Below, one piece after another: positions 1-64,000 of a stretch of DNA of 64,000 nucleotides. Numbering within the stretch: position 1 is the first letter of the stretch; every line of letters starts with the position of its first letter. The stretch is from Nonomuraea rubra. Lineage in GTDB: Bacteria > Actinomycetota > Actinomycetes > Streptosporangiales > Streptosporangiaceae. The notes under the pieces are model-generated. The model saw only the letters and a list, made by a program, of their open reading frames with translations, searched no databases and was not told the DNA's origin. The DNA lies in assembly GCF_014207985.1 (NCBI RefSeq), contig NZ_JACHMI010000001.1, positions 4,881,001-4,945,000 of the forward strand. The letters are read 5' to 3'. Both the position numbers and the translations under genes were made by a program.

Positions 1-3000
1 GGGCTCCGGTGAGCTGGGCGTGGAGGCGCCTGCACTCGTGGACGAAGCGGATCTTCCGGCGGCTGCGCGCGAACTCGCCGACGACCGGGATCTCCCCGCG
101 CGCGCCGGTCCAGCGGGCCACGTCGGCGGCGAAGGCGACCAGGTCGGCGTGGGTCACGGTGATGCGCCGCCCCTCGCCAGGCAACATCGCCGGCAGCAGG
201 GTGCGCAGGATGCGCCACACCTCGTGGTGCCCACCGGCGTCCGCCAGCTCGGTCAGGGCCGCGACGGCGGGACGGGTCTCCTTCCAGGTACGGCGCAGCA
301 CCAGCGCGAGCTGGCGGCCGATCGCCTCGGCGGGCAGCTCGCCCCTGGCGGCCAGGCGCAGGACCAGCGGGATCACGCCGGCCACGCTGTCGGCCAGGAG
401 GAAGGCCAGGATCACCGCCGTGGACTCGCCCATCGGCCCCTGGGCGAGCTCCAGGCCGGCGATCTCCGCCGGAGTCAGCCCCGCGCCCCAGTGGCCGTAC
501 AGCAGGAAGGGCAGCAGGTTGACGGCCACGACCTCACGGTGCGAGGGCAGCATGGCGGGCCACGCCCCGAGCGTGCCGCCGGACTCGTCGGACCTCCAGC
601 CGTCGGGCTGGCGCAGCAGCACCTCGTCGATCAGCCGATGGCCGGTCGGGGCCGTCACCCGCAGCTCCGGCTGCAGTCTGACCTCGGTGAAGTGTTCCGG
701 CTCCGCGTCGCCGAAGTCGACCATGGACCCGCCCGCCATGTGCCGCCACACGAGGCCGCACCCGGGGTCGGCCAGGCCGTCACCGGCGAGCCAGCGGGCC
801 GCCGAGCGGGCCGCCTCCGAGTCGACCTTGGCGGCCCGGTCGGCCGCGGCCGGGTGCCGGCCCCTGGGCAGCCGCAGCAGCGCCTGCGCCAGGTCGGCCG
901 GGGGCGGCTCCACTTCGGCGGCGGCGCAGGTCTCCAGCCGGTCGACCAGCACGTCGGGGTCGAGGTGGCCGCTCATCCAGGTCGGCGTGGCCAGCAGCAC
1001 CGGCGGCAGGGTGCCGTCGCGCAGGGCCGCGGCGAGTTCCACGTAGCGGTGCAGCAGGAAGTCGTGGAGCGGGGCGACCCCGCCGGGGCGCGGCAGCCGG
1101 TTGCGCCGCCGCCACTCCTCGTGCTCGGGCAGCGGCTCGGGCAGGTAGGAACGCAGCCGGGACGGGATGAACACGACGGTCACCTGCACGAGCGGCTCGT
1201 CCGGGCCCGGCGGGGGCACCGGCTCCCCGGCCCGCATCGCCGCGACCCGGGCGGGGTCCACGCCGAGCTCGGCCAGGTGCTCGTAGACGTCGTCGAGGAC
1301 GTGGGACGGCATGGCCTCGCCCGAGTCGTCGTACAGGACGCCGGGCTTCGACCGCACCGGATGGGGGTGGCCCGGCAGCCAGTCGTCGTAGATCCTCTCG
1401 GCGCCGTCGGCGGGGGAGCCGTTCAGGTGGATCCGGCCCCCGGAGAAGGGGATCTGCCGGTCGCCCTCGCGGGCCACCGCCGCTTCCGGGCCGTCGTCGC
1501 TGGTCCAGGTGATGAAGAAGGCACGCAGCGGGGCGTCGTCGTCGAGGTAGCGGCCGGGCCGGTGGAAGCCGAAGCGGCCCATCGTGAACCGCAGGGGCTC
1601 CTCCGGGGCAGGCTCCTCGCCACGGGTGAGTTCGCGCACCTGGACGGAGTGGCTCGCGCCGTCCCAGAACTTCTCCGGCTCGATCGGCGGTGGCTCCGGC
1701 ACGCTGCCGGGGGTGACGAGCTCGGCGGACAGCGCCGACTGCCAATCGGCGGGGTGCAGGAGCACGTCCCTGGAGCGCCAGTGGCCCTGGTGCTCCTCGA
1801 CGTGGCGCCTGAGCTTACCGCTCAGCCCCGCCCGGTCCTCGGCGATCCCGGCGACGAAGGCCGCCAGCCAGCGTTCGTGGCCGACCCAGTGCTCGTGGTA
1901 GCCGGGGAAGATCGACGGCTCGGGGAACGGCCGCGCCTCCGGCACCTCGGGCAGCGGCGGGAACTCCTTCCGCTCCAGCAGCTCCCCGGCCGGGACCGCA
2001 CCGCCGAACCGCCCGGCCAGCTTCGCGCCCAGGTCGGCGGGAAGGTGGCCGGCGCCGTCGAGGATCGCCTCGGCGTGCCCGTCGAACAGGGCGGCGTGCT
2101 TCAGGGTCAGCTCGGCCGCGCGGTTGCGCACGTCGAACGACTTGTGCGCGTACGCCGTGGTCAGCGCGGTCACGAAGTCGGCGGCCGATTCGGGCGTGGC
2201 CCGGATCGCCTGGTCGAGCCAGCGCAGGCCCGTGGCGGCGAACTTGGCCTCCTCCCGGAAGGTGAGCGCGTCCACGGCCTCGACCAGATCGGCGTGGTCG
2301 AGGGGCATCGCCGCGCGCACCTGCCCGGCGGCCAGCTCGGCGACCGTGCCCGGGGCCGACGGCAACAACCGCAGGTAGTCGCGCACGCGGGGAGCGGACT
2401 CCGCGGGCGTGGGGTCGAGCAGCGTGTGCAGCCGGACGAAGAACCGCAGGTCCTGCGGCTCGCCGCCGCGCAGGAAACGGCTCACGCAACCGTCGAGCAC
2501 CTGCTCCCTGGGCAGGTCGCGGGCGGCGGCGGCCAGCCAGCGCGTCGGGCGGGGCTCCAGCCGTTCCTCGCGGAGGGCGCGGCCCGCGCCGTCGGCGGTG
2601 AAGACCCGGGGCAGCAGCACGGGGGTCAGCGGGTCACCCGGCACGCTCGGCGCGGCCAGCCACGCGGCCACCAGCGGGTCGTGGTCCGGCGGCACCGCGC
2701 CGGACTCCCGCAGCAGCGCCACGGCCAGCGGCGCGATGCGGTCGGCGGGACGGCGTATCCGCTGGGCCAGCCGGACCGCGACCTCGCGCCGCCACTCCAG
2801 GGGACGGGCGGCCGCCACCCGGCACACCAGGCCGACGTTGGGGTCCCTGGCCCAGCGGCGGTTGACGTCGCGGCTGGTCATCCACGTCACGGCCGCCGCC
2901 GGGCCGGTGATCACGCCGACCCCGGCCAGCAGCAGCCCGCCGGCCAGCTCGTCGAGCAGGTCGCCGACCTCCCAGGAGGCAAGCTCCTCGAAGTCCTCGG

Positions 3001-3172
3001 GGTGCCGGGCGCGTACCTGCTCGGTGCGGGCCCTGCGCAGCTCCTTGACCAGGCCGGGCAGCCGCCCGCCCAGCTCGGCGCGTTCCTCCTCGGTGAGCGT
3101 GACGAGCCGGTCGGCCAGGCGGGCGACCTGCTTGCGGGTGACCAGGTCGCAGATCTCCGTCCAGAGCGTCAT
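1..3172 (-). CDS. DUF6493-like large protein, 3' end outside window
   Basis: Reading starts at ATG 3172 and stays open to the left edge, giving more than 1050 residues with the C-terminus missing. The protein is rich in Leu/Ala/Arg helices in HEAT-like repeats, has no signal peptide or membrane segment, and is probably cytoplasmic. An early segment reading AGVGVITGPAAAVTW resembles the N-terminal region of the large actinobacterial DUF6493 family; that assignment is from memory and moderate. The start overlaps the stop of the upstream SWIM gene by four bases (ATGA), so the two are translationally coupled and probably act together. No enzymatic motif is visible, and function is unknown. Confidence 0.7.
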   Translation of the reverse strand, partial: MTLWTEICDLVTRKQVARLADRLVTLTEEERAELGGRLPGLVKELRRARTEQVRARHPEDFEELASWEVGDLLDELAGGLLLAGVGVITGPAAAVTWMTSRDVNRRWARDPNVGLVCRVAAARPLEWRREVAVRLAQRIRRPADRIAPLAVALLRESGAVPPDHDPLVAAWLAAPSVPGDPLTPVLLPRVFTADGAGRALREERLEPRPTRWLAAAARDLPREQVLDGCVSRFLRGGEPQDLRFFVRLHTLLDPTPAESAPRVRDYLRLLPSAPGTVAELAAGQVRAAMPLDHADLVEAVDALTFREEAKFAATGLRWLDQAIRATPESAADFVTALTTAYAHKSFDVRNRAAELTLKHAALFDGHAEAILDGAGHLPADLGAKLAGRFGGAVPAGELLERKEFPPLPEVPEARPFPEPSIFPGYHEHWVGHERWLAAFVAGIAEDRAGLSGKLRRHVEEHQGHWRSRDVLLHPADWQSALSAELVTPGSVPEPPPIEPEKFWDGASHSVQVRELTRGEEPAPEEPLRFTMGRFGFHRPGRYLDDDAPLRAFFITWTSDDGPEAAVAREGDRQIPFSGGRIHLNGSPADGAERIYDDWLPGHPHPVRSKPGVLYDDSGEAMPSHVLDDVYEHLAELGVDPARVAAMRAGEPVPPPGPDEPLVQVTVVFIPSRLRSYLPEPLPEHEEWRRRNRLPRPGGVAPLHDFLLHRYVELAAALRDGTLPPVLLATPTWMSGHLDPDVLVDRLETCAAAEVEPPPADLAQALLRLPRGRHPAAADRAAKVDSEAARSAARWLAGDGLADPGCGLVWRHMAGGSMVDFGDAEPEHFTEVRLQPELRVTAPTGHRLIDEVLLRQPDGWRSDESGGTLGAWPAMLPSHREVVAVNLLPFLLYGHWGAGLTPAEIAGLELAQGPMGESTAVILAFLLADSVAGVIPLVLRLAARGELPAEAIGRQLALVLRRTWKETRPAVAALTELADAGGHHEVWRILRTLLPAMLPGEGRRITVTHADLVAFAADVARWTGARGEIPVVGEFARSRRKIRFVHECRRLHAQLTGA

Positions 3173-4497
3173 CGGGAGACCTCCACGGCGGCGCGGGCGA
3201 CGATCCTGGCGGCCAGCACGTGCTTGCACGGCCCGCGGGAGCCGCGATGGTCCCACCACCACTCGCAGGTGCAGGAGCCGTCGGCCAGCGAGACGCGGCG
3301 CTCGCCGCCCGAGGTGCGGACGGTGGCCGACTCTCCTTCGAGGCGCACGGCGCCCGCCTCGACGAGCTTGCGCGCCCTGGCCAGCCGCGGGTTGAGCAGG
3401 ATCACGTGGTCCTTGTCGTAGGGCAGCTCGCGGTGGAAGTGGGCGGCCTCCGACAGGTCGTAGCCGACCCGGCCGGCGACGCCGAGCCGCGTCAGCGCGG
3501 CGCGTACGCGGTCGGCGGAGATGCCCGCGCGGGCGGCCAGCAGGCTGATCTCGACCTCGGGCTCGAAGTTGAGCAGCATGCCCACCACGTCGGCGTCGTC
3601 CTCGGCCTCATCGGTGGACAGGTCGTCGAGCACCGCGCCCTCGCCGGAGAAGCCGCGCCAGCGCTCGGGCGAGAGGGTGAGCGTGTAGCGCATGCCCGGC
3701 AGCTCCAGCTCCCAGGCGCTGGAGGCGGCGTCGTTCGGGCCGTACACCCGGAGGGACGTGGCGAAGCGCAGCAGCGGCAGGAGCGTGCCGAGCCGGTTGG
3801 GGGCGGCGAGCTGGACCGCGCCGGGAACCGGGCGGTCGGAGACCTTCAGCTCACGGCCCGCCTGCGTCACCCAGACCGTGCCCCTCCTGGGCAGCCCGCG
3901 CAGGAACCGCACCGCCGCCATGCCGGCCAGCTCGCCGCGCTGGTCCATGCCCGAGGCGATGACCTGCACCTCGGCGAACCCGCGTAACCAGCGCTCGGGC
4001 AGCGGCACCTTCTTCTCCACCACCGCGCCGTCCATCGTGGTCACGACCAGCTCGTCGAGGCCCACCCCGAGGTGCAACGGGTCGCGCGGGCCGATGCGCG
4101 CCAGCGCCTCCCTGAGCGGGGCGTTCACGTCGACGTTGGTGGTGCCCCGGTCGAACACCTCGCCGTCGAGCGCGCCGTTCAGCAGGTCGAGCCGGGCGTA
4201 CACGCCGCCGCAGGCCGAGAACGATTCGAACCGCAACCGGTCGCCGTTGCACGTCACCACCGGGTCCCGCACCCAGCCGGGCCGCGACTGCGGCTGGTGG
4301 TAGCGGGCCAGCGCCACGTCGGCGACGCCGAGCAGGCTCGCCGCGGCGGGGGCCGCCTGGGTCACCACGCCGCTGAAGAACCGGGGGGCCACGGCGGGGC
4401 CGGACAGGGCACGGCCGCCGGAGGTCGCCAGCCCGAGCCGGCCGGCGACGAGGGAGGAGGGCGCGGCGTACGTGTACGCCTGCGTCGCAGAAGTCAT
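3169..4497 (-). CDS. SWIM zinc-finger protein
   Basis: A 442-residue protein. Near its C-terminus a CTCEW...GPCKHVLAARI segment gives the CxC...CxH pattern of a SWIM zinc finger, which binds nucleic acid or protein. The rest is an alpha/beta region with a short winged-helix-like stretch (EISLLAARAGISADRVRAALTRLG). I chose ATG 4497 (MTSATQAYTY) because family members begin near this motif; an in-frame TTG at 4527 would add ten residues. It is the first gene of a two-gene unit and overlaps the downstream DUF6493-like gene by 4 bp. SWIM proteins beside very large helical proteins recur in actinomycetes, but their role is not established. Confidence 0.85.
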   Translation of the reverse strand: MTSATQAYTYAAPSSLVAGRLGLATSGGRALSGPAVAPRFFSGVVTQAAPAAASLLGVADVALARYHQPQSRPGWVRDPVVTCNGDRLRFESFSACGGVYARLDLLNGALDGEVFDRGTTNVDVNAPLREALARIGPRDPLHLGVGLDELVVTTMDGAVVEKKVPLPERWLRGFAEVQVIASGMDQRGELAGMAAVRFLRGLPRRGTVWVTQAGRELKVSDRPVPGAVQLAAPNRLGTLLPLLRFATSLRVYGPNDAASSAWELELPGMRYTLTLSPERWRGFSGEGAVLDDLSTDEAEDDADVVGMLLNFEPEVEISLLAARAGISADRVRAALTRLGVAGRVGYDLSEAAHFHRELPYDKDHVILLNPRLARARKLVEAGAVRLEGESATVRTSGGERRVSLADGSCTCEWWWDHRGSRGPCKHVLAARIVARAAVEVSR

Positions 4498-4533
4498 GGC
4501 CGGGACGATAGATCGCGCCACCGACAAACCCGA

Positions 4534-4920
4534 TCATCGAGGTCGCTCCGGATCGCCGGCCTCCGCCTCCGGCCGTCCCGGCCGGCCGCCCAGGGCACGC
4601 TCCACGGCCAGGCCGGTGAGTTGCAGCGGGCGGACCAGGGGCCAGGCGTGCTCGTCGTTGGGCACCACCAGGCCGAGCGCGGCCACCACCTGCCCGGCCA
4701 CCCGGACGGGCACGGAGATGCCGGTGGCGTCGGGATGGATGTGGCCGGGGCAGAAGGCGTACCCGTTGCGCCGCACTTCGGCGAGCGCCGTGCGCAGGGC
4801 CTTCGCGTCGGTGATCGTGTCCGTCGTGTACGCCTGCCGCGGCCTGCGCAGCATGCGTTCCCGCAGCTCGGCGGGGGCGTGCGCGAGCAGGACCAGGCCG
4901 CTGGAGGAGGCGTGCACCGG
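4534..4920 (-). pseudogene. C-terminal remnant of an IclR-family regulator
   Basis: About 126 residues remain. HASSSGLVLLAHAP matches the conserved start of the second half of the IclR effector domain, followed by AYTTDTITDAKALRTALAEVRRNGYA and ISVPVRVAGQVVAALGL, and ending with a normal stop. The winged-helix DNA-binding half and first half of the effector domain are absent. Upstream, the frame runs into the 3' end of the LacI gene without a credible start. This is most simply a gene truncated by recombination, with the LacI gene now at the breakpoint. A free-standing effector domain read through from the LacI mRNA is less likely. Confidence 0.7.
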
Positions 4921-4940
4921 AGGCGGGCGCCCGCCTCGGC

Positions 4941-5963
4941 TCAGGCACGGGAGGGTTTGGGTGGTGCGGTGCTCTCGCGGATGACGAGTTCGGTGGCCAG
5001 CTCGACGCGGTTCTGCGGCAGCGGCTCGCCCTGGGCGAGGGTCAGGAGCATCGTGGTGGCGGCGGCGGCCATGTCGGTGAGGGGCTGGCGGATGGTGGTC
5101 AGCGGGGGGATCGCCCATCTCACCGACGGCATGTCGTCGAAGCCGATGACGCTGAGATCGTCGGGGATGCGCAGGCCGAGCTGGTGGGCGGCGTGGTAGA
5201 CGCCGATGGCCTGGCCGTCGTTGGTGGCGAAGACGGCGGTGGGCGGGTCGGGCAGGCGCAGCAGGCGGTGTGCTTCGGTGAGGGCGCCCTCGATGAGGAA
5301 GTCGCCGCACCCGGCGAGCTGGGGGTCGGCGGGCAGGCCGGCCAGGTCGAGGGCGGTGCGGTAGCCGTCGAGGCGGGCGCGGCTGGACAGGGCGGAGTCG
5401 GGGCCGGTGATGATGGCGATGCGGCGGTGGCCGAGTTCGAGGAGGTGGCGGGTGGCGGTGAGGCCGCCGTTCCAGTTGCCGGCGCCGACGGAGGGGATGG
5501 CGCGGGCGGGGGCGTCGGCCGGGTCGAGCAGGACGAGCGGGATCTCGCGCTGGGTGAGCTGCTGGTGCTGGGCCTCGGTGAGGCCGGAGAAGACGGCGAT
5601 GACGCCGCTGGGGCGGCGGCGCAGGACGCCGTCGAGCCAGGCGTCGGCGGTGGTGTGGTCGCGGTGCAGGTCGGAGATGCCGACGGTGAGGTCGTGCCGG
5701 CGGGCGACGTCGGCGACGCCCTTGGTGATCTCGACGGGGTAGTCGCCTTCGAGGGCGTGGAAGACGAGCTCGATCAGGGTGGTGGGGGCGGAGCGGCGGC
5801 GCTGGCGGCGGTAGCCGTGCCGGCGGATGAGCTCCTCGACGGCGGCGCGGGTTTCCGAGGAGACCTCGGAGCGGCCGTTCACGACCTTGGAGACCGTCGC
5901 GGTGGAGACTCCGGCCAGCTCGGCGAGCTGGGCGATGGTGAGGGGGGACGACTCCGTGGTCAT
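4941..5963 (-). CDS. LacI-family transcriptional regulator
   Basis: A 340-residue protein of normal LacI length. The N-terminal helix-turn-helix is TIAQLAELAGVSTATVSKVVNG (residues about 8-29), with hinge helix region ELIRRHGYR. A periplasmic-binding-protein-like effector domain follows (GVIAVFSGLTEAQ, LLELGHRRIAIITGP, AVFATNDGQAIGVYHAA, VIGFDDMP). It should repress a sugar or glycoside gene set when no ligand is bound. No transporter or hydrolase is attached. Its 3' end abuts an IclR remnant and the gene upstream is a VOC protein, so its target is not evident here. Divergence from the other two LacI genes in the window is clear. Confidence 0.93.
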   Translation of the reverse strand: MTTESSPLTIAQLAELAGVSTATVSKVVNGRSEVSSETRAAVEELIRRHGYRRQRRRSAPTTLIELVFHALEGDYPVEITKGVADVARRHDLTVGISDLHRDHTTADAWLDGVLRRRPSGVIAVFSGLTEAQHQQLTQREIPLVLLDPADAPARAIPSVGAGNWNGGLTATRHLLELGHRRIAIITGPDSALSSRARLDGYRTALDLAGLPADPQLAGCGDFLIEGALTEAHRLLRLPDPPTAVFATNDGQAIGVYHAAHQLGLRIPDDLSVIGFDDMPSVRWAIPPLTTIRQPLTDMAAAATTMLLTLAQGEPLPQNRVELATELVIRESTAPPKPSRA

Positions 5964-6014
5964 GGCGGCAGTTTAGCCAGGCCCGGGTGATCCGGCTCAC
6001 ACAGCGCGGCGGGG

Positions 6015-6752
6015 TCAGCCGCGTCCGAGCACGCAGAACTCGTTGCCCTCGGGGTCGGCCAGCACCTTCCACGGCACGTCGCCCTGGCCGACGTCGGCGG
6101 TGGTGGCACCCAGGGCCAGCAGCCGGGCGACCTCCGCCTCCTGGGCCTCGACGGGATGCGGCAGCAGGTCGAGATGGACGCGGCTCGGCACGGCCGTCGC
6201 GCCGGTCGTGCGGAGGAACTCCAGGTACGGGCCGGACCCCTTCGCCGAACGCAGCAGCGCGTGGTCGTCGGTGACCTCGTGCAGGGTCCAGTCCAGCGCC
6301 TGGTCCCAGAACCGGGCCATGGCCCGCGGATCGGCGCAGTCGACCACCACCGCGGCGATCGGCCCGGTGTCCTGGTACCTCGGCCGGGGCTCCAGCACGC
6401 AGAACACGTTGCCCTCGGGGTCGGCCATGACCTTCCACGGAACCTCGCCCTGGCCCACGTCGGCAGGCGTGGCACCGAGCTCCGTCAGGCGCGCGACCAG
6501 CTCGGCCTGGTGGGCGGCGGAGGTGGAGGCCAGGTCGAGGTGCACGCGGTACTTCACCGTCTCGGGGTCGGGGACGGTGACGAGGTCGACGTAGAAGGCG
6601 TCGGGATCCGGCCAGACGAAGCCCTCGGGCTCGAGGTTGGTCACGCCGGGGCCCTCGCTGGAGACGCCCCAGCCGAGCGCCTCCGCCCAGAACCGGCCGA
6701 GTGCCGCGTCGTCCCGGGCCTTGAAATTCACCTGAACAGGTCGCAACGCCAT
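6015..6752 (-). CDS. VOC-family protein with two glyoxalase-like domains
   Basis: About 245 residues made of two tandem vicinal-oxygen-chelate domains. Each half ends with nearly the same segment: PADVGQGEVPWKVMADPEGNVF and TADVGQGDVPWKVLADPEGNEF. The halves therefore arose by internal duplication. VOC proteins act as metal-dependent dioxygenases, isomerases, glutathione transferases or antibiotic-binding proteins; the substrate is unknown. I prefer ATG 6752 (MALRPVQVNFKARD), although an ATG at 6764 is also in frame. It is a single gene, divergent from arsR, whose promoter region it shares. Confidence 0.85.
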   Translation of the reverse strand: MALRPVQVNFKARDDAALGRFWAEALGWGVSSEGPGVTNLEPEGFVWPDPDAFYVDLVTVPDPETVKYRVHLDLASTSAAHQAELVARLTELGATPADVGQGEVPWKVMADPEGNVFCVLEPRPRYQDTGPIAAVVVDCADPRAMARFWDQALDWTLHEVTDDHALLRSAKGSGPYLEFLRTTGATAVPSRVHLDLLPHPVEAQEAEVARLLALGATTADVGQGDVPWKVLADPEGNEFCVLGRG

Positions 6753-6791
6753 GCCGCCGATCATATGCCGCGGCTTCCGTACGCCCGCTCT

Positions 6792-6807
6792 ATCGACTAT
6801 CGTCGAT
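6792..6807. promoter_or_regulatory. Putative ArsR operator
   Basis: Perfect 6-bp inverted repeat ATCGAC-TATC-GTCGAT, ending five bases before the arsR start codon. The position suits autorepression by ArsR, in which trivalent arsenic binding would release the site. The site could also affect the divergent VOC gene starting at 6752. No experimental support. Confidence 0.5.
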
Positions 6808-6812
6808 TAACG

Positions 6813-7148
6813 ATGAACGAGGAGAAGGGGCCTCTGCCACGCGCGGAGGCCGAGGAGTACGCGAGCTGGTTCAAGGCGCTGGCCGATGCCACGCGCATCC
6901 AGATCGTGTCCCTGCTGGCGCGGCGCCGGGCGCCGATGAGCGTGGGCGAGATCGTGGCCGTGTCCGGGGTGGGCCAGTCCACCGTCTCGCACCACCTGAA
7001 GATCCTGGCCGAGGTGCGGTTCGTCCTGGTCGAGAAGCAGGGCACCGCCAGCCTGTACCGGATCAACGAGAACTGTGTGAGCTGCTTCCCGACCGCCGCC
7101 GACGTGGTCATGGGCAACCCCGCGCCGGCGGCGCCCACCTGTGAGTGA
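6813..7148 (+). CDS. arsR: ArsR-family metalloregulator
   Basis: A 111-residue winged-helix repressor. WFKALADATRIQIVSLLARR and the recognition region VGEIVAVSGVGQSTVSHHLKILAEVRFV are typical ArsR/SmtB. The C-terminus carries ENCVSCF, a CxxC pair, plus a final Cys (PTCE), which could bind As(III) outside the helix positions used by the E. coli-type ArsR. The start at ATG 6813 follows an inverted repeat that is a likely operator. It is separated by 12 bp from the downstream ArsM-ArsN fusion and should co-transcribe with it, giving arsenite-inducible expression. Confidence 0.92.
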   Translation: MNEEKGPLPRAEAEEYASWFKALADATRIQIVSLLARRRAPMSVGEIVAVSGVGQSTVSHHLKILAEVRFVLVEKQGTASLYRINENCVSCFPTAADVVMGNPAPAAPTCE

Positions 7149-7160
7149 AGGAGCAGAGCC

Positions 7161-8390
7161 ATGGCGCACGATGAGATCATCGACCACTACTCCGCCCTCG
7201 CCCGCGCCGCGGACGCCGGCCGGGCCGCCGCCGACTGCGGGCAGGACGCGTTCGAGCGGGGCGGCTTCGGCCCGGCCGGTTACGACGAGCTGGGCGTGCT
7301 GCCCGAGGGAGCGGTCCTGGCCAGCCTGGGCTGCGGGAACCCGGTGGCCGTCGCCCGGCTGCGGCCCGGCGAGGTCGTGCTCGATCTCGGCTCGGGCGGC
7401 GGCATCGACGTGCTGCTGTCGGCCCGCCGCGTCGGCCCGGAGGGCAGGGTCTACGGGCTGGACGCCAGCGCGGACATGCTGGCACTGGCCCGGCGCAACG
7501 CCGGGCAGGCGGGTGCCCGCAACGTGGAGTTCCTGCACGGCACGATCGAGCGCGTGCCGCTGCCGGACCGGGCGGTGGACGTGGTCATCTCCAACTGCGT
7601 GATCAACCTGTCGAGCGACAAGGCCGCGGTGCTGGCGGAGGCGTTCCGGGTGCTGCGGCCGGGAGGCCGGTTCGGCGTCAGCGACGTGGTGGTGGACGGC
7701 GAGCAGGACCCTGAGCGGCGGGCCGCGGCCGAGCGGCGCGTCGGCTGCGCGGCCGGCGCGCTCCCGGCGGGCGAGTACCGCGGGCTGCTGGCCGCGGCGG
7801 GCTTCACCGGCGTGCGCGTCACGCTGACCGCGGACCATGGCGACGGCGTGCACTCGGCGATCGTCCAGGCCGCCAAGCCGGCGGCCCCGCCGGAGGTGGA
7901 GATCCGGCCGATGCGCGACGGCGACGCCGATGAGGTGCTGGCCATCTACCAGGCCGGGCTGGACACCGGCCAGGCGAGCTTCGAGACCGTCGCCCCGAGC
8001 TGGGCGGGCTTCACCGCCGCCAGGCTGCCCCACCTGCGCTACGTGGCCTGCGACACGGGCACCGGCCAGGTGCTCGGCTGGGTGGCCGCCTCGGCGGTGT
8101 CGTCCAGGCGGGTGTACGCGGGGGTGGTCGAGCACAGTATCTACGTCCATCCGGGCTGCCAGGCCCAGGGGGTCGGCCGGGCGCTGCTGGAGGCGTTCAT
8201 CGCCGCGGGCGAGGACGCCGGCGTCTGGACGATCCAGTCCGGCGTCTTCGGCGAGAACGCCGCCAGCCTGGCCCTGCACCGGGCGCTCGGCTTCCGGACC
8301 GTCGGGGTACGGGAGCGCGTCGGGTGCCACCGCGGCGTCTGGCGGGACGTCCTGATGATCGAGCGCCGCAGCGCCGTCACGGGGACCTGA
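7161..8390 (+). CDS. arsM: Fusion of arsenite methyltransferase (ArsM) and ArsN/PAT-type N-acetyltransferase
   Basis: A 409-residue two-domain enzyme. Residues 1-240 are an ArsM-type SAM methyltransferase, with SAM motif [17 protein letters not shown], the family segment SLGCGNPVA and SNCVINLS. Cysteines 26, 58, 146 and 196 sit where ArsM proteins place their As(III)-binding cysteines. Residues about 247-409 are a GNAT domain closest to phosphinothricin/arsinothricin acetyltransferases ([46 protein letters not shown]). ArsM methylates arsenite; ArsN acetylates the alpha-amino group of arsinothricin or phosphinothricin. AGGAG lies before ATG 7161. Fusion in one chain is unusual and suggests joint handling of inorganic and organic arsenic. 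Confidence 0.9.
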
Positions 8391-8401
8391 TTCCGCCGGC
8401 G

Positions 8402-8425
8402 CGCAGCCCTTGATGGGCGGCTGCG
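8402..8425 (+). terminator. Possible terminator of the ars operon
   Basis: Perfect 7-bp arms CGCAGCC / GGCTGCG with a 10-nt loop, 11 bp after the arsMN stop codon. There is no T-run, as is common for actinomycete hairpins. Confidence 0.4.
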
Positions 8426-8521
8426 GCAGCCCCCGCCTTCAGGGCGACGATCGGCCGAAAAGCCTTGTATGGAACGAGCCGAAACTGCGATGTTCATCGT
8501 GGCGTCGCCGTCCGGCCCGGA

Positions 8522-8548
8522 CGAGTTCAACCATGATCGATGAACTCG
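8522..8548 (+). promoter_or_regulatory. Inverted repeat just upstream of the giant phosphoesterase start
   Basis: Perfect 8-bp arms CGAGTTCA and TGAACTCG with an 11-nt spacer, ending four bases before ATG 8553. No Shine-Dalgarno sequence is visible there. The repeat could be an operator or an mRNA stem that controls translation start. Confidence 0.4.
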
Positions 8549-8552
8549 CCGC

Positions 8553-11500
8553 ATGCGATCCCATGCCCTGTCACGCACCCGTGCCCTCGCCCGGGTCACC
8601 GCCGCGCTCGGCGCCGTACTCGTTCTGGGGGCGGGGGTGCCCGCCGCCCACGCGGCCGATCCGCTGCCCGGGATCGACGGCGCCGGCACGCCCCGCGACC
8701 CGTACCAGATCGACTCGGCCGACGACCTGCGCACCGTCGCGAGCGCGATCAACGGGGACCCGGGCGGCTACGGCGGCGCGGCCTACCGGTTAACCGCCGA
8801 CCTCGACTTCGGCGGCGGCACGTTCGGCGGCATCAACTCCTTCACTGGAACGTTCGAAGGCGCCGGCCACACCATCAGCGGCCTCCAGCTCGTACGGGAG
8901 CCCTCGGCGGGCGGCGAGGCCGACCGCCTGGGCCTGGTACGCCGGCTGGAAGGCGGCACGATCCGCAACCTCACCCTCGACGGGGTGCGGGCCGACGCCG
9001 GGACGAGCACCGGCGGCTGGATCGGCGCCGTCGCCGTCGTGGCCACCAACTCCACCCTGACCGGCATCTCCGTGAAGGGCGCCCAGCTCACGGCGAGCAG
9101 CGCCGAGAAGGTGGGCGGCATCGTCGCCGAGCTGCACAACGGGACCATCGAGGACAACCTCGTGACCGGCTCCCTGCGCGCCGCCAAGATGCCCGCCGGC
9201 ATCGCCGCCTACGTCAACCAGAACTCCCAGGTGCGCCACAACCTGGCCGCGGCCGACCTGACGGTCGCCGTCCCGGGCGGGGACGGCGGCACGCGCGGCA
9301 TCGACGCGGGCCTCATCGTCGGCTACCCGGGCTCGCCCAACGGCTCCGCCTTCGCCGGCAACGTCGCGCTGTCCGGCTCGATCGCCTACACGGGCAAGGC
9401 CGACGGGTTCGTCGGCCGCGTCATCGGCTACACCGGCTACGACGGCTGGACGGCCGAGAACAACCTGGCCAACGCTGCGATCACCATCGGCGGGCAGACC
9501 GTTACCGGCCCCGGCACCAGGAACCAGCACGGCACGGACGCCACGGCCGGCCAGCTCGCCCAGCGGGCCACGTACGAGGGCCTGGGCTGGGACTTCACCA
9601 ACGCCTGGCGCTGGGACGACGCGCTGCGCCACCCCGTGCCGCAGTACACCCCGACGCTGTTCGGCAGCGGCACCGCGGAGCAGCCCTACGAGCTCGCCTC
9701 CGCCGAGGACCTGGAGCTGCTGGCCGCCCAGCTCAACGCCGGCAACGAGCGGTACACCGGCGACAGGCACTTCGTGCTGACCGCCGACCTCGACTTCGCC
9801 GGGCGCGCGCCGTTCGGCGGCATCAACCGCTTCGAGGGCGTGCTGGACGGCGCGGGCCACCGGATCAGCGGCCTGGTCTACGCCCCGCAGGCGAGCGCCG
9901 GCGGCGAGGCCGACCGGCTCGGCCTGGTCCGGCAGCTCGACGGCGGCACCATCCGCGGCCTCACCCTGGCGGGCGTCACGGCCGACGGCGGCACGCGCGC
10001 CGGGTTCGTGGCCGGCCTCGCCGTCGTCGCCACCGACGCGACCCTGACGGGCAACGCCGTGCTCGACGCCAACCTCACGGCCCCCGGCGCGGAGAAGGTG
10101 GCGGGCCTGGTCGCCGAGCTGCGCGGCGGCTCCGTCACCGACAACTGGGTACGCGGCACGATCGCCGCGCACAAGATGCCGGCCGGTGCCGTGTCGTACG
10201 CGAACAACGGCGTGACGATCCGCAACAACCTCGTCGAGGCGAACCTCACCGTGGCGGCGGACGGCGGCGCGGGCGGCACCCGCGGCATCGACGCCGCGCA
10301 CGTCGTGTCCTACCCCGGCAACCCGAGCTCCGGCAGCTCGTTCACCGGCAACGTCGCGCTGTCCGGCTCGATCGCCTACCAGGGCAGGATCGACGGGTTC
10401 GCCGGCCGCGTCGTCGGCTACACCGGGTACGACGGCTGGACCGCGCAGGGCAACCTCGCGAACAGCGCGATCACCATCGGCGGGCAAGCCGTCACCGGCC
10501 CCGGCACCAAGAACCAGCACGGCACCGACGCCACGGCCGACGCGCTCGCCCGCCAGGCCACCTACACCGCACTCGGCTGGGACTTCGCCGAGAAGTGGAG
10601 CTGGGACGGCGAGCTCGGCCACCCCGTGCCGAAGTACGTCTCCTCGGCCGAGGCGCCGAACCGGATCGCCACCACGTTCTACGGCGACCCGGGCAGGCAG
10701 CGCGCCTTCACCTGGTACTCGACGCTGGAGACCGGCACCGCCGCCGCCGTGCTGAGCATGGACCGCGAGTTCCCCGAGGGCTCGGCCACGGTGACGGTCG
10801 AGGCGCAGCGCGAGGAGAGCGAGGACGGGGAGACGTTCTACCGCGCCGTCGCCCGCGACCTGCGGCCCGGCACCACGTACTACTACCGCGTGGGCAACGC
10901 GGACCAGCAGGTGTGGAGCGCCACCGGCACGTTCGTCACGGCGAAGGGCGGGGACGAGGACTTCACGTTCGTCGACCTGACCGACACCCAGTCGCAGAAC
11001 CTGGCCGAGGCGGAGCTGTCGGCGCAGACCATCGCCAAGGCGCTCAAGCACGTGCCGGACGCGGAGTTCGTCATGCACAACGGCGACGTCGTCGAGGCCG
11101 GCGACCGGGAGCAGGACTGGAAGGACCTGCTCGACTCCGCCCGCCCGAGCCTGCTGAACACCACGCTCGCGCCGGCGTCGGGCAACCACGACGCGGCGGC
11201 GAACGCGTTCGCCGACCACTTCACGCTGGAGGGCCCGCAGGGCCAGGACCGCTCCAGCGGCGTGTACTACTCCTACACCTACAACCGCGCGCACTTCATG
11301 GTGCTCAACACCAACGAGGGCGGCGCCGAGGGCATCTCCGGCAAGCAGCTCGACTGGCTCAAGGCCGACGCCAGGGCCGCGCGCGAGGCCGGCGCCCGGT
11401 GGCTCGTCCTGGCCATGCACAAGGGCACCTACACCACGGCGAACCACCTGGACGACGGCGACGTCATGGCGATGCGCCGCACCCTCGTCCCGGTGATCGA

Positions 11501-14500
11501 CGAGCTGGACATCGACCTGGTGCTGCAGGGCCACGACCACGTGATGAGCCGGTCCAAGGTGCTGGCCGCCGACCCCGCCGGGGTCCAGGGCGCCCGGCCC
11601 GTCGAGACCACCAGGATCACCGAGGTCCGCAACGGCAAGCGCGTCGAGTACTCGGTGGACCCCAAGGGCACCATCTACTTCCTGCCGAACACCGCGGGCG
11701 CCAAGCACTACAAGCAGGCCACCAGCCCGCAGGGGGTGGACCTGGAGCCGTACCTGCGGCTGTTCGACCGCACCGGTGAGCAGGCGGGCGAGAACTTCAC
11801 CGCGGTGAACGTCACGGCCGACCGCCTCACGGTGAACGTCTACGACATCCGCGACCGCGGCGTGCCGCGCCTGTTCGAGGGCTTCGGCATCGACCGCGCG
11901 ATCTCCCCGGTCGACTCGCTGATCGGCAAGCTGCCCGCCGAGGTCACGCTGAAGGACGCCGAGGCCGTGGCCGCGGCGCGCGAGGCCGCCAACGGTCTCA
12001 CCGAGGCGCAGCGCGGCGCCCTCACCGGACTGGCGCGCCTGGAGGCCGCCGAGCGGCGGCTGCGCGAGCTGGGCGGCCTGGTGTCCACGGACGGCAAGAC
12101 CGTCGCCTGGGCCGACCCCGAGGCCACCTCCCGCCAGGCGGTCACCGTCCGCAACGACACGGCCTCGGACTTCGCGGGCACGCCCGTGCAGCTCCGCATC
12201 CCGGCGACGCCCGGCGTCGACCGGGAGGAGCTGGCGTTCTTCGCCGCCGACGGCGCACCCCTGCCGTTCGAGGTGGAGACCTGGCAGCCGGGCGGCACCT
12301 CCACGGTGTGGGTCCGGGTGCCGGGCCTGCCGGCCAGGTCGGCGCGGCAGGTGTGGGCCTACTTCGGCGGCGGGGCGCCGGGCAACGACCCCACGGCCGT
12401 GTGGGGCGAGGCGTACTCGCTGGTCGAGCACTTCGGCAGCGGCACCGCGAGCGGCGAGCGCCGCACCGACTCCACCGGCCGGCAGTCCGGCCTCGTCGTG
12501 GGCGCGAACCTGGTCACCGGCGCCTCGGAGCGGGGCACCGGCCAGGCGAGGTTCGAGGGCTCGCGCCTGCAGTACGCGGGCGACGTCGGCGGCGGTCACG
12601 ACCGCATCGCGATCAGCGGCGTGTACTCGCTCACCGAGGAGGACCTGGCCGCGCTGGGCTCGCCGGCGCCCGTGGTCGCGAAGGAGAGCGCGACCGGTGA
12701 CGGCCGGCTCACGTTCTGGCAGGGCATCCGGCCGGGCGAGAAGCAGGTCGGCACGCGCCTGGCGGGCAACAGCTTCGAGTTCGGGAACGTCGACCTGAGC
12801 CACCGGTTCGGCTTCCCGGCCGACGGCAGGCCGCACCTGGTCACGCAGACCTACGACGGCATGACGTACTCGGTGTTCGTCGACGGCCGCGAGGTGCACA
12901 GCCAGATGGTCGAGTACCGCAGCACGTTCTCCGATCCGGCCGTGCAGACGACGATCGGCGACTACCACACGAGTGACGGCACCCTCCGGGCGCCGTTCCG
13001 CGGCCTGGTCGACGAGGTGCAGATCGCGGGCGTGGCGTTCACCCCCGCGTTCGAGGCCTTCCGGTACGCGAACCTGTTCGGCGACGCCGTGACCTTCGGC
13101 GAGCGGGCCGAGCGGGCGGACGAGCGCCTGACGCTGGTGGTCGGCACCCCGCGCGCGGGCGCCTCGCTGGAGGCGGGCCTGGCCGAGGTGACCGGCACCG
13201 TCAGCCGGCGCGCGAAGCTCACCGCGCAGGTGGCCGGCCAGAAGGTGTTCACCCAGCAGGTCGACGCCGGGCCGTTCACGGTCCGCGTGCCCGTGAACGA
13301 GATCGGTGAGCAGACGCTCACTCTGGAGGCCACCGCCATCGGAAAACCGGCCAAGCCGGGCAAGCCCGGTCAGGGCGGGTCGCGTGACCTGGCCGAGCCG
13401 GTCCAGGTGCGGCTCACGGTCAAGGACACCGTGGCGCCGGGCGCTCCGAAGGTGAGCGACGACGCCTCGCCGGCCTCCGGGCCGAACGCGGGAGTCACGC
13501 TGAGCGCGACACCGCAGACGGAGGACCGCGAGCGGGTCGAGGCCAGGTTCTACGCGGGCCCGACCATCCCGCTCAGCGGCTCGAACGTCGTGGTCCGCAC
13601 CGGCACCACCCCGGACCGGCTGCCCGACGCGCTCAAGCCCGGCAGCGGCACCGTCACCGGGCAGCTGCTGCCGACGACGGAGGGCGCGAACGAGAACCCG
13701 TTCCAGATCTACGAGATCTCGCTCACCGGCGAGCAGGCGACGCAGGAGGAGTTCCACCTGACCTGGACGGGCTCGGGCGACGACCGCACCGTCTCGGCCC
13801 ACGTGTACGACCACACGGCCGGCCGCTGGATCCTGAAGGACTCCGGCTCGGACGCGTCCGGCGCCGCGGTCCAGCTCGACGTGACCGCCCGCGCGAACGA
13901 GAACGTCGTGGCAGGCGGGAAGCTGCACCTGCTGGTCTGGCGCGGCCTGACCGCGCTGCCGGGACAGGAGGGCGGCGACCTCGCGTCGATGCCCACCGCC
14001 GACCGGTACGACTGGGCGTTCGACCACGTGCCGGACTCCCAGCTCTACGCCCAGGCCACGCCCGACCTGATGACGCACCAGTTCGAGTACGTCGCCGGCG
14101 TCGCGGCGGAGCGCAAGACCAAGCTGGTGCTGCAGTCGGGCGACTGGGTCAACCGCGAGTACCTGTCGCAGGAATACCAGTGGGTCAACGCCGAGCCGTC
14201 GGCGCGGGCGCTGGAGGACGCGAACCTGCCGTACATGATCTCGTGGGGCAACCACGACTACTCGGACGCGCGCAACGGCCGGGTCATGCTGCCGAAGTAC
14301 TTCCCGATGGAGCGGTTCGAGCGGAGTCTCGAAGGCAGCCCCTGGCGGTTCGGCGGCAGCGACAACATCGACAACTACTACTACACGGCCGAGATCGACG
14401 GGGCGAAGCTGCTGCTGATCACCGTCGGCTACTTCTCCGCGGACAACGCCGCGGACCCCGGCCTGGCCTGGGCCAAGGGCGTCATCGAGGCGCACCCTGA

Positions 14501-15413
14501 CCACGCGGTGATCCTCGCCAACCACAACTCGGTGAACCAGGGCGTCAACGGCTGGTCGAACGACAACGTCACCAGGGCGCTGATCGATCCGTACCCGAAC
14601 GTCAAGCTGGTGCTCGGCGGTCACATCGCCGGCACCGGCGTCGCCTCGCGGCCCACCGCGGGCGGCAACCGCGCCTACGGCGTACTGACCGACTACCAGT
14701 CGCGCGTCTACGGCGGGCAGGAGTACCTCAAGCACATCAGCGTCGACGCCGAGAACGACCTGATCTACTTCAACACCTGGTCGCCCCTGCTGGGCAAGGC
14801 GACGTCCGACGGGAACTGGCACCACAAGGTCCCCGAGGGCGCGATCCCCGGCTTCCACGGCGCGGACTCGGAGAACTTCGCCCTGGAGATCGACCTCGGC
14901 GGCAGCACGAAGCGGACCCTGGCCGCCACGTCGCTCACCGTCGCGGCCGGCGCGCGGCAGCAGGTCGGTGACGTGCGGCAGGCGGTCGGCGCCGAGCGGG
15001 TCTCGGTGATGCTGAACGGCGTCGGGAGCGGCGGCTCCTACGAGTGGTACGCCGAGCTGCGCGACCCCGCGGGACACGTGACCCGCAGCGCGGTCAGCAC
15101 CTTCACCGTGGCCGGCACGCCGGCGCCGCCCGCCTGGGACGCCGGGACCGCCTACACCGCGGGCCACGAGGTGACCTACCGCGGCGCCGTCTGGCGGGCG
15201 TCGTGGTGGACCCGCGGCCAGCAGCCCGGCGACCCGAACGGGCCGTGGCAGGAGATCGCCACGACCGGCGACGGCACCGCCGTCTGGACACCGACCCGCA
15301 TCTTCGTGGCCGGTGACGTGGTGGAGCACCGCGGCCGGCGGTACCAGGCCGCTTGGTGGACCCGCAACCAGGAGCCGGGCAACCCGCACGGCCCCTGGCG
15401 TCCGCTGAGCTGA
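8553..15413 (+). CDS. Giant secreted protein with two metallophosphoesterase domains and two C-terminal CBM5/12 modules
   Basis: A 2286-residue exported protein with a Sec signal peptide (cut after AHA, residue 34). In order: two homologous GLUG-like beta regions (about 44-367 and 370-700); a purple-acid-phosphatase-type fnIII domain (about 697-797); metallophosphoesterase 1 with NGDVVE (Asp845), GNHD (879-880) and GHDH (994); a DUF2341-like segment; a LamG/concanavalin-like domain (about 1290-1503); a Lys/Pro-Gly linker; metallophosphoesterase 2 with SGDW (Asp1864), GNHDY (1901-1902) and GGH (2024); and two CBM5/12 modules (about 2195-2286) with WW..GQ.PG...GPW. It probably releases phosphate from organic phosphates while bound to polysaccharide such as chitin. 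Monocistronic. Confidence 0.9.
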   Translation: MRSHALSRTRALARVTAALGAVLVLGAGVPAAHAADPLPGIDGAGTPRDPYQIDSADDLRTVASAINGDPGGYGGAAYRLTADLDFGGGTFGGINSFTGTFEGAGHTISGLQLVREPSAGGEADRLGLVRRLEGGTIRNLTLDGVRADAGTSTGGWIGAVAVVATNSTLTGISVKGAQLTASSAEKVGGIVAELHNGTIEDNLVTGSLRAAKMPAGIAAYVNQNSQVRHNLAAADLTVAVPGGDGGTRGIDAGLIVGYPGSPNGSAFAGNVALSGSIAYTGKADGFVGRVIGYTGYDGWTAENNLANAAITIGGQTVTGPGTRNQHGTDATAGQLAQRATYEGLGWDFTNAWRWDDALRHPVPQYTPTLFGSGTAEQPYELASAEDLELLAAQLNAGNERYTGDRHFVLTADLDFAGRAPFGGINRFEGVLDGAGHRISGLVYAPQASAGGEADRLGLVRQLDGGTIRGLTLAGVTADGGTRAGFVAGLAVVATDATLTGNAVLDANLTAPGAEKVAGLVAELRGGSVTDNWVRGTIAAHKMPAGAVSYANNGVTIRNNLVEANLTVAADGGAGGTRGIDAAHVVSYPGNPSSGSSFTGNVALSGSIAYQGRIDGFAGRVVGYTGYDGWTAQGNLANSAITIGGQAVTGPGTKNQHGTDATADALARQATYTALGWDFAEKWSWDGELGHPVPKYVSSAEAPNRIATTFYGDPGRQRAFTWYSTLETGTAAAVLSMDREFPEGSATVTVEAQREESEDGETFYRAVARDLRPGTTYYYRVGNADQQVWSATGTFVTAKGGDEDFTFVDLTDTQSQNLAEAELSAQTIAKALKHVPDAEFVMHNGDVVEAGDREQDWKDLLDSARPSLLNTTLAPASGNHDAAANAFADHFTLEGPQGQDRSSGVYYSYTYNRAHFMVLNTNEGGAEGISGKQLDWLKADARAAREAGARWLVLAMHKGTYTTANHLDDGDVMAMRRTLVPVIDELDIDLVLQGHDHVMSRSKVLAADPAGVQGARPVETTRITEVRNGKRVEYSVDPKGTIYFLPNTAGAKHYKQATSPQGVDLEPYLRLFDRTGEQAGENFTAVNVTADRLTVNVYDIRDRGVPRLFEGFGIDRAISPVDSLIGKLPAEVTLKDAEAVAAAREAANGLTEAQRGALTGLARLEAAERRLRELGGLVSTDGKTVAWADPEATSRQAVTVRNDTASDFAGTPVQLRIPATPGVDREELAFFAADGAPLPFEVETWQPGGTSTVWVRVPGLPARSARQVWAYFGGGAPGNDPTAVWGEAYSLVEHFGSGTASGERRTDSTGRQSGLVVGANLVTGASERGTGQARFEGSRLQYAGDVGGGHDRIAISGVYSLTEEDLAALGSPAPVVAKESATGDGRLTFWQGIRPGEKQVGTRLAGNSFEFGNVDLSHRFGFPADGRPHLVTQTYDGMTYSVFVDGREVHSQMVEYRSTFSDPAVQTTIGDYHTSDGTLRAPFRGLVDEVQIAGVAFTPAFEAFRYANLFGDAVTFGERAERADERLTLVVGTPRAGASLEAGLAEVTGTVSRRAKLTAQVAGQKVFTQQVDAGPFTVRVPVNEIGEQTLTLEATAIGKPAKPGKPGQGGSRDLAEPVQVRLTVKDTVAPGAPKVSDDASPASGPNAGVTLSATPQTEDRERVEARFYAGPTIPLSGSNVVVRTGTTPDRLPDALKPGSGTVTGQLLPTTEGANENPFQIYEISLTGEQATQEEFHLTWTGSGDDRTVSAHVYDHTAGRWILKDSGSDASGAAVQLDVTARANENVVAGGKLHLLVWRGLTALPGQEGGDLASMPTADRYDWAFDHVPDSQLYAQATPDLMTHQFEYVAGVAAERKTKLVLQSGDWVNREYLSQEYQWVNAEPSARALEDANLPYMISWGNHDYSDARNGRVMLPKYFPMERFERSLEGSPWRFGGSDNIDNYYYTAEIDGAKLLLITVGYFSADNAADPGLAWAKGVIEAHPDHAVILANHNSVNQGVNGWSNDNVTRALIDPYPNVKLVLGGHIAGTGVASRPTAGGNRAYGVLTDYQSRVYGGQEYLKHISVDAENDLIYFNTWSPLLGKATSDGNWHHKVPEGAIPGFHGADSENFALEIDLGGSTKRTLAATSLTVAAGARQQVGDVRQAVGAERVSVMLNGVGSGGSYEWYAELRDPAGHVTRSAVSTFTVAGTPAPPAWDAGTAYTAGHEVTYRGAVWRASWWTRGQQPGDPNGPWQEIATTGDGTAVWTPTRIFVAGDVVEHRGRRYQAAWWTRNQEPGNPHGPWRPLS
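8680..10660 (+). repeat. Two coding copies of a ~320-residue beta module in the giant phosphoesterase
   Basis: Copy 1 (about 8680-9660) and copy 2 (about 9661-10660) share blocks such as YRLTADLDFGGGTFGGINSF / FVLTADLDFAGRAPFGGINR, GNVALSGSIAY, YTGYDGWTA and ITIGGQ. The similarity extends over the whole unit, which indicates a tandem domain duplication. Confidence 0.85.
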
Positions 15414-15429
15414 CCCTGGGATGAACGCG

Positions 15430-15468
15430 GTCGTGGGCGTGGTCGTTCGATGCGACCACGCCCACGAC
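15430..15468 (+). terminator. Strong terminator after the giant phosphoesterase gene
   Basis: Perfect 16-bp arms (15430-15445 and 15453-15468, starting GTCGTGGGCGTGG) with a 7-nt loop, followed by a short TGTTT. It lies 17 bp after the stop codon. Confidence 0.85.
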
Positions 15469-15483
15469 TGTTTCCGCTGCACT

Positions 15484-15531
15484 CCCTGCCCGACGTGCGG
15501 CGGCCGGCTTCTTCACGGCCGGCGGGCAGGG
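15484..15531 (+). terminator. Second hairpin upstream of the TetR gene
   Basis: Outer arms CCCTGCCCG / CGGGCAGGG (9 bp, perfect) enclose an inner GCCGGC/GCCGGC stem. It may be a backup terminator or insulator before the TetR promoter. Confidence 0.45.
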
Positions 15532-15579
15532 CGGCACACTTCCGGTCCACCCGGTACAGAAGGGCGTATGATCGGGTGT

Positions 15580-16188
15580 GTGGAAGTGACGCCGAGGACG
15601 CCGCCGGGCCGGCCGCGGGGGTTCGACGCCGACGAGGCCCTGGAGCAGGCCATGCTGCTCTTCTGGGAGCACGGTTACGAGGGCGTCAGCCTGACCGACC
15701 TGACCCGCGCCATGGGGATCGCGAAGACGAGCATGTACGCGGCCTTCGGCGACAAGGAAGACCTCTTCCGCAAGGCCCTGCAGCGTTACAGCGAAGGCCC
15801 GGCGGCCTACGTGGCCCGGGCGCTGGAGGAGCCGACGGCGCGCCAGGTGGCCACCGCCTTCCTCAACGGCTCGGTCAGGGCGACCACCCGGCCCGGCTGC
15901 CCCGCCGGCTGCCTGGGCGTGCAGGGCTCGCTGGTCGCCGGCGACACGGCCCGGGCCATCAGCGACGCCCTGGCCGCCTGGCGCGAGGAGGGCCGCGCCC
16001 GGCTGCGCGACCGGTTCCAGCGGGCCGCGAGCGAAGGCGACCTGCCTGCGGACGTCGATCCGGCGCTGCTCGCCCGCTACCTCATGACCGTGGCGAACGG
16101 CATCGCCGTCCAGGCCACCGGCGGCGCCGGCCCTGACGAACTCCAGCAGGTGGCCGACGCGGCCCTTCGGAACTGGCCTCCCGTCTGA
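15580..16188 (+). CDS. TetR-family regulator
   Basis: About 202 residues. The N-terminal helix-turn-helix is SLTDLTRAMGIAKTSMYAAFGDKEDLF, with upstream helix DADEALEQAMLLFWEHGYEGVS; the C-terminal ligand domain contains RPGCPAGCLGVQGSLVAG. I prefer GTG 15580 (VEVTPRTPPGRPRG), because a TATGAT -10-like hexamer at 15567-15572 sits seven bases before it, suggesting a leaderless transcript. ATG 15568 in the same frame overlaps that box. It is a single gene convergent with the SARP gene, with no obvious divergent target. It probably regulates itself or a distant gene. Confidence 0.88.
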   Translation: MEVTPRTPPGRPRGFDADEALEQAMLLFWEHGYEGVSLTDLTRAMGIAKTSMYAAFGDKEDLFRKALQRYSEGPAAYVARALEEPTARQVATAFLNGSVRATTRPGCPAGCLGVQGSLVAGDTARAISDALAAWREEGRARLRDRFQRAASEGDLPADVDPALLARYLMTVANGIAVQATGGAGPDELQQVADAALRNWPPV

Positions 16189-16244
16189 CGGCCTGCACGT
16201 TCAAGCCGGAACCGGCCCCCTGACCGACGGCCCGCACGTTCAAG
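16187..16244 (+). repeat. 19-bp direct repeat at the TetR 3' end
   Basis: GACGGCCTGCACGTTCAAG (16187-16205) recurs as GACGGCCCGCACGTTCAAG (16226-16244), differing at one base. The first copy overlaps the TetR stop codon. Confidence 0.7.
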
Positions 16245-16252
16245 GTGCGGGC
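16230..16252. terminator. Terminator between convergent TetR and SARP genes
   Basis: Perfect 8-bp arms GCCCGCAC / GTGCGGGC with a 7-nt loop, 41 bp past the TetR stop. The rest of the interval to 16408 shows nothing recognisable. Confidence 0.6.
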
Positions 16253-16408
16253 TCGCCGATGTGGGCCGGGGCGAGCAGGGCGGCAAGCTTTCGACAACAA
16301 TGCGCCGGCATGCCGTCGCCACCATGGTCTCAGCGGTCCAACGCTCCAAAGGAGCCGGGCCCGGCCCCCCGACCGGCAGGGGAGTCACTGGGGCGCTTCC
16401 CTGCCGGC

Positions 16409-19400
16409 TCATGGTTCCTGACCGTCGCCCAGGAGGGCGCGGACCTCGCCCGCCTCCGGGGCGCCGATCTCCGTGCAGATCGTCCGGGCCCGCCGCCAGT
16501 GCTCAAGGCAGGCGTCCGGACGGCCGAGGCGGCGGCAGGCGTGGCCGAGCGTGAGGCGAGTACGGGCTTCGCCGAGACGGTGACCGGTCTCCCGGTGGAT
16601 CTCCAAGGCCGGCCGGGCGTGCTCGACGGCCTGGTCGTCCCGGTTCCCGAGGTGGTGGAGGCCGGCGAGGGCGGTGAGGGCCGCGCCTTCGAGCAACCGG
16701 TAGCCGTCCTGCCGGGCGAGGGCGAGCGCCTCCTCGGCGGCGGGGAGGGCGTCATCAGGGTGGCGGACGGCGGCCAGGCCGAGGAGGGCGGTCAGCTCGG
16801 GGGCGCGGGCCCTGGTCTCGCGCGCGATGCGCAGGGCCTCTTCGTGGTGCCGGGCGGCGTCGTGAGGCAGGCCGAGCCGCCCGCAGACGGAGGCGAGGGT
16901 GTTGAGCGCCTCGGCCTCGAACCGGCGGTTCCCGGTGTCGCGCGCCAGGGCCAGCGCGGACCGGGCGAACTCTCGTGCCTCGCCGTCGCGGCCGGTGTCA
17001 CGGTGAACGTCGGCGAGCAGGCGCAGGGTCTCGGCCTCGGTGTCCCGGTCGCCGATCTTGCGCTCGATCTCCAGGGCCTGGAACAGCAGGTCCCGAGCCT
17101 GGCCTGTCCGGCCGAGCAGGTGGCAGACCTCCCCGAGGTTGTTGAGGTCGATGGCCTCGGCCCCGGGGAAGCCGAGTTTCCTGTCGAGGATCAGGGCCTG
17201 CTCGAAGAACCCGGCCGCCTGCTCCAGCCGTCCCAGCGCCTCGTGCACCAGCCCGAGATTGCCCAGGCTGGCGGCCTGCCCGGCGAGCCGTCCCGTCCGC
17301 TGGTTCACCGCGAGCGCCCGGGTGAGGCAGGCGGCGGCCTCGCCGAGCCGGCCTGAGTCGAAGTACACGCTGCTGAGGTTGCCCAGCGCGGCGGCCTGGC
17401 CGTCCGGCCACCCGGCCTGCTGGAAGAGCTCCGCCGCGTTGGTGTAGTGCTCGGCGGCCTGTTCGAAGCGGGTCTGGTGCAGGTACGCGTCGGCGAGGCT
17501 GAGCTCGGCCGCCGCCTGGGCCGCCGGCGCGTCGTCGGCCCGGGCGTCGGCGAGACCGGCGTGGGCGAGGGCCAGCCAGTCCGCGGCGTACATGCGCAGC
17601 CAGAAGTAGCCGCGCAGGATGTCGGTGAGCCGCCACGCGACGGAACGCGGCCCGTGTTCGGCGGTGTGCTGCGCGACGGCGAGCAGGTTGCCGCGTTCGG
17701 CTTCCAGCCAGGCCAGCGCGGCGGTGTCGCCGGCGAACCGCGGGGCCGATGGCGGTCCGGGCAGGGGCAGCCGGAGCTTCTCCGGGTAGAGCAGCCGGGC
17801 GGCGGCGTCGGCGGTGCGGAGGTGGTGGTCGTACAGGCGGTGTGCCGCGGCCTGCCGATCGTGCTCGTGCTCCTCCTGGAGCGCGCGCTCCCTCGCGTAG
17901 AGGCGCAGCAGGTCGTGGAAGGCGTACCGGGAGGCGGCGCGCCGTTCGACGAGGTGGGCGCCGGCGAGCTCTTCCAGCACCCGTACGGCCTGACCGGGCG
18001 TGACACCGGCCAGCGCGGCGGCGCCGTCGGCGTCGAAGTCCGAGCCGGGATGCAGGCCCAGCAGCCGGAACACCCTGGCGGTGCCGGCGGGTAAGCGCTG
18101 GTAGGACCACGAGAACACGGCCCGCACGGCCGCCCGCGGATCCCCTCCGGCGTTCAGCAGGTCCAGCCGCCGCCGCTCGTCGGCGAGCTCGGCGACCAGG
18201 TCCGCCAGCGGCGCGGCGGGACGGGCGGTGGCCATCTCGGCGGCCACCCGCAGCGCCAGCGGCAACCGCGCGCACAGCCCGGCGAGCGCCGCGGCGGCGC
18301 CCGGCTCGGCGTCGGCCCGCGCCCCGATGAGCGTACGCAGGAGCAGGGTCGCGTCGGCGGCGGACAGCAGGTCCAGGTCCAGGCGGCAGGCGCCGTGCAG
18401 CGCCACCAGCCCGGCCAGGGAGTCCCGGCTGGTCACCATCACCACGCAGGACGGCGAGCCGGGCAGCAGCGGGCGGACCTGCTCGACCGACGAGGCGTTG
18501 TCCAGGAGGATCAGCATGCGCCGTCCGCTGACCTCGCTCCGGTATCGGGCGGCCGCGTCGTCCTGCTGCGGCGGGAGGTCCTGCGCGGGCACGCCGAGGG
18601 CGGACAGCAGCCCCGCCAGCGCCTCACCCGCCGTCATCGGCTGCTGGGTGTCGTAACCGCGCAGGTTCACGTACAACTGCCCGTCGGGGAACGCGTCCCG
18701 GACGCGGTGCGCCCACCGTACGGCCAGGGCCGTCTTGCCGACCCCCGCGGTGCCCGAGAGCGCGGAGATGATCACTGCGGTGGGATGCTCGGCCGTCTCG
18801 GCCAGCACGGCGTCCAGCCGGGCGAGTTCGGCGTCGCGGCCGGTGAAGCCGCGCACGTCCAGGGGCAGGAGCGCCGGTGCGCCGGGCCGGCGGGGCGGCG
18901 GCCGGCGCGGCTCGTCGCGCAGGATCGCCTCGTGCAGTTGCCGCAGCTCGGCCCCGGGCTCCGTGCCGAGCTCGTCGGACAGGCGCATGCGGATGGCGGC
19001 GTAGCAGGCCAGGGCCTCGGCACCGCTTCCCGCCGCGTGGAGCGCGCGCATGAGCGCCGCGGCGAGCGGCTCCACCAGCGGGTACTCGGCCAGCAGGTCG
19101 CGGAGCCGGCCGGTCGCGGTGCCGGGGTCGCCGGCCTGCAGCTCGGCGTCCGCCCAGGCGACGACCGCGTCCAGGTGCTGCCGCCGCAGGCTCTCCCGCA
19201 CGCGTGCCGCCCATGCTCCGGGGATCCCGGCCAGGGGTTCCCCGCGCCACAGGGCGAGCGCGTCCCGCAGCAGGCGCAACCGTCCGGTGTCCGAGCCCCG
19301 GGCCTGCTCGACGAGCCTCCGGAACAGGTGCAGATCGACTCGTTCCGGATCGGCCTCCAGCACGTATCCGCCCGACCGGCGGACCAGCCGGGCGGCCTCG

Positions 19401-19642
19401 TGCCCGTCGCCGGCCCGTTCGAGCATCCGCCGGATCCGCGCGACGTGGGAGTGCAGCGCTCTTCGCGCGCCGTCCGGTGGCTGCTCGCCCCACACCCGAT
19501 CGACCAGCGTCTCGACCGGCACCGGCCGGCCGGCGTCGGCCAGCAGGGCCGCGAGCACGCTCCGCCGCTGCGGCGGCCCCACGTCCACCCGGCCGGTGGC
19601 CGTCACCAGCTCCACCGGGCCCAACAGCCGGAACTCCGCCAT
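16409..19642 (-). CDS. SARP-family regulator with NB-ARC and TPR domains
   Basis: 1077 residues. Residues about 1-95 are an OmpR-like winged helix (EFRLLGPVELV, RSVLAALLADAGRPVPVETLVDRVWG). The bacterial transcriptional activator domain follows to about 245. An NTPase core has Walker A GTAGVGKTAL and Walker B MLILLDNASSVEQVRPLLPG, and many TPR helices run to the C-terminus. This is the AfsR-like architecture of pathway or global activators in actinomycetes; NTP hydrolysis and TPR contacts tune DNA binding. GGGAG precedes ATG 19642; an ATG 75 bp further upstream is less likely. No biosynthetic cluster adjoins. It lies downstream of a DUF5360 gene in the same direction. Confidence 0.93.
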   Translation of the reverse strand: MAEFRLLGPVELVTATGRVDVGPPQRRSVLAALLADAGRPVPVETLVDRVWGEQPPDGARRALHSHVARIRRMLERAGDGHEAARLVRRSGGYVLEADPERVDLHLFRRLVEQARGSDTGRLRLLRDALALWRGEPLAGIPGAWAARVRESLRRQHLDAVVAWADAELQAGDPGTATGRLRDLLAEYPLVEPLAAALMRALHAAGSGAEALACYAAIRMRLSDELGTEPGAELRQLHEAILRDEPRRPPPRRPGAPALLPLDVRGFTGRDAELARLDAVLAETAEHPTAVIISALSGTAGVGKTALAVRWAHRVRDAFPDGQLYVNLRGYDTQQPMTAGEALAGLLSALGVPAQDLPPQQDDAAARYRSEVSGRRMLILLDNASSVEQVRPLLPGSPSCVVMVTSRDSLAGLVALHGACRLDLDLLSAADATLLLRTLIGARADAEPGAAAALAGLCARLPLALRVAAEMATARPAAPLADLVAELADERRRLDLLNAGGDPRAAVRAVFSWSYQRLPAGTARVFRLLGLHPGSDFDADGAAALAGVTPGQAVRVLEELAGAHLVERRAASRYAFHDLLRLYARERALQEEHEHDRQAAAHRLYDHHLRTADAAARLLYPEKLRLPLPGPPSAPRFAGDTAALAWLEAERGNLLAVAQHTAEHGPRSVAWRLTDILRGYFWLRMYAADWLALAHAGLADARADDAPAAQAAAELSLADAYLHQTRFEQAAEHYTNAAELFQQAGWPDGQAAALGNLSSVYFDSGRLGEAAACLTRALAVNQRTGRLAGQAASLGNLGLVHEALGRLEQAAGFFEQALILDRKLGFPGAEAIDLNNLGEVCHLLGRTGQARDLLFQALEIERKIGDRDTEAETLRLLADVHRDTGRDGEAREFARSALALARDTGNRRFEAEALNTLASVCGRLGLPHDAARHHEEALRIARETRARAPELTALLGLAAVRHPDDALPAAEEALALARQDGYRLLEGAALTALAGLHHLGNRDDQAVEHARPALEIHRETGHRLGEARTRLTLGHACRRLGRPDACLEHWRRARTICTEIGAPEAGEVRALLGDGQEP

Positions 19643-19736
19643 GTGCCACTCCCGATCCCGATCGCAGCCGTGCCTGCCGTGAACCGTGGACGCCGGCCCA
19701 GCCTCAGTCTGAATCATGGGCGGGCCCGCCGCCCCG

Positions 19737-20141
19737 CTAGGAGGCGGGGACGCCGGGCCGTGACCGGGTGAGGCAGACGATCGCGGGGATCGGGAAGAGC
19801 AGGAGGTAGAGGTTCGGCAGCCACCAGAGCAGCGAGAAGTCGCCGCGCAGCGTCCAGAACGCGATCGCCATCAGGCCGGAGGCCATGGTCAGCACGAGCG
19901 AGACCAGCATCAGCCCCGGCCCCGACGGCGAGCTCCGGCGCAGGAGGTACAGGCTGGCCAGGCCGGTCGCGCTGGCCGCCAGGTCGATCCAGAGGAACGA
20001 CCAGTTCCAGTCGGCCACCACCGGATCGGAGTAGCCGTTGAACGCCCACTCGGGCGGGATCAGCCCCAGACCCGTGACGGTGAAGTAGATCACCAGCGCC
20101 AGGTCCGTGAAGAGCATCAACGCCTTAGTGACGGGCAGCAC
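19737..20141 (-). CDS. Small four-helix membrane protein (YvaD/DUF5360-like)
   Basis: 134 residues with four predicted membrane helices: about 5-27, 47-66, 77-95 and 103-122. The segment TDLALVIYFTVTGLGLIPPEW followed by ADWNWSFLWIDL matches the YvaD/DUF5360 family as I recall it. Molecular function is unknown. Its start lies within the 3' end of the TetR gene (17-bp overlap), so both are on one transcript. The TetR protein may therefore control this membrane protein, possibly as a stress or efflux-related accessory. Confidence 0.8.
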   Translation of the reverse strand: MLPVTKALMLFTDLALVIYFTVTGLGLIPPEWAFNGYSDPVVADWNWSFLWIDLAASATGLASLYLLRRSSPSGPGLMLVSLVLTMASGLMAIAFWTLRGDFSLLWWLPNLYLLLFPIPAIVCLTRSRPGVPAS

Positions 20142-20676
20142 GGTCGATCTCCTCCATCAGGTGGCGCCTGGTCTGCTCGTGCAGCGCCGGGTCCGGCTCG
20201 CCGAGGCCGAGGAGCCTGGCCGCCCACCAGCCGTCGACGGCCAGCCGTACGGCCGTCGCCACGGCCGGGTCGATGCCGTCGTCGGTCAGCCTGGCCTGCC
20301 AGGCGGCGTACCTGTCCCGCAGCGGCGCCAGCCCCGCCGGGTCCACCAGCACGGCGGCCAGCAGGGCGGCGGTCGCGCGGTCGGCCGGGGTCCTGGCCGT
20401 GGTGTGGTGCTCGGGGATCGTCGCGTTCAGGTAGGCGCGCAGGTAGTCGCCCGGCTCGCCGCCCGTCTCGGCCAGGGCTCGGTCGAAGGCTCCGGTCAGC
20501 CGGTCGACCATGGCGGCGACCAGGGCCTGCTTGGTGGGGAAGTGGTAGAACAGGCCGCCCTTCGACACGCCTGCCCGCCGGGCCACCGCTTCCAGGGTCA
20601 GGGCTTCCGCCCCTTCGGACAGCAGGACCTCGGCGGCGGCGTCGAGCAGCCGTTCCTTCGAGCTGGGTCGTGGCAT
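20125..20676 (-). CDS. TetR-family regulator, leaderless and autoregulated
   Basis: 183 residues. Helix-turn-helix TLEAVARRAGVSKGGLFYHFPTKQALVAAMV follows ERLLDAAAEVLLSEGAEAL. Start ATG 20676 lies directly beside a 32-bp perfect palindrome. On the coding strand TATAGT ends six bases before the ATG, consistent with a leaderless transcript whose promoter is covered by the operator. It overlaps the downstream DUF5360 gene by 17 bp. Upstream, 47 bp away and in the same direction, is an MDR oxidoreductase that may also be read into this unit. The inducer is unknown. Confidence 0.92.
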   Translation of the reverse strand: MPRPSSKERLLDAAAEVLLSEGAEALTLEAVARRAGVSKGGLFYHFPTKQALVAAMVDRLTGAFDRALAETGGEPGDYLRAYLNATIPEHHTTARTPADRATAALLAAVLVDPAGLAPLRDRYAAWQARLTDDGIDPAVATAVRLAVDGWWAARLLGLGEPDPALHEQTRRHLMEEIDRAARH

Positions 20677-20678
20677 GA

Positions 20679-20710
20679 GGAAACTATACCGGCTGACCGG
20701 TATAGTTTCC
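20679..20710. promoter_or_regulatory. TetR operator overlapping its promoter
   Basis: 14-bp arms, perfect: GGAAACTATACCGG (20679-20692), spacer CTGA, CCGGTATAGTTTCC (20697-20710). It lies between the MDR oxidoreductase stop and the TetR start, and each arm contains a -10-like hexamer. Confidence 0.85.
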
Positions 20711-20723
20711 CTCGCCAAGGGGA

Positions 20724-21725
20724 TCAGAGCCTGACCAGCATCTTCCCGACGTTGCCGCCGCGCATCATGTCCAGGAACGCGGCGGGAGCCCGCTCGATGC
20801 CCTCGGCCACGGTCACCTCGGTGTGCAGCGACCCGTCCGCCAGCCAGCCGGCCGCCTTGCCGATCCACTCGGGGAAGAGGTGGAAGTAGGAGTTGACCAG
20901 CATGCCGCGCAGGGTCGCGTCCTTGGCGGCCAGGGCGAACAGATTGCCCGGGCCGGGGACCGGCTCGGTGGCGTTGTAGGAGCTGATCGCACCCACCATC
21001 GCGATCCTGCCGCCGTGGCGCAGCGCGTCGATGGCCGCCACCAGGTGGTCGCCGCCGACGTGGTCGACGTAGACGTCGATGCCGTCGGGGGCGGCCTCGG
21101 CGAGCTGCCCGGCGAGCGATCCGGCACGGTAGTCGATCGCGGCGTCGTAGCCGAAGTCCCGCACGAGCTTCTCCGCCTTCAGCGGCCCGCCCGCGGAGCC
21201 GATCACGCGGGAGGCGCCGAGCTTGCGGGCGAGCTGCCCGGCGATCGTGCCCACCGCTCCGGCCGCCGCCGAGACGAAGACCACGTCGCCCTCCCGTACG
21301 GGCGCCACGTGCGTCAGGGCCGCGTAGGCGGTCAGCCCGGTGGTGCCCAGCACGCCCAGCCACGCCTCGGCGGGAGCCAGGGTGAGGTCCGCGACGGTCG
21401 CGGCCGCGGCGTCCACCACGGCGTACTCGCGCCAGCCCAGGAAGTGCACGACGGTCGCGCCCACCGGGACGCCGTCCGCCCGCGAGGCCACGACCTCGCC
21501 GATCGCCGAGCCGCCCAGCGGCGCGCCGAGCTGGAACGGCGGCAGGTAGGACTCGGCGTCGTGCATGCGCTCCCGCATGTAGGGGTCGACCGACATCCAG
21601 GTGTTGCGCACCAGGACCTGGCCCTCCGCCAGGTCGGGCAGCGCGGTGGTGACCAGCGCGAAGTTCTCCGCGCCCGGCTCCCCGGCGGGACGGGCGGCCA
21701 GGTGGATCTCGCGGTTCACGGTCAT
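20724..21725 (-). CDS. NADP-dependent MDR oxidoreductase (CurA / LTB4-dehydrogenase type)
   Basis: 333 residues. N-terminal substrate domain (QVLVRNTWMSVDPYMRERM) and NADP-binding fold VVFVSAAAGAVGTIAGQLARKLGASRVIGSAGG. No structural or catalytic zinc cysteines. The family reduces alpha,beta-unsaturated ketones or aldehydes, including prostaglandin-like and curcumin-like enones, with NADPH. GAGGAG precedes ATG 21725. A 22-bp motif at 21780-21801 is repeated before the second oxidoreductase at 25007, with the SARP regulator encoded between them. Co-regulation in response to an electrophile or quinone is inferred. Confidence 0.92.
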   Translation of the reverse strand: MTVNREIHLAARPAGEPGAENFALVTTALPDLAEGQVLVRNTWMSVDPYMRERMHDAESYLPPFQLGAPLGGSAIGEVVASRADGVPVGATVVHFLGWREYAVVDAAAATVADLTLAPAEAWLGVLGTTGLTAYAALTHVAPVREGDVVFVSAAAGAVGTIAGQLARKLGASRVIGSAGGPLKAEKLVRDFGYDAAIDYRAGSLAGQLAEAAPDGIDVYVDHVGGDHLVAAIDALRHGGRIAMVGAISSYNATEPVPGPGNLFALAAKDATLRGMLVNSYFHLFPEWIGKAAGWLADGSLHTEVTVAEGIERAPAAFLDMMRGGNVGKMLVRL

Positions 21726-21779
21726 GGTGGTGCTCCTCGTTCGTCGTGCCGACTGCTTCGCGACTCACTGTGGACGGGG

Positions 21780-21801
21780 GCGCGCATGATCCGCTGGGGG
21801 T
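21780..21801 (-). promoter_or_regulatory. Shared 22-bp motif upstream of MDR oxidoreductase 1
   Basis: Read toward the oxidoreductase, the site is ACCCCCAGCGGATC then ATGCGCGC. It ends 54 bases before ATG 21725 and matches 21 of 22 bases at 24940-24961. It also lies just upstream of the SARP start at 21824. Confidence 0.7.
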
Positions 21802-21823
21802 TCGCTGCGGGTACGGTGACCTG

Positions 21824-24800
21824 GTGCGATTCGGTGTACTTGGCCCTCTTTCCGTGTGGACCGACGACGGGAGGCTCGTGCGGGTCCCCGAGGTGAAGGT
21901 CCGCGCGCTGCTGGCCGACCTGCTGGCCCACGAGGGCCGTCCGGTGCCTGCCGACCGCCTGGCCGAGGACCTGTGGGGGGACGAACCACCCGGCAACCCC
22001 GTCAACACGCTGCAGACCAAGGTGTCCCAGCTGCGCCGCGCCCTGGAGCAGGCGGAGCCGGGAGGCCGCGAGCTGGTGGCCTTCCAGGCGGCGGGCTACG
22101 TCCTGCGTGCCGCCGACGTGGACGCCGCCCGCTTCGCCGCGCTGCTCGCCCAGGCCCGCGCCGCCACCGATCCGCGGGCGAGGGCCGGGCTGCTGTCGGA
22201 CGCCCTGGCGCTGTGGCGCGGCCCGGCCTACGCCGACTTCGCCGACGAGGAGTTCGCCCGCCTCGCGGCCACCCGGCTGGAGGAGCAGCGCCTGACCGCG
22301 CTGGAGGAGCAGGCGGAGGTGCGGCTGGAGCTGGGCGAGCACAGCCTGATGGCCGACGAGCTGGGCGAGCTGGTGGCCGCGCACCCCCTGCGCGAACGCC
22401 TGCGCGCCGCCCACCTGCGCGCGCTCTACCGGTCCGGACGGCAGGCGGAGGCCCTGGCCGGGTACGACGACCTGCGGCACCGGCTGGCCGACGAGCTGGG
22501 CCTCGACCCCGGCCCCGAGCTGGCCGGCCTCCACCAGGCGATGCTGCGCCAGGACCCCTCGCTCGCGCCCCCGCGCCCGCGGACGAACCTGCCCGCTCCC
22601 CTCACCGAGCTGATCGGCCGCGAGCAGGCCGTGGCCGAGGTCGGCGCCCTGCTCGGCGCGGGCAGGCTGGTCACGCTGACCGGTCCCGGCGGGGTCGGCA
22701 AGACCAGGCTCGCCCTCGCGGTCGCCGGCCTCGCCGCCGGCGCCCATCCCGACGGGGTGTGCCTGGTCGAGCTGGCGGGTGCCTCGGGCGAGACGGCGAC
22801 CGTGGCCGGGATCGTGGCCGCCGAGCTGGACGTACGCGACGACACGGCGACGGGCTCGCGCCCCGGCGTGCGCCCGGCCGCCCTGCCCCACCGGCTCGCC
22901 GACGCCCTGCGCGGCCGGCGGCTGCTGCTCGTCCTGGACAACTGCGAGCACGTCGTCGAACCGGTCGCCGAGCTGGTGGACCTGCTCCTGCGAGCCGCCC
23001 CCGGCCTGCGCGTGCTGGCCACCAGCCAGGAGTCGCTGGCGATCCCGGGGGAGACCCTGTACGCGGTGCCACCGCTCGCGCTCCCGGTGCCCGGATCGGA
23101 CCCGGCGCGGGCCGCCTCCGTACAGCTGTTCGTGGCCCGCGCCGCGGCCGCCGCGCCCGGGTTCGTGCTCGACGAGGACAGTGCGCCCTCGGTGGCGGCG
23201 ATCTGCCGGAGGCTGGACGGGCTGCCGCTGGCGCTGGAGCTCGCCGCCGCCCGGGTGCGCACGCTGGGCGTGCGCGGCGTGGCCGACCGGCTGGACGACC
23301 GCTTCCACCTGCTGACCGTCTCGGGACGGGGCCGCCCCGCCCGCCAGCAGACCCTGCGCGCGGTGATCGACTGGAGCTGGGAGCAGCTCACCGAGCAGCA
23401 GCGGCTGATCCTGCTCAGGCTGGCCGTCCACCCGGGAGGCTGCACGCTGGAGGCGGCCGAGGCGGTGTGCGCGGGCCCCGGGCTGGACCCCGGGGCGGAC
23501 GTGGCCGGCCTGCTGGACCAGCTCGTGACCAGGTCGATGGTCGAGTCCGCCGGCGGCATCCGCTACCGGCTGCTGGAGTCGATCGCCGCCTACTGTCTCG
23601 AACGGCTCGACGGCGCCGACCCGGTCTTCCAGCGCCGCGACGTCTACTACACCGAACTGGCCGAACGGGCCGCGCCCCACCTGCACGGCCCCGGACAGCG
23701 CCAGTGGCTGGAACGGCTGGACAGCGAGGCGGCCAACCTGCGGGCCACGCTGGAGCACACCACCGACCCCGCGCTCGCCCTGCGCCTGGCCGGCGCCCTG
23801 GCCTGGTACTGGTACCTGCGCGGCAGGCACCGTGAAGGCCGCGCGTCCCTCGCGGCGGCGCTGTCGCTGCCCGGCGCGGAGTGCGCCAGGACGGCGGCGT
23901 GGGAGACCGGGTTCGCCATGCTCACCGGCGACGGCACCGACCTGCTGCGGCGCAGCCGTACCGCGGCGCGGGCGCTGGACGCCCACGACGCCCGGTCACG
24001 CTGGTTCCTCGCGCTCGCCCACCTGAGCTTCGGGGACGCCGCCACCGCCGGGGGCCTCCTGACCGAGGCGCTGGCCGGGTTCCGCGCCGCCGGCGACCGG
24101 TGGGGCGAGGCGGCGGCGCTGGCGAGCCGCGCCAAGCAGGCGATGTTCCAGGGCGACCACGCCCTCGCCGAGCGGTCCGGCACCGAGAGCCTGACGATCT
24201 TCGAGGAGCTGGGCGACGGCTGGGGACGGCTGCAGGCCTCCGACATGCTCGGCTACCTCGGCGAGATCACCGGCGACTACGAGCGGGCCGCCCGCCTGCA
24301 CAGGGAGGGCCTGCGCCTCGCCGAGGACCTGAGGTTGTGGACCGACGCGTCGTACCGGCTGTCCAGCCTCGGCCGGCTCGCCCTGCTGACCGGGGACCTG
24401 GACGGATCCAGGGAGCTGCACGAGCGCGGCAGGCGCCTGGCGGCCGAGCAGTCCAGCAGCTTCGCCGAGGAGTTCGCCCGCGTCGGGCTCGGCCTCGTCG
24501 CCCGCCGCGCCGGCGACCTCGACGCGGCCGAGCGGCTCTTCCAGCAGTCGCTGGCCTGGAACCGCCGCCTGCGGGCCGACTACGGCCTGCCCTTCTACGG
24601 GGTGACGCTGCTGCTGGCCGAGCTGGGCTTCATCGCCGAACAGCGCGGCGACACCGCCGCGGCCAGGTCCCTGCACCTGGAGGGGCTGGCCGCGGCCCGC
24701 GAGGTCGGCGATCCGCGCGCCATCGCCCTGGCCAGGGAGGGGCTGGCCGGGGTCGCGGCGGCCGAGGGCGCCTACGAGGAGGCGGCGGCGCTGCTGGAGG

Positions 24801-24904
24801 AGGCCGCCGCGCTCAGGGAGTCGGTCGGCGCGCCCCTGCCGCCCGCGGAGCGCGGCGACGTCGACCGGATCGCCGCCGCCATCCGCGCGGCGCTCTCGCG
24901 CTGA
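21824..24904 (+). CDS. SARP/AfsR-type regulator with NB-ARC and TPR domains
   Basis: 1026 residues. N-terminal winged helix (RFGVLGPLSVW, KVRALLADLLAHEGRPVPADRLAEDLWG), activator domain with AHLRALYRSGRQAEALAGYDDLRHRLADELGLDPG, then an NTPase with Walker A GPGGVGKTRL, Walker B LLLVLDNCEHV and motif GLPLALELAAARV, a winged-helix linker and C-terminal TPR-like helices. GTG 21824 is the likely start: VRFGVLGPL fits the family, and TACGGT lies seven bases before it, suggesting leaderless translation. It sits between two oxidoreductase genes that share an upstream motif, making it their probable activator. Confidence 0.93.
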   Translation: MRFGVLGPLSVWTDDGRLVRVPEVKVRALLADLLAHEGRPVPADRLAEDLWGDEPPGNPVNTLQTKVSQLRRALEQAEPGGRELVAFQAAGYVLRAADVDAARFAALLAQARAATDPRARAGLLSDALALWRGPAYADFADEEFARLAATRLEEQRLTALEEQAEVRLELGEHSLMADELGELVAAHPLRERLRAAHLRALYRSGRQAEALAGYDDLRHRLADELGLDPGPELAGLHQAMLRQDPSLAPPRPRTNLPAPLTELIGREQAVAEVGALLGAGRLVTLTGPGGVGKTRLALAVAGLAAGAHPDGVCLVELAGASGETATVAGIVAAELDVRDDTATGSRPGVRPAALPHRLADALRGRRLLLVLDNCEHVVEPVAELVDLLLRAAPGLRVLATSQESLAIPGETLYAVPPLALPVPGSDPARAASVQLFVARAAAAAPGFVLDEDSAPSVAAICRRLDGLPLALELAAARVRTLGVRGVADRLDDRFHLLTVSGRGRPARQQTLRAVIDWSWEQLTEQQRLILLRLAVHPGGCTLEAAEAVCAGPGLDPGADVAGLLDQLVTRSMVESAGGIRYRLLESIAAYCLERLDGADPVFQRRDVYYTELAERAAPHLHGPGQRQWLERLDSEAANLRATLEHTTDPALALRLAGALAWYWYLRGRHREGRASLAAALSLPGAECARTAAWETGFAMLTGDGTDLLRRSRTAARALDAHDARSRWFLALAHLSFGDAATAGGLLTEALAGFRAAGDRWGEAAALASRAKQAMFQGDHALAERSGTESLTIFEELGDGWGRLQASDMLGYLGEITGDYERAARLHREGLRLAEDLRLWTDASYRLSSLGRLALLTGDLDGSRELHERGRRLAAEQSSSFAEEFARVGLGLVARRAGDLDAAERLFQQSLAWNRRLRADYGLPFYGVTLLLAELGFIAEQRGDTAAARSLHLEGLAAAREVGDPRAIALAREGLAGVAAAEGAYEEAAALLEEAAALRESVGAPLPPAERGDVDRIAAAIRAALSR

Positions 24905-24909
24905 ACCCC

Positions 24910-24931
24910 GGCCCTCCGGGAGGAGGGGGCC
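24910..24931 (+). terminator. Probable terminator after the second SARP gene
   Basis: GGCCCTCC / GGAGGG(GG)CC stem with a GGGA loop, six bases after the stop codon. Confidence 0.5.
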
Positions 24932-24939
24932 CTGCGCCG

Positions 24940-24961
24940 ACCCCCAGCGGATCGTGCGCGC
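24940..24961 (+). promoter_or_regulatory. Shared 22-bp motif upstream of MDR oxidoreductase 2
   Basis: ACCCCCAGCGGATC then GTGCGCGC, same orientation relative to its gene as the copy at 21780-21801. It ends 45 bases before ATG 25007. Candidate binding site for the intervening SARP. Confidence 0.7.
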
Positions 24962-25006
24962 GTCGCGCCAGGGTGGTCCCCGTCACCCACTGATGGAGGA
25001 GCAACG

Positions 25007-25918
25007 ATGCGAGCCCTGACCTTCACCCCGGACCTCTCCTTCGAGACCGTGCCCGACCCGGTGCCCGCGCCCTCCCAGGCGCTGGTCCAGGTGTCGGCGT
25101 TCTCGCTCAACTTCGGGGAGATCGCCTTCAGGAGCCCGGACGCCCGGCCGGGACACGTCCCCGGCTGGGACGCCGCCGGGGTGGTCGTCCAGCCCGCCGC
25201 CGACGGCTCAGGCCCCGCCGCCGGCACCCGCGTGGTCACCTTCGGCTGGTCGGGAGCCTGGGCGGAGCTGCGCGCCGTGGACACCGCCGAGCTGGCGGTC
25301 GTGCCCGGCACCGTCGACCTGGGGCAGGCAGCCGCGCTGCCGGTCGCCGGGGTCACGGCGCTGCAGGCCGTCCGGCGGCTCGGCCCGGTGGCCGGCCGCA
25401 GGGTCCTGGTCACCGGCGCGTCCGGAGGCGTCGGCCGGTTCGCCGTGCAGCTCGCCGCCCGCGCGGGAGCGCACGTGATCGCCTCCGCCGGCAGCCCCGC
25501 CCGCGCGGCGGGACTGCCCGAGCTGGGCGCCGCCGAGATCGTCATCGGTCCGGAGAACCTGCGAGGCCGGGTGTACGGCGTGCTGGACAACGTGGGCGGG
25601 CCGCAGCTCGCGCAGGCGTTCTACCGGCTGGAGGACGACGGCGTGGTGATGGCCATCGGACGGGCCGCCCGCGAGGCCACGGTCATCGACTTCGAGCTGG
25701 CGGGCACCCGGTCGGCGCGCGGCCGGATCGAGAACTTCAACGTGACCGCACCGTTCGGCGCCGACCTCGCCCACCTCGTCGGGCTGCTGGCCGATGGCGA
25801 GCTGGACGTGCGGGTCGGCCTGCGCGGGCCGTGGGACCGGGCGCGGGAAGCCGCCGAGGCCCTGCTCTCCCGCCGCGTCGCCGGGAAGGCGGTCCTCGAC
25901 GTACGGCGCGCGTCCTGA
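25007..25918 (+). CDS. Zinc-independent MDR oxidoreductase (quinone-reductase-like)
   Basis: 303 residues. GroES-like N-terminal fold with SLNFGEIAFRSP and GWDAAGVVVQPAADG, then nucleotide-binding loop VLVTGASGGVGRFAVQLAARAGAHVIASAG. No catalytic zinc ligands are seen. Likely an NAD(P)H-dependent quinone or enone reductase. GGAGGAG lies before ATG 25007. Its upstream region shares a 22-bp motif and a CCCCGTC-containing segment with the oxidoreductase at 20724-21725. The two proteins are only distantly related, so the promoter similarity reflects regulation rather than recent gene duplication. Confidence 0.9.
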   Translation: MRALTFTPDLSFETVPDPVPAPSQALVQVSAFSLNFGEIAFRSPDARPGHVPGWDAAGVVVQPAADGSGPAAGTRVVTFGWSGAWAELRAVDTAELAVVPGTVDLGQAAALPVAGVTALQAVRRLGPVAGRRVLVTGASGGVGRFAVQLAARAGAHVIASAGSPARAAGLPELGAAEIVIGPENLRGRVYGVLDNVGGPQLAQAFYRLEDDGVVMAIGRAAREATVIDFELAGTRSARGRIENFNVTAPFGADLAHLVGLLADGELDVRVGLRGPWDRAREAAEALLSRRVAGKAVLDVRRAS

Positions 25919-26022
25919 CCGGCGGCCCGCTCTGGCCGTTCACCACCAGGAGCCCGCCGAGTTCGGGGCCCGCCGTCCGTGGGTAGGGCTGAGGGAGGTT
26001 GTGACCGTCGGGGGAGGTCACG

Positions 26023-28092
26023 ATGGAGGTCGAAGACAGCGAGGGCGGTAACCTCTCGTTCGAGGTGCTGGACCCGGCGCCGGTGGGGATGGCGGTGACG
26101 CGGGGGCCGGATCACCGGCTGCTCTACAGCAACGCCGTGTACCGGTCGCAGGTCAGCGGCCCTCGGCGCGGGATGCCCGTCGAGGAGGCGTTCGCCACCT
26201 TCGTGCTGCCGCACTACCGCGCCAGCATGGACCACGTCTACACCACGGGCGAGCCCGTCATCAGGACCGCCCAGCAGGTGGGGGCGCTTCCCGGCGACCC
26301 GGCGCCGCCGGAGCGGTTCTTCACCTTCAGCCTGTCGCGGGTCGTCTTCGGCCCCGGCGAGCACGGCGTGCTCGTGATGCTGATAGACGTGACCGAGCAG
26401 ACCGTCACCGAGCGCCGCGTGACGGCCGTCGCCGAGCAACGCCGCCGCATCCTGCGGCGCTACGAGAGCCTGGTGCGCCTGACCGCGGACATCTTCTGGG
26501 TGACCAGCAGGGACGGGTACGTGTCCGAGCCGAGCCCGAGCTGGGAGCGGATGACCGGACAGCGGTGGGCGGACTACCGCGGGCAACGCTGGCTGCGGAC
26601 GGTCCACCCCGACGACCGCGCCGGCACGATCATGTCCTGGTCGCACGCGGTCGGCCAGGCCGTCGAGATGTGGGAGCACGTCTACCGGCTGCGCACCTGC
26701 GACGGCGGCTACCGCCACTTCCAGCTCCGCGCGGTGCCGATCTCCGAGAACGGCCAGGTGGTGGAGTGGGTGGGCACCTCCACCGACATCGAGCAGCAGT
26801 GGCAGGACCAGCGGCGCCAGCGCCTGCTCGACCGCGCCGCCAACGCCACCGCGCAGCTCCGGAGCCTGGAGGAGATGCTCGGCGCGCTGGCCGACGTGAT
26901 CGTGCCGGAGCTGGCCGACGGCTGCGGCGTCTACCTCGTCACCGATCTGACCGACGAGCGGCACGGCGGCGCCCCGTTCGTCATCGAGCGGCTGGCCACC
27001 GCCGCGCGTCCGGGGCTGAAGCGGCTGCCTCCCTACAGCGAGGAGCAGCTGCCCGCGGGCAACGCCTTCGTGCAGGCCGTACGGCGCCGGCGGCCCCTGC
27101 TGATGACGTTCCCCGCCGGCTCGCCCCCGCCGCAGGCCGCCCCCGAGGGCACGCTGCCGTGGCTGAGGCTGAACGACGCCAACAGCGCCCTGATCCTCCC
27201 GGTCGTGGTCGACGGCGGGGTGCCCGCGGTGGTCTGCGCGGTGACGTGCGGCGACCGCCCGGCGATCGGCCGGGACGCCTTCACCTTGCTGAGCCGCATG
27301 TTCGATCACGCCCACGACGCCCTGAGCAGGGCCATCCGCTTCCAGCGCGCGCAGCAGATCGCGCTCGCCCTGCAGTACAGCCTGCTCGCCGAGCCGCCGT
27401 GCCTGCCCGATCTGCGGATCGTCGCCCGCTACCGGGCCAGCCCGTCCGCGGCGGAGGTCGGCGGCGACTGGTACGACTCCTTCGTCCTGCCCGACGGCGT
27501 CCCCGCGCTGGTGATCGGGGACGTGTCCGGCCACGACCTGAGCGCCGCCGTCGCGATGAGCCAGCTGCGGAACATGCTGCGCGCGCTGGCCATGGACCGC
27601 CGCGAACCGCCCGGCGAGATCCTGACCCGGTTGAACGTCGCGATGGAGTCGCTGTCGGGCGACGTCACCGCCACCTGCGTGTACGCGCGGGTGGAGGAGT
27701 GCGACGACGGCGGTCACCGGCTCTGGTACGCCTCGGCGGGGCACCCGCCGCCGCTGCTCGTCTCGCCCGAGGGCCGGGCCCGGTTCCTCGTGGAAGGCGT
27801 CAGCCCGTTGCTCGGCGTCCCCCAGGCCGGGCCGCGCGTCTCGCAGGCGGAGCCGCTGCCGCCGGGCAGCACCCTCCTGCTCTACACCGACGGTCTGGTC
27901 GAGCGGCCCGGCGAGCATCTCGACGAAGGCCTGGAACGGCTGCGCCGCCTGGCCGAGTCGGTCGCCGGCGAGCCGGTGGACAGGTTCTGCGACTCGGTGG
28001 TCAGCGGGCTGCCGACGAGCGGGCTGGACGACATCGCCGTGATCGCCCTCCGCGTGCCCGCGGAGCCTCCCTCCTTGTGCGCCCGTGACTGA
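26023..28092 (+). CDS. PAS-PAS-GAF-SpoIIE protein phosphatase
   Basis: 689 residues. PAS 1 (about 10-130), PAS 2 (about 147-255: YESLVRLTADIFWVTSRDG, HPDDRAG, VGTSTDIEQQW), a GAF-like region (about 285-440) and a PP2C/SpoIIE domain (about 466-680: EVGGDWYDSFVLPDG, IGDVSGHDLSAA, YASAGHPPPLLV, LLYTDGLVERPG, GLDDIAVIALR) with its metal-binding aspartates. Such enzymes dephosphorylate STAS anti-anti-sigma factors in response to small ligands or redox signals. GGGGGAGG precedes ATG 26023. STAS and RsbW-like genes occur 4-7 kb downstream. A GGGTAG hexamer at 25981-25986 could be a sigma-B-type -10. Confidence 0.95.
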   Translation: MEVEDSEGGNLSFEVLDPAPVGMAVTRGPDHRLLYSNAVYRSQVSGPRRGMPVEEAFATFVLPHYRASMDHVYTTGEPVIRTAQQVGALPGDPAPPERFFTFSLSRVVFGPGEHGVLVMLIDVTEQTVTERRVTAVAEQRRRILRRYESLVRLTADIFWVTSRDGYVSEPSPSWERMTGQRWADYRGQRWLRTVHPDDRAGTIMSWSHAVGQAVEMWEHVYRLRTCDGGYRHFQLRAVPISENGQVVEWVGTSTDIEQQWQDQRRQRLLDRAANATAQLRSLEEMLGALADVIVPELADGCGVYLVTDLTDERHGGAPFVIERLATAARPGLKRLPPYSEEQLPAGNAFVQAVRRRRPLLMTFPAGSPPPQAAPEGTLPWLRLNDANSALILPVVVDGGVPAVVCAVTCGDRPAIGRDAFTLLSRMFDHAHDALSRAIRFQRAQQIALALQYSLLAEPPCLPDLRIVARYRASPSAAEVGGDWYDSFVLPDGVPALVIGDVSGHDLSAAVAMSQLRNMLRALAMDRREPPGEILTRLNVAMESLSGDVTATCVYARVEECDDGGHRLWYASAGHPPPLLVSPEGRARFLVEGVSPLLGVPQAGPRVSQAEPLPPGSTLLLYTDGLVERPGEHLDEGLERLRRLAESVAGEPVDRFCDSVVSGLPTSGLDDIAVIALRVPAEPPSLCARD

Positions 28093-28146
28093 ACACATAC
28101 CGTGTCTTCGTCAACACTCCGGGTAGCGAAGAATCGCGGTGAAGAG

Positions 28147-28905
28147 ATGCGGCACCATGGCGGCGGCCCACGCGTGGCGGACGACTCGGAGCGGCGCACG
28201 CTGCTCACCGCCGCGGCGACCCTGACGGCGGCCTGCCTGGCCGGCTGCTCACCGGCCGATCCGGCGGCCTCGCCGCGCCCCGCGGAGCCGTCCTCCGCGG
28301 CCCCCCGGACGCCGGAGGCCGCCTACGAACGGCTGATGGCGGGCAACGGCCGCTGGGTGAGCAACGCGCTCCGGCACCCGGACCGCGACCCCACCCGCCG
28401 GCAACTGCTGGCCGCCGGCCAGCAACCCTACGGGGCGGTGCTGTCCTGCATCGACTCCCGGGTGCCGCCGGAGCTCGTGTTCGACACCGGCCTGGGCGAT
28501 CTGTTCGTCATGCGCAGCGGCGGGGCGACCCTGGGGCCCGTGATCACCGGCTCCGTCGAGTACGGGCCGATGACCAGCGGAACCCCGTTGATCGTGGTGC
28601 TCGGCCACCAGCGGTGCGGCGCGGTCTCCGCCGCGTACCAGGCCCTGCGGGCCGACCGGCCGCTGCCGGGCAACCTTCAGGCGATCACGGAGGCCCTGCG
28701 CCCCGCATACGAGCAGGCGGCGGCGGAACGGCACGCCGACCCCGCCGACACGATGGCCAGAGCGCAGGTCAAGCTGACGGCGGATGCCCTGCGCGGCAAC
28801 CAGGACCTCGCCCCGCTGGTGGCCAAGGGCACCCTGGCCGTGGTCGGCGCGTACTACTCCCTGGACACGGGCGAGGTCGAGACCCTGAACGGCGCACCCG
28901 TCTGA
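28147..28905 (+). CDS. Exported beta-carbonic anhydrase (Tat-type lipoprotein)
   Basis: 252 residues from ATG 28147. ERRTLL followed by a hydrophobic stretch and LAGC (Cys34) reads as a twin-arginine lipoprotein signal. The mature part is a beta-class carbonic anhydrase: zinc ligands Cys101 (SCIDSRV, with the Asp-Arg dyad), His154 and Cys157 (GHQRCGAV). It interconverts CO2 and bicarbonate, here outside the membrane. A GTG at 28102 is in frame, but a possible GTGT-N15-GGGTAG sigma-B-like promoter (28102-28126) overlaps it, favouring the later start. It follows the phosphatase gene and converges on a TetR gene. Confidence 0.9.
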   Translation: MRHHGGGPRVADDSERRTLLTAAATLTAACLAGCSPADPAASPRPAEPSSAAPRTPEAAYERLMAGNGRWVSNALRHPDRDPTRRQLLAAGQQPYGAVLSCIDSRVPPELVFDTGLGDLFVMRSGGATLGPVITGSVEYGPMTSGTPLIVVLGHQRCGAVSAAYQALRADRPLPGNLQAITEALRPAYEQAAAERHADPADTMARAQVKLTADALRGNQDLAPLVAKGTLAVVGAYYSLDTGEVETLNGAPV

Positions 28906-28948
28906 TCGCCCTTCCGATCGCCCGTCTGATCACCCTTCTGATCGCCCG
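28901..28948. repeat. Four tandem 12-bp units at a convergent gene junction
   Basis: Units TCTGATCGCCCT, TCCGATCGCCCG, TCTGATCACCCT and TCTGATCGCCCG run without gaps. The carbonic anhydrase TGA (28903-28905) lies in unit 1 and the TetR stop (complement of 28930-28932) in unit 3. Confidence 0.85.
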
Positions 28949-29556
28949 TAGAGCCCGGCGATCTCGTCGAGCAGCCGGTCACGTGCCACCTGCGCGGTGA
29001 CGACGCCGGTCAGGACGTAGGCGGCCAGCCCCTCCGCCAGGGCCACCAGGGTCAGGGCCGTGCCGTCCGGCCGCACGCCGCCGCGGATGCGTCCGGCCTC
29101 CTGGTCCTTGCCGATGAGCTGCGCCATCTCGCGGTGGAACTCTGCGTACAGGGCGCGCAGCCGGGCCGCGATGCTCTCCTCGGCGAAGCCGAGGGCGTGA
29201 AAGGACTGGCGCACGCGCATGTGGGCTTCGGTGGCGGCGTCGTACGGGATGAGCTCGGTGAGCACGGTGGTGAGCACCAGGCGGGGATCGGCGGCGCCGA
29301 GGTCGGAGCCGGTCTTCTGCCGGATGCGTACGCTGGACAGCTCGTTGCCGCGCTCGAAGGCGGCCTCGATGAGCTGGTGCTTGGCGGGGAAGTAGTGCTG
29401 CACGCGGCCCGGTGAGATGCCGGCCCGGCCGGCGACGGTGGTCAGCGACACGGCGGCCAGGCCGCGCTCCGCGACGATGGCGAGCACGGCGTCGGCGATC
29501 TCGTTGCGGCGCTGCTCGTGGTGCACGCCCGGCCCGCGCGTACGTCTGCCTGTCAC
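28930..29556 (-). CDS. TetR-family regulator
   Basis: 208 residues from GTG 29556 (VTGRRTRGPGVHHEQRR), preceded by AGAAGGCGG; an in-frame GTG at 29583 would add nine residues. Helix-turn-helix SLTTVAGRAGISPGRVQHYFPAKHQLIEAA, with a C-terminal domain of the broad BetI-like type. A 20-bp inverted repeat at 29582-29601 is a likely self-operator and could also repress the divergent PhoD gene (start 29721). Its C-terminal codons fall in a 12-bp tandem repeat, so the final residues (GRSEG) may be recent. Confidence 0.9.
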   Translation of the reverse strand: MTGRRTRGPGVHHEQRRNEIADAVLAIVAERGLAAVSLTTVAGRAGISPGRVQHYFPAKHQLIEAAFERGNELSSVRIRQKTGSDLGAADPRLVLTTVLTELIPYDAATEAHMRVRQSFHALGFAEESIAARLRALYAEFHREMAQLIGKDQEAGRIRGGVRPDGTALTLVALAEGLAAYVLTGVVTAQVARDRLLDEIAGLYGRSEG

Positions 29557-29581
29557 GTGGCCGCCTTCTCGATGTGCTCGC

Positions 29582-29601
29582 ACTGGATTGGTTCGTCCAG
29601 T
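29582..29601. promoter_or_regulatory. Putative TetR operator
   Basis: ACTGGA-TTGGTTCG-TCCAGT, 6-bp perfect arms with an 8-bp spacer, in the divergent TetR/PhoD interval. The remainder (29602-29720) shows no clear -35/-10 pair. Confidence 0.55.
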
Positions 29602-29720
29602 CTAGCGGGGGGCGCACGGGGAGGGGCTGACCATGGGGCCTGAAGTGCCCGGGTCTGTTCTTTCCCAGGGGCTGGCGTGTCCTCGTCCTGACAGAGGCCG
29701 GTCGCGGCGATCATGCTGCT

Positions 29721-31226
29721 GTGTTGAGCAGGAGATCATTCCTGGCGGCGGGGCTCTCCTCGGGCCTGCCGTCCCTGGTGCCGTCGGCGCCCTTCGGCGA
29801 GCCGTTCACCCTGGGCGTCGCCAGCGGCGACCCGGACCCGGGCGGGTTCGTGCTGTGGACCCGCCTGGCCCCGGTGCCGCTGGCGGAGGACGGGCTCGGC
29901 GGCATGCCGGAGGCGCCCGTGCCGGTGCACTGGCAGGTGTCCACCGACGCCGCGGGCAAGAACGTCGTCCGCCGCGGCACCCAGGAGGCGGTCAGGGAGT
30001 GGGCGCACACCGTCCACGTCGAGGTCGCGGGGCTGCGGCCGGGCAGGCCGTACTGGTACCGCTTCAAGGCGGGCGCGCACGTGTCGCCGACCGGGCGGGC
30101 GCTGACCACGCCCGCTCCGGGCACGATGGGGCGCCCGTTGCGCCTGGCCGTCTGCTCCTGCGCCAACTACCAGCACGGCTACTTCACGGCCTACGCCGCG
30201 ATCGCGTCCGAGCGGCCCGATCTCGTACTCAACCTGGGTGACTACATCTACGAGCAGGGCAGCGACCAGGAGCTCACGCCGGCCGGCAACGTCCGCGACC
30301 ACCAGGGCGCGGAGGCCGTGACCCTGGCGGACTACCGGCGCAGGCACGCCCTGTACAAGACCGACCCCGACCTGCGCGCCGCCCACGCCGCCGCGCCGTG
30401 GGTGGCGGTCCTGGACGACCACGAGGTGGTCAACAACTGGACCAGCCTCATCCCCGCCGAGCGCCGCCGCGTCGCCTTCCGCGCCTACTACGAGCACATG
30501 CCGCTACGGTCGCCGGCCCGCCCCGGCGGCACGGCCGTCCAGCTCTACCGGCGCCTGCGCTGGGGCGGCCTCGCCGCCCTGCACGTGCTCGACACCCGGC
30601 AGTACCGCGACCCGCACCTGTGCGGCGCCGGCTACCGCAGCTGCTCGCTCCCGGCGGGGCCGAGCCGCACGATGCTCGGCCTGGACCAGGAACAGTGGCT
30701 CCTGGACGGCCTGCGCAGGTCCGGGTCGCGCTGGGACCTCATCGGCCAGCAGGTCTTCTTCGGCCAGCGCGACCGGGACCCGGGCCTCGACCGGCTGGTC
30801 CGGCAGGACGCCTGGGACGGCTACACCGCCGCCCGCCTGCGCGTCACCGAGGGCTGGGTCCAGGCCAAGGCCCGCAACGTCGCCGTGCTCACCGGCGACG
30901 TGCACGCCCACTGGGCGGGGAACCTCGTCCTCGACTACGACGATCCGGCCTCCCGCCCTGTCGGCGCCGAATTCGCCGTCACCTCCATCACCAGCGGCGG
31001 CGACGGCCAGGACCTCGACCCGGCCGCGGACCCGCTGCTCGCGGCCAACCCGCACCTGAAGCTGCACCTCCGCCATCGCGGCTACCTCATGCTCCGGGTC
31101 ACCCCGGCCGACCTGACCGCCGACTTCAAGATCCTCCGTTACGTCAGCAGGCCCGGCGCGCCGGCGGAGAAGGCGGCCACGCTCACGCTGCACGACCGGA
31201 GCAAGGGCCTGACCGGCGCCACCTGA
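29721..31226 (+). CDS. phoD: PhoD-family alkaline phosphatase, Tat-exported
   Basis: 501 residues. The N-terminus LSRRSFLAAGLSSGLP is a Tat signal. A small beta domain follows (FTLGVASGDPDPGGFVLWTRLAP, LRPGRPYWYRFKAG), then the metallophosphoesterase core: CSCANYQHGYFTAYA, NLGDYIYEQG, VLDDHEVVNNW, QQVFFG and LTGDVHAHWAGNL. PhoD enzymes are Ca/Fe-dependent phosphodiesterases or monoesterases that release phosphate outside the cell. Start GTG 29721 fits the Tat motif; no clear Shine-Dalgarno. No Pho box was recognised by eye. This is the third exported metallophosphoesterase domain in the window, after the two in the giant protein. Confidence 0.95.
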   Translation: MLSRRSFLAAGLSSGLPSLVPSAPFGEPFTLGVASGDPDPGGFVLWTRLAPVPLAEDGLGGMPEAPVPVHWQVSTDAAGKNVVRRGTQEAVREWAHTVHVEVAGLRPGRPYWYRFKAGAHVSPTGRALTTPAPGTMGRPLRLAVCSCANYQHGYFTAYAAIASERPDLVLNLGDYIYEQGSDQELTPAGNVRDHQGAEAVTLADYRRRHALYKTDPDLRAAHAAAPWVAVLDDHEVVNNWTSLIPAERRRVAFRAYYEHMPLRSPARPGGTAVQLYRRLRWGGLAALHVLDTRQYRDPHLCGAGYRSCSLPAGPSRTMLGLDQEQWLLDGLRRSGSRWDLIGQQVFFGQRDRDPGLDRLVRQDAWDGYTAARLRVTEGWVQAKARNVAVLTGDVHAHWAGNLVLDYDDPASRPVGAEFAVTSITSGGDGQDLDPAADPLLAANPHLKLHLRHRGYLMLRVTPADLTADFKILRYVSRPGAPAEKAATLTLHDRSKGLTGAT

Positions 31227-31384
31227 CAGGCCGCACGTGGCCGTCGCATCACAGGTTTGTTGCAGTGTGCAAGGTTTTCTTGGCACGCCCGATCCGGCTG
31301 GATGAAATGGACGCCTGCCGCACCACCGGCCCCGCATGACGTGACGGGGGCGGGTGGGCCGCGGGACGATCGGGGGCGTGGCAC

Positions 31385-31672
31385 ATGGGACTTTCGCGGG
31401 AGGAGCGCCGGGCGCTGAGGGAGCTGGAACGCCGCCTCGTCCGGGAGGAGCCCGAGCTCGACGCCATGCTCTCCGGCGCGCTGGACTCCGAGACGGAGCC
31501 GCTGCCGACCCTGACGGGGAACCGCTCGCTGCTGCAGGTCTGGTGCATGCTCGTGATGCTGACCTGCGCGGTGCTCATGATCGGCATCGTGCTGCTGATC
31601 TCGGGCGAGCGGAGCTGCACGGGCTTGCAGTCCAGCTCGTGCCAGCGGCCCGCGAGCACGCAGGAAGGGTAG
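31385..31672 (+). CDS. DUF3040 small membrane protein
   Basis: 95 residues. LSREERRALRELERRLVREEPELDAML matches the DUF3040 N-terminal motif common in actinobacteria, followed by a single membrane helix (about 47-73: LLQVWCMLVMLTCAVLMIGIVLLIS) and a short Cys-containing tail (SCTGLQSSSC). DUF3040 proteins usually have two helices; here there is one long or hairpin segment. Function is unknown. The upstream interval (31227-31384) contains a short TTGCA-GTG-TGCAA repeat followed by a T-rich stretch but no clear promoter. Confidence 0.8.
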   Translation: MGLSREERRALRELERRLVREEPELDAMLSGALDSETEPLPTLTGNRSLLQVWCMLVMLTCAVLMIGIVLLISGERSCTGLQSSSCQRPASTQEG

Positions 31673-31831
31673 CCGCGCCTCCGGACTGGCCTCACCGCCA
31701 TACCTTGCTTACCCGGGCGCCCCTCAGGAAGAACGATGCCGGGCACGGGTAGCGCGGGGATGTTGTCGGATATCGCCGCCCGGGCCGGCGGGTGCGGGCG
31801 GGGCGGCGCGAGCGTGGGGACGGCCGGCGCC

Positions 31832-32194
31832 ATGACGGACCTCTTCATCGACGTCCAGCACGTGCAGGGCTGTCACGTGGTGCGGCTGGACGGAGAGGTC
31901 GACCGTACGACGCAGCAGCCGCTGGCCGAGACCTTCACCGGGTTGCTCCAGGCGGGCACGCCGAAGATCGTGGTGGACGTGGCGGGGCTGACGTTCTGCG
32001 ATTCCGGCGGGTTGTGGACGCTCATCAGCAGCCAGCGCCAGGCCGAGGAGCGTGGCGGGGGACTGCGGCTGATCGGTGTGCGGGGCACCCTGGCGCGGCT
32101 GCTGACCATCACCCAGCTCGTCCACCTGTTCCCGCCGTACCGCAGCCTGGCCGAGGCCACGACCTGGGCAGGCTCGGGTGGTGGTCCCAGGTGA
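31832..32194 (+). CDS. STAS-domain anti-anti-sigma factor
   Basis: 120 residues from ATG 31832. A single STAS domain (CHVVRLDGEVDRTTQQPLAETF, KIVVDVAGLTFCDSGGLWTLIS) with the phosphorylatable serine in CDSGGL. When unphosphorylated it should bind and remove an RsbW-like kinase from its sigma factor. Neighbours fit: a second STAS gene converges 7 bp away, an RsbW-like gene follows, and a SpoIIE phosphatase lies upstream. GGGTAGCG at 31747-31754 resembles the sequence before the carbonic anhydrase gene. Confidence 0.9.
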   Translation: MTDLFIDVQHVQGCHVVRLDGEVDRTTQQPLAETFTGLLQAGTPKIVVDVAGLTFCDSGGLWTLISSQRQAEERGGGLRLIGVRGTLARLLTITQLVHLFPPYRSLAEATTWAGSGGGPR

Positions 32195-32201
32195 ACGCGG
32201 G

Positions 32202-32582
32202 TCAGCGCGGTGGGGCCGGTGCCGGATCGGGTCCCTGCGGATCGGCCGCGCCCCCTTCCGGGCGCAGCCGCCGCTCCGGGTCGAGCTGCCAGCTGAGCAG
32301 GGTCAGCAGCTCCAGAACGGTGGCCGGCGCGTTCATGAGGACCAGCGCGCGCGGCGGCGGCAGACCGGCGGCCGTCCGGACGACGAGCTGCAGGCCGGCG
32401 GCATCGATGAAGGTAAGCTCGGACAGATCAAGGTGGATGTCGGCCTTGCTCATGCGCACCGCCCAGGCCAGCGCGCGGGCCAGCAGAGGCCGGCTGGCAC
32501 GGTCGATGTCGCCGCGCACGCGCAGGCCGAAGGGGTGCACCATGGGCAGCACGTCAGCAGCGCCGCCGGTTCTGTCGCTCAT
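32202..32582 (-). CDS. STAS-domain protein, probable anti-anti-sigma factor
   Basis: 126 residues from ATG 32582, preceded by GGAG. STAS core GLRVRGDIDRASRPLLARAL and ADIHLDLSELTFIDAAGLQLVVR. The usual phosphorylated serine position reads DAAG instead of DSSG/DSGG, so it may not be switched by phosphorylation or may mimic a fixed state. The C-terminal tail is Pro/Gly rich. It converges with the other STAS gene and faces away from the RsbW-like gene, sharing the 360-bp interval upstream. Role as a constitutive or differently controlled partner is inferred. Confidence 0.87.
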   Translation of the reverse strand: MSDRTGGAADVLPMVHPFGLRVRGDIDRASRPLLARALAWAVRMSKADIHLDLSELTFIDAAGLQLVVRTAAGLPPPRALVLMNAPATVLELLTLLSWQLDPERRLRPEGGAADPQGPDPAPAPPR

Positions 32583-32942
32583 CGCACTCCACGCCACGAG
32601 GGGCTCTCTCAGGGCAGAGCCGAGCCATGCCCCATGTCCGGGCATGGCAGGACATGGGCGCACACAACGTACGAGGGCACCGCGAGAAGATCGCCGGAAG
32701 CTTGAGCGCCCGGCACGCCGCGCGAGCGCTCAGCGGCGGCACATCGGGCAAGGAGGAGAGCAGATGTCGGGCGATCGGCCTTTCTCGCCAGGCACCGGCC
32801 GGCACGCCGCGTCCGTCGCGGCCGAGCCGCCGGTGGGCACCATGGGTGTGCCCGGCTCTGTTCGCTTACTCGGTCGTCTCACCCTCTGCCCGCACTCGTA
32901 CGCTTTACGCCACCCCCCTTCCGCCCCAGGGGTGAGGTAGCC
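32583..32942. other. 360-bp divergent intergenic region
   Basis: Lies between the minus-strand STAS gene and the plus-strand RsbW-like gene. It contains two overlapping inverted repeats at 32624-32658. GTGAGG lies before the RsbW-like start. I found no convincing coding sequence or -35/-10 pair. Confidence 0.6.
32624..32658. promoter_or_regulatory. Two overlapping, mutually exclusive inverted repeats
   Basis: Repeat A: GCCATGCCC (32624-32632) with GGGCATGGC (32640-32648). Repeat B: CCCATGTCC (32631-32639) with GGACATGGG (32650-32658). All arms are 9 bp and perfect. Formed as RNA, A and B exclude each other. As DNA, they could be paired operator half-sites. Confidence 0.6.
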
Positions 32943-33392
32943 ATGCAAGCACCCTTCCGCCTGCACTGCCCCATCACCTACGACCTGGCGCTCATCCGGG
33001 ACCTCATCAGGGTCTACGCCCGCCACACGAAACTGCCCGGCACCCGGGTGGACCATCTGGTGCTCGCGGTCAACGAGGCCGTCACCAACGTCCTCGACCA
33101 CGGCGCGGGCGGCGGCACCGTGACCGCCTACACCAGCCCCACCAGCATCGTCGTGGAGATCTGCGACAGCGCGGGCCGGTTGCGCCCCGAACACCTCGCC
33201 ACCGTCGAGCGCCTGCCCTCGCCCCCCGCCGACGCCGGGCAGCTGAGCCTGTGGCTGATCCACCGCCTGTGCGACGAGGTCAGCCTCGACCATCCTGACG
33301 GCCACAGCCGGCTCCGGCTGCGGCTGGACCTGCCCCTCAGCACGTACCTGCGGCCGTGGCGGGGCGACGGCTCCTCCGCGGCGGCGAGCTGA
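32943..33392 (+). CDS. RsbW-like anti-sigma serine kinase (HATPase)
   Basis: 149 residues with a GHKL ATPase fold: N-box HLVLAVNEAVTNVLDHGAGG, IVVEICDSAGRL (G1-like) and LSLWLIHRLCDEVSL. Such proteins bind a sigma factor or phosphorylate STAS partners. The start at ATG 32943 is preceded by GAGGTAGCC. Two STAS genes lie immediately upstream and a SpoIIE phosphatase nearby. No cognate sigma factor gene is in the window, so it may act on a distant one. Confidence 0.9.
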   Translation: MQAPFRLHCPITYDLALIRDLIRVYARHTKLPGTRVDHLVLAVNEAVTNVLDHGAGGGTVTAYTSPTSIVVEICDSAGRLRPEHLATVERLPSPPADAGQLSLWLIHRLCDEVSLDHPDGHSRLRLRLDLPLSTYLRPWRGDGSSAAAS

Positions 33393-33410
33393 TCCGCGCC
33401 TCTCTCCGAC

Positions 33411-33434
33411 CGGCCAGGCCGGCTGCTCTGGCCG
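33411..33434 (+). terminator. Probable terminator after the RsbW-like gene
   Basis: Perfect 7-bp arms CGGCCAG / CTGGCCG with a 10-nt loop, 18 bp past the stop and before the tup operon. Confidence 0.5.
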
Positions 33435-33481
33435 TCGTGCCCGCGTGACTCCTACACTTGCCTTGCTCTGTAGTAGCACAG

Positions 33482-34366
33482 ATGGGGCCAGAACTGGTGA
33501 GAAGCAGGCTCTTGGTCGTTTGCGCGTGGGTCGTGACGGTGTTACTGGCCGGGTGCGGGAGCACCCCCTCGACCGGCGGGCCCGAGGCGAGCCCGCCGGC
33601 GGACAGGTCACTGATCCTCGCCACCACGACCAGCACCCAGGACAGCGGGCTGCTCGACGAGCTGCTCCCGGCCTTCACCCGCGACAGCGGCTGGCAGGTC
33701 AAGACCCTGGCGGTCGGCAGCGGGCAGGCCATCGAGCTGGGCCGGCGCGGGGAGGCCGACGTACTGCTGGTGCATTCCCCCGCGGCGGAGGAGAAGTTCG
33801 TGGCCGAGGGCAGCGCCGGACAGCGGCGGCTGGTGATGCACAACGACTTCGTGCTGCTCGGCCCGCCGGCCGATCCGGCCCGGATCAGGGGCGCGAAGAG
33901 CGCGGAGGCGATGAAGAGGATCGAGGCGGCGCGGGCGACGTTCGTCTCCCGGGGGGACGAGTCGGGAACCCACGCCAGGGAGCAGGACCTGTGGTCCGGC
34001 GCCGCGGTGGAACCGGGCGGAACGTGGTACCAGTCCACCGGGCAGGGCATGGGCGAGACGCTGCGGGTCGCCAGCGAGAAGGCCGCGTACACGTTGTCGG
34101 ACCGGGCCACGTTCCTCACCCAGCGCGGCAGCCTGGAGCTGGAGGTGCTCGGCGAGGGCGACCCGGGGCTGCTGAACGTCTACCACGTCATCGAGCTGAC
34201 CACGAAGGCAGGCGAGCGGGTGCGGGCCGACGGGGCGAGGGCGTTCGCCGACTGGATCGTCGCCCCGGCCGCGCAGCGGCTCATCGGCGAGTTCGGGCGG
34301 GCGAAGTACGGGCGGCCGCTGTTCACCCCGGACGCGGGCGCCGACGAGGCGGCACTGGGCCAGTGA
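33482..34366 (+). CDS. tupA: Tungstate-type ABC transporter substrate-binding lipoprotein
   Basis: About 294 residues. Lipoprotein signal with lipobox LLAGC (Cys25). The mature N-terminus ILATTTSTQDSGLLDELLPAF is the oxyanion-binding signature of TupA/WtpA-like tungstate or molybdate binding proteins; ADVLLVHSPAAEEKFVAEG and FVSRGDESGTHAREQDLW are also typical. It delivers tungstate, probably for Mo/W-cofactor enzymes. ATG 33482 is preferred; GTG 33497 is a shorter alternative. First gene of tupABC. Its stop lies at the start of a 30-bp tandem duplication. Confidence 0.93.
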   Translation: MGPELVRSRLLVVCAWVVTVLLAGCGSTPSTGGPEASPPADRSLILATTTSTQDSGLLDELLPAFTRDSGWQVKTLAVGSGQAIELGRRGEADVLLVHSPAAEEKFVAEGSAGQRRLVMHNDFVLLGPPADPARIRGAKSAEAMKRIEAARATFVSRGDESGTHAREQDLWSGAAVEPGGTWYQSTGQGMGETLRVASEKAAYTLSDRATFLTQRGSLELEVLGEGDPGLLNVYHVIELTTKAGERVRADGARAFADWIVAPAAQRLIGEFGRAKYGRPLFTPDAGADEAALGQ

Positions 34367-34420
34367 GCCGGCCAGGGAGTGACGAGATGCCAGTGAGCCC
34401 GCCCGGGGAGTGACGAGATG
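34360..34420 (+). repeat. ~30-bp tandem duplication of the tupB start region
   Basis: Copy 1 (34360-34389) and copy 2 (34390-34420) both begin CCAGTGAGCC and end GGGAGTGACGAGATG, with one inserted base and about two substitutions. Copy 1 supplies the tupA stop and a spare ATG that opens an 8-codon ORF (MPVSPPGE, stop at 34411-34413). Copy 2 supplies the real tupB RBS and start. Confidence 0.85.
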
Positions 34421-35119
34421 GACGTGCTGTTCGACGGGCTGGCGGACGCGATCGGCCTGCTGGTCTCCGGCGACCAGGACAGCTGGTCGATCATGATGCT
34501 GACCTTGCGCGTGTCGCTGACCGCGACCGCGATCGCGCTGCTTGTGGGGCTGCCGCTGGGCGCGGCCCTGGCGCTGGCGCGCTTCCCCGGCCGGCGGGTC
34601 GTCCTGGCGGCGGCCAACACCGGGATGGGCATGCCGCCGGTCGTGGTCGGGCTGTTCGTCACCGTGCTGTTGTGGCGCAGCGGGCCGCTGGGCGGGCTCG
34701 GGCTGCTCTACACGCCGGCCGCCATGGTCGTCGCCCAGGCCGCGATCGCCACCCCGATCGTGGTCGCGCTGGTCACGGCCGCGCTGCAGCAGGTCGATCC
34801 CGACTTCCGGGTGCAGATGCAGGGTCTGGGAGCGACGGCGACCCGGGCGTTCGCGGCGCTGCTGAACGAGGCCAGGCTGCCGTTGCTGGCTGCGGCGATG
34901 GCGGCGTTCGGGGCGGTGGTGAGCGAGGTGGGGGCCGCGCAGATGGTGGGCGGCAACCTGGCCGGGCAGACCCGGGTGCTCACCACCGCGGCGGTTCTGG
35001 CTACCAGCCGGGGGCAGTTCTCGCTCGCCATCGCGTTCGGGCTGATCCTGCTGATGATCGCGTTCGGCGTGAACCTGGCGCTGACACTGCTGCAACAGCG
35101 ACGGACCGTGCCACGGTGA
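34418..35119 (+). CDS. tupB: Tungstate-type ABC transporter permease
   Basis: 233 residues with about six membrane helices (for example 31-52, 63-83, 86-112, 155-170, 199-225). The EAA-like cytoplasmic loop is AALLNEARLPLLAAAMAAFGAVVSEVGA, with AAQMVGGNLAGQTRVLTTA typical of TupB/WtpB-type permeases. ATG 34418 is preceded by GGGGAG within a duplicated segment. The stop overlaps a GTG of the ATPase gene (GTGA), so translation is coupled. Forms the membrane channel for tungstate with TupA and TupC. Confidence 0.93.
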   Translation: MDVLFDGLADAIGLLVSGDQDSWSIMMLTLRVSLTATAIALLVGLPLGAALALARFPGRRVVLAAANTGMGMPPVVVGLFVTVLLWRSGPLGGLGLLYTPAAMVVAQAAIATPIVVALVTAALQQVDPDFRVQMQGLGATATRAFAALLNEARLPLLAAAMAAFGAVVSEVGAAQMVGGNLAGQTRVLTTAAVLATSRGQFSLAIAFGLILLMIAFGVNLALTLLQQRRTVPR

Positions 35120-36234
35120 CCGGCCCGAACGCTGGGGCCGGGACGGATCGCGCGGCGGTCGGCCCGAGCGCAGGGACTGGGGCGCGGTGCGCCGGGATGG
35201 GCGGGATCGGTTGCCGGGACCTGCGCGTGCGGGCCGGTGGACGGGAGCTGCTCAGCGTGCCGGAGCTGCACGTCGCCTCGGGACGTACGCTGGCCGTGCT
35301 CGGTCCCAACGGCGCGGGCAAGTCCACCCTGCTGCGTGCGCTGGGCCTGCTCAGCAGCCACCGGGTCAGCGGGCAGATCCTGCTCGACGGCTGCCCCGCG
35401 ACGCCGCCGCAGCTGCGCGAGGCGATCGCCGCCGTGCTGCAACGGCCGATCCTGCGCCGCGGCACGGTGGCCGACAACGTGATCAGCGGGCTGCGTTTCC
35501 GTGGCGTCGGCCGCCGCGAGGCCCGGGCCCGGGCGTGGCCGTGGATCGAGGCGCTCGGCCTGGCGGCCCTCGCCGATCGGGACGCCCGCAGCCTGTCCAT
35601 CGGCGAGGCCCAGCGGGTCAGCATCACCCGCGCGCTCGCCGTCGGGCCCCGGGTGCTGCTGCTCGACGAGCCGTTCAGCGGGCTGGACGCCACGACCCGC
35701 GCCGACCTGCTCGCCGACCTGCGCGCCGCGCTGAGCGGGCAGCCCACCGCGACGCTCCTGGTCACCCACGACCGGCAGGAGGCCCTGGCCCTGGCCGAGG
35801 ACACGGCGCTGCTGATCGGCGGCCGGATCCGCCGGCACGGCCCGACCGCCGAGGTGCTGGATCACCCGAGTGACGCCGGCACGGCCCGGCTGCTCGGCTA
35901 CACCAACCTCCTGCCGCCGGCCCTCACCGGACGGCCCCACACCCTCGCCGCCCGCCCCGAGCACACCCAGCTCCTCCTCGCCCCGCCCGACCTCCCCGAC
36001 GCCCGCGACATTGCGGGCGGTCCCGACCGCCGGGCCGGAGAGGTACCGGTGGTGACCGGGACCCTGCGCCGGGTCGTCGCGCTCGGCATCGCCACCCGTG
36101 CCGACGTCGACACCTCCGCCGGGCGGCTGACCTGCCTGCACCCCGGCGACGTGCTCGCCGGCGAGCTTCCCCCGCTCGGCAGCCACGTTCGCGTCAGGGT
36201 CCGGCACGCACGACCGTTGACCGCCGAGGACTGA
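35116..36234 (+). CDS. tupC: Tungstate-type ABC transporter ATPase with odd signature motif
   Basis: 372 residues if translation starts at GTG 35116, which overlaps the tupB stop (GTGA); ATG 35197 (MGGIGCRDLRVR) would give 345 and fits the conserved fold start better. Walker A GPNGAGKST, Q-loop AAVLQRP, Walker B VLLLDEPFSGLD, H-loop VTHD. The signature is LSIGEAQRVSITRAL, with Ile at the third position where LSGGE/LSGGQ has Gly. A C-terminal regulatory (TOBE-like) domain follows from about 290. Provides ATP-driven uptake with TupAB. Confidence 0.92.
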   Translation: MTGPNAGAGTDRAAVGPSAGTGARCAGMGGIGCRDLRVRAGGRELLSVPELHVASGRTLAVLGPNGAGKSTLLRALGLLSSHRVSGQILLDGCPATPPQLREAIAAVLQRPILRRGTVADNVISGLRFRGVGRREARARAWPWIEALGLAALADRDARSLSIGEAQRVSITRALAVGPRVLLLDEPFSGLDATTRADLLADLRAALSGQPTATLLVTHDRQEALALAEDTALLIGGRIRRHGPTAEVLDHPSDAGTARLLGYTNLLPPALTGRPHTLAARPEHTQLLLAPPDLPDARDIAGGPDRRAGEVPVVTGTLRRVVALGIATRADVDTSAGRLTCLHPGDVLAGELPPLGSHVRVRVRHARPLTAED

Positions 36235-36492
36235 ACCACCGAGCGCACGCCCTGCGCGGCGCCGGCACCGGCGATCGTGAGCACGCACGCGGCACGCCCA
36301 CCATCCGCACCAGCCGGGGGGCCACTCCCCGCAGGGAGCCGCGCGGCGGCCCGGACGAGCCGCCCGCCCTGCGCGGGGGCGGCCGCGTTCCGGGCGGGAG
36401 CCGCGTGGCGGCCCGCGCCGGGGTGGGTGGTTTCCCTCGCGGCGCGAGGCCCGGCGTTTCGGTGACGGTCGTCGCTGTGGTGAAGTGGTGAG
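36235..36492. other. GC-rich intergenic region with a direct repeat
   Basis: GGGAGCCGCGCGGCGGCCCG (36334-36353) recurs with one change at 36396-36415. A CCTCGC-GGC-GCGAGG hairpin follows near 36440. No gene is visible. Confidence 0.5.
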
Positions 36493-37149
36493 GTGACCGG
36501 TTCAGACCACGGCCCGGCCGGTCCCCTCCCGGATCGGGGTGTCCAGGGCGGTGCGGGTGGGGGCGGCTTCGCCGTGTCCTTCCCGGTGGTGGCGCTGATC
36601 GCCTCGGCCGGCGGGGTGCACGCCCTGTCCCGGGTACTGGCGCGGCTGCCCGCCACCTTGCCCGCGGCCGTGCTGGTCGCCCTGCATCAGGACCCGGCGA
36701 ACCCCCGCGGGCGGCTGCTGGCCATCCTGGCACGGCACGCCGAGCTGCCCGTGCGGCACGCCGCCGACCAAGAGGCACTGCGGCCCGGCCAGGCCCTGGT
36801 CATCCCGCCGGGATGGCACCTGCTGGTCACCTCCGAGGCCCGGATCGGGCTGATCGAGGTGGGCCCGCTCCCGCCCTCCCGTCCGTCGGCCGATCTGCTG
36901 CTGGCCACCCTGGCGGTCACCTGCGGCCCGCGCGCGCTGGCCGTCATCCTGACCGGGATGGGCCATGACGGCCAGGCCGGAGTACGCGCCGTCGGCCACT
37001 GCGGCGGCACCGTGCTCGCCCAGGACCAGGCCACCTCCAAGTTCTTCTCGATGCCCTCGGCCGCCATCGACACCCACCAGGTCAGCCAGGTCCTGGCCCT
37101 GGACGAGATCGCCGCCGCCATCGTCGCCCACGCCACGGCGGCGAACTGA
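36493..37149 (+). CDS. Stand-alone CheB-type methylesterase domain protein
   Basis: 218 residues from GTG 36493, or about 191 from GTG 36574 (VSFPVVALIASAGG). It has the CheB catalytic fold only: Ser38 in LIASAGGVHAL, His65 in VALHQ and Asp159 in TGMGHDGQAGVRAV, forming the usual Ser-His-Asp triad. No receiver domain is present. CheB removes methyl groups from, or deamidates, chemoreceptor glutamates. No chemotaxis or receptor genes are nearby, and filamentous actinomycetes usually lack them, so the substrate is uncertain. It may act on a hybrid signalling protein elsewhere. Confidence 0.9.
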   Translation: MTGSDHGPAGPLPDRGVQGGAGGGGFAVSFPVVALIASAGGVHALSRVLARLPATLPAAVLVALHQDPANPRGRLLAILARHAELPVRHAADQEALRPGQALVIPPGWHLLVTSEARIGLIEVGPLPPSRPSADLLLATLAVTCGPRALAVILTGMGHDGQAGVRAVGHCGGTVLAQDQATSKFFSMPSAAIDTHQVSQVLALDEIAAAIVAHATAAN

Positions 37150-37217
37150 TCGTGCCGTTCGCGGAGCAACCTCAAGGCGGGCCGGCCGCCCACGTCGAGG
37201 CCGGGGTCCCGTACGGA

Positions 37218-38252
37218 CTATGGAGCCGGCGGCGCGGCGGTGGAGGCGCGGACGATGAGGGTGGGGGTGACGGTGAAGCGCACGGGGGTCCGGCGGCCCT
37301 CGATCCGTTCGAGCAGGAGCTTGCCGGCGGCGCGGCCCATTTCGTGGCCGTCCTGGTCGATGCTGGTCAGGGCGATGTTGGGGAGGGCGGCCAGGTGGGT
37401 GTTGTCGTAGCCGGCGACGGAGAGGCCGCCGGGGACGGTCAGGCCGGCGTCGTGGGCGGCGGCCAGGGCACCGAGGGCGGCCTGGTCGGCGCCGGCGAAG
37501 ATGGCGGTGGGGCGAGGGGTGCGGGCGAGGAGCTCGCGGGCGCCGTCGTAGCCGCCTTGTTCGTTGTAGTAGCTGGTGGCGATGGCGATGTGGCCGGCGA
37601 GGCCGTGTTCGCGCATGAGGCGCTGGTAGGTGGCGGCGCGGATGGTGTGCAGCAGGTCGGCGGGGCGGGCGAGGCTGTCGTCCTGGTGGGTGATGTGCGC
37701 GATGCGGCGGTGGCCGAGCTGGAGGAGGTGGGCGACGGCGAGTTCGGCGCCCGCCTCGTCGTCGGCGAGAACGGAGTCGTAGTGGGGGGAGCGTTCGTGC
37801 CGGGCGAGGACCACGAGCGGCTTGTCCTGGGCGATGTGTTCCAGGCGGTTCTTGGACGCGAGGGGCGCGACCATGATGAGGCCGTCGACCTGGCGGGAGA
37901 GCAGGGCGTCGACCGCCCGGTGTTCGACGGGGCGGGTGGCGCCGCCTTGGATCATGAAGGCCTGGTAGTCGGTGGTGTCCAGGTGGGTGGTCAGGCCGTC
38001 CAGGATGTCGGCGAAGAACGGGTTCCTGATGTGCGGGAGGACCAGGCCGATGGTGAAGGTGCGGCCGCGCATGCCCCGGGCCACCGCCTGGGGGCGGTAG
38101 CCGAGTTCGTCGATGGCCGTTCTGACCTTGTTCCTCATGGCCGGGCTGACGCCGTAGGCGTTGTTGATCACCTTGGACACCGCCGTGACGGAGACCTGCG
38201 CGTGGCTTGCCACGTCGGCGATCGTCACGCGTCGTCGGCCGGACGTGCCCAT
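37218..38252 (-). CDS. LacI-family regulator (paralogue of the one at 55029)
   Basis: 344 residues. Helix-turn-helix TIADVASHAQVSVTAVSKVINNAYGVS, then RGRTFTIGLVLPHIRNPFFADI and effector domain to STAAPPAP. It is very similar across its whole length to the LacI protein at 55029-56069, including QLGHRRIAHIT, TPRPTAIFAGADQAALGALAA and ALTSIDQDGHEMG. That second copy adjoins an ABC sugar transporter; this one has no sugar genes beside it (CheB downstream, sulfotransferase upstream). It is probably an orphan copy acting at related operators elsewhere. Confidence 0.94.
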   Translation of the reverse strand: MGTSGRRRVTIADVASHAQVSVTAVSKVINNAYGVSPAMRNKVRTAIDELGYRPQAVARGMRGRTFTIGLVLPHIRNPFFADILDGLTTHLDTTDYQAFMIQGGATRPVEHRAVDALLSRQVDGLIMVAPLASKNRLEHIAQDKPLVVLARHERSPHYDSVLADDEAGAELAVAHLLQLGHRRIAHITHQDDSLARPADLLHTIRAATYQRLMREHGLAGHIAIATSYYNEQGGYDGARELLARTPRPTAIFAGADQAALGALAAAHDAGLTVPGGLSVAGYDNTHLAALPNIALTSIDQDGHEMGRAAGKLLLERIEGRRTPVRFTVTPTLIVRASTAAPPAP

Positions 38253-38312
38253 GCGACTCCGTTTCCCGAGGCGTGATCCGATTCTACGAAGCCCGGGCCC
38301 ATCCCGCCTGGC

Positions 38313-39209
38313 TCAGGTGTAGCCCCAGGCGGTGGCGTACTTGGCGAGCCCGGGCGGCAGGCCGGCGGTGCCGTCGAAGGTGCGGGCGGCCTGGACCTGG
38401 CCGGACTTGATGTTGTCGCTGCGGTCACCCAGGTTCGGGACGAACTGGCCCTGGTAGTGCCTGCCGTAGTCGAGCATCCCCGGCTCCCACTCCACGCCCA
38501 GGAACGCGCAGACTTCGTGGGTGGCCCGCTCCGGGTCGGCGGTCAGGTCCTCGTACCGGAGGGTCAGGCCGTTCAGGGTGCGGCGGGCCTCCTCCAGGGG
38601 CTTGAAGTACTTCAGCGCGGTCGCCTCCAGGGCGTCCCGGGTGGTGGTGTTGTCCTTGCGGTTCTGCAGCGAGGAGATCACCCCCTCGGGGTGGCGCAGC
38701 AGGAAGACGAACTTGGCCTCCGGCCAGACGTAGTGCAGCCGCTTCCAGATGAAGACGTTGCCGGGCGTCTTGTCGGCGATGACGTCCTTGCCGCTGCGCA
38801 GCAGTTCCAGGTGCAGGATGCGGTCCCACACGACGTGCTCCAGCTCCACCCGGTCCAGCCCGAGCTCCTCCATGGACGTCTCGGAGTAGCCGGGGCTGAG
38901 CTCCACCCCGATGGTGCGCAGGTGCAGCTCGTGCGGTGCGCGGATCCGGGAATGGCTGTTGAGCAGCATGCGCAGCAGCGTCGAGCCGGAGCGTACGGAG
39001 GCGATCACGAAGACGGGCGAACGCACCAGGCGCGGCACGGTGGGGAAGGCGTAGTCGACGATCTGCGTGCGCTTCGGAGGGCGCCGGGCCTTGAGCCCGT
39101 CGGCGATCCCGCCGCCGGCCGTCTGCGAGGTGATGAGTTGCCGCGGTGGGCGAAGTGCCTCGCGCAGGAGTCGGGCCCTTCGCTTGAAACCAATTTGTAC
39201 GACTCCCAT
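38313..39209 (-). CDS. PAPS-dependent sulfotransferase
   Basis: About 298 residues from ATG 39209 (MGVVQIGFKRRARLL). The 5'-phosphosulfate loop is FVIASVRSGSTLLRMLLNSHSRI, and the 3'-phosphate-binding segment is FVFLLRHPEGVISSLQNR. This places it in the Stf0/heparan-type sulfotransferase group, which transfers sulfate from PAPS to a hydroxyl of a sugar, lipid or natural product. An in-frame ATG 81 bp upstream would add a Cys/His-rich stretch and is less likely. The substrate is unknown; no PAPS synthesis genes lie nearby. Divergent from the UvrC-like gene across an unusually AT-rich interval. Confidence 0.88.
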   Translation of the reverse strand: MGVVQIGFKRRARLLREALRPPRQLITSQTAGGGIADGLKARRPPKRTQIVDYAFPTVPRLVRSPVFVIASVRSGSTLLRMLLNSHSRIRAPHELHLRTIGVELSPGYSETSMEELGLDRVELEHVVWDRILHLELLRSGKDVIADKTPGNVFIWKRLHYVWPEAKFVFLLRHPEGVISSLQNRKDNTTTRDALEATALKYFKPLEEARRTLNGLTLRYEDLTADPERATHEVCAFLGVEWEPGMLDYGRHYQGQFVPNLGDRSDNIKSGQVQAARTFDGTAGLPPGLAKYATAWGYT

Positions 39210-39285
39210 GCGCGAATTTCTTGCCCTTTCACCCCCGTGCTTCCTTTTCCATAAATGCAGGTGGCAGGAACCACTGCGACATAAT

Positions 39286-39315
39286 TGCACATCAGGGGAT
39301 CGGCAGCGTATAAGA
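39286..39315 (+). promoter_or_regulatory. Housekeeping-type promoter of the UvrC-like gene
   Basis: TTGCAC (39286-39291) and TATAAG (39310-39315) with an 18-bp spacer, in an AT-rich stretch rare for this window. Transcription would start near 39322, and GGGAGGA lies before ATG 39345. Confidence 0.65.
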
Positions 39316-39344
39316 GTTAACTGGGAGTTTCCTGGGAGGATGGG

Positions 39345-40388
39345 ATGCAGGTAGACGGCTTACCGATTCATGCCCGGGCGTCAGATGAATCCCAGGCCGT
39401 TCGCGCGGCGGCGCGGCTGCCCCGGGAGCCCGGCGTCTACCGGTTCCGCGACCGGCGCGGACACGTCCTCTACGTCGGGCGCGCCACCGACCTCCGGAGC
39501 CGCGTGCGGTCCTACTGGGGGGACCTGGGCGACCGCCCGCACCTGCGCGGCATGGTACGCAGGATCGCCCGCGTCGAGGCCGTGGCGTGCGGCTCGGTGC
39601 ACGAGGCCGCCTGGCTGGAGCGGAACCTGCTGGAAGCCGCCATGCCCAGGTGGAACCGTACGCCGGGCGGCACGGAGTCGCCGATGTACATCGTGGTCGA
39701 CCCGCGCCCGCGCACCGCCGGGCTGCGGACGAGCCACGCCGCCCGGTTCGACGGGCTCGTGGGCTTCGGGCCCTACCTCGGCTGGGCGCGGACCCGGCAG
39801 GCGGTCTCGGGGCTGCACCGGGCGTTCCCGCTGGCGTACACGCGTGAACGGCTCACCGGGAGCGAACGCGACCTGGCGGCCCGCCGCGGCGTCGGCCCGT
39901 CCTCCAGGGAACGGCTGGCCGCGGCCGTCATCGCCACCCTCGACGGGACGAACGCCGGAGCGGCACGCGAGGCACTGACCGTGGCGCGCGACCAGGCGGC
40001 GACGGCGCTCAACTTCGAGCTGGCCGGCCGGATCCAGGAGGAGCTGGCCGCGCTGGACTGGGTGACGAGCGTGCAGCGGGTCACCGTGGAGGGTGGCGGC
40101 GATCACGAGGTGTGCGGGTGGGCGGACGGGTTCGCGGTCACGTTCACCATCCGCGGCGGGCACCTGAACGGGTGGCGGCAGCGCGAGTGCGACCGACCGG
40201 CAGCCTGCGCATGCGATCGGTCGGCGGCCTGCGCGTGCGGCCGGTCGGCGGCCTGCGTGTGCGATCGGTCGGCGGCCTGCGTGTGCGGCCGGTCGGCGGC
40301 CGTTGCCGCGGGCGTGGTCACGCCGCCCGGATGGGCGGAGTTCGCCCGGCGCAACGCCGAGCTGGCGGCAGCGCTCGCCCGGGCCTGA
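39345..40388 (+). CDS. UvrC-like GIY-YIG nuclease with a Cys-rich repeat insert
   Basis: 347 residues. The GIY-YIG domain (about 28-105) reads GVYRFRDRRGHVLYVGRATDLRSRVRSYW, with EAAWLERNLLE. A UVR-type coiled helix pair follows (about 205-245: ARDQAATALNFELAGRIQEELAALDWV). It lacks the RNase H-like and HhH parts of full UvrC (about 600 residues), so it is a short UvrC-like protein that could nick damaged DNA. Residues about 282-321 are five 8-residue units such as CDRSAACA and CGRSAACV, rich in CxC pairs and encoded by a 24-bp repeat. GGGAGGA precedes ATG 39345. Confidence 0.87.
   Translation: MQVDGLPIHARASDESQAVRAAARLPREPGVYRFRDRRGHVLYVGRATDLRSRVRSYWGDLGDRPHLRGMVRRIARVEAVACGSVHEAAWLERNLLEAAMPRWNRTPGGTESPMYIVVDPRPRTAGLRTSHAARFDGLVGFGPYLGWARTRQAVSGLHRAFPLAYTRERLTGSERDLAARRGVGPSSRERLAAAVIATLDGTNAGAAREALTVARDQAATALNFELAGRIQEELAALDWVTSVQRVTVEGGGDHEVCGWADGFAVTFTIRGGHLNGWRQRECDRPAACACDRSAACACGRSAACVCDRSAACVCGRSAAVAAGVVTPPGWAEFARRNAELAAALARA
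40188..40307 (+). repeat. Five 24-bp tandem repeats inside the UvrC-like gene
   Basis: Units start at 40188, 40212, 40236, 40260 and 40284. The central three differ by only a few bases (GAT/GGC and GCG/GTG alternation). They remain in frame and encode C-(D/G)-R-(S/P)-A-A-(C/V)-(A/V). Confidence 0.9.
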
Positions 40389-40429
40389 CCTGGGGGCTTT
40401 GCCTCACCGCCGGAGGTGCGTTCGCCTGA

Positions 40430-41752
40430 TCATTTGTGCCCCTTGCCGCCGCCCTTGCCGGGTGAACGGAGCCTGTGGCCGTGTTCTGCGTTGCCGTTCT
40501 TTCCGGTGATCTTCTTCGCCTGGCCGGGTGGCAGGGAGTCCGGTGCGGCGGTGGGGGTGGGCCGATCGGCGCGGTGCCGGGTGGGCGGGGCGCCGCGCTT
40601 GATGGCCACGGGTTGCGCCTCCAGGATCGCGGTGCGCGTCGCGGGGGCGAATGTGGCTGATACGGCGGGTTTGTCGGCGGGAGGCGGTTCGGTGGCGCGC
40701 CCACCCGGCCAGGACGTGGCCGTCAGCACACTGGCGATCAGAACGCTCACCGCCGCGGCCGGCCGCGCGTACCCGCCCCAGCCCCGGCCGCGGCGGCCTT
40801 CCGGGAGAGAAGGGCCGGAGGGCGGGGACAGCGGTGGTGCCAGGGGCGTCGCGGGCGGGGGCGTCGAGGGCGGGGCCGTCGCGGTCGTCGGGGCATGCAG
40901 GGCGGGGCAGGCGGGCGGGGTGGTGATGCGGTGCAGGTGCCGGCGGGCGTCGTCGATACCGACGCGATCGGCAGGATCCTTGGCCAGCAGCCCGGTGAGG
41001 AGGGGCGCCAGCGGGCCGGCGTGCTCGAAGGGGGCGGGATCGGCGGTGAGGACGGCGCTGATCGTGCCCAGGGCGCTGCGCTGTTCGAACGGGCAGCGGC
41101 CCTCGACCGCCGTGTACAGCGTGACGCCCAGCGACCACAGATCGCTCTCCGGCCCGGCCGTCGCGCCGCGAGCACGTTCGGGAGCGATGTAGGCGGGCGT
41201 GCCGACCACGATGCCCGTCTGGGTGAGCCCCACGGCGACCGGCCGCTCCAGGTCGGTGGCCAGCCCGAAGTCGGTCAGGACGGCGTGCCGCCCGCCGGAG
41301 TCCAGGAGGATGTTGGCGGGCTTGACGTCCCGGTGCACGATTCCGGCGGAGTGCGCGGCCCGCAGCGCGTCCAGTACCTGGAGGCCGATCCCGGCCACGT
41401 CCGCGGGTGGCAGGGGCCCGCCTGCGGCCAGTACGTCGGCCAGCGTCGGGGCGCGTACCAGCTGCAGCACGATCCAGGGCCGTCCGTCGGCCACCACCAC
41501 GTCGTAGACGGTGGCGATGTGCGGATGGGACAGCCGGGCGGCCAGGCGGGCCTCGCTCATCGTGCGGCCCAGCAGGCTCTCACGCTCGGGCTTCGGCCGC
41601 TCGTCCAGGGTGACCTCCTTGACGGCGACCGGACGATCGAGCAGCTCGTCGTGGCCGCGCCAGACCCTCCCCATGCCGCCCCGGCCGAGCTCGTTCTGCA
41701 GCCGGTAGCGGCCCGCCAGCACCCAGCCCGGACATCCCTCCGAAACGGACAT
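40430..41752 (-). CDS. Membrane Ser/Thr protein kinase (PknB-type)
   Basis: 440 residues. Kinase domain (about 13-265): LGRGGMGRVWRG, VAVKEVTL, HRDVKPANILLD, LTDFGLA and GTPAYIAPE. A Pro/Ala-rich juxtamembrane linker follows, then one membrane helix (about 335-352: AAAVSVLIASVLTATSW) and a short basic exterior tail ending in Gly/Lys repeats. No PASTA repeats, so the outside sensor is small and unknown. It phosphorylates Ser/Thr residues of cytoplasmic targets. No obvious Shine-Dalgarno at ATG 41752. Convergent with the UvrC-like gene. Confidence 0.95.
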   Translation of the reverse strand: MSVSEGCPGWVLAGRYRLQNELGRGGMGRVWRGHDELLDRPVAVKEVTLDERPKPERESLLGRTMSEARLAARLSHPHIATVYDVVVADGRPWIVLQLVRAPTLADVLAAGGPLPPADVAGIGLQVLDALRAAHSAGIVHRDVKPANILLDSGGRHAVLTDFGLATDLERPVAVGLTQTGIVVGTPAYIAPERARGATAGPESDLWSLGVTLYTAVEGRCPFEQRSALGTISAVLTADPAPFEHAGPLAPLLTGLLAKDPADRVGIDDARRHLHRITTPPACPALHAPTTATAPPSTPPPATPLAPPLSPPSGPSLPEGRRGRGWGGYARPAAAVSVLIASVLTATSWPGGRATEPPPADKPAVSATFAPATRTAILEAQPVAIKRGAPPTRHRADRPTPTAAPDSLPPGQAKKITGKNGNAEHGHRLRSPGKGGGKGHK

Positions 41753-42036
41753 GCGCGCGGGCTACCCGATCGTCGCCTTTCCATGCGCACCCCGTCCTGG
41801 AGCGCGTCCGTGAGCGCCGGGAACGGCAGCTCCCGGCGGGGCCGGCCGCGCGCGAGGGGACGAGCCTCATCCTGCAAGAGCGGCGGCCCCTGCAACGGCT
41901 CCTCACCTCGTGACGCCACCGGCCCATGGCCGGCCGGGCAAGAGTGTGGCTCGTCACCATGTCCCGAGCCCCTCCCGGCATCTAGCGTGCGCTGCAACAC
42001 CCCCCGCGGAGTCGTGCCAGAAGCAAGGAGTCCGCC
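41753..42036. other. Divergent intergenic region, kinase / esterase
   Basis: 284 bp upstream of both the kinase and esterase genes. AAGGAG before 42037 is the esterase ribosome binding site. No other element was recognised. Confidence 0.5.
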
Positions 42037-43221
42037 ATGGCCACCACTCTCCTCAGCCGCACCCTCGCCCTCCTGCTGCTCGCCCTCCTGCCGTGGACGC
42101 CGGCGCGGGCGGCCTCGCTGTCCCAGGTCGCCTCGTTCGGGACGAACCCCGGCAACCTCACCATGTACGCCTACCGCCCCGACGGGCTGGCGAGCGGCCG
42201 GCCGCTGGTCGTCCTGCTGCACGGCTGCACCCAGAACGCCGCCGGCTACTTCGCCTCCTCCGGCTGGCGCAAGTACGCCGACCAGTGGGGCTTCGCCCTG
42301 GTGCTGGCGCAGACCGGCAGCGCGAACAACTCCGCCAGCTGCTTCAACTGGTTCCAGACCGGCGACACCACGCGGGGCCAGGGCGAGGCGGCCTCGATCC
42401 GCAACATGGTCGCCCACGCCGTGGCCGCCTTCGGCTCCGACCCCGCGCGCGTCCACGTCAGCGGGCTCTCGGCGGGCGGGGCCATGGCGGCGGTCATGCT
42501 GGCCACGTATCCGGACGTGTTCGCGGCCGGGTCGATCGGCGCGGGCCTGGCCTACCGGTGCGCCACCAGCCTGACCCAGGCGTCGAGCTGCCAGTACGGC
42601 CCCACCAGCCGGACCCCGCGGCAGTGGGGCGACCTGGTACGCGGCGCCCACCCCGGCCACGCGGGCCCGTACCCGCGGGTGGCGATCTGGCAGGGCCAGT
42701 CCGACTACACCGTCGTTCCCGCGAACGGCGACCAGCTGCGCGACCAGTGGACCGACGTGCGCGGCGTGTCCCAGACCCCGACGGCCACCCGCTCCCTCAC
42801 CGGCGGCACCACCCTGACGGTGTACGGCGACGACGACGTGCGGCTGTACGAGATCGCCGGCATGGGCCACGGCCTGCCGGTGGACCCGGGCAGCGCGGCC
42901 GACCAGTGCGGCGCCACGGCCGCCTACTTCCTAGACACGATCTGCTCGGCCTACCACGACGCCCGCTTCTTCGGCCTGGACGGCGGCGCCCCGCCCACCC
43001 CCACGCCAACCCCGACCCCCACGGTGACTCCCACCGTGCCGGGCACCTGCGTGCGCGCCAGCAACTACGCCCACACCACCGCCGGACGTGCCCACCAGTC
43101 CAACGGCTACACCTACGCCAACGGCTCGAACGACCCGATGGGGCTGTGGAACACGTTCATCACCCACGGCCTGCGGCAGACCGGCCCGGACCACTGGGTG
43201 CTCGCCGACGGCGAGTGCTGA
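42037..43221 (+). CDS. Secreted PHB depolymerase / feruloyl-esterase-type esterase
   Basis: 394 residues. Sec signal peptide to ARA (about residue 25). The alpha/beta-hydrolase core has oxyanion region VVLLHGCTQNAAGY, nucleophile elbow GLSAGGAM, a likely acid in WQGQSDYTVVP and His in AGMGHGLPVD; the NSASCFNWF and SSCQYG cysteines fit the esterase-PHB family. A PTPTPTPT linker leads to a short C-terminal domain (CVRASNYAHTTAGRA...DHWVLAD) like the polymer-binding module of PHB depolymerases. It probably degrades extracellular polyester or esterified polysaccharide. Confidence 0.92.
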   Translation: MATTLLSRTLALLLLALLPWTPARAASLSQVASFGTNPGNLTMYAYRPDGLASGRPLVVLLHGCTQNAAGYFASSGWRKYADQWGFALVLAQTGSANNSASCFNWFQTGDTTRGQGEAASIRNMVAHAVAAFGSDPARVHVSGLSAGGAMAAVMLATYPDVFAAGSIGAGLAYRCATSLTQASSCQYGPTSRTPRQWGDLVRGAHPGHAGPYPRVAIWQGQSDYTVVPANGDQLRDQWTDVRGVSQTPTATRSLTGGTTLTVYGDDDVRLYEIAGMGHGLPVDPGSAADQCGATAAYFLDTICSAYHDARFFGLDGGAPPTPTPTPTPTVTPTVPGTCVRASNYAHTTAGRAHQSNGYTYANGSNDPMGLWNTFITHGLRQTGPDHWVLADGEC

Positions 43222-43260
43222 GACCTGGCACGCCGCCCGCACCCTCTAGTATTCCGCCTT

Positions 43261-43989
43261 ATGATCATCCGTTTATCGGCCGGGGCGGCCCTGGGCCTGG
43301 CCCTGCTGTCCGCCCCCGCGCTCGCCGAGCCGGTCAAGGGCGCTCCCGAGCTGACCCACAACGCCCTCTACAAGGCGGCCAAGCTGCCCAAGGTCGCCTG
43401 CAAGCTGAACAAGGGCACGACCAGCGCCTCCACCAAGAAGTACATCACCACGCTCGTCGGCTGCCTGAACAAGGCATGGAAGCCGGCCATCAAGGGCTTC
43501 GTCCCGGTGAAGGTGGTGTTCAAGGACGCCGACGACCGGGAGTCGTGCTCCACCGGCATGGAGGTCGGCGGCTCCTTCTCCGAGATCTGCGCCACGCAGC
43601 TGCGCGTCCGCGTGGCCGGCGACTGGATCAAGGCCAAGAACGACGTCGCCGTGTTCACGTCCATCACCAGGACGTGGGGCGGCGTGGTGACCGGGCAGAC
43701 CGGGATCGGCGAGGCGTGGTGGGCGCTGGAGAACGGCGCTTCCGAGCCGGTCATGAACGAGCAGAACCGCCGCTACTACCTGCAGATCGACTGCTTCGTG
43801 GGCGTGTCCGCCAAGAGCGTGGGACGTCAGGTCAAGGACTGGAAGCCCGTCGTCAAGGTGCCCGAGTTCTGGAAGAACAGGTTCCAGGGCAAGACCGCGA
43901 ACCGGCTCTACTGGCTGGCACAGGGGTACAAGTCGGGCAAGCCGGGCGCCTGCAACACCTGGACCGCGAGCTCGTCCAAGGTCGCCTGA
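43261..43989 (+). CDS. Secreted YpfJ-like metallopeptidase homologue lacking HExxH
   Basis: 242 residues with a signal peptide (cut after ALA, about residue 22). ALYKAAKLPKVACKL, VGCLNKAWKPAI, YYLQIDCFVGVSA and the C-terminal LYWLAQGYKSGKPGACNTWTA match actinobacterial neutral zinc metallopeptidases (YpfJ family). In those enzymes HExxH precedes ..QxLTGI; here the corresponding segment reads SITRTWGGVVTGQTGI, without either histidine or the catalytic Glu. It is therefore probably a non-catalytic secreted homologue. TAGTAT (43247-43252) eight bases before ATG suggests a leaderless mRNA. Confidence 0.8.
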   Translation: MIIRLSAGAALGLALLSAPALAEPVKGAPELTHNALYKAAKLPKVACKLNKGTTSASTKKYITTLVGCLNKAWKPAIKGFVPVKVVFKDADDRESCSTGMEVGGSFSEICATQLRVRVAGDWIKAKNDVAVFTSITRTWGGVVTGQTGIGEAWWALENGASEPVMNEQNRRYYLQIDCFVGVSAKSVGRQVKDWKPVVKVPEFWKNRFQGKTANRLYWLAQGYKSGKPGACNTWTASSSKVA

Positions 43990-44016
43990 GCACGCCCGGT
44001 GCGGCACGAGGCGCCG

Positions 44017-47000
44017 TCATGGCGGGCCCAGATCGAGGCCCGCCAGCTCGGCCCGTGAGGAGATGCCCAGCTTGGGATAGGCCTTGTACAGGTGGAAACC
44101 CACGGTCCTCGGGCTGAGGAAGAGCTGGGCGCCGATCTGCCGGTTCGTGGCGCCCGTGGCGGCCAGCCGGACCACCTGGAGCTCCTGGGAGGTCAGCGTG
44201 CTGAGCGCCGCGCTCGCGGCGGGCGGGCCCGGCTCGGCCGCGTGGACACCGGTCGCGGCCAGTTCGGTACGGGCCCGCTCCGCCCAGGGCTCGGCGCCCA
44301 GCTCGGTGAAGGCGTGCAACGCGGCGCGCAGCTGCGTCCCCGCGTCGGCGCGGCGGCGGGCGCGCCGCAGCCATTCGCCGTAGAGGAGGCGGGTGCGCGC
44401 CTGCTCGAAGGGGCGCCCGGCCAGGGGAGCCGGCGCGAGGGCGGCCTCGAAGTGCGCCTCGGCCCGCTGGCGCGGCGCGAGCAGCGCGCGGCAGCGGTGG
44501 GCGACCGCCGCCGCCCAGGGCCGGCCGCTGGCCTCGGCCCACGCGTCGAACCTGGCGAACGCGGCGGTGGCCCGGTCAGGCTCGTCGAGGCGGGCACAGG
44601 CCTCGACGTAGTCGGCGATGGCGAAGGTGACGATCACCGTGTGGCCGAGGGGGCCGTCGAGGATGCCCGCCATGCGTTCGGCCGCGGTGTCGTAACGGGC
44701 TCGTACCAGGTCGAGGAGGGTCAGCGCGCATCCGCCCCAGCCGGATCCGTTGCGCTCGCGGGCGGAGCCCTCGGCCTGGTGGGCCAGGCGACGGCACTCG
44801 TCGTCCTCGCCGCGGATGGCGGCCAGGCGGGCGAGGATGCCGTGCAGGTGGCGCAGCCGTCCCTCCTGGCCGGTGTCGCGGGCGATCTGCCAGGCCTCCG
44901 CGCCCGACGCGGCCGCCTCCGTGTGCCGGCCGCTCAGGATCTGTGCCTGGGTGAGCAACTGCAGGGCGTGCGGCAACGCGCCGACGAGACCGCGGCTGCG
45001 GCACGCGGCCACCCGGGCGGCGGCCAGCTCGCAGGCGGCGTCGTCGTCGCCGGTCATGAGCGCGCCGAACACCGCAAAGGTCCCCGCGACCCGCTCGCTC
45101 CCACCCCCGCTCACCACCGGCCGCACACCCCCCACCACCGGAACCTCCCGACCTTCCACCGCCGCGAGCACGCCACTCGCGGACAGGCCCGCGCCCGTTG
45201 CTGGGCCGTCGGCTTCGCCGGCGGCCGAGCCCACGTCCGCCGCCGCGATGGCGGCCTCGCGGACGGGCAGGCCCGCGTCGGTGATGCCGACGGCGGCCTC
45301 GCCGGTGGGCAGGTGCACGTCTGTCGCGGTGGCGGCGGTCTCGCGGGTGGACGGGTCTTGGGGGAGGGCGCGCAGGAGAGGCAGGTCGGCGGCTGGGCGG
45401 CCCGCGTCTGTGACGGCGATGGCGGCCGGGTGGCGCGCGTCTGTGACGGCGACGGAGGCTTCGCCGGCGTGCAGGTCCAGGGGGAGGGCGGTGCGGAGGA
45501 GGGGGAGGCCGGTGGCGGGGTCGCCGGCGGCGACGCGTTCCATGCCGCGGACGGCCGCGACCACCCCCGCCAGCCGCACCCCCACGTCGGCGGCGAGCGA
45601 CTCCAGGAGGCCGGCGGCCCGCCGGAGCGCGCCGCGGTCGCCCGCGAACCAGGCCTCGCCCGCCGCCGTGGCGAGCAGCGACGCGGCCTCGGCGGGCGCG
45701 ACCCGTACGATGCCCTCGGCGGCGGCGATGAGCAGGTGCGCGGCCGGAGCCGGATCCCCCTGCTCGGCCTCGACCGCGGCCCGCACGCTGGCCAGCCGCG
45801 CCAGCAGCAGCGGATCGGCGGCCAGGCGGCGCCCCCGGTCGGCGGCGGCCGCGGCGCGGGGGAGCTGCCCGGCGCCCAGCGCCGACTCCGCGGCGGCGGC
45901 CAGCCATCGGGCGCGCCGTTCCCGGTCCACGGTGAGCTGCGCCGCCCGCTCGTACGCGGTGGCGGCCGAGGCGTTGCTGCCGCGCCCCGCCGCCCGGTCG
46001 CCGGCCGAGGCGAGGATGGCGGAGGTCTGCTCGTCGGGTTCGAGGGTGGCCGCCGACAGGTGCCAGGCCCGCCGGTCGGCGTGCTCCTCGCCGTCGAGGA
46101 CGCCGGCCAGCGCCCGGTGGGCGGCCGTACGCCGGGCGAGCGGCGCCTCGTGGTAGGCGGCGGCCTTGACGAGCGGGTGCCGGAAGCGCAGCCGGTCGCC
46201 GGAGACGTCGATGAGCGCGGCGTGCTCGGCCGGCTCCAGGTCCTCGGGCCCCGCGCCGAACGCCTGCGCGGCCCCCAGCACGAGCCGCAGGCTGCCGGAC
46301 CCGTCGGCGGCGGCGACCAGGAGCAGCAGCCGGGCGCGCTCGGGCAGCCGCCGGACGGTGGCGCGCAGCGACTGCTCCAGCCGCCCCGCCATGGACGGCT
46401 CCGGCGGTTGCAGGGGGAGCGGCGCCAGGTGCCCGGCCCGCTGCTCGGGCGTCAGGATCCCGGCGAAGTGCAGCAGCGCCAGCGGGTTGCCCTCGGCCTC
46501 CTCGATCACCCGGTCCCGGACCTCGGGGGTGAGCCCGGCGAGTAACTGTTCGCAGTCGCTCCTGGCCAGGCCGGAGATCCGCAGGTCCGGAATACCGTTG
46601 ATCGCAGGCTCGGCCCCGTCACGACCGGCGAAGACCATGGTGATGCGTTCGGCCGCCAGGCGGCGGGCGGCGAACGTCAGCGCGTCCAGGGACGCCCGGT
46701 CCAGCCAGTGCACGTCGTCGATCAGGCACAGCAGCGGCCGCTCCTCGGCGAGGTCGGCGAGGAGGGTCAGCACGGCGAGCCCGACGAGGAACCGGTCGGG
46801 AACGCCTTCGTGCCCCTCGCCGAACGCGCCGCGCAGCGCCGCCCGCTGCCCGGCGGGCAGCCGGTCGATCAGGTGGCGGGCCGGGCGCAGCAGGAGATGC
46901 AGCGCGGCGTACGGCAGCTCGGACTCGGCCTCGACGCCGGTGGCGCGCAGGACGAGCGCGTGTTCCCCCGCCCGGCTCGCGGCCTCCTCCAGCAGCGCCG

Positions 47001-47109
47001 ACTTGCCGATCCCCGCCACCCCGTACAGCGCGACGGCGTTGCCCTGGCCGCCCCGTGACTCGGCGATCATCCGGCTGAGCACGGCGATCTCCGCATTTCG
47101 CCCGATCAT
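44017..47109 (-). CDS. LuxR-family LAL regulator with an inserted repetitive segment
   Basis: 1030 residues. N-terminal AAA-type ATPase (IGRNAEIAVL, Walker A GVAGIGKSALLEEA, Walker B PLLCLIDDVHWLD), central TPR-like helices, and C-terminal LuxR helix-turn-helix LTSQELQVVRLAATGATNRQIGAQLFLSPRTVGFHLYKAYPKLGI. Proteins of this LAL type activate catabolic or biosynthetic genes. Residues about 540-670 are a low-complexity Ala/Thr/Asp segment with repeats (AVTDARHP, AVTDAGRP, GITDAGLP) that interrupts the helical region. The divergent trmO-like gene begins 127 bp away. Confidence 0.93.
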   Translation of the reverse strand: MIGRNAEIAVLSRMIAESRGGQGNAVALYGVAGIGKSALLEEAASRAGEHALVLRATGVEAESELPYAALHLLLRPARHLIDRLPAGQRAALRGAFGEGHEGVPDRFLVGLAVLTLLADLAEERPLLCLIDDVHWLDRASLDALTFAARRLAAERITMVFAGRDGAEPAINGIPDLRISGLARSDCEQLLAGLTPEVRDRVIEEAEGNPLALLHFAGILTPEQRAGHLAPLPLQPPEPSMAGRLEQSLRATVRRLPERARLLLLVAAADGSGSLRLVLGAAQAFGAGPEDLEPAEHAALIDVSGDRLRFRHPLVKAAAYHEAPLARRTAAHRALAGVLDGEEHADRRAWHLSAATLEPDEQTSAILASAGDRAAGRGSNASAATAYERAAQLTVDRERRARWLAAAAESALGAGQLPRAAAAADRGRRLAADPLLLARLASVRAAVEAEQGDPAPAAHLLIAAAEGIVRVAPAEAASLLATAAGEAWFAGDRGALRRAAGLLESLAADVGVRLAGVVAAVRGMERVAAGDPATGLPLLRTALPLDLHAGEASVAVTDARHPAAIAVTDAGRPAADLPLLRALPQDPSTRETAATATDVHLPTGEAAVGITDAGLPVREAAIAAADVGSAAGEADGPATGAGLSASGVLAAVEGREVPVVGGVRPVVSGGGSERVAGTFAVFGALMTGDDDAACELAAARVAACRSRGLVGALPHALQLLTQAQILSGRHTEAAASGAEAWQIARDTGQEGRLRHLHGILARLAAIRGEDDECRRLAHQAEGSARERNGSGWGGCALTLLDLVRARYDTAAERMAGILDGPLGHTVIVTFAIADYVEACARLDEPDRATAAFARFDAWAEASGRPWAAAVAHRCRALLAPRQRAEAHFEAALAPAPLAGRPFEQARTRLLYGEWLRRARRRADAGTQLRAALHAFTELGAEPWAERARTELAATGVHAAEPGPPAASAALSTLTSQELQVVRLAATGATNRQIGAQLFLSPRTVGFHLYKAYPKLGISSRAELAGLDLGPP

Positions 47110-47236
47110 GATGGGCCGACCCTACCTAACCCGCCTGCCGGAGCCCCACGAGGTTCAGTCACCGTGACTGATTCACCCGGACCCGCCACGCCCTACTGTC
47201 GGGAACCGCAGGACAGGGACACACGGAAGGATCACC

Positions 47237-47701
47237 ATGGAGCCGATCATCGTCGAGGCCGTGGGAACGGTCGTCGGCGGCCGGGCCGAGGCGTTCGACG
47301 ACGACTGGAACACCGAGGAGGCGCTGATCCGCCTCGACGGCACCCGCTTCGGGCCCGGCAGCGTCGCCGGGCTGGACGCGTTCTCCCACCTGGAGGTGCT
47401 GTTCCAGTTCCATCGCGTGGATCCGTCCGACGTGCACACCGCCGCCCGCCGCCCCAGGGGGAACCCGGAGTGGCCGGAGGTCGGCATCTTCGCCCAGCGC
47501 GGCAAGAACCGCCCGAACCGGCTGGGCGTCTCGCGCTGCCGGCTGCTCGCCGTGGAGGGGCTCGACCTGCGCGTACGCGGGCTGGACGCCATCGACGGCA
47601 GCCCGGTCCTGGACGTCAAGCCGTACATGGCCGAGTTCGGCCCGCAGGGCGAGACGGTCCAGCCGGCCTGGGCGACCGAGCTCATGCGTGCCTATTACTA
47701 A
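47237..47701 (+). CDS. trmO: TrmO/TsaA-like SAM-dependent methyltransferase
   Basis: 154 residues. The TsaA/TrmO beta-barrel signature is clear: IVEAVGTVVGGR, ALIRLDG, LDAFSHLEVLFQFHRVD, RGKNRPNRLGVSRCRLL and LDVKPYMAEF. TrmO methylates the N6 of t6A at tRNA position 37, but many actinobacterial short homologues have no tested target. GGAAGGATCACC precedes ATG 47237. It is 12 bp ahead of a FAD monooxygenase gene and probably co-transcribed, an unusual partner for a tRNA enzyme. This leaves open a small-molecule substrate. Confidence 0.82.
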   Translation: MEPIIVEAVGTVVGGRAEAFDDDWNTEEALIRLDGTRFGPGSVAGLDAFSHLEVLFQFHRVDPSDVHTAARRPRGNPEWPEVGIFAQRGKNRPNRLGVSRCRLLAVEGLDLRVRGLDAIDGSPVLDVKPYMAEFGPQGETVQPAWATELMRAYY

Positions 47702-47713
47702 GGAGCACAGAAC

Positions 47714-49132
<1,419 letters not shown>

Positions 49133-49136
49133 GTCC

Positions 49137-49164
49137 CGGGCCGGCAGGGAGCCCTGCCGGCCCG
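49137..49164. terminator. Bidirectional terminator between convergent monooxygenase and GH78 genes
   Basis: Perfect 13-bp arms CGGGCCGGCAGGG / CCCTGCCGGCCCG with a minimal loop, between stops at 49132 and 49182. Confidence 0.8.
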
Positions 49165-49181
49165 ATGACGGGGCTTCGGGT

Positions 49182-51731
49182 TCAGACGACGAACGTGTGG
49201 GTGCCGGCCCCCACCTCCTGCGGGCCGGCCCCCGGCAGGTCCACCTCCGCGGTCGTGCCGGGGGGGACGGTCGCGGTGACGGTCAGGGCACCGTCCTTCC
49301 TGCTCCAGGAGACCGAGGCCGGCCCGTAGGGGGTGTCGAGGGAGGCGGAGGCGTGGGTGAGGCCGCCGCCGGGGCGGGGGGCGATGCGCAGGCGGCGGTA
49401 GCCGGGGGCGGCGGGGGCGAGGCCGGCGATCGTGCGGTGCATCCAGTCGGCGATGGCGCCGAGGGCGTAGTGGTTGAAGGAGGTCATCTCGCCGGGATTG
49501 ACGGTGCCGTCGGGCAGGAGGCTGTCCCAGCGTTCCCAGATGGTGGTGGCGCCCATGGTGACGGGGTAGAGCCAGGACGGGCACGCGCGTTGCAGCAGCA
49601 GCTCGTAGGCGGTGTCGTGGGCGCCGATGGAGCAGAGGGCGTCGCAGATGAGCGGGGTGCCGACGAAGCCGGTGCCGATGCGGTGGTCGTCGGCGGCGAC
49701 GAGCTGCACCAGCCTGCGCCCGGCGCGCCGGCGTTGCCCGGGGTCGTCGAGCAGGTCGAGGGTGAGGGCCAGGGCGTAGGCGGTCTGCGTGTCGCAGGCC
49801 AGCCGTCCCGACGGGGTGACGAACTCGCGCTGGAACGCGGCGCGCACCTGAGCGGCCAGACCGGCGTAGCGGGCCGCGTCCGCGGCGTGGCCGAGCAGGT
49901 CCGCGGTGTCCGCCACGACCCGCGCGGACCAGGCGTGGTAGGCGGTGGCCACGAGCGCGTGGTCGGTGCGGGCCTTGCCGGGCTGGTCCGGGGGAGCGGC
50001 CGGGTCGAGCCAGTCGCCGAACTGGAAGCCCTCGTCCCACAGGTGATCCCTGGTGAGGGACGCGACCTGGTCGACCCACGCGCTCATGCTGGGGTACTGG
50101 CGCTCCAGCAGGCCCAGGTCACCGGTGCGCTGGTACAACGTCCAGGGGACGAGCACGGCGGCGTCGCCCCAGGCGGCGGTGGGGGAGACGCCGAACGCCA
50201 GGGGCACCCACGGCACGTAGTGCGGCACGGTGCCGTGCTCGGCCTGCTCGGCGGCGAGGTCGGCCAGCCACGAGGCCAGCGGGCCCGCGCAGTCGTAGAG
50301 GAAGGCGGCGGTGGGCGCGAAGACCTGGATGTCGCCGGTCCAGCCGAGGCGTTCGTCGCGTTGCGGGCAGTCGGTGGGCAGGTCGACGTAGTTGCCGCGC
50401 ATGCTCCAGCGGACGTTGTCGTGCAGCCGGTTCAGCAGCGGGTCGGAGCAGTCGAACGTGCCGATGGGGCGCATGTCGGTGTGGCAGACGACCGCCACGA
50501 CGTCCTCCGGCCGGAGCTCTCCCGGCCAGTCGTCGAGCTGGGCGTACCGGAAGCCGTGCGTGGTGAAGCGCGGCTCGTAGGCCTCCGGCTCGGCGTCGCC
50601 GCGCAGGGTGTACCGGTCGAGCGCGGCGGCGGCGCGCAGCGGGCGCAGCGCGAGGGCGCCGTTCTCCAGGACCTCGGCGTGCCGCATCGAGACCGTGTGC
50701 CCGGCCGGGCCCTGGACGCGGATGCGCAGGCGGCCGGCGATGTTCTGGCCGAAGTCGAGGATGGTCTCGCCGGCGGGGCCGGTCAGCACGTCGACCGGGG
50801 CCAGCGTCTGCGTACGCCGCACGGGCGGGCCGGTCGGGGCGACCAGGAGCGCGGGGTCGTGGGCGAGCGCGTCGGCGGGCAGCCAGGCGGAGTCGTCGAA
50901 GCCGGGCCGCGACCAGCCGGCCGGCTCCAGGCGGGCGTCGCAGGTCTCCCCGTCGTACAGGCTGGCGGCGGTGACCGGGCCGGAGGCGCAGCGCCAGGAC
51001 CCGTCGGTGGCCACGACGTCCGTGGTGCCGTCGGCGTAGGTGAGCTCGAGCTGGGCGATGAGGGCGGTGCGGTCGCCGTAGAGGTTCGTCTTGCCGCCGA
51101 GGAAGCCGATGCGGCCGCGCCACCAGCCGTCGGCGAGGCTCGCGCCGATCGTGTTGGCGCCCTCGCGGAGCAGCTCGGTGACGTCGTGGGTGCGGTAGCG
51201 CAGGCGGTGGCCGTAGCTGGTCCAGCCGGGGGCCAGCACGTCGTCGCCGACCACCTGGCCGTTCAGCTCGGCCTCGTACAGGCCGTACGCGGTGATGTAG
51301 AGGCGGGCGCGGGCGAGGGGCGCCCTGACCGTGAAGTCGCGGCGCAGCAGCAGCGCGGGCCCGTCGGGCCCGCCCAGCAGCTCCTGCGGCGGCGCGGCGG
51401 CCGAGGCCTGCCAGTCGGCGGGCTCCAGCAGCCCGGCCTCCACGTACGACCAGGGGCTCCAGTCGCTGGCCGAGCCGTCGGCGCCGTGCACCCGCACCCG
51501 GGCACCACGCCGCTCGCGCGAGCCCAGCGGCGTGCCCGGCCAGGGCACCAGAACCGACTCGGCGGACTCGACGCGGCCGGTGGCGGTGCCGTCGCCGAGC
51601 TCGATCTCGTAGCCGGCCTGCGTCCAGCCGGGGGTGTCGGTGGTGACGGTCCAGGACAGGCGGGGCCCGCTCTCGCCGATGCCGAGCGGCTCGGAGTGGT
51701 GTTCGAAAGCAGGCGCGGTGATGTTGAGCAA
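49182..51731 (-). CDS. GH78 alpha-L-rhamnosidase
   Basis: 849 residues from TTG 51731, with AAGGAG five bases before it. No signal peptide, so probably cytoplasmic. N-terminal beta domains (PRLSWTV, WSPWSYVEAGLL, ADWQAS), rhamnosidase insertion domain (LYITAYGLYEAELNGQVVGDDVLAPGWTSY), then the (alpha/alpha)6 barrel with YVDLPTDCPQRDERLGWTGDIQVFA, which carries the catalytic acid region near residue 460, and ATTIWERWDSLLPDG. It releases terminal alpha-L-rhamnose from imported oligosaccharides or glycosides. Last gene of the SBP-permease-permease-GH78 unit, starting 8 bp after the permease stop. Confidence 0.95.
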   Translation of the reverse strand: MLNITAPAFEHHSEPLGIGESGPRLSWTVTTDTPGWTQAGYEIELGDGTATGRVESAESVLVPWPGTPLGSRERRGARVRVHGADGSASDWSPWSYVEAGLLEPADWQASAAAPPQELLGGPDGPALLLRRDFTVRAPLARARLYITAYGLYEAELNGQVVGDDVLAPGWTSYGHRLRYRTHDVTELLREGANTIGASLADGWWRGRIGFLGGKTNLYGDRTALIAQLELTYADGTTDVVATDGSWRCASGPVTAASLYDGETCDARLEPAGWSRPGFDDSAWLPADALAHDPALLVAPTGPPVRRTQTLAPVDVLTGPAGETILDFGQNIAGRLRIRVQGPAGHTVSMRHAEVLENGALALRPLRAAAALDRYTLRGDAEPEAYEPRFTTHGFRYAQLDDWPGELRPEDVVAVVCHTDMRPIGTFDCSDPLLNRLHDNVRWSMRGNYVDLPTDCPQRDERLGWTGDIQVFAPTAAFLYDCAGPLASWLADLAAEQAEHGTVPHYVPWVPLAFGVSPTAAWGDAAVLVPWTLYQRTGDLGLLERQYPSMSAWVDQVASLTRDHLWDEGFQFGDWLDPAAPPDQPGKARTDHALVATAYHAWSARVVADTADLLGHAADAARYAGLAAQVRAAFQREFVTPSGRLACDTQTAYALALTLDLLDDPGQRRRAGRRLVQLVAADDHRIGTGFVGTPLICDALCSIGAHDTAYELLLQRACPSWLYPVTMGATTIWERWDSLLPDGTVNPGEMTSFNHYALGAIADWMHRTIAGLAPAAPGYRRLRIAPRPGGGLTHASASLDTPYGPASVSWSRKDGALTVTATVPPGTTAEVDLPGAGPQEVGAGTHTFVV

Positions 51732-51739
51732 GGCGCTCC

Positions 51740-52567
51740 TTAGCCCTTGATGGCGCCGGCGGTCATGCCGGCGACGATCTTGCGGTTGAAGAAGACGAAC
51801 AGCAGCAGCGGCGGGATCGTGATCAGCACGATGTCCATGAAAAGCAGGTTCCACTGTGTGTTGTACTGGCTCTGGAAGTTGTAGAGGGTCACCTGCACGG
51901 TGGCGTTCTCGTCGCCTGGCAGCAGGTAGAGCGGGTTGACGAAGTCGTTGAAGATGTTCACCGAGCTGACCAGGATGACCGTGATGGTGACCGGCCGCAG
52001 CAGCGGGAAGATGACCCGGAAGAACAGCCGGAAGCCGCTGCATCCGTCGATCTGGGCGGCCTCGTCCAGCTCGCGCGGGATCGCCGCGATGAACGCGCGG
52101 AACAGCAGCATCGCGAACGACAGGTGGAAGGCCACCTCGGCCAGGATCATCCCGGGCAGCGTCTTGAACAGGCCGATGGCCTGCAGCAGCCAGATGGTCG
52201 GCACCACCGCGGGCGGGATGATCAGCCCGGACAGCACCAGGAAGTCGGCCAGCTTGGCGACCTTGCCGGGCCGGCGTTGCAGCACGAACGCGGCCATGGC
52301 GCCGAAGACGACCAGCAGGGTGACCGAGGCGACGGTGATGATGGTGCTGTTGACGTAGGCGCGCAGCAGCACGTAGTCGCGGGCCTCGATCACGGCCAGG
52401 AAGTTCTCCACGACCGGCCAGCTCGTCGGCCAGGCGAAGTCCAGGTCGGTGGCCTGCGTCTGGTCCTTGACCGCGGTCAGCAGCATGAGCGCGAACGGCA
52501 CCAGGAAGATCACGGTGGCCAGCACCAGCACGACGGCTTCCGCGCCGAGCCTGCGGACTGCTCTCAT
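51740..52567 (-). CDS. Sugar ABC transporter permease (MalG type)
   Basis: 275 residues with six membrane helices (about 10-32, 68-90, 102-122, 134-156, 184-205, 240-260). The EAA loop reads REL DEAAQIDGCSGFRLFFRVIFPLLRPV, as in carbohydrate uptake family 1 permeases. ATG 52567 overlaps the stop of the partner permease (ATGA). No ATPase gene is in the operon, so it likely uses a shared MsiK-type ATPase encoded elsewhere, which is usual in actinomycetes. The substrate is probably a rhamnose-containing di- or oligosaccharide, inferred from the adjacent GH78 gene. Confidence 0.95.
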   Translation of the reverse strand: MRAVRRLGAEAVVLVLATVIFLVPFALMLLTAVKDQTQATDLDFAWPTSWPVVENFLAVIEARDYVLLRAYVNSTIITVASVTLLVVFGAMAAFVLQRRPGKVAKLADFLVLSGLIIPPAVVPTIWLLQAIGLFKTLPGMILAEVAFHLSFAMLLFRAFIAAIPRELDEAAQIDGCSGFRLFFRVIFPLLRPVTITVILVSSVNIFNDFVNPLYLLPGDENATVQVTLYNFQSQYNTQWNLLFMDIVLITIPPLLLFVFFNRKIVAGMTAGAIKG

Positions 52568-53499
52568 GCGGCCACCTGCCTCTTGCCCAGGTAGTAGTTG
52601 AGCGGCACGGCGATGACCGTGACGACGAGGAAGAGGATCACGTTCCCGGCGGTGGACAGGCCGAAGAAGCCGGCCTGGTACTGCTTGTAGATGATCGAGG
52701 CGATGGTGTCGCTGGTGAAGCCGGGGCCGCCGCGGGTCATCGTCCAGATGAGGTCGAACGAGCGCAGGCCGCCGATGAACGACAGGATGATGACGGAGTA
52801 GGTGGCGGGCCAGCTCAGGGGGAGTGTCACGTGCCGGAAGCGGTGCCAGGCGCCGCCCCCGTCCACGGCCACCGCCTGGTAGTACTCCCGCGGGATCGAC
52901 ATGATCCCGGCGATGTAGATGACGGTGGCCAGGCCGACGCCCTTCCACACGTCCACCAGCGCCACCGACAGCAGCGCGGTGGTCGCGTCGCCGAGCCAGT
53001 CGCGCCCGTCGACGCCGACCAGCGCGAGTGCCTGGTTGACCAGGCCGGTCTGCGGCTTGAGCAGCATGGCGAAGGTGATGCCGACCGCGACGGTGGAGAC
53101 CAGCGTCGGGAAGAACACCACCGAGCGCAGGAAGCCGCGCAGCCGCAACCGGGAGGTGAGCAGCACGCCGAGCAGCAGCCCGAGCACGACCTTCAGGCCG
53201 CTGGTGACGACCGCGTAGATGATGGTGTTCTGGAAGCCGATGCGCAGGTTCTGCTCGGCGAGGAAGTCGCGGAAGTTGTCCAGGCCGACGAAGGTGCTGT
53301 CGAACAGGGTCCAGCGGGTCAGCGCGAAGTAGAACGCCATCGCCGTCGGCACCAGGAAGATGACCACGAACACGACGGCGGCCGGCAGGTACAGCGCGTA
53401 CGGGTAGGCCGAGTCGCGCCTGCGGCGGGAGGCGCGGGCGTGGCCCGGCCCGGGTGCCGGGCCGGGCCCCGTGCGGGGCCCGGCGTCCTGCTTGGTCAC
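52564..53499 (-). CDS. Sugar ABC transporter permease (MalF type)
   Basis: 311 residues from GTG 53499, which overlaps the SBP stop (GTGA); a second GTG at 53502 is equally possible. The basic N-terminal tail is followed by six membrane helices. The EAA loop is REYYQAVAVDGGGAWHRFRHVTLPLSWP, as in MalF-type sugar permeases. It pairs with the downstream MalG-type permease (4-bp overlap). Coupled translation across the SBP and both permeases indicates a single operon. Confidence 0.95.
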   Translation of the reverse strand: MTKQDAGPRTGPGPAPGPGHARASRRRRDSAYPYALYLPAAVVFVVIFLVPTAMAFYFALTRWTLFDSTFVGLDNFRDFLAEQNLRIGFQNTIIYAVVTSGLKVVLGLLLGVLLTSRLRLRGFLRSVVFFPTLVSTVAVGITFAMLLKPQTGLVNQALALVGVDGRDWLGDATTALLSVALVDVWKGVGLATVIYIAGIMSIPREYYQAVAVDGGGAWHRFRHVTLPLSWPATYSVIILSFIGGLRSFDLIWTMTRGGPGFTSDTIASIIYKQYQAGFFGLSTAGNVILFLVVTVIAVPLNYYLGKRQVAA

Positions 53500-54797
53500 C
53501 ACCCTGCCAGCCCCAGCTGCTTGGCCTGCTTCTCCACGTCCTTGTCGTACTGGGCGGCGCCCTCGGCGGGCGGCGTCAGCCCGGAGCCGACGGCGACCGT
53601 GATCTGCTCCAGCGACGGGCCCTTGACCGGGGAGACGAACTCCAGCGCCGGCGCGGTGCGGCCCTCGTCCACGTACACCTGAAGGTCCTTGGCCACCTGG
53701 ATGGCGTCCTCGGGCAGCTTGGCCCCGGTGATCCGGAACGGCCCGGCCGGCTGGACGGCCTTGTTGGTGGCCTCGGCCCCCGCCGGCGAGGCGATGAAGG
53801 CCAGGAACTTCTTCGCCGCGTCCACGTTCTCCGACGTCTTGGGGATGTAGATGCCGGCCGGCTCCCAGATCGTGGCGCCGTTCTTGGCCGCGTCGGTGCC
53901 GGGGATGCCGAAGAAGCCCACGTCGGTGGCGGCCTGCGGCATGGTGGCCACGAGCGGCGGGAGCTGGGCGCTCAGCATCGGGTAGTGCGCGCCCTTGCCC
54001 TCGACCAGCATCTTCATGCCCTGGTCGTTGGTGGCCGAGCCGAAGCCCTCCTGCATGTAACCCTTGGCGTGCACCTCGGCCAGGTGGTCGAACCCGGCCC
54101 TCGCCGCGGGGGTGGCGGCGAACTTGGACTTGTTGGCCGTGTAGTCCTGCGCGAAGCTCGGCACCGCGGCCTGCACGTTGTAGTAGTCGCCGAGGACGAA
54201 CAGCTGCGAGGTCCAGGTGTCCTTGAACGTGCCGATCACCGGCGCGATCCCGGCCGCCTTGATCTTGTCGTTGTTGGCCATGAAGTCGGCCCAGGTCTTC
54301 GGCACCTCCAGCTTGAGCTGCTCGTAGACCTTGCGGTTGTACAGGATGCCGCCGCCCATGGCCGTGCCGGCGGGCACGCCGTACACCTTGCCGTCCTGGC
54401 TCACCACGGGCAGGAAGTCCTTCTGCACGTGCTGCAGCACCGGATCGCCGGTCAGATCCACCATGGTCTGGGACGGGTTGAGCGCCTGGAGCAGCGACCC
54501 GGAGTTGTACCAGAACACATCCGACATGTCGCCCGTCGAGAGCCGGGTCTTGACGATGTTGTCGCCCTCGCTGCCACCCGGCCGCGTCTCCGTCTCTATC
54601 TTGATGGTCGGGTTGGCCTGCATGAAGGCGTCCGCGAGCGCCTTGGCGGTGTCCACCGTGGCCTGGCTGTTGTCGACGAGGAACTTCAGTGTGGTGGTGC
54701 CGTCGGCCGCGGGCTCGGAGCTGGAGCCGCACGAGGTCAGAGCCGCCATCGCGAGAACGGCCAGGGCCGCTCCGGTCATGCGGTGCGAGGTCTTCAC
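53496..54797 (-). CDS. Sugar ABC transporter substrate-binding lipoprotein
   Basis: 433 residues from GTG 54797, preceded by GGAGGGG. Lipobox LTSC (Cys23). Extracellular solute-binding family 1 features: LKFLVDNSQATVDTAKALADAFMQANPTI, DVFWYNSGSLLQAL, VYGVPAGTAMGGGILYNRKVYEQL, PKTWADFMANNDKIKAAG and GNATIWEP-like ATIWEPAGIYIPKTS. It captures an oligosaccharide or glycoside for the two permeases. First gene of the transporter-GH78 operon. The palindrome TTGAAACGTTTTAA lies 19 bases upstream of its start and is a probable LacI operator. Confidence 0.95.
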   Translation of the reverse strand: MKTSHRMTGAALAVLAMAALTSCGSSSEPAADGTTTLKFLVDNSQATVDTAKALADAFMQANPTIKIETETRPGGSEGDNIVKTRLSTGDMSDVFWYNSGSLLQALNPSQTMVDLTGDPVLQHVQKDFLPVVSQDGKVYGVPAGTAMGGGILYNRKVYEQLKLEVPKTWADFMANNDKIKAAGIAPVIGTFKDTWTSQLFVLGDYYNVQAAVPSFAQDYTANKSKFAATPAARAGFDHLAEVHAKGYMQEGFGSATNDQGMKMLVEGKGAHYPMLSAQLPPLVATMPQAATDVGFFGIPGTDAAKNGATIWEPAGIYIPKTSENVDAAKKFLAFIASPAGAEATNKAVQPAGPFRITGAKLPEDAIQVAKDLQVYVDEGRTAPALEFVSPVKGPSLEQITVAVGSGLTPPAEGAAQYDKDVEKQAKQLGLAGW

Positions 54798-54815
54798 AAC
54801 GCCCCTCCGGGTTCG

Positions 54816-54829
54816 TTGAAACGTTTTAA
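54816..54829. promoter_or_regulatory. LacI-type operator before the SBP gene
   Basis: TTGAAACGTTTTAA, a palindrome with an AAACGTTT core, 19 bases upstream of the SBP start. The central CG is typical of LacI-family sites. Confidence 0.7.
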
Positions 54830-54889
54830 GCGCCCCCCGATGCGAGTTAACGTAGGCGTAACCTGGCCGAGCGTCAAGAGGTTCGATGG

Positions 54890-54910
54890 GTAACGGTCTC
54901 CCATCGTTAC
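54890..54910. promoter_or_regulatory. Possible middle LacI operator
   Basis: GTAACG (54890-54895) and CGTTAC (54905-54910) as perfect inverted arms with a 9-bp spacer. Same TAACG half-site as the site at 54953. Confidence 0.45.
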
Positions 54911-54952
54911 TCGCGCCGGGAGGAGTGCTGATGGAAGCGCCGACCGGTTGGC

Positions 54953-54968
54953 TGGGTAACGTTACCCA
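54953..54968. promoter_or_regulatory. LacI-type operator before the lacI gene
   Basis: TGGGTAACGTTACCCA, a perfect 16-bp palindrome 60 bases upstream of the LacI start. Likely site of autoregulation. Confidence 0.75.
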
Positions 54969-55028
54969 TCGCGTTCGGGGCGGCGGATCCGTACAATCTG
55001 GCGACGTCGGGACGAGGAGAGGCGGCAC

Positions 55029-56069
55029 ATGGTCACACGAGACCGGCAGCGCAGGGTGACGATCACGGACGTGGCCAGGCACGCCCAGGTGTCCACCACC
55101 GCGGTGTCGAAGGTGCTGCGCAACGCCTACGGCGTCAGCGAGGCGATGCGGACCAAGGTGCAGGCCGCCATCGACGAGCTCGGCTACCGCCCGCACCACG
55201 CGGCCCGGGCCATGCGCGGGCGCACCTTCACCATCGGGGTGCTGCTGCCGCACATCCGCAACCCGTTCTTCGCCGACCTCATCGACGGCCTGACCGAGGA
55301 GATCTCCGCCAGCGGCTACCAGGCCATCATGGTCCAGAGCGGCGGCCGCGACCCCGCCGACGAGCTGCGGGCGAGCGACGCGCTGGTGGACCGGCAGGTG
55401 GACGGCGTGCTCTGGGTCGCCCCGGTCTGCACCAGGACACAGCTGGAGAAGCTGGCCAAGGGCACCCCGCTCGTGGTGCTCGGCCGCCACGACCGCTCCG
55501 GCCTGTACGACTGCGTGCTCGACGACGACGAGGTCGGCGCCGAGCTGGTGGTCGAGCACCTCATCGGCCTCGGCCACCGCCGCATCGCGCACATCACCCA
55601 GAAGGACTCCCTCGGCGGCCGCACCGGCACCCTGCTGCACACGATCAGGGCCACCACCTACGAGCGGGTGATGACCGAGCACGGCCTGGCCGGGCACATC
55701 GCCGTCGCCGCCACCTCCTACACCGAGGAGGGGGGTTACGAGGGCACCCGCGAGCTGCTGGCCCGCGAGCCGCGCCCCACCGCCGTCTTCGCCGGCGCCG
55801 ACCAGGCCGCCTTCGGCGCCCTCGCCGCCATCCACGAGGCCGGCCTGACCGTGCCCGGCGACATCTCGGTGGCCGGCTACGACAACGCCCGCATGACCGG
55901 CCTCGCGCACGTCGCGCTCACCAGCATCGACCAGGACGGCGCCCTCATGGGCAAGACCGCCGGCCGGCTGCTGCTGGAACGCATCGCCGGCCGTACCGCC
56001 GCGGTGCGGTTCTCCGTCACGCCGACCCTCGTGGCCCGCCGCTCCACCGCGCCTCCGCCGGCACCCTAG
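55029..56069 (+). CDS. LacI-family regulator of the transporter/GH78 operon
   Basis: 346 residues. Helix-turn-helix TITDVARHAQVSTTAVSKVLRNAYGVS with hinge ELGYRPHHAARAM. Effector domain includes TIGVLLPHIRNPFFADLIDGL, GLGHRRIAHITQKDS, TAVFAGADQAAFGALAAIHEAG and VALTSIDQDGALMGK. Divergent from the SBP operon with at least two palindromic operators between, so it should repress both the operon and itself until the sugar binds. Nearly full-length similarity to the orphan LacI at 37218-38252. The GH3 gene begins 119 bp downstream and may be under the same control. Confidence 0.95.
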   Translation: MVTRDRQRRVTITDVARHAQVSTTAVSKVLRNAYGVSEAMRTKVQAAIDELGYRPHHAARAMRGRTFTIGVLLPHIRNPFFADLIDGLTEEISASGYQAIMVQSGGRDPADELRASDALVDRQVDGVLWVAPVCTRTQLEKLAKGTPLVVLGRHDRSGLYDCVLDDDEVGAELVVEHLIGLGHRRIAHITQKDSLGGRTGTLLHTIRATTYERVMTEHGLAGHIAVAATSYTEEGGYEGTRELLAREPRPTAVFAGADQAAFGALAAIHEAGLTVPGDISVAGYDNARMTGLAHVALTSIDQDGALMGKTAGRLLLERIAGRTAAVRFSVTPTLVARRSTAPPPAP

Positions 56070-56188
56070 CCGTCCTCGGGGAGGGGTGCATTTCGTGCTA
56101 GCGCCGGGGCACCGCGGCCTAGCCGGGCGCCGGGTGGCGACGCAGGATGTGGCTTGGCCGAAACCCCTCACAGCCTGGAAGGCGCCCC

Positions 56189-58459
56189 GTGAAAGCACCT
56201 CGTTTACCGCGTGCCGCCCTGGTCGTGGCCGTGCTGGCGGTCCTGGCACCGGGAGTCCAACTGACCACCACGGGCACCGGCGCGGCGGCCGTCCGCGACG
56301 ACTGCGCGGGCGTGCCCTGGATGGACCGGACCAAGTCACCGGAGCGGCGGGCCCGCGCGCTGCTCGCCGCCTCCACCCTGGACCAGAAACTACGCTGGCT
56401 CGACGAGCACTCGGCCAACGACCCGGCGCGCACCACGTTCACCACCGCCGCGCCGCGCGAGCTGCCGCCCGGCGAGTTCGTCCCCGTCACCTTCACCCTG
56501 CCGCCGCAGGTGCCGTGCACGCCTGCGATCCAGTACACCGACGCACCCTCCGCGATCGCGGGCGCGGGCGCGGGGGTGACCGTCTTCCCGGCGAACGTGT
56601 CGCTGTCGTCGTCCTGGGACCGGGCGCTGGCGTACGACAAGGGCGCCGCGATCGCGCACGAGGCCTGGCGCAAGCAGCGCAACGTGCTGCTCGGCCCCGG
56701 CATCGCGTCGGGCCGCGACCCGCGCAGCGGGCGCACGTCGGAGTACCTGGGCGAGGACCCCGTGCTGTCCGGGCTGATGGCCGGCGCGTACAGCAAGGGC
56801 GTCGGCGCCAACCCCGCCGAGCCGGTGCAGGCCCAGCTCAAGCACTTCGTCGCCAACGAGCAGGAGACCGACAGGAACAACAGCTCCTCCAACGTGGACG
56901 GCCGCACGCTGCGGGAGATCTACACCCTGCCGTACGAGATCGCCATCGACCGCGGCGACGTCGGCTCCGTCATGTGCTCCTTCAACCAGGTCAACCACGA
57001 CTGGGCGTGCGGCTCCCACCAGTTACTCGGGCGCATACTCAAGCGGGAGATCGGCTTCGACGGCTGGGTGGTGACCGACTTCGGCGCCCGCCACTACCTC
57101 ACGGAGGACCCGCCGTCGCTCAGGGCCGGCCTGGACCAGGAGCTCAACGCCTGGCGCTACTGGACGCCGATGGCGATCAAGGAGCAGATCGCGCAGGGCC
57201 GCCTCAGCGAGGCCGACGTGGACGAGGCCGCGTACCGGATCGTGCGCGCCCACCTCGCCTCCGGGCTGTTCGACGTGCCGCGGCTCGGCGCGCCCGACGC
57301 CGACGTCTCGACCCCGCAGAGCCAGGCGCTGGCCCGCGAGCTGGCCGAGCGGGGATCCGTCCTGCTGAAGAACGCCGGCGTCCTGCCGCTCACCCGGTCG
57401 GCCAGGACGATCGCCGTCATCGGCCCGACGGCGGCCAACACCCCGGCCACCGGCGACATCGACGCCTCCAGCGTCTGCCTGCACACCGCGCCCGGCATCC
57501 CCTGCACCGCCAAGGCCCCGCTCGACGCCATCACCGCCCGCGCCCAGGCCGCCGGCGCCACCGTCACCTACGCCGACGGCGCCGACCTCACCGCCGCGGC
57601 GGCCACCGCGGCCGCCGCCGACGTGGCCGTCGTGTTCGGCCACTACCGCGAGGGCGAGTTCGCCGACCGGCCGGACCTCTCCCTGGACGGCGGCGGCGAC
57701 GCCCTCGTCTCGGCCGTCGCGGCGGCCAACCCCGACACCGTCGTCGTGCTGCAGACCGGCGGTCCCGTGCTCATGCCGTGGCTGGACGCGGTGAAGGGCG
57801 TGCTGGAGGTCTGGTACGCGGGCGAGGAGATGGGCCCGGCGATCGCCAGGCTGCTGTGGGGCGACACCGCGCCGTCCGGCAAGCTGCCGCACACCTTCCC
57901 CCGCTCCGAGTCGGACCTGCCGACGGCCGGCGACCCCCGGCGCTACCCCGGCACGTTCTCCGACGGCTCGGTGGTGCGCCCGCCTGGCAACACCGAGCCG
58001 CGGCAGGTCGCCTACGACGAGGGCCTCCAGGTCGGCTACCGCTGGTACGCGGCCCAGGGCATCGAGCCGCTGTTCCCGTTCGGGCACGGCCTCACCTACA
58101 CCACCTTCGCCTACGACAGGCTGGACGTGACGGCCGCGAGAGGCGGGCTGCGGGTGAGCTTCCGCCTCACGAACACCGGCCGCCGGACCGGCACCGAGAC
58201 GGCGCAGGCCTACGTCGAGCTGCCGGCCGCCGCGGAGGAGCCGTCCAAGCGGCTGCTGGGCTGGCAGAAGGTCACCCTGCGGCCGGGCGAGTCGCGTACC
58301 GTGCGGCTCGACGTCAGCGCGGCCGACCTCGAGGACCTGCACCTGCTGCAGTACTGGAACGCCGCCACCGGCAGGTGGGCCACCGCCAGGGGCGCCTACC
58401 ACGTCAGCGTCGGCACGTCGTTCGACACCACCCTCCGGGACCGCTTCGTGCTGCGCTGA
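56189..58459 (+). CDS. Secreted GH3 beta-glycosidase
   Basis: 756 residues from GTG 56189, with GGAAGG before it; a longer in-frame ATG at 56147 lacks a good RBS. Signal peptide of about 32 residues. GH3 N-domain (GPGIASGRDPRSGRTSEYLGEDPVLSG, LKHFVANEQE, GSVMCSFNQVN) with nucleophile Asp297 in GWVVTDFGA. The C-domain (SVLLKNAGVLPL, FPFGHGLTYTTFAY) is followed by an fnIII-like domain. It hydrolyses beta-glucosides or related sugars outside the cell. Located between the LacI and AraC regulators and next to GH78, it could trim glycosides such as rutinosides or saponins before uptake. Confidence 0.94.
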   Translation: MKAPRLPRAALVVAVLAVLAPGVQLTTTGTGAAAVRDDCAGVPWMDRTKSPERRARALLAASTLDQKLRWLDEHSANDPARTTFTTAAPRELPPGEFVPVTFTLPPQVPCTPAIQYTDAPSAIAGAGAGVTVFPANVSLSSSWDRALAYDKGAAIAHEAWRKQRNVLLGPGIASGRDPRSGRTSEYLGEDPVLSGLMAGAYSKGVGANPAEPVQAQLKHFVANEQETDRNNSSSNVDGRTLREIYTLPYEIAIDRGDVGSVMCSFNQVNHDWACGSHQLLGRILKREIGFDGWVVTDFGARHYLTEDPPSLRAGLDQELNAWRYWTPMAIKEQIAQGRLSEADVDEAAYRIVRAHLASGLFDVPRLGAPDADVSTPQSQALARELAERGSVLLKNAGVLPLTRSARTIAVIGPTAANTPATGDIDASSVCLHTAPGIPCTAKAPLDAITARAQAAGATVTYADGADLTAAAATAAAADVAVVFGHYREGEFADRPDLSLDGGGDALVSAVAAANPDTVVVLQTGGPVLMPWLDAVKGVLEVWYAGEEMGPAIARLLWGDTAPSGKLPHTFPRSESDLPTAGDPRRYPGTFSDGSVVRPPGNTEPRQVAYDEGLQVGYRWYAAQGIEPLFPFGHGLTYTTFAYDRLDVTAARGGLRVSFRLTNTGRRTGTETAQAYVELPAAAEEPSKRLLGWQKVTLRPGESRTVRLDVSAADLEDLHLLQYWNAATGRWATARGAYHVSVGTSFDTTLRDRFVLR

Positions 58460-58461
58460 CC

Positions 58462-59382
58462 TCAGCCGGCCTCCTCCGCGATCAGCGAGTTCAGCCGCAC
58501 CGCGGTGCGGCTGAACTTCGCCCGGTACGCCGACGCGCTCATCCCGTAGTGCGCCCGGAAACGCCGGGCGAAGTGGTTGGCGTCCGGCCAGCCGACCGCC
58601 TCGGCGATCCGCGTGATCGACTGGTCGCTGTGCAGCAGCAGGACCGCCGCCCGCTCGACGCGGAACCTCGACAGGTACGCCATCGGCGGCAGCCCCGTCT
58701 CCGCCTTGAACCGGCGCACCAGGTAGCCGCGGCTCAGGTGCAGCCGCTCGGCCAGCTCGGCGAGCGTCCACGGCCGCGTCGGCTCCGCCTCCAGCAGCCG
58801 CATGGCGCGCACCACCATCGGATGGCGGTGCCCGGCGGCCGGGCCCGTCCCGCCGCCGTCCACGAGCCTGGCCAGGCAGGCGAGGAACTGGATGAGCCGC
58901 CCGATGATCTCGCTCCGGTACGGGCCGGGCGGCCGGAACCGCAACCGGTCCAGCGCGTCCAGGGGCTCGGCGCACTCGGCGACGGCCGCCGCGCCCAGCC
59001 GGGCCGTCAGCATCCCGCGGCGCTGCAGCGAGTAGGGCCCGATCCACAGCAGGTGGTCGAGCAGCGGATCCTCGCGCGCCCACGCCAGCTCGTGCCGCAG
59101 CAGCTCGCTGGAGAAGCAGCAGTTGTACACGTCGAGCCGCCGGCAGTCCTCGTAGCCGTGCCAGACGCCCGGCCGCAGCAGGATGACGTCGCCGACGGCC
59201 AGGGGCCGGCGCCCGGCCAGCGAGACGTGCACGCCCTCGCCGCCGGTCACCATGACCACCTCGATGAAGCTGTGCGTGTGCACCGGGTGCCGCCGCTCGT
59301 GCAGGAAGTGCCCGGCGTAGGCCACCGTGCCCTCGGTGAAATGCAGCTGCGCGCCGACACGATCGACTGGGGGGTCGTCCAT
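58462..59382 (-). CDS. AraC-family regulator with cupin sensor domain
   Basis: 306 residues from ATG 59382. N-terminal cupin (HTHSFIEVVMVTGGEGVHVSLAGRRPLAVGDVILLRPGVWHGYEDC) and C-terminal double helix-turn-helix (TLAELAERLHLSRGYLVRRFKAETGLPPMAYLSRFRVERAAVLL, ITRIAEAVGWPDANHFARRFRAHYGMS). The arrangement resembles rhamnose-type RhaS/RhaR activators, which fits the nearby rhamnosidase, although ligand identity is inferred. Its stop lies two bases from the GH3 stop (convergent). It is divergent from a second, shorter AraC gene. Confidence 0.92.
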   Translation of the reverse strand: MDDPPVDRVGAQLHFTEGTVAYAGHFLHERRHPVHTHSFIEVVMVTGGEGVHVSLAGRRPLAVGDVILLRPGVWHGYEDCRRLDVYNCCFSSELLRHELAWAREDPLLDHLLWIGPYSLQRRGMLTARLGAAAVAECAEPLDALDRLRFRPPGPYRSEIIGRLIQFLACLARLVDGGGTGPAAGHRHPMVVRAMRLLEAEPTRPWTLAELAERLHLSRGYLVRRFKAETGLPPMAYLSRFRVERAAVLLLHSDQSITRIAEAVGWPDANHFARRFRAHYGMSASAYRAKFSRTAVRLNSLIAEEAG

Positions 59383-59497
59383 GGGTCGAGCTTCCCCCAC
59401 TTCCCGCCCGGCGGCCCCTCCCGGCTGATCAGGAATCGAGAAGCGCAGGTCACGCGCCCGGACGTACGGTTGGCGAACCTGGCCGGAAGGAGAGCCC

Positions 59498-59962
59498 ATG
59501 TGCCACCCCTCGTGGAGCCGCGCCCTGGCGGCGGCGCAGCACCTGAACGACCTCGCGCGGCTGCGGCGCGTACGGGACCGGATCGACCGGGAGTACGCCC
59601 GGCCGCTGGACGTCGAGGCGCTGGCCCGCGGCGTGCACCTGTCGGCCGGCCACCTCAGCCGCGAGTTCCGGCGCGCGTACGGCGAGTCGCCGTACGCGTA
59701 TCTGATGACGCGCCGCATCGAACGCGCGATGGCGCTGCTGCGCCGGGCCGACCTCACCGTCACCGAGGTCTGCTTCGCGGTCGGCTGCTCGTCGCTGGGC
59801 ACCTTCAGCACCCGCTTCACCGAGCTGGTCGGCGTGCCGCCCACCGTCTACCGGCGTGAGGCCGCCCGGGCGACCGCGGGCCTGCCGTCCTGCGTCGCCA
59901 AGCAGGTGACGAGGCCGATCAGGCGCCGGGCGGCGCAGGTCGCGGCCCCCCGGCTAACGTGA
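59498..59962 (+). CDS. Short AraC-family regulator
   Basis: 154 residues, only the DNA-binding region: first HTH DVEALARGVHLSAGHLSREFRRAYGESPYAYLMTRRIERAMALL and second TVTEVCFAVGCSSLGTFSTRFTELVGVPPTVYRR. No sensor domain, so it may be controlled by expression level or by the next gene's product. GGAGA precedes ATG 59498. Four bases separate its stop from the VOC gene start. AraC-VOC pairs of this size are common in actinomycetes and the VOC gene is the usual target. Confidence 0.92.
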   Translation: MCHPSWSRALAAAQHLNDLARLRRVRDRIDREYARPLDVEALARGVHLSAGHLSREFRRAYGESPYAYLMTRRIERAMALLRRADLTVTEVCFAVGCSSLGTFSTRFTELVGVPPTVYRREAARATAGLPSCVAKQVTRPIRRRAAQVAAPRLT

Positions 59963-59966
59963 CGTC

Positions 59967-60377
59967 ATGGACATCACCATTCACACCACGTCCCTTCCGC
60001 ACGACGACCCGGACGCCTCCCTGGCCTTCTACCGCGACGCCCTCGGCTTCGAGGTCCGCAGCGACGTCGGCCGCGGGAAGATGCGCTGGATCACGGTCGG
60101 CCCCGCCGGCCAGCCCGGCACGTCCATCCTGCTGGCGCCGCCCGCCGCCGATCCCGGCGTCACCGACGACGAGCGCCGCGTCATCGCCGAGATGATGGCC
60201 AAGGGCACCTTCGGCTGGATCATGCTGGCCACGCCGGACCTCCAGAGCACCTACCAGCAGGTCCTGGCCGCCGGCGCGGAGGTCGTGCAGGAGCCGACGG
60301 ACCAGCCGTACGGGGTGCGCGACTGCGCCTTCCGCGACCCCGCGGGCAACCTGGTCCGCATCCAGGAGGCGCGCTGA
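59967..60377 (+). CDS. VOC-family (glyoxalase-like) protein
   Basis: 136 residues, one VOC domain: LPHDDPDASLAFYRDALGFEVRSDVG, TFGWIMLATPDLQSTYQQVLAAGAEVVQEPTDQPYGVRDCAFRDPAGNLVRI. Potential metal ligands include His and Glu at the domain ends. Substrate unknown; relatives bind or detoxify reactive carbonyls and antibiotics. It follows the short AraC gene by four bases and lacks its own Shine-Dalgarno, so it is translated by coupling. Convergent with HxlR at 10 bp. Confidence 0.9.
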   Translation: MDITIHTTSLPHDDPDASLAFYRDALGFEVRSDVGRGKMRWITVGPAGQPGTSILLAPPAADPGVTDDERRVIAEMMAKGTFGWIMLATPDLQSTYQQVLAAGAEVVQEPTDQPYGVRDCAFRDPAGNLVRIQEAR

Positions 60378-60387
60378 GCCGCGCCTG

Positions 60388-60729
60388 TCACCTGACCTCG
60401 TCCCAGGGCAGGCCCTCGATGCGTTCGAGGTGCTCCTCGCCCCACTCGCCCAGCGGCGCCATCGCCGCGTTGAGCGAACGGCCGAAGGCGGTGAGCGAGT
60501 ACTCCACCTTCGGCGGGACCTGGTGGTACACCTCGCGGTGCAGCAGCCCGGTGGTCTCCATCTCGCGCAGTTGAGAGATCAGCACCCGCTCGCTGATGCC
60601 GGGGACCGCGCGCCGTAGCTCGCCGAAACGCAGGGGGCCGTCCTGCAGCGCGAAGAGGATCAGCCCCTTCCACTTGCCTCCCATGACGGCGATGGCGGCG
60701 TCGAGCCCACACGTGAACGTCCGTTTCAT
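60388..60729 (-). CDS. HxlR-family regulator
   Basis: 113 residues. CGLDAAIAVMGGKWKGLILFAL, FGELRRAVPGISERVLISQLREMETTGLLHREVYHQVPPKVEYSLT are the HxlR winged-helix signature, with a Cys near the N-terminus that in relatives senses electrophiles or aldehydes. Divergent from an imine-reductase-like oxidoreductase (start 60840). Regulation of that gene is the simplest role, with induction by a reactive carbonyl or amine-derived ligand inferred. Confidence 0.93.
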   Translation of the reverse strand: MKRTFTCGLDAAIAVMGGKWKGLILFALQDGPLRFGELRRAVPGISERVLISQLREMETTGLLHREVYHQVPPKVEYSLTAFGRSLNAAMAPLGEWGEEHLERIEGLPWDEVR

Positions 60730-60768
60730 ACTTACATTCTGGTCGGTACCCGGGGAAATAGTAGGTAC
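60728..60768. promoter_or_regulatory. Possible HxlR binding site
   Basis: ATACTTAC (60728-60735) and GTAGGTAC (60761-60768) form imperfect inverted arms (6 of 8) in the divergent interval, next to both promoters. Weak. Confidence 0.3.
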
Positions 60769-60839
60769 TTGAGGTCATGCATGTGCTCCGGCCAGCATGG
60801 ATCCATCTCTCCCCCTACTTCTCCGACTGGAGTACGCAG

Positions 60840-61706
60840 ATGACACCTGTCACCGTGATCGGCCTGGGCTCGATGGGCACGGCACTGGCGGCCGCCTTCG
60901 CCGAGGCCGGCCACCCGACCACCGTCTGGAACAGGACCGCGAGCAGGGCCGCGCCCCTCGTCGCCATGGGCGCCAGGCATGCGCCGGCCGTCGAGGACGC
61001 GGTGGCGGCCGGCCCGCTGATCGTCACCTGCCTGACCACGTTCGACGACACCCGGCTGGCCCTGGAGCCGGCCGCCGCGCGGCTACGCGGACGGGCCCTG
61101 GTCACCCTCAACAGCGGTTCCCCGGCCGGAGCCCGCGAGACGGCCGCATGGGCCGGCGGCCTCGGCGCCCGGTTCCTGGCCGGAGCGGTCAAGAACGTGC
61201 CCTCGGCCGTGGGCGCGCCGGACACGCTGCTCTACTACAGCGGCGACAGGTCCGTCTTCGAGGAGTTCGAGGCGACGCTGAAGGTGCTGGGCGGCGACAC
61301 CGTCCACCTCGGCGGCGAGAGCGACCTCGCGGCCCTGTACGAGATGGCGGTGGGCGCCATGCTGCTGCCCGCCCTGGCCGGATTCTTCCAGGGCGCCGCC
61401 GCCGTCCAGGCGCGCGGGCTGGAGGTCGGCTCGATGGTGCGGTTCGCCGGCAAGTGGCTGGACATGATCAAGTCCCTGCTGCCGGTCTACGCCCGGGAGA
61501 TCGACGCCGGTGACTACACCGACGCCGCCTCCTCCGTGAACCTCTTCCTCGCCGGCGCGGCCCACGACCTGGAGCTGACCGGGGAGACGGGCGTCGACAC
61601 GGCCTGGCTCGCCCCGCTGCACGACCTGGTGCGGCGGGCGGCCGAGGCGGGTCACGGTGACCACAGCATCTCGGCCCTCACCGAGGTGCTCAGGGCTCAC
61701 CGATAG
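60840..61706 (+). CDS. Imine-reductase-like NAD(P)-dependent oxidoreductase 1
   Basis: 288 residues from ATG 60840, preceded by GGAG. Rossmann start VTVIGLGSMGTALAAAFAEAGHPTTVWNRT. The C-terminal helical domain (DLAALYEMAVGAMLLPALAGFFQGAAAVQARGL, GHGDHSISALTEVLRAH) is that of the beta-hydroxyacid dehydrogenase/imine reductase superfamily. At the position where imine reductases carry Asp or Tyr after ALY, this enzyme has Glu (by-eye alignment). It reduces a C=N or C=O bond with NADPH; the natural substrate is unknown. Divergent from HxlR, convergent with TetR. Confidence 0.9.
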   Translation: MTPVTVIGLGSMGTALAAAFAEAGHPTTVWNRTASRAAPLVAMGARHAPAVEDAVAAGPLIVTCLTTFDDTRLALEPAAARLRGRALVTLNSGSPAGARETAAWAGGLGARFLAGAVKNVPSAVGAPDTLLYYSGDRSVFEEFEATLKVLGGDTVHLGGESDLAALYEMAVGAMLLPALAGFFQGAAAVQARGLEVGSMVRFAGKWLDMIKSLLPVYAREIDAGDYTDAASSVNLFLAGAAHDLELTGETGVDTAWLAPLHDLVRRAAEAGHGDHSISALTEVLRAHR

Positions 61707-61736
61707 GAGTCGATGGGCTCATCGATAGGAGTCGAT
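61693..61736. repeat. 22-bp tandem duplication at a convergent gene junction
   Basis: GGGCTCACCGATAGGAG+TCGAT (61693-61714) is followed directly by the same 22 bases with one change (61715-61736). The first copy holds the oxidoreductase stop (TAG 61704-61706). The second encodes the TetR C-terminus, whose stop is the complement of 61719-61721. Confidence 0.9.
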
Positions 61737-62291
61737 GAGCCGGGCGAGATGACCGCCCGCGATCTCCAGCGGCGCCTCGCTCTGCGACACCTGCGCCGAC
61801 AACTCCGCCCCCTCCAGCAGGTTGATCACGGTGTGGGCGAGGTCGTGCGCCACGTCCGCGGCGAAGCCGGAGCGCGTGAGCTTGTCGCGGACCAGCGAGC
61901 GCCACCGCTCGTAGGCCTCCTCGGCGGCCTGCTGGAGCTCCGGCACCCGGCCGGCGCTCTCCAGCGCCGTGGTGGTGACCGGGCAGCCGTCCAGCCAGCC
62001 GGATTCGCGCAGATCCCGCGCCAGGTCGCGGGTGCAGGCGAGGATCGCCGCGGCCGGGTCGTCCTCCCGGTCGAAGGCCGCGGCCAGGAACTCGGCGAAC
62101 TCCGCGCCGCCGTGGTGGACCGCCTCGACCGCGAGCTCCCGCTTTCCGCCGGGGAAGAAGTGGTAGACCGAGCCCAGGGTGGCCCTGGCCTCCTGGGAGA
62201 TCTGCTTGAGGCCCGTCGCCTCGTACCCCTGGCGCTGCATCAGCAGCGAGGTCGTCCGGACGATCCGCTCGCGGGTGCCGATCTCGTTCAT
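61719..62291 (-). CDS. TetR-family regulator (LmrA/YxaF type)
   Basis: 190 residues from ATG 62291; an ATG three codons upstream (62300) is also possible. Helix-turn-helix GLKQISQEARATLGSVYHFFPGGKRELAVEAV. The C-terminal region with SGWLDGCPVTTTALES and INLLEGAELSAQVSQSEAPLEIAGGHL is of the LmrA/YxaF type. Two near-identical boxes lie in the divergent interval to the second imine-reductase-like gene, one close to each start codon. It should repress both genes until a ligand binds. Confidence 0.93.
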   Translation of the reverse strand: MNEIGTRERIVRTTSLLMQRQGYEATGLKQISQEARATLGSVYHFFPGGKRELAVEAVHHGGAEFAEFLAAAFDREDDPAAAILACTRDLARDLRESGWLDGCPVTTTALESAGRVPELQQAAEEAYERWRSLVRDKLTRSGFAADVAHDLAHTVINLLEGAELSAQVSQSEAPLEIAGGHLARLIDSYR

Positions 62292-62307
62292 GACGGGCAT
62301 CCTACTG

Positions 62308-62328
62308 GATAGAGCATTCGTTCTAGTG
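62308..62328. promoter_or_regulatory. TetR box 1
   Basis: GATAGAGCATTCGTTCTAGTG, with TAGA...TCTA symmetry. It starts 17 bases from the tetR start codon and matches box 2 at 18-19 of 21 positions. Confidence 0.7.
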
Positions 62329-62350
62329 CTGTGCTACGGTCTGCTTTCTA

Positions 62351-62371
62351 GATAGAGCGTTCATTCTAGTA
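62351..62371. promoter_or_regulatory. TetR box 2
   Basis: GATAGAGCGTTCATTCTAGTA, a direct repeat of box 1 offset by 43 bp (about four helical turns). It abuts the AGGGAG ribosome binding site of the oxidoreductase gene. Confidence 0.7.
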
Positions 62372-62383
62372 GGGAGAACCTTG

Positions 62384-63244
62384 ATGAAGTCGGTGACCGT
62401 GATCGGGCTGGGCCCCATGGGCAGCGCCATGGCAGGCGCCTACCTCCGCGACGGGTACGACGTGACCGTGTGGAACCGCACGCCCGCCAGGGCGGACGAG
62501 CTGGTGGCGCGGGGCGCGCGGCGGGCGGAGTCGGTGGAGGCGGCGCTCACCGCGAACGAGCTGGTGGTGCTGAGCCTGACCGACTACGACGCGATGGACG
62601 CCATCCTCGCGCAGGCGCCCGAGTCCGCGCTGGCCGGGCGCACCCTGGCCAACCTCACCTCCGACACCCCCGACAGGGCACGCCGGGCGGCCGCGTGGCT
62701 GGCCGGGCGCGGGGCCGTGCAGATCACCGGCGGCGTCCAGGTGCCGCCGCCGGCCATCGGCACGCCGGACGCCATGACGTACTACAGCGGCCCCGAGGAC
62801 GCCGTCGAGGCGCACCGGGCCGCCCTGGAGGTGCTGACCGGGATCGACTACCTCGGCGCGGACCACGGGCTGGCGGCGCTGTACTACCAGATCGGGATCG
62901 ACATGTTCTGGACGGCGCTGCTCGGCTACCTGCACGGCCAGGCGGTGGCGGAGGCCAACGGCATCTCGGCGGCGGACTTCCTGCCGCGGGCGGTGAAGAC
63001 CATGGACCTGCGCTACTTCCTGGAGTTCTACGCGCCGCGCATCGCCGCCGGCCACCACGAGGGGGACGTCGACCGGATCTCCATGGGCGTGGCCAGCCTG
63101 GAGCACGTCCTGCGCACCACGCGGGCGTCCGGCGTCGACGACTCGCTGCCCGCCGCCGCCCTGGAGATCTTCCGCAGGGGCGTCAGCGCCGGCCACGGCC
63201 AGGACAGCCTCACCAGCCTGGTCGGCGTGCTGAAGCGGAGCTGA
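62384..63244 (+). CDS. Imine-reductase-like NAD(P)-dependent oxidoreductase 2
   Basis: 286 residues from ATG 62384 with AGGGAG seven bases upstream. Rossmann motif VTVIGLGPMGSAMAGAYLRDGYDVTVWNRTPARAD is the classic imine-reductase NADPH site, and the C-terminal domain has GLAALYYQIGIDMFWTALLGYLHGQAVAEANGI and GHGQDSLTSLVGVLK. At the residue after ALY it carries Tyr, as in S-type imine reductases (by-eye alignment). Paralogous to the enzyme at 60840 but clearly diverged. Controlled by the adjacent TetR, judging from two operator boxes. Confidence 0.92.
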   Translation: MKSVTVIGLGPMGSAMAGAYLRDGYDVTVWNRTPARADELVARGARRAESVEAALTANELVVLSLTDYDAMDAILAQAPESALAGRTLANLTSDTPDRARRAAAWLAGRGAVQITGGVQVPPPAIGTPDAMTYYSGPEDAVEAHRAALEVLTGIDYLGADHGLAALYYQIGIDMFWTALLGYLHGQAVAEANGISAADFLPRAVKTMDLRYFLEFYAPRIAAGHHEGDVDRISMGVASLEHVLRTTRASGVDDSLPAAALEIFRRGVSAGHGQDSLTSLVGVLKRS

Positions 63245-63265
63245 CCGGGCCCGTACGGCAGGGTC

Positions 63266-64000
63266 TCAGGAGGTCGTGGGCGTGACCGTGAAGTAGGGCG
63301 AGACCTCGAGCTCGTCCGCGGCCTCCAGCAGCTTGTGCGTGAGCCTGCCGTCGAACGCCACGACGCGGATCTCATCCTGGCCGCCGTTGTCGTTCTCCCA
63401 GCAGTACAGGTGCGACTCGTCGTACCAGCCGAGCACCTTGTCGCAGTCGGAGGAGAACCTGCGTACCTGCTCGCCGGTGGCCGCGTCCCACAGGCAGTGG
63501 TCGTCGCCGCCCGGGCAGTCCGTCACGAACGTCCTGCCCGAGGGGGAGAAGAGGTCGACGGTGCCGGACGCCGGCGACCCGACGTCCGGGACGTCCCGCA
63601 CCCGCTTGCCGTCGGCGTCGAAGAAGCGCAGCCCCTCGTTCTTCCCGTAGACGGCGACCACGCCCTGCTCGGCGCCGTCCCAGCCGAAGTTGCCGCCGCG
63701 GATGGAGTCGTCGGCCACGTGCACCACGTCGGCCTCGCGCCGGGACACGTCGACGATGGCGAAGCCCAGGGTGGTCCAGACGTCCTCGCCCTGCTCGTCC
63801 TCGGTCTTCCTGTCGAGGTTGAGGAGGATCTTAGAGCTGTCCTTGGACCAGGCGCGGAGGCTGGTGTCCAGCGGCTTGCGCACGGTCTTGATCCGGAAGC
63901 TGGAGCCGTCGCTCCTGTCGGTGATGAGGAGCGAGTCGTAGCCGTCGGAGGTGTAGTCGTCCGGCCTGCCCGCGAGGAAGCGGCCGTCGGGGGAGACCAG
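63266..64000 (-). CDS. Beta-propeller (WD40-like) protein, 5' end outside window
   Basis: The last 244 residues of a protein whose start lies beyond the right edge. Repeated blades with LVSPDGRFLAG, LDTSLRAWSKDSSKILL, LFSPSGRTFVTDC and CLWDAATGEQVRRF indicate a TolB/WD40-like beta-propeller. Cysteines (TDCPGGDDHC, SDCDKV, YCWEN) may form disulfides, suggesting an extracellular or membrane-anchored domain. The N-terminus is not visible, so a signal or kinase domain cannot be excluded. No function can be assigned. Confidence 0.75.
   Translation of the reverse strand: MVSPDGRFLAGRPDDYTSDGYDSLLITDRSDGSSFRIKTVRKPLDTSLRAWSKDSSKILLNLDRKTEDEQGEDVWTTLGFAIVDVSRREADVVHVADDSIRGGNFGWDGAEQGVVAVYGKNEGLRFFDADGKRVRDVPDVGSPASGTVDLFSPSGRTFVTDCPGGDDHCLWDAATGEQVRRFSSDCDKVLGWYDESHLYCWENDNGGQDEIRVVAFDGRLTHKLLEAADELEVSPYFTVTPTTS

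Follow-up and report, generated by a model that had tools for sequence, protein, structure and literature searches.

Actinomycetes have many large SARPs, which are discussed mainly as activators of antibiotic synthesis. A regulator-reductase pair for electrophile stress is known from the TetR-type protein NemR and the Old Yellow Enzyme NemA. In one account of AfsR from Streptomyces coelicolor, the afs box at afsS spans 22 bp with two 11-bp repeats and a -10 box CACTGT, and AfsR itself is likened to MalT-type STAND activators (PMC10936776). A rule described for SARP sites places the 3' repeat 8 bp upstream of the -10 box (PMC4393881). The PimR/SARP-LAL boxes, as presented in PMC5930380, are 22 nt long and contain two heptamers with 4-nt spacers, the regulator being a large ATPase-bearing protein. 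Among the matches listed from titles and abstracts of the open-licence literature, we found no large SARP controlling a neighbouring reductase.

The window, that is, the whole stretch of 64,000 nucleotides of Nonomuraea rubra DNA analysed here, contains a large SARP gene between two oxidoreductase genes, each preceded by a copy of a 22-bp motif. We propose that the motif is very probably an operator through which the SARP activates the promoters of the two flanking genes, as part of a tiny regulon acting in trans. The features of the locus are as follows.

20724..21725, minus strand: CurA-type NADPH-dependent double-bond reductase of the MDR family (Pfam ADH_N_2 and ADH_zinc_N), proposed regulon member 1
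21767..21772, minus strand: putative -10 box CACAGT of the CurA promoter, 7 bp from the operator
21780..21801, minus strand: proposed SARP operator of CurA, ACCCCCAGCGGATCATGCGCGC, with the 11-bp units ACCCCCAGCGG and ATCATGCGCGC
21802..21812, minus strand: third 11-bp unit ACCCGCAGCGA on the CurA side, its last base common to the putative -10 box of the SARP gene
21812..21817, plus strand: putative -10 box TACGGT of the SARP gene, with the GTG start 6 nt further on
21824 (GTG)..24904 (stop), plus strand: large SARP of 1026 aa, proposed activator, with OmpR-type DBD, BTAD, STAND-type ATPase and TPR
24940..24961, plus strand: proposed SARP operator of QOR, ACCCCCAGCGGATCGTGCGCGC, with the 11-bp units ACCCCCAGCGG and ATCGTGCGCGC
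24969..24974, plus strand: putative -10 box CAGGGT of the QOR promoter, 7 bp from the operator
25007..25918, plus strand: QOR-like MDR oxidoreductase (Pfam ADH_N and ADH_zinc_N_2), proposed regulon member 2

Recounting from the coordinates confirmed what the first-pass annotation had reported: the motif lies 54 bp before the CurA ATG and 45 bp before the QOR ATG, in the same orientation relative to its own gene, and the copies are identical at 21 of 22 bases. That annotation took a wide occurrence of the motif before unrelated genes as grounds for refuting the regulon, and the genome shows no such spread: a search of the whole genome (12.88 Mb) returned a single match besides the two copies, at 3 mismatches. 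Given this rarity, and since shuffled windows would yield 0.01 matches when up to 3 mismatches are allowed, the two copies are not due to chance. A looser pattern including the -10 box finds six places in the genome: the two copies match at 0-1 mismatch, and four others at 3 mismatches each.

The N terminus of the SARP matches Trans_reg_C (37.6 bits) and then BTAD (140.5 bits), and its C-terminal part matches AAA_22 (30.7 bits) and TPR_12 (47.6 bits), all above the Pfam cut-offs. The SARP half of the earlier label "SARP/NB-ARC" for the gene between the enzymes is borne out by these domains, but at E <= 1e-3 Pfam gives AAA_22/AAA_16 and not NB-ARC. The protein aligns with the AfsR structure 8k60 at an E value of 1.5e-52, with its GGVGKT and LLLVLDN stretch falling on the AfsR NOD. 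Against the AfsR equivalog model NF053617 it scores 243.2 bits, short of the threshold of 1430, and its closest named relatives are Nonomuraea proteins. When the DNA contacts of AfsR were mapped by hand, W74, P79, T88, S91 and R94 were identical in the SARP and K95 corresponded to R72; as a point against the proposal, S46, Q48, S80, Q81 and R87 were changed to E, K, G, N and Q. Q48 is termed highly conserved in the AfsR account (PMC10936776). The base-reading R92 maps, also by hand, to Q69, in line with a repeat that differs from that of AfsR. We notice a second giant SARP of 1102 aa (16409-19717, minus strand; BTAD, NB-ARC, TPR), whose start lies about 2 kb from the first; the window search found no motif copy within 3 mismatches near it.

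The CurA-type protein matches double-bond reductases in the PDB and scores 301.7 bits against the NCBIfam curcumin reductase model NF058644, below its cut-off of 440. By these scores it is a relative of the curcumin/dihydrocurcumin reductase equivalog and is not filed as a member. The nearest model of the QOR-like protein is PIG3 (TIGR02824), at 99.4 bits against a cut-off of 296.8, which files it under the general MDR family only and not in the PIG3 subfamily. The two enzymes were rightly called diverged, since BLASTP aligns them over 121 aa only, at 40%.

To see the locus in a wider frame, we compared 80 loci, which are the best relatives of the SARP and not a sample of all large SARPs. Two lie too near a contig end, and among the remaining 78 a divergent gene was called heuristically in 70. 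The starts of the divergent ORFs, some of which ran antisense into the SARP gene, were trimmed before BLAST clustering. The clusters comprise 21 NAD_binding_2/RedAm-like reductases, 14 CurA-type reductases, 12 FMN reductases, two SDRs and one Old Yellow Enzyme, besides MFS transporters (10 + 4) and six others. The partner is therefore an NAD(P)H/flavin reductase or an MFS transporter in about 61-64 of the 78 loci, a range given because the ORF calls in L028, L029, L061 and L082 look out of frame and are doubtful. Pfam was run on 14 representative partners, and the one from L014 resembles the QepA, LfrA and SmvA pumps at scores below their cut-offs. Four paralogues in the window's own genome were also examined. 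The one at C1:683381-686416 has as divergent partner an Old Yellow Enzyme that resembles N-ethylmaleimide reductase, below cut-off, and that at C1:1302644 is divergent, by eye, from the start of a RedAm-like gene; the other two have no such divergent partner. As judged from these sequences, the arrangement belongs to a larger family of large SARPs paired with reductases and transporters.

The earlier suggestion that the enzymes detoxify quinones or enones agrees with their families and with the partners of related SARPs. On the other hand, the sites could be SARP operators while the enzymes serve biosynthesis or catabolism, by tailoring a metabolite or using a growth substrate. SARPs are best known as activators of antibiotic clusters, as summarized in PMC10972967, and MDR reductases work in biosynthesis too. 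We consider such a role rather unlikely: none of seven nearby genes checked (metallophosphatase, two TetR, DUF5360, SpoIIE/PAS phosphatase, carbonic anhydrase and PhoD) belongs to a core biosynthetic family, and stand-alone reductases and MFS transporters are what we find as other targets and as partners of related SARPs.

Returning to the proposal of a SARP operator, the motif in the direction of the enzymes is made up of two 11-bp units, first ACCCCCAGCsG and then ATCGTGCGCGs, with CANNGT after a further 7 bp. The reading that suits it best is a SARP operator built of degenerate 11-bp direct repeats. Among 38 aligned sites from 22 genomes of the SARP group, 36 show the operator followed by 7 bp and CANNGT, the exceptions being GACAGT in L022 and AAGAGT in L133; the sites were found by a pattern that includes the -10 letters, so their letter conservation is inflated. 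Across these 38 sites, none of 2000 column permutations matched unit 0, the third unit ahead of the 22-mer, to unit 1, the distal unit, as highly as the real order. For unit 1 against unit 2, the proximal unit, 106 of 2000 did as well, a marginal result. Within the 22-mer the proximal repeat thus resembles the distal one poorly and is weak if taken alone, which counts against the proposal. The proximal unit copies its neighbour more closely at some sites, as in L115 (ACCCCCAGCGA and ACCGTCAGCGG), and more distant relatives have cleaner repeats, such as L082 with ACCGTCAGCGG twice in tandem. Extra repeat units occur in L114 and L121. Recognition helices with NTLQTKVSQLRR or NALQAKVSQLRR accompany ACCnnCAGCGG, an association that is suggestive by eye and confounded by phylogeny. 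The sites have direct repeats at 11-bp spacing with the 3' repeat about 8 bp from the -10 box, as is characteristic of the SARP family.

The start codon of the SARP gene is preceded in 69 of the 80 relatives (L004-L083) by a TANNNT hexamer whose end lies 4-8 nt away, and four shifted control positions gave 0-1 among 78-80 relatives. Since the hexamer sits so close to the start codon, large SARPs of this kind are probably transcribed leaderless. The third unit on the CurA side touches the SARP's own putative leaderless promoter, and the SARP therefore probably autoregulates.

The periodicity extends to the family as a whole. In the 100 bp upstream of the SARP gene, compared with 100 dinucleotide shuffles, self-matches stand out at lag 11 (z 13.0) and lag 22 (z 7.6), and every other lag from 3 to 40 has a z between -3 and 3. 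This sample comprised 74 of the 80 loci, L005-L009 being dropped as near duplicates and one locus for too short an upstream stretch. A control stretch 500-600 bp upstream (73 loci) showed codon periodicity only. Paired local operators, on the other hand, were rejected as a family rule: in a search for a second operator copy within each of 79 of the 80 loci, four (L080, L006, L005 and L004) exceeded the 95% point of the cross-locus null (17.5) and none the 99% point (27.1, a value raised by related loci). We also notice that part of the SARP upstream region of L080 recurs, as an imperfect 59-bp copy, at 7619 on the downstream side of the SARP gene.

The sites track the SARP ortholog. In a sample of 38 genomes of the genus, an ortholog (identity at least 70%) was found in 12, with E-value limits of 1e-250 and 1e-290, which are strict, so that fragmentary orthologs could be missed. 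Sites within 2 mismatches are present in 10 of these 12 genomes and in none of the other 26. Of the remaining two, G281, where only a 744-residue stretch qualifies as ortholog at 71%, has a site at 3 mismatches, and G169 has none. Beyond the genus, sites within 2 mismatches occur in five ortholog genomes (G133, G062, G070, G259 and G218), and in five others, namely G104, G223, G202, G125 and G022, of which the last three were searched and show no ortholog; the G202 match sits inside an ORF. With the looser pattern, 33 sites within 2 mismatches fall in 17 of 18 ortholog genomes and in 0 of 18 others, these 36 genomes having been chosen from prior CurA, QOR or motif matches. Two of the 33 (G289 at 1.3 Mb and G259 contig 23) are probably chance. 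That another regulator or a sigma factor reads the motif, with the adjacent SARP incidental, would agree with the -10-like element after it, SARP binding being a prediction from the sequence. Nevertheless, the 11-bp periodicity upstream of the SARP relatives as a group, and the confinement of sites within 2 mismatches to ortholog genomes in the genus sample, make this explanation very improbable.

A perfect palindrome, AAACTATACCGG-CTGA-CCGGTATAGTTT, lies at 20681-20708, just upstream of a TetR-family gene (20125-20676, minus strand) that directly follows CurA on the same strand. This gene could be the real controller, or the SARP might repress at its sites, given that operators overlapping a -35 region can also block transcription. 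Both versions appear very unlikely to us. The palindrome lies on the downstream side of CurA and has no second match in the genome at up to 3 mismatches, so it is probably TetR's own operator, and the geometry from operator to -10 box matches SARP activation.

We further examined the enzyme genes themselves for the predicted SARP operator. A weight matrix trained on 15 sites, taken from the window and from named-genome loci, was scanned over 600 bp upstream of 58 homologues, namely the best 30 CurA of a longer list and all 28 listed QOR. A site of at least 14 bits, a cut chosen after the scores were known, precedes 28 of the 30 homologues from ortholog genomes and 2 of the 28 others (Fisher value 9.6e-12, with the relatedness of the genomes ignored). 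Omitting nine homologues from the window's or training-site genomes leaves 20 of 21 with a site, and the reversed-sequence control reached at most 12.4 bits. A few cases sit less well with the proposal. The two positives without an ortholog are QORs of G025 and G255, where the SARPs are 60-64% identical. The misses are the QOR of G281 (7.5 bits) and the CurA of G169, where the site on the SARP side is more than 600 bp away; the G169 QOR adjoining its SARP has a weak site of 14.3 bits, barely over the cut. The distance from site to CurA is 221 bp in G218, 564 bp in G246 and 526 bp in G281.

Some of these genes lie far from the SARP. In G264, CurA and an SDR with sites are on contig 1, and the SARP and QOR on contig 2. 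CurA of G218 lies at 4.34 Mb and its SARP at 7.91 Mb, 3.6 Mb apart. In G246, a QOR with a site and the SARP are on separate contigs, with other genes on the relevant sides. In all, sites precede two CurA, one QOR and one SDR gene distant from the SARP, which is why the SARP looks like the head of a small regulon that acts in trans. In G249, a second QOR at 4.17 Mb is preceded by a site of 23.8 bits that lacks a CANNGT box. An NADPH-dependent FMN reductase gene adjoins the SARP and follows a site in both G264 and G218 (the G218 protein judged by eye), and G264 has a nearby PNPOx-like gene under a weaker site, so the added targets are again NAD(P)H or flavin-type enzymes.

Comparison of the interval in related genomes, which the first-pass annotation had proposed, revealed a site on both SARP flanks in eight other genomes (L004, L005, L006, L022, L115, L118, L120 and L133), with an FMN reductase in place of CurA as one flanking gene in L115 and L120. 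Two places 3 kb apart that agree at 21 of 22 bases might suggest a functionless leftover of promoter-region duplication, which is scarcely credible with both flanks occupied in eight other genomes and sites at unlinked genes. Several SARP copies have irregular structures. In L117 (G062), a second operator at 7607-7641 is followed by apparent first SARP codons, as if the SARP start had been duplicated. The SARP copies adjoining CurA in L121 (G249) and L129 (G281) appear in separate pieces, and G249 has an uninterrupted copy elsewhere in its genome.

The compact regulon that the earlier annotation had suspected is thus in all probability real, being well supported by the 11-bp repeats and their -10 spacing, the sites tracking the ortholog and the sites at unlinked enzymes. 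The analysis adds the reading of the motif as a SARP repeat operator before a -10 box, the proposed action in trans and the wider paired family. Beyond the architecture, repeats, promoter geometry, trans-linked sites and SARP association visible in the DNA, we infer SARP binding, activation, STAND-type switching and an electrophile or xenobiotic inducer. By analogy with AfsR and MalT, an inducer and ATP exchange would release the SARP from autoinhibition. Its protomers would then bind the 11-bp repeats side by side over a poor -35 region and help sigma to use the CANNGT -10 box, leading to transcription of the CurA-type double-bond reductase and the QOR-like reductase. Such a regulon would be tiny and mostly local, would act in trans, and may serve the reduction of reactive or xenobiotic carbonyl compounds.

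For one large SARP, the analysis proposes an operator, a promoter geometry and a small regulon in trans; for many of its relatives, it predicts one direct target each. We speculate, tentatively and at somewhat short of even chances, that this SARP branch is a STAND-type (NLR-like) repertoire of chemical sensors and not an antibiotic-cluster branch, with several giants per genome, each having its own recognition helix, 11-bp operator and divergent reductase or multidrug pump. If so, each giant would sense one class of xenobiotic, antibiotic or electrophile and turn on the enzyme or pump that removes it. The signal sensed by a large SARP becomes directly testable, because inducers can be screened for with the promoter of the divergent enzyme or pump, which serves as a reporter as it stands.

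Among known systems, NemR/NemA likewise has a dedicated regulator beside an enone/quinone-type reductase, but NemR is a small repressor, in contrast to the proposed activator of 1026 aa. MalT-type STAND activators share the combination of ATPase sensor and activator with our SARP, whereas MalT has a LuxR-type DNA-binding domain and maltotriose as inducer. PimR/SARP-LAL of polyene clusters also combines 22-nt boxes with a large ATPase-bearing regulator; its C-terminal half is of guanylate cyclase/LAL type and its target is the polyene cluster, unlike here. AfsR (Streptomyces coelicolor; PDB 8k60, 8jke, 8hvr) has the same domain order, DBD-BTAD-NOD-TPR, and AfsR/afsS has the same kind of 22-bp box of two 11-bp direct repeats over the -35 region, the -10 box being CACTGT at afsS against CACAGT (CurA) and CAGGGT (QOR) here. 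In contrast to AfsR, the repeat sequence and several DNA-contact residues differ, and the proposed targets are reductases instead of afsS.
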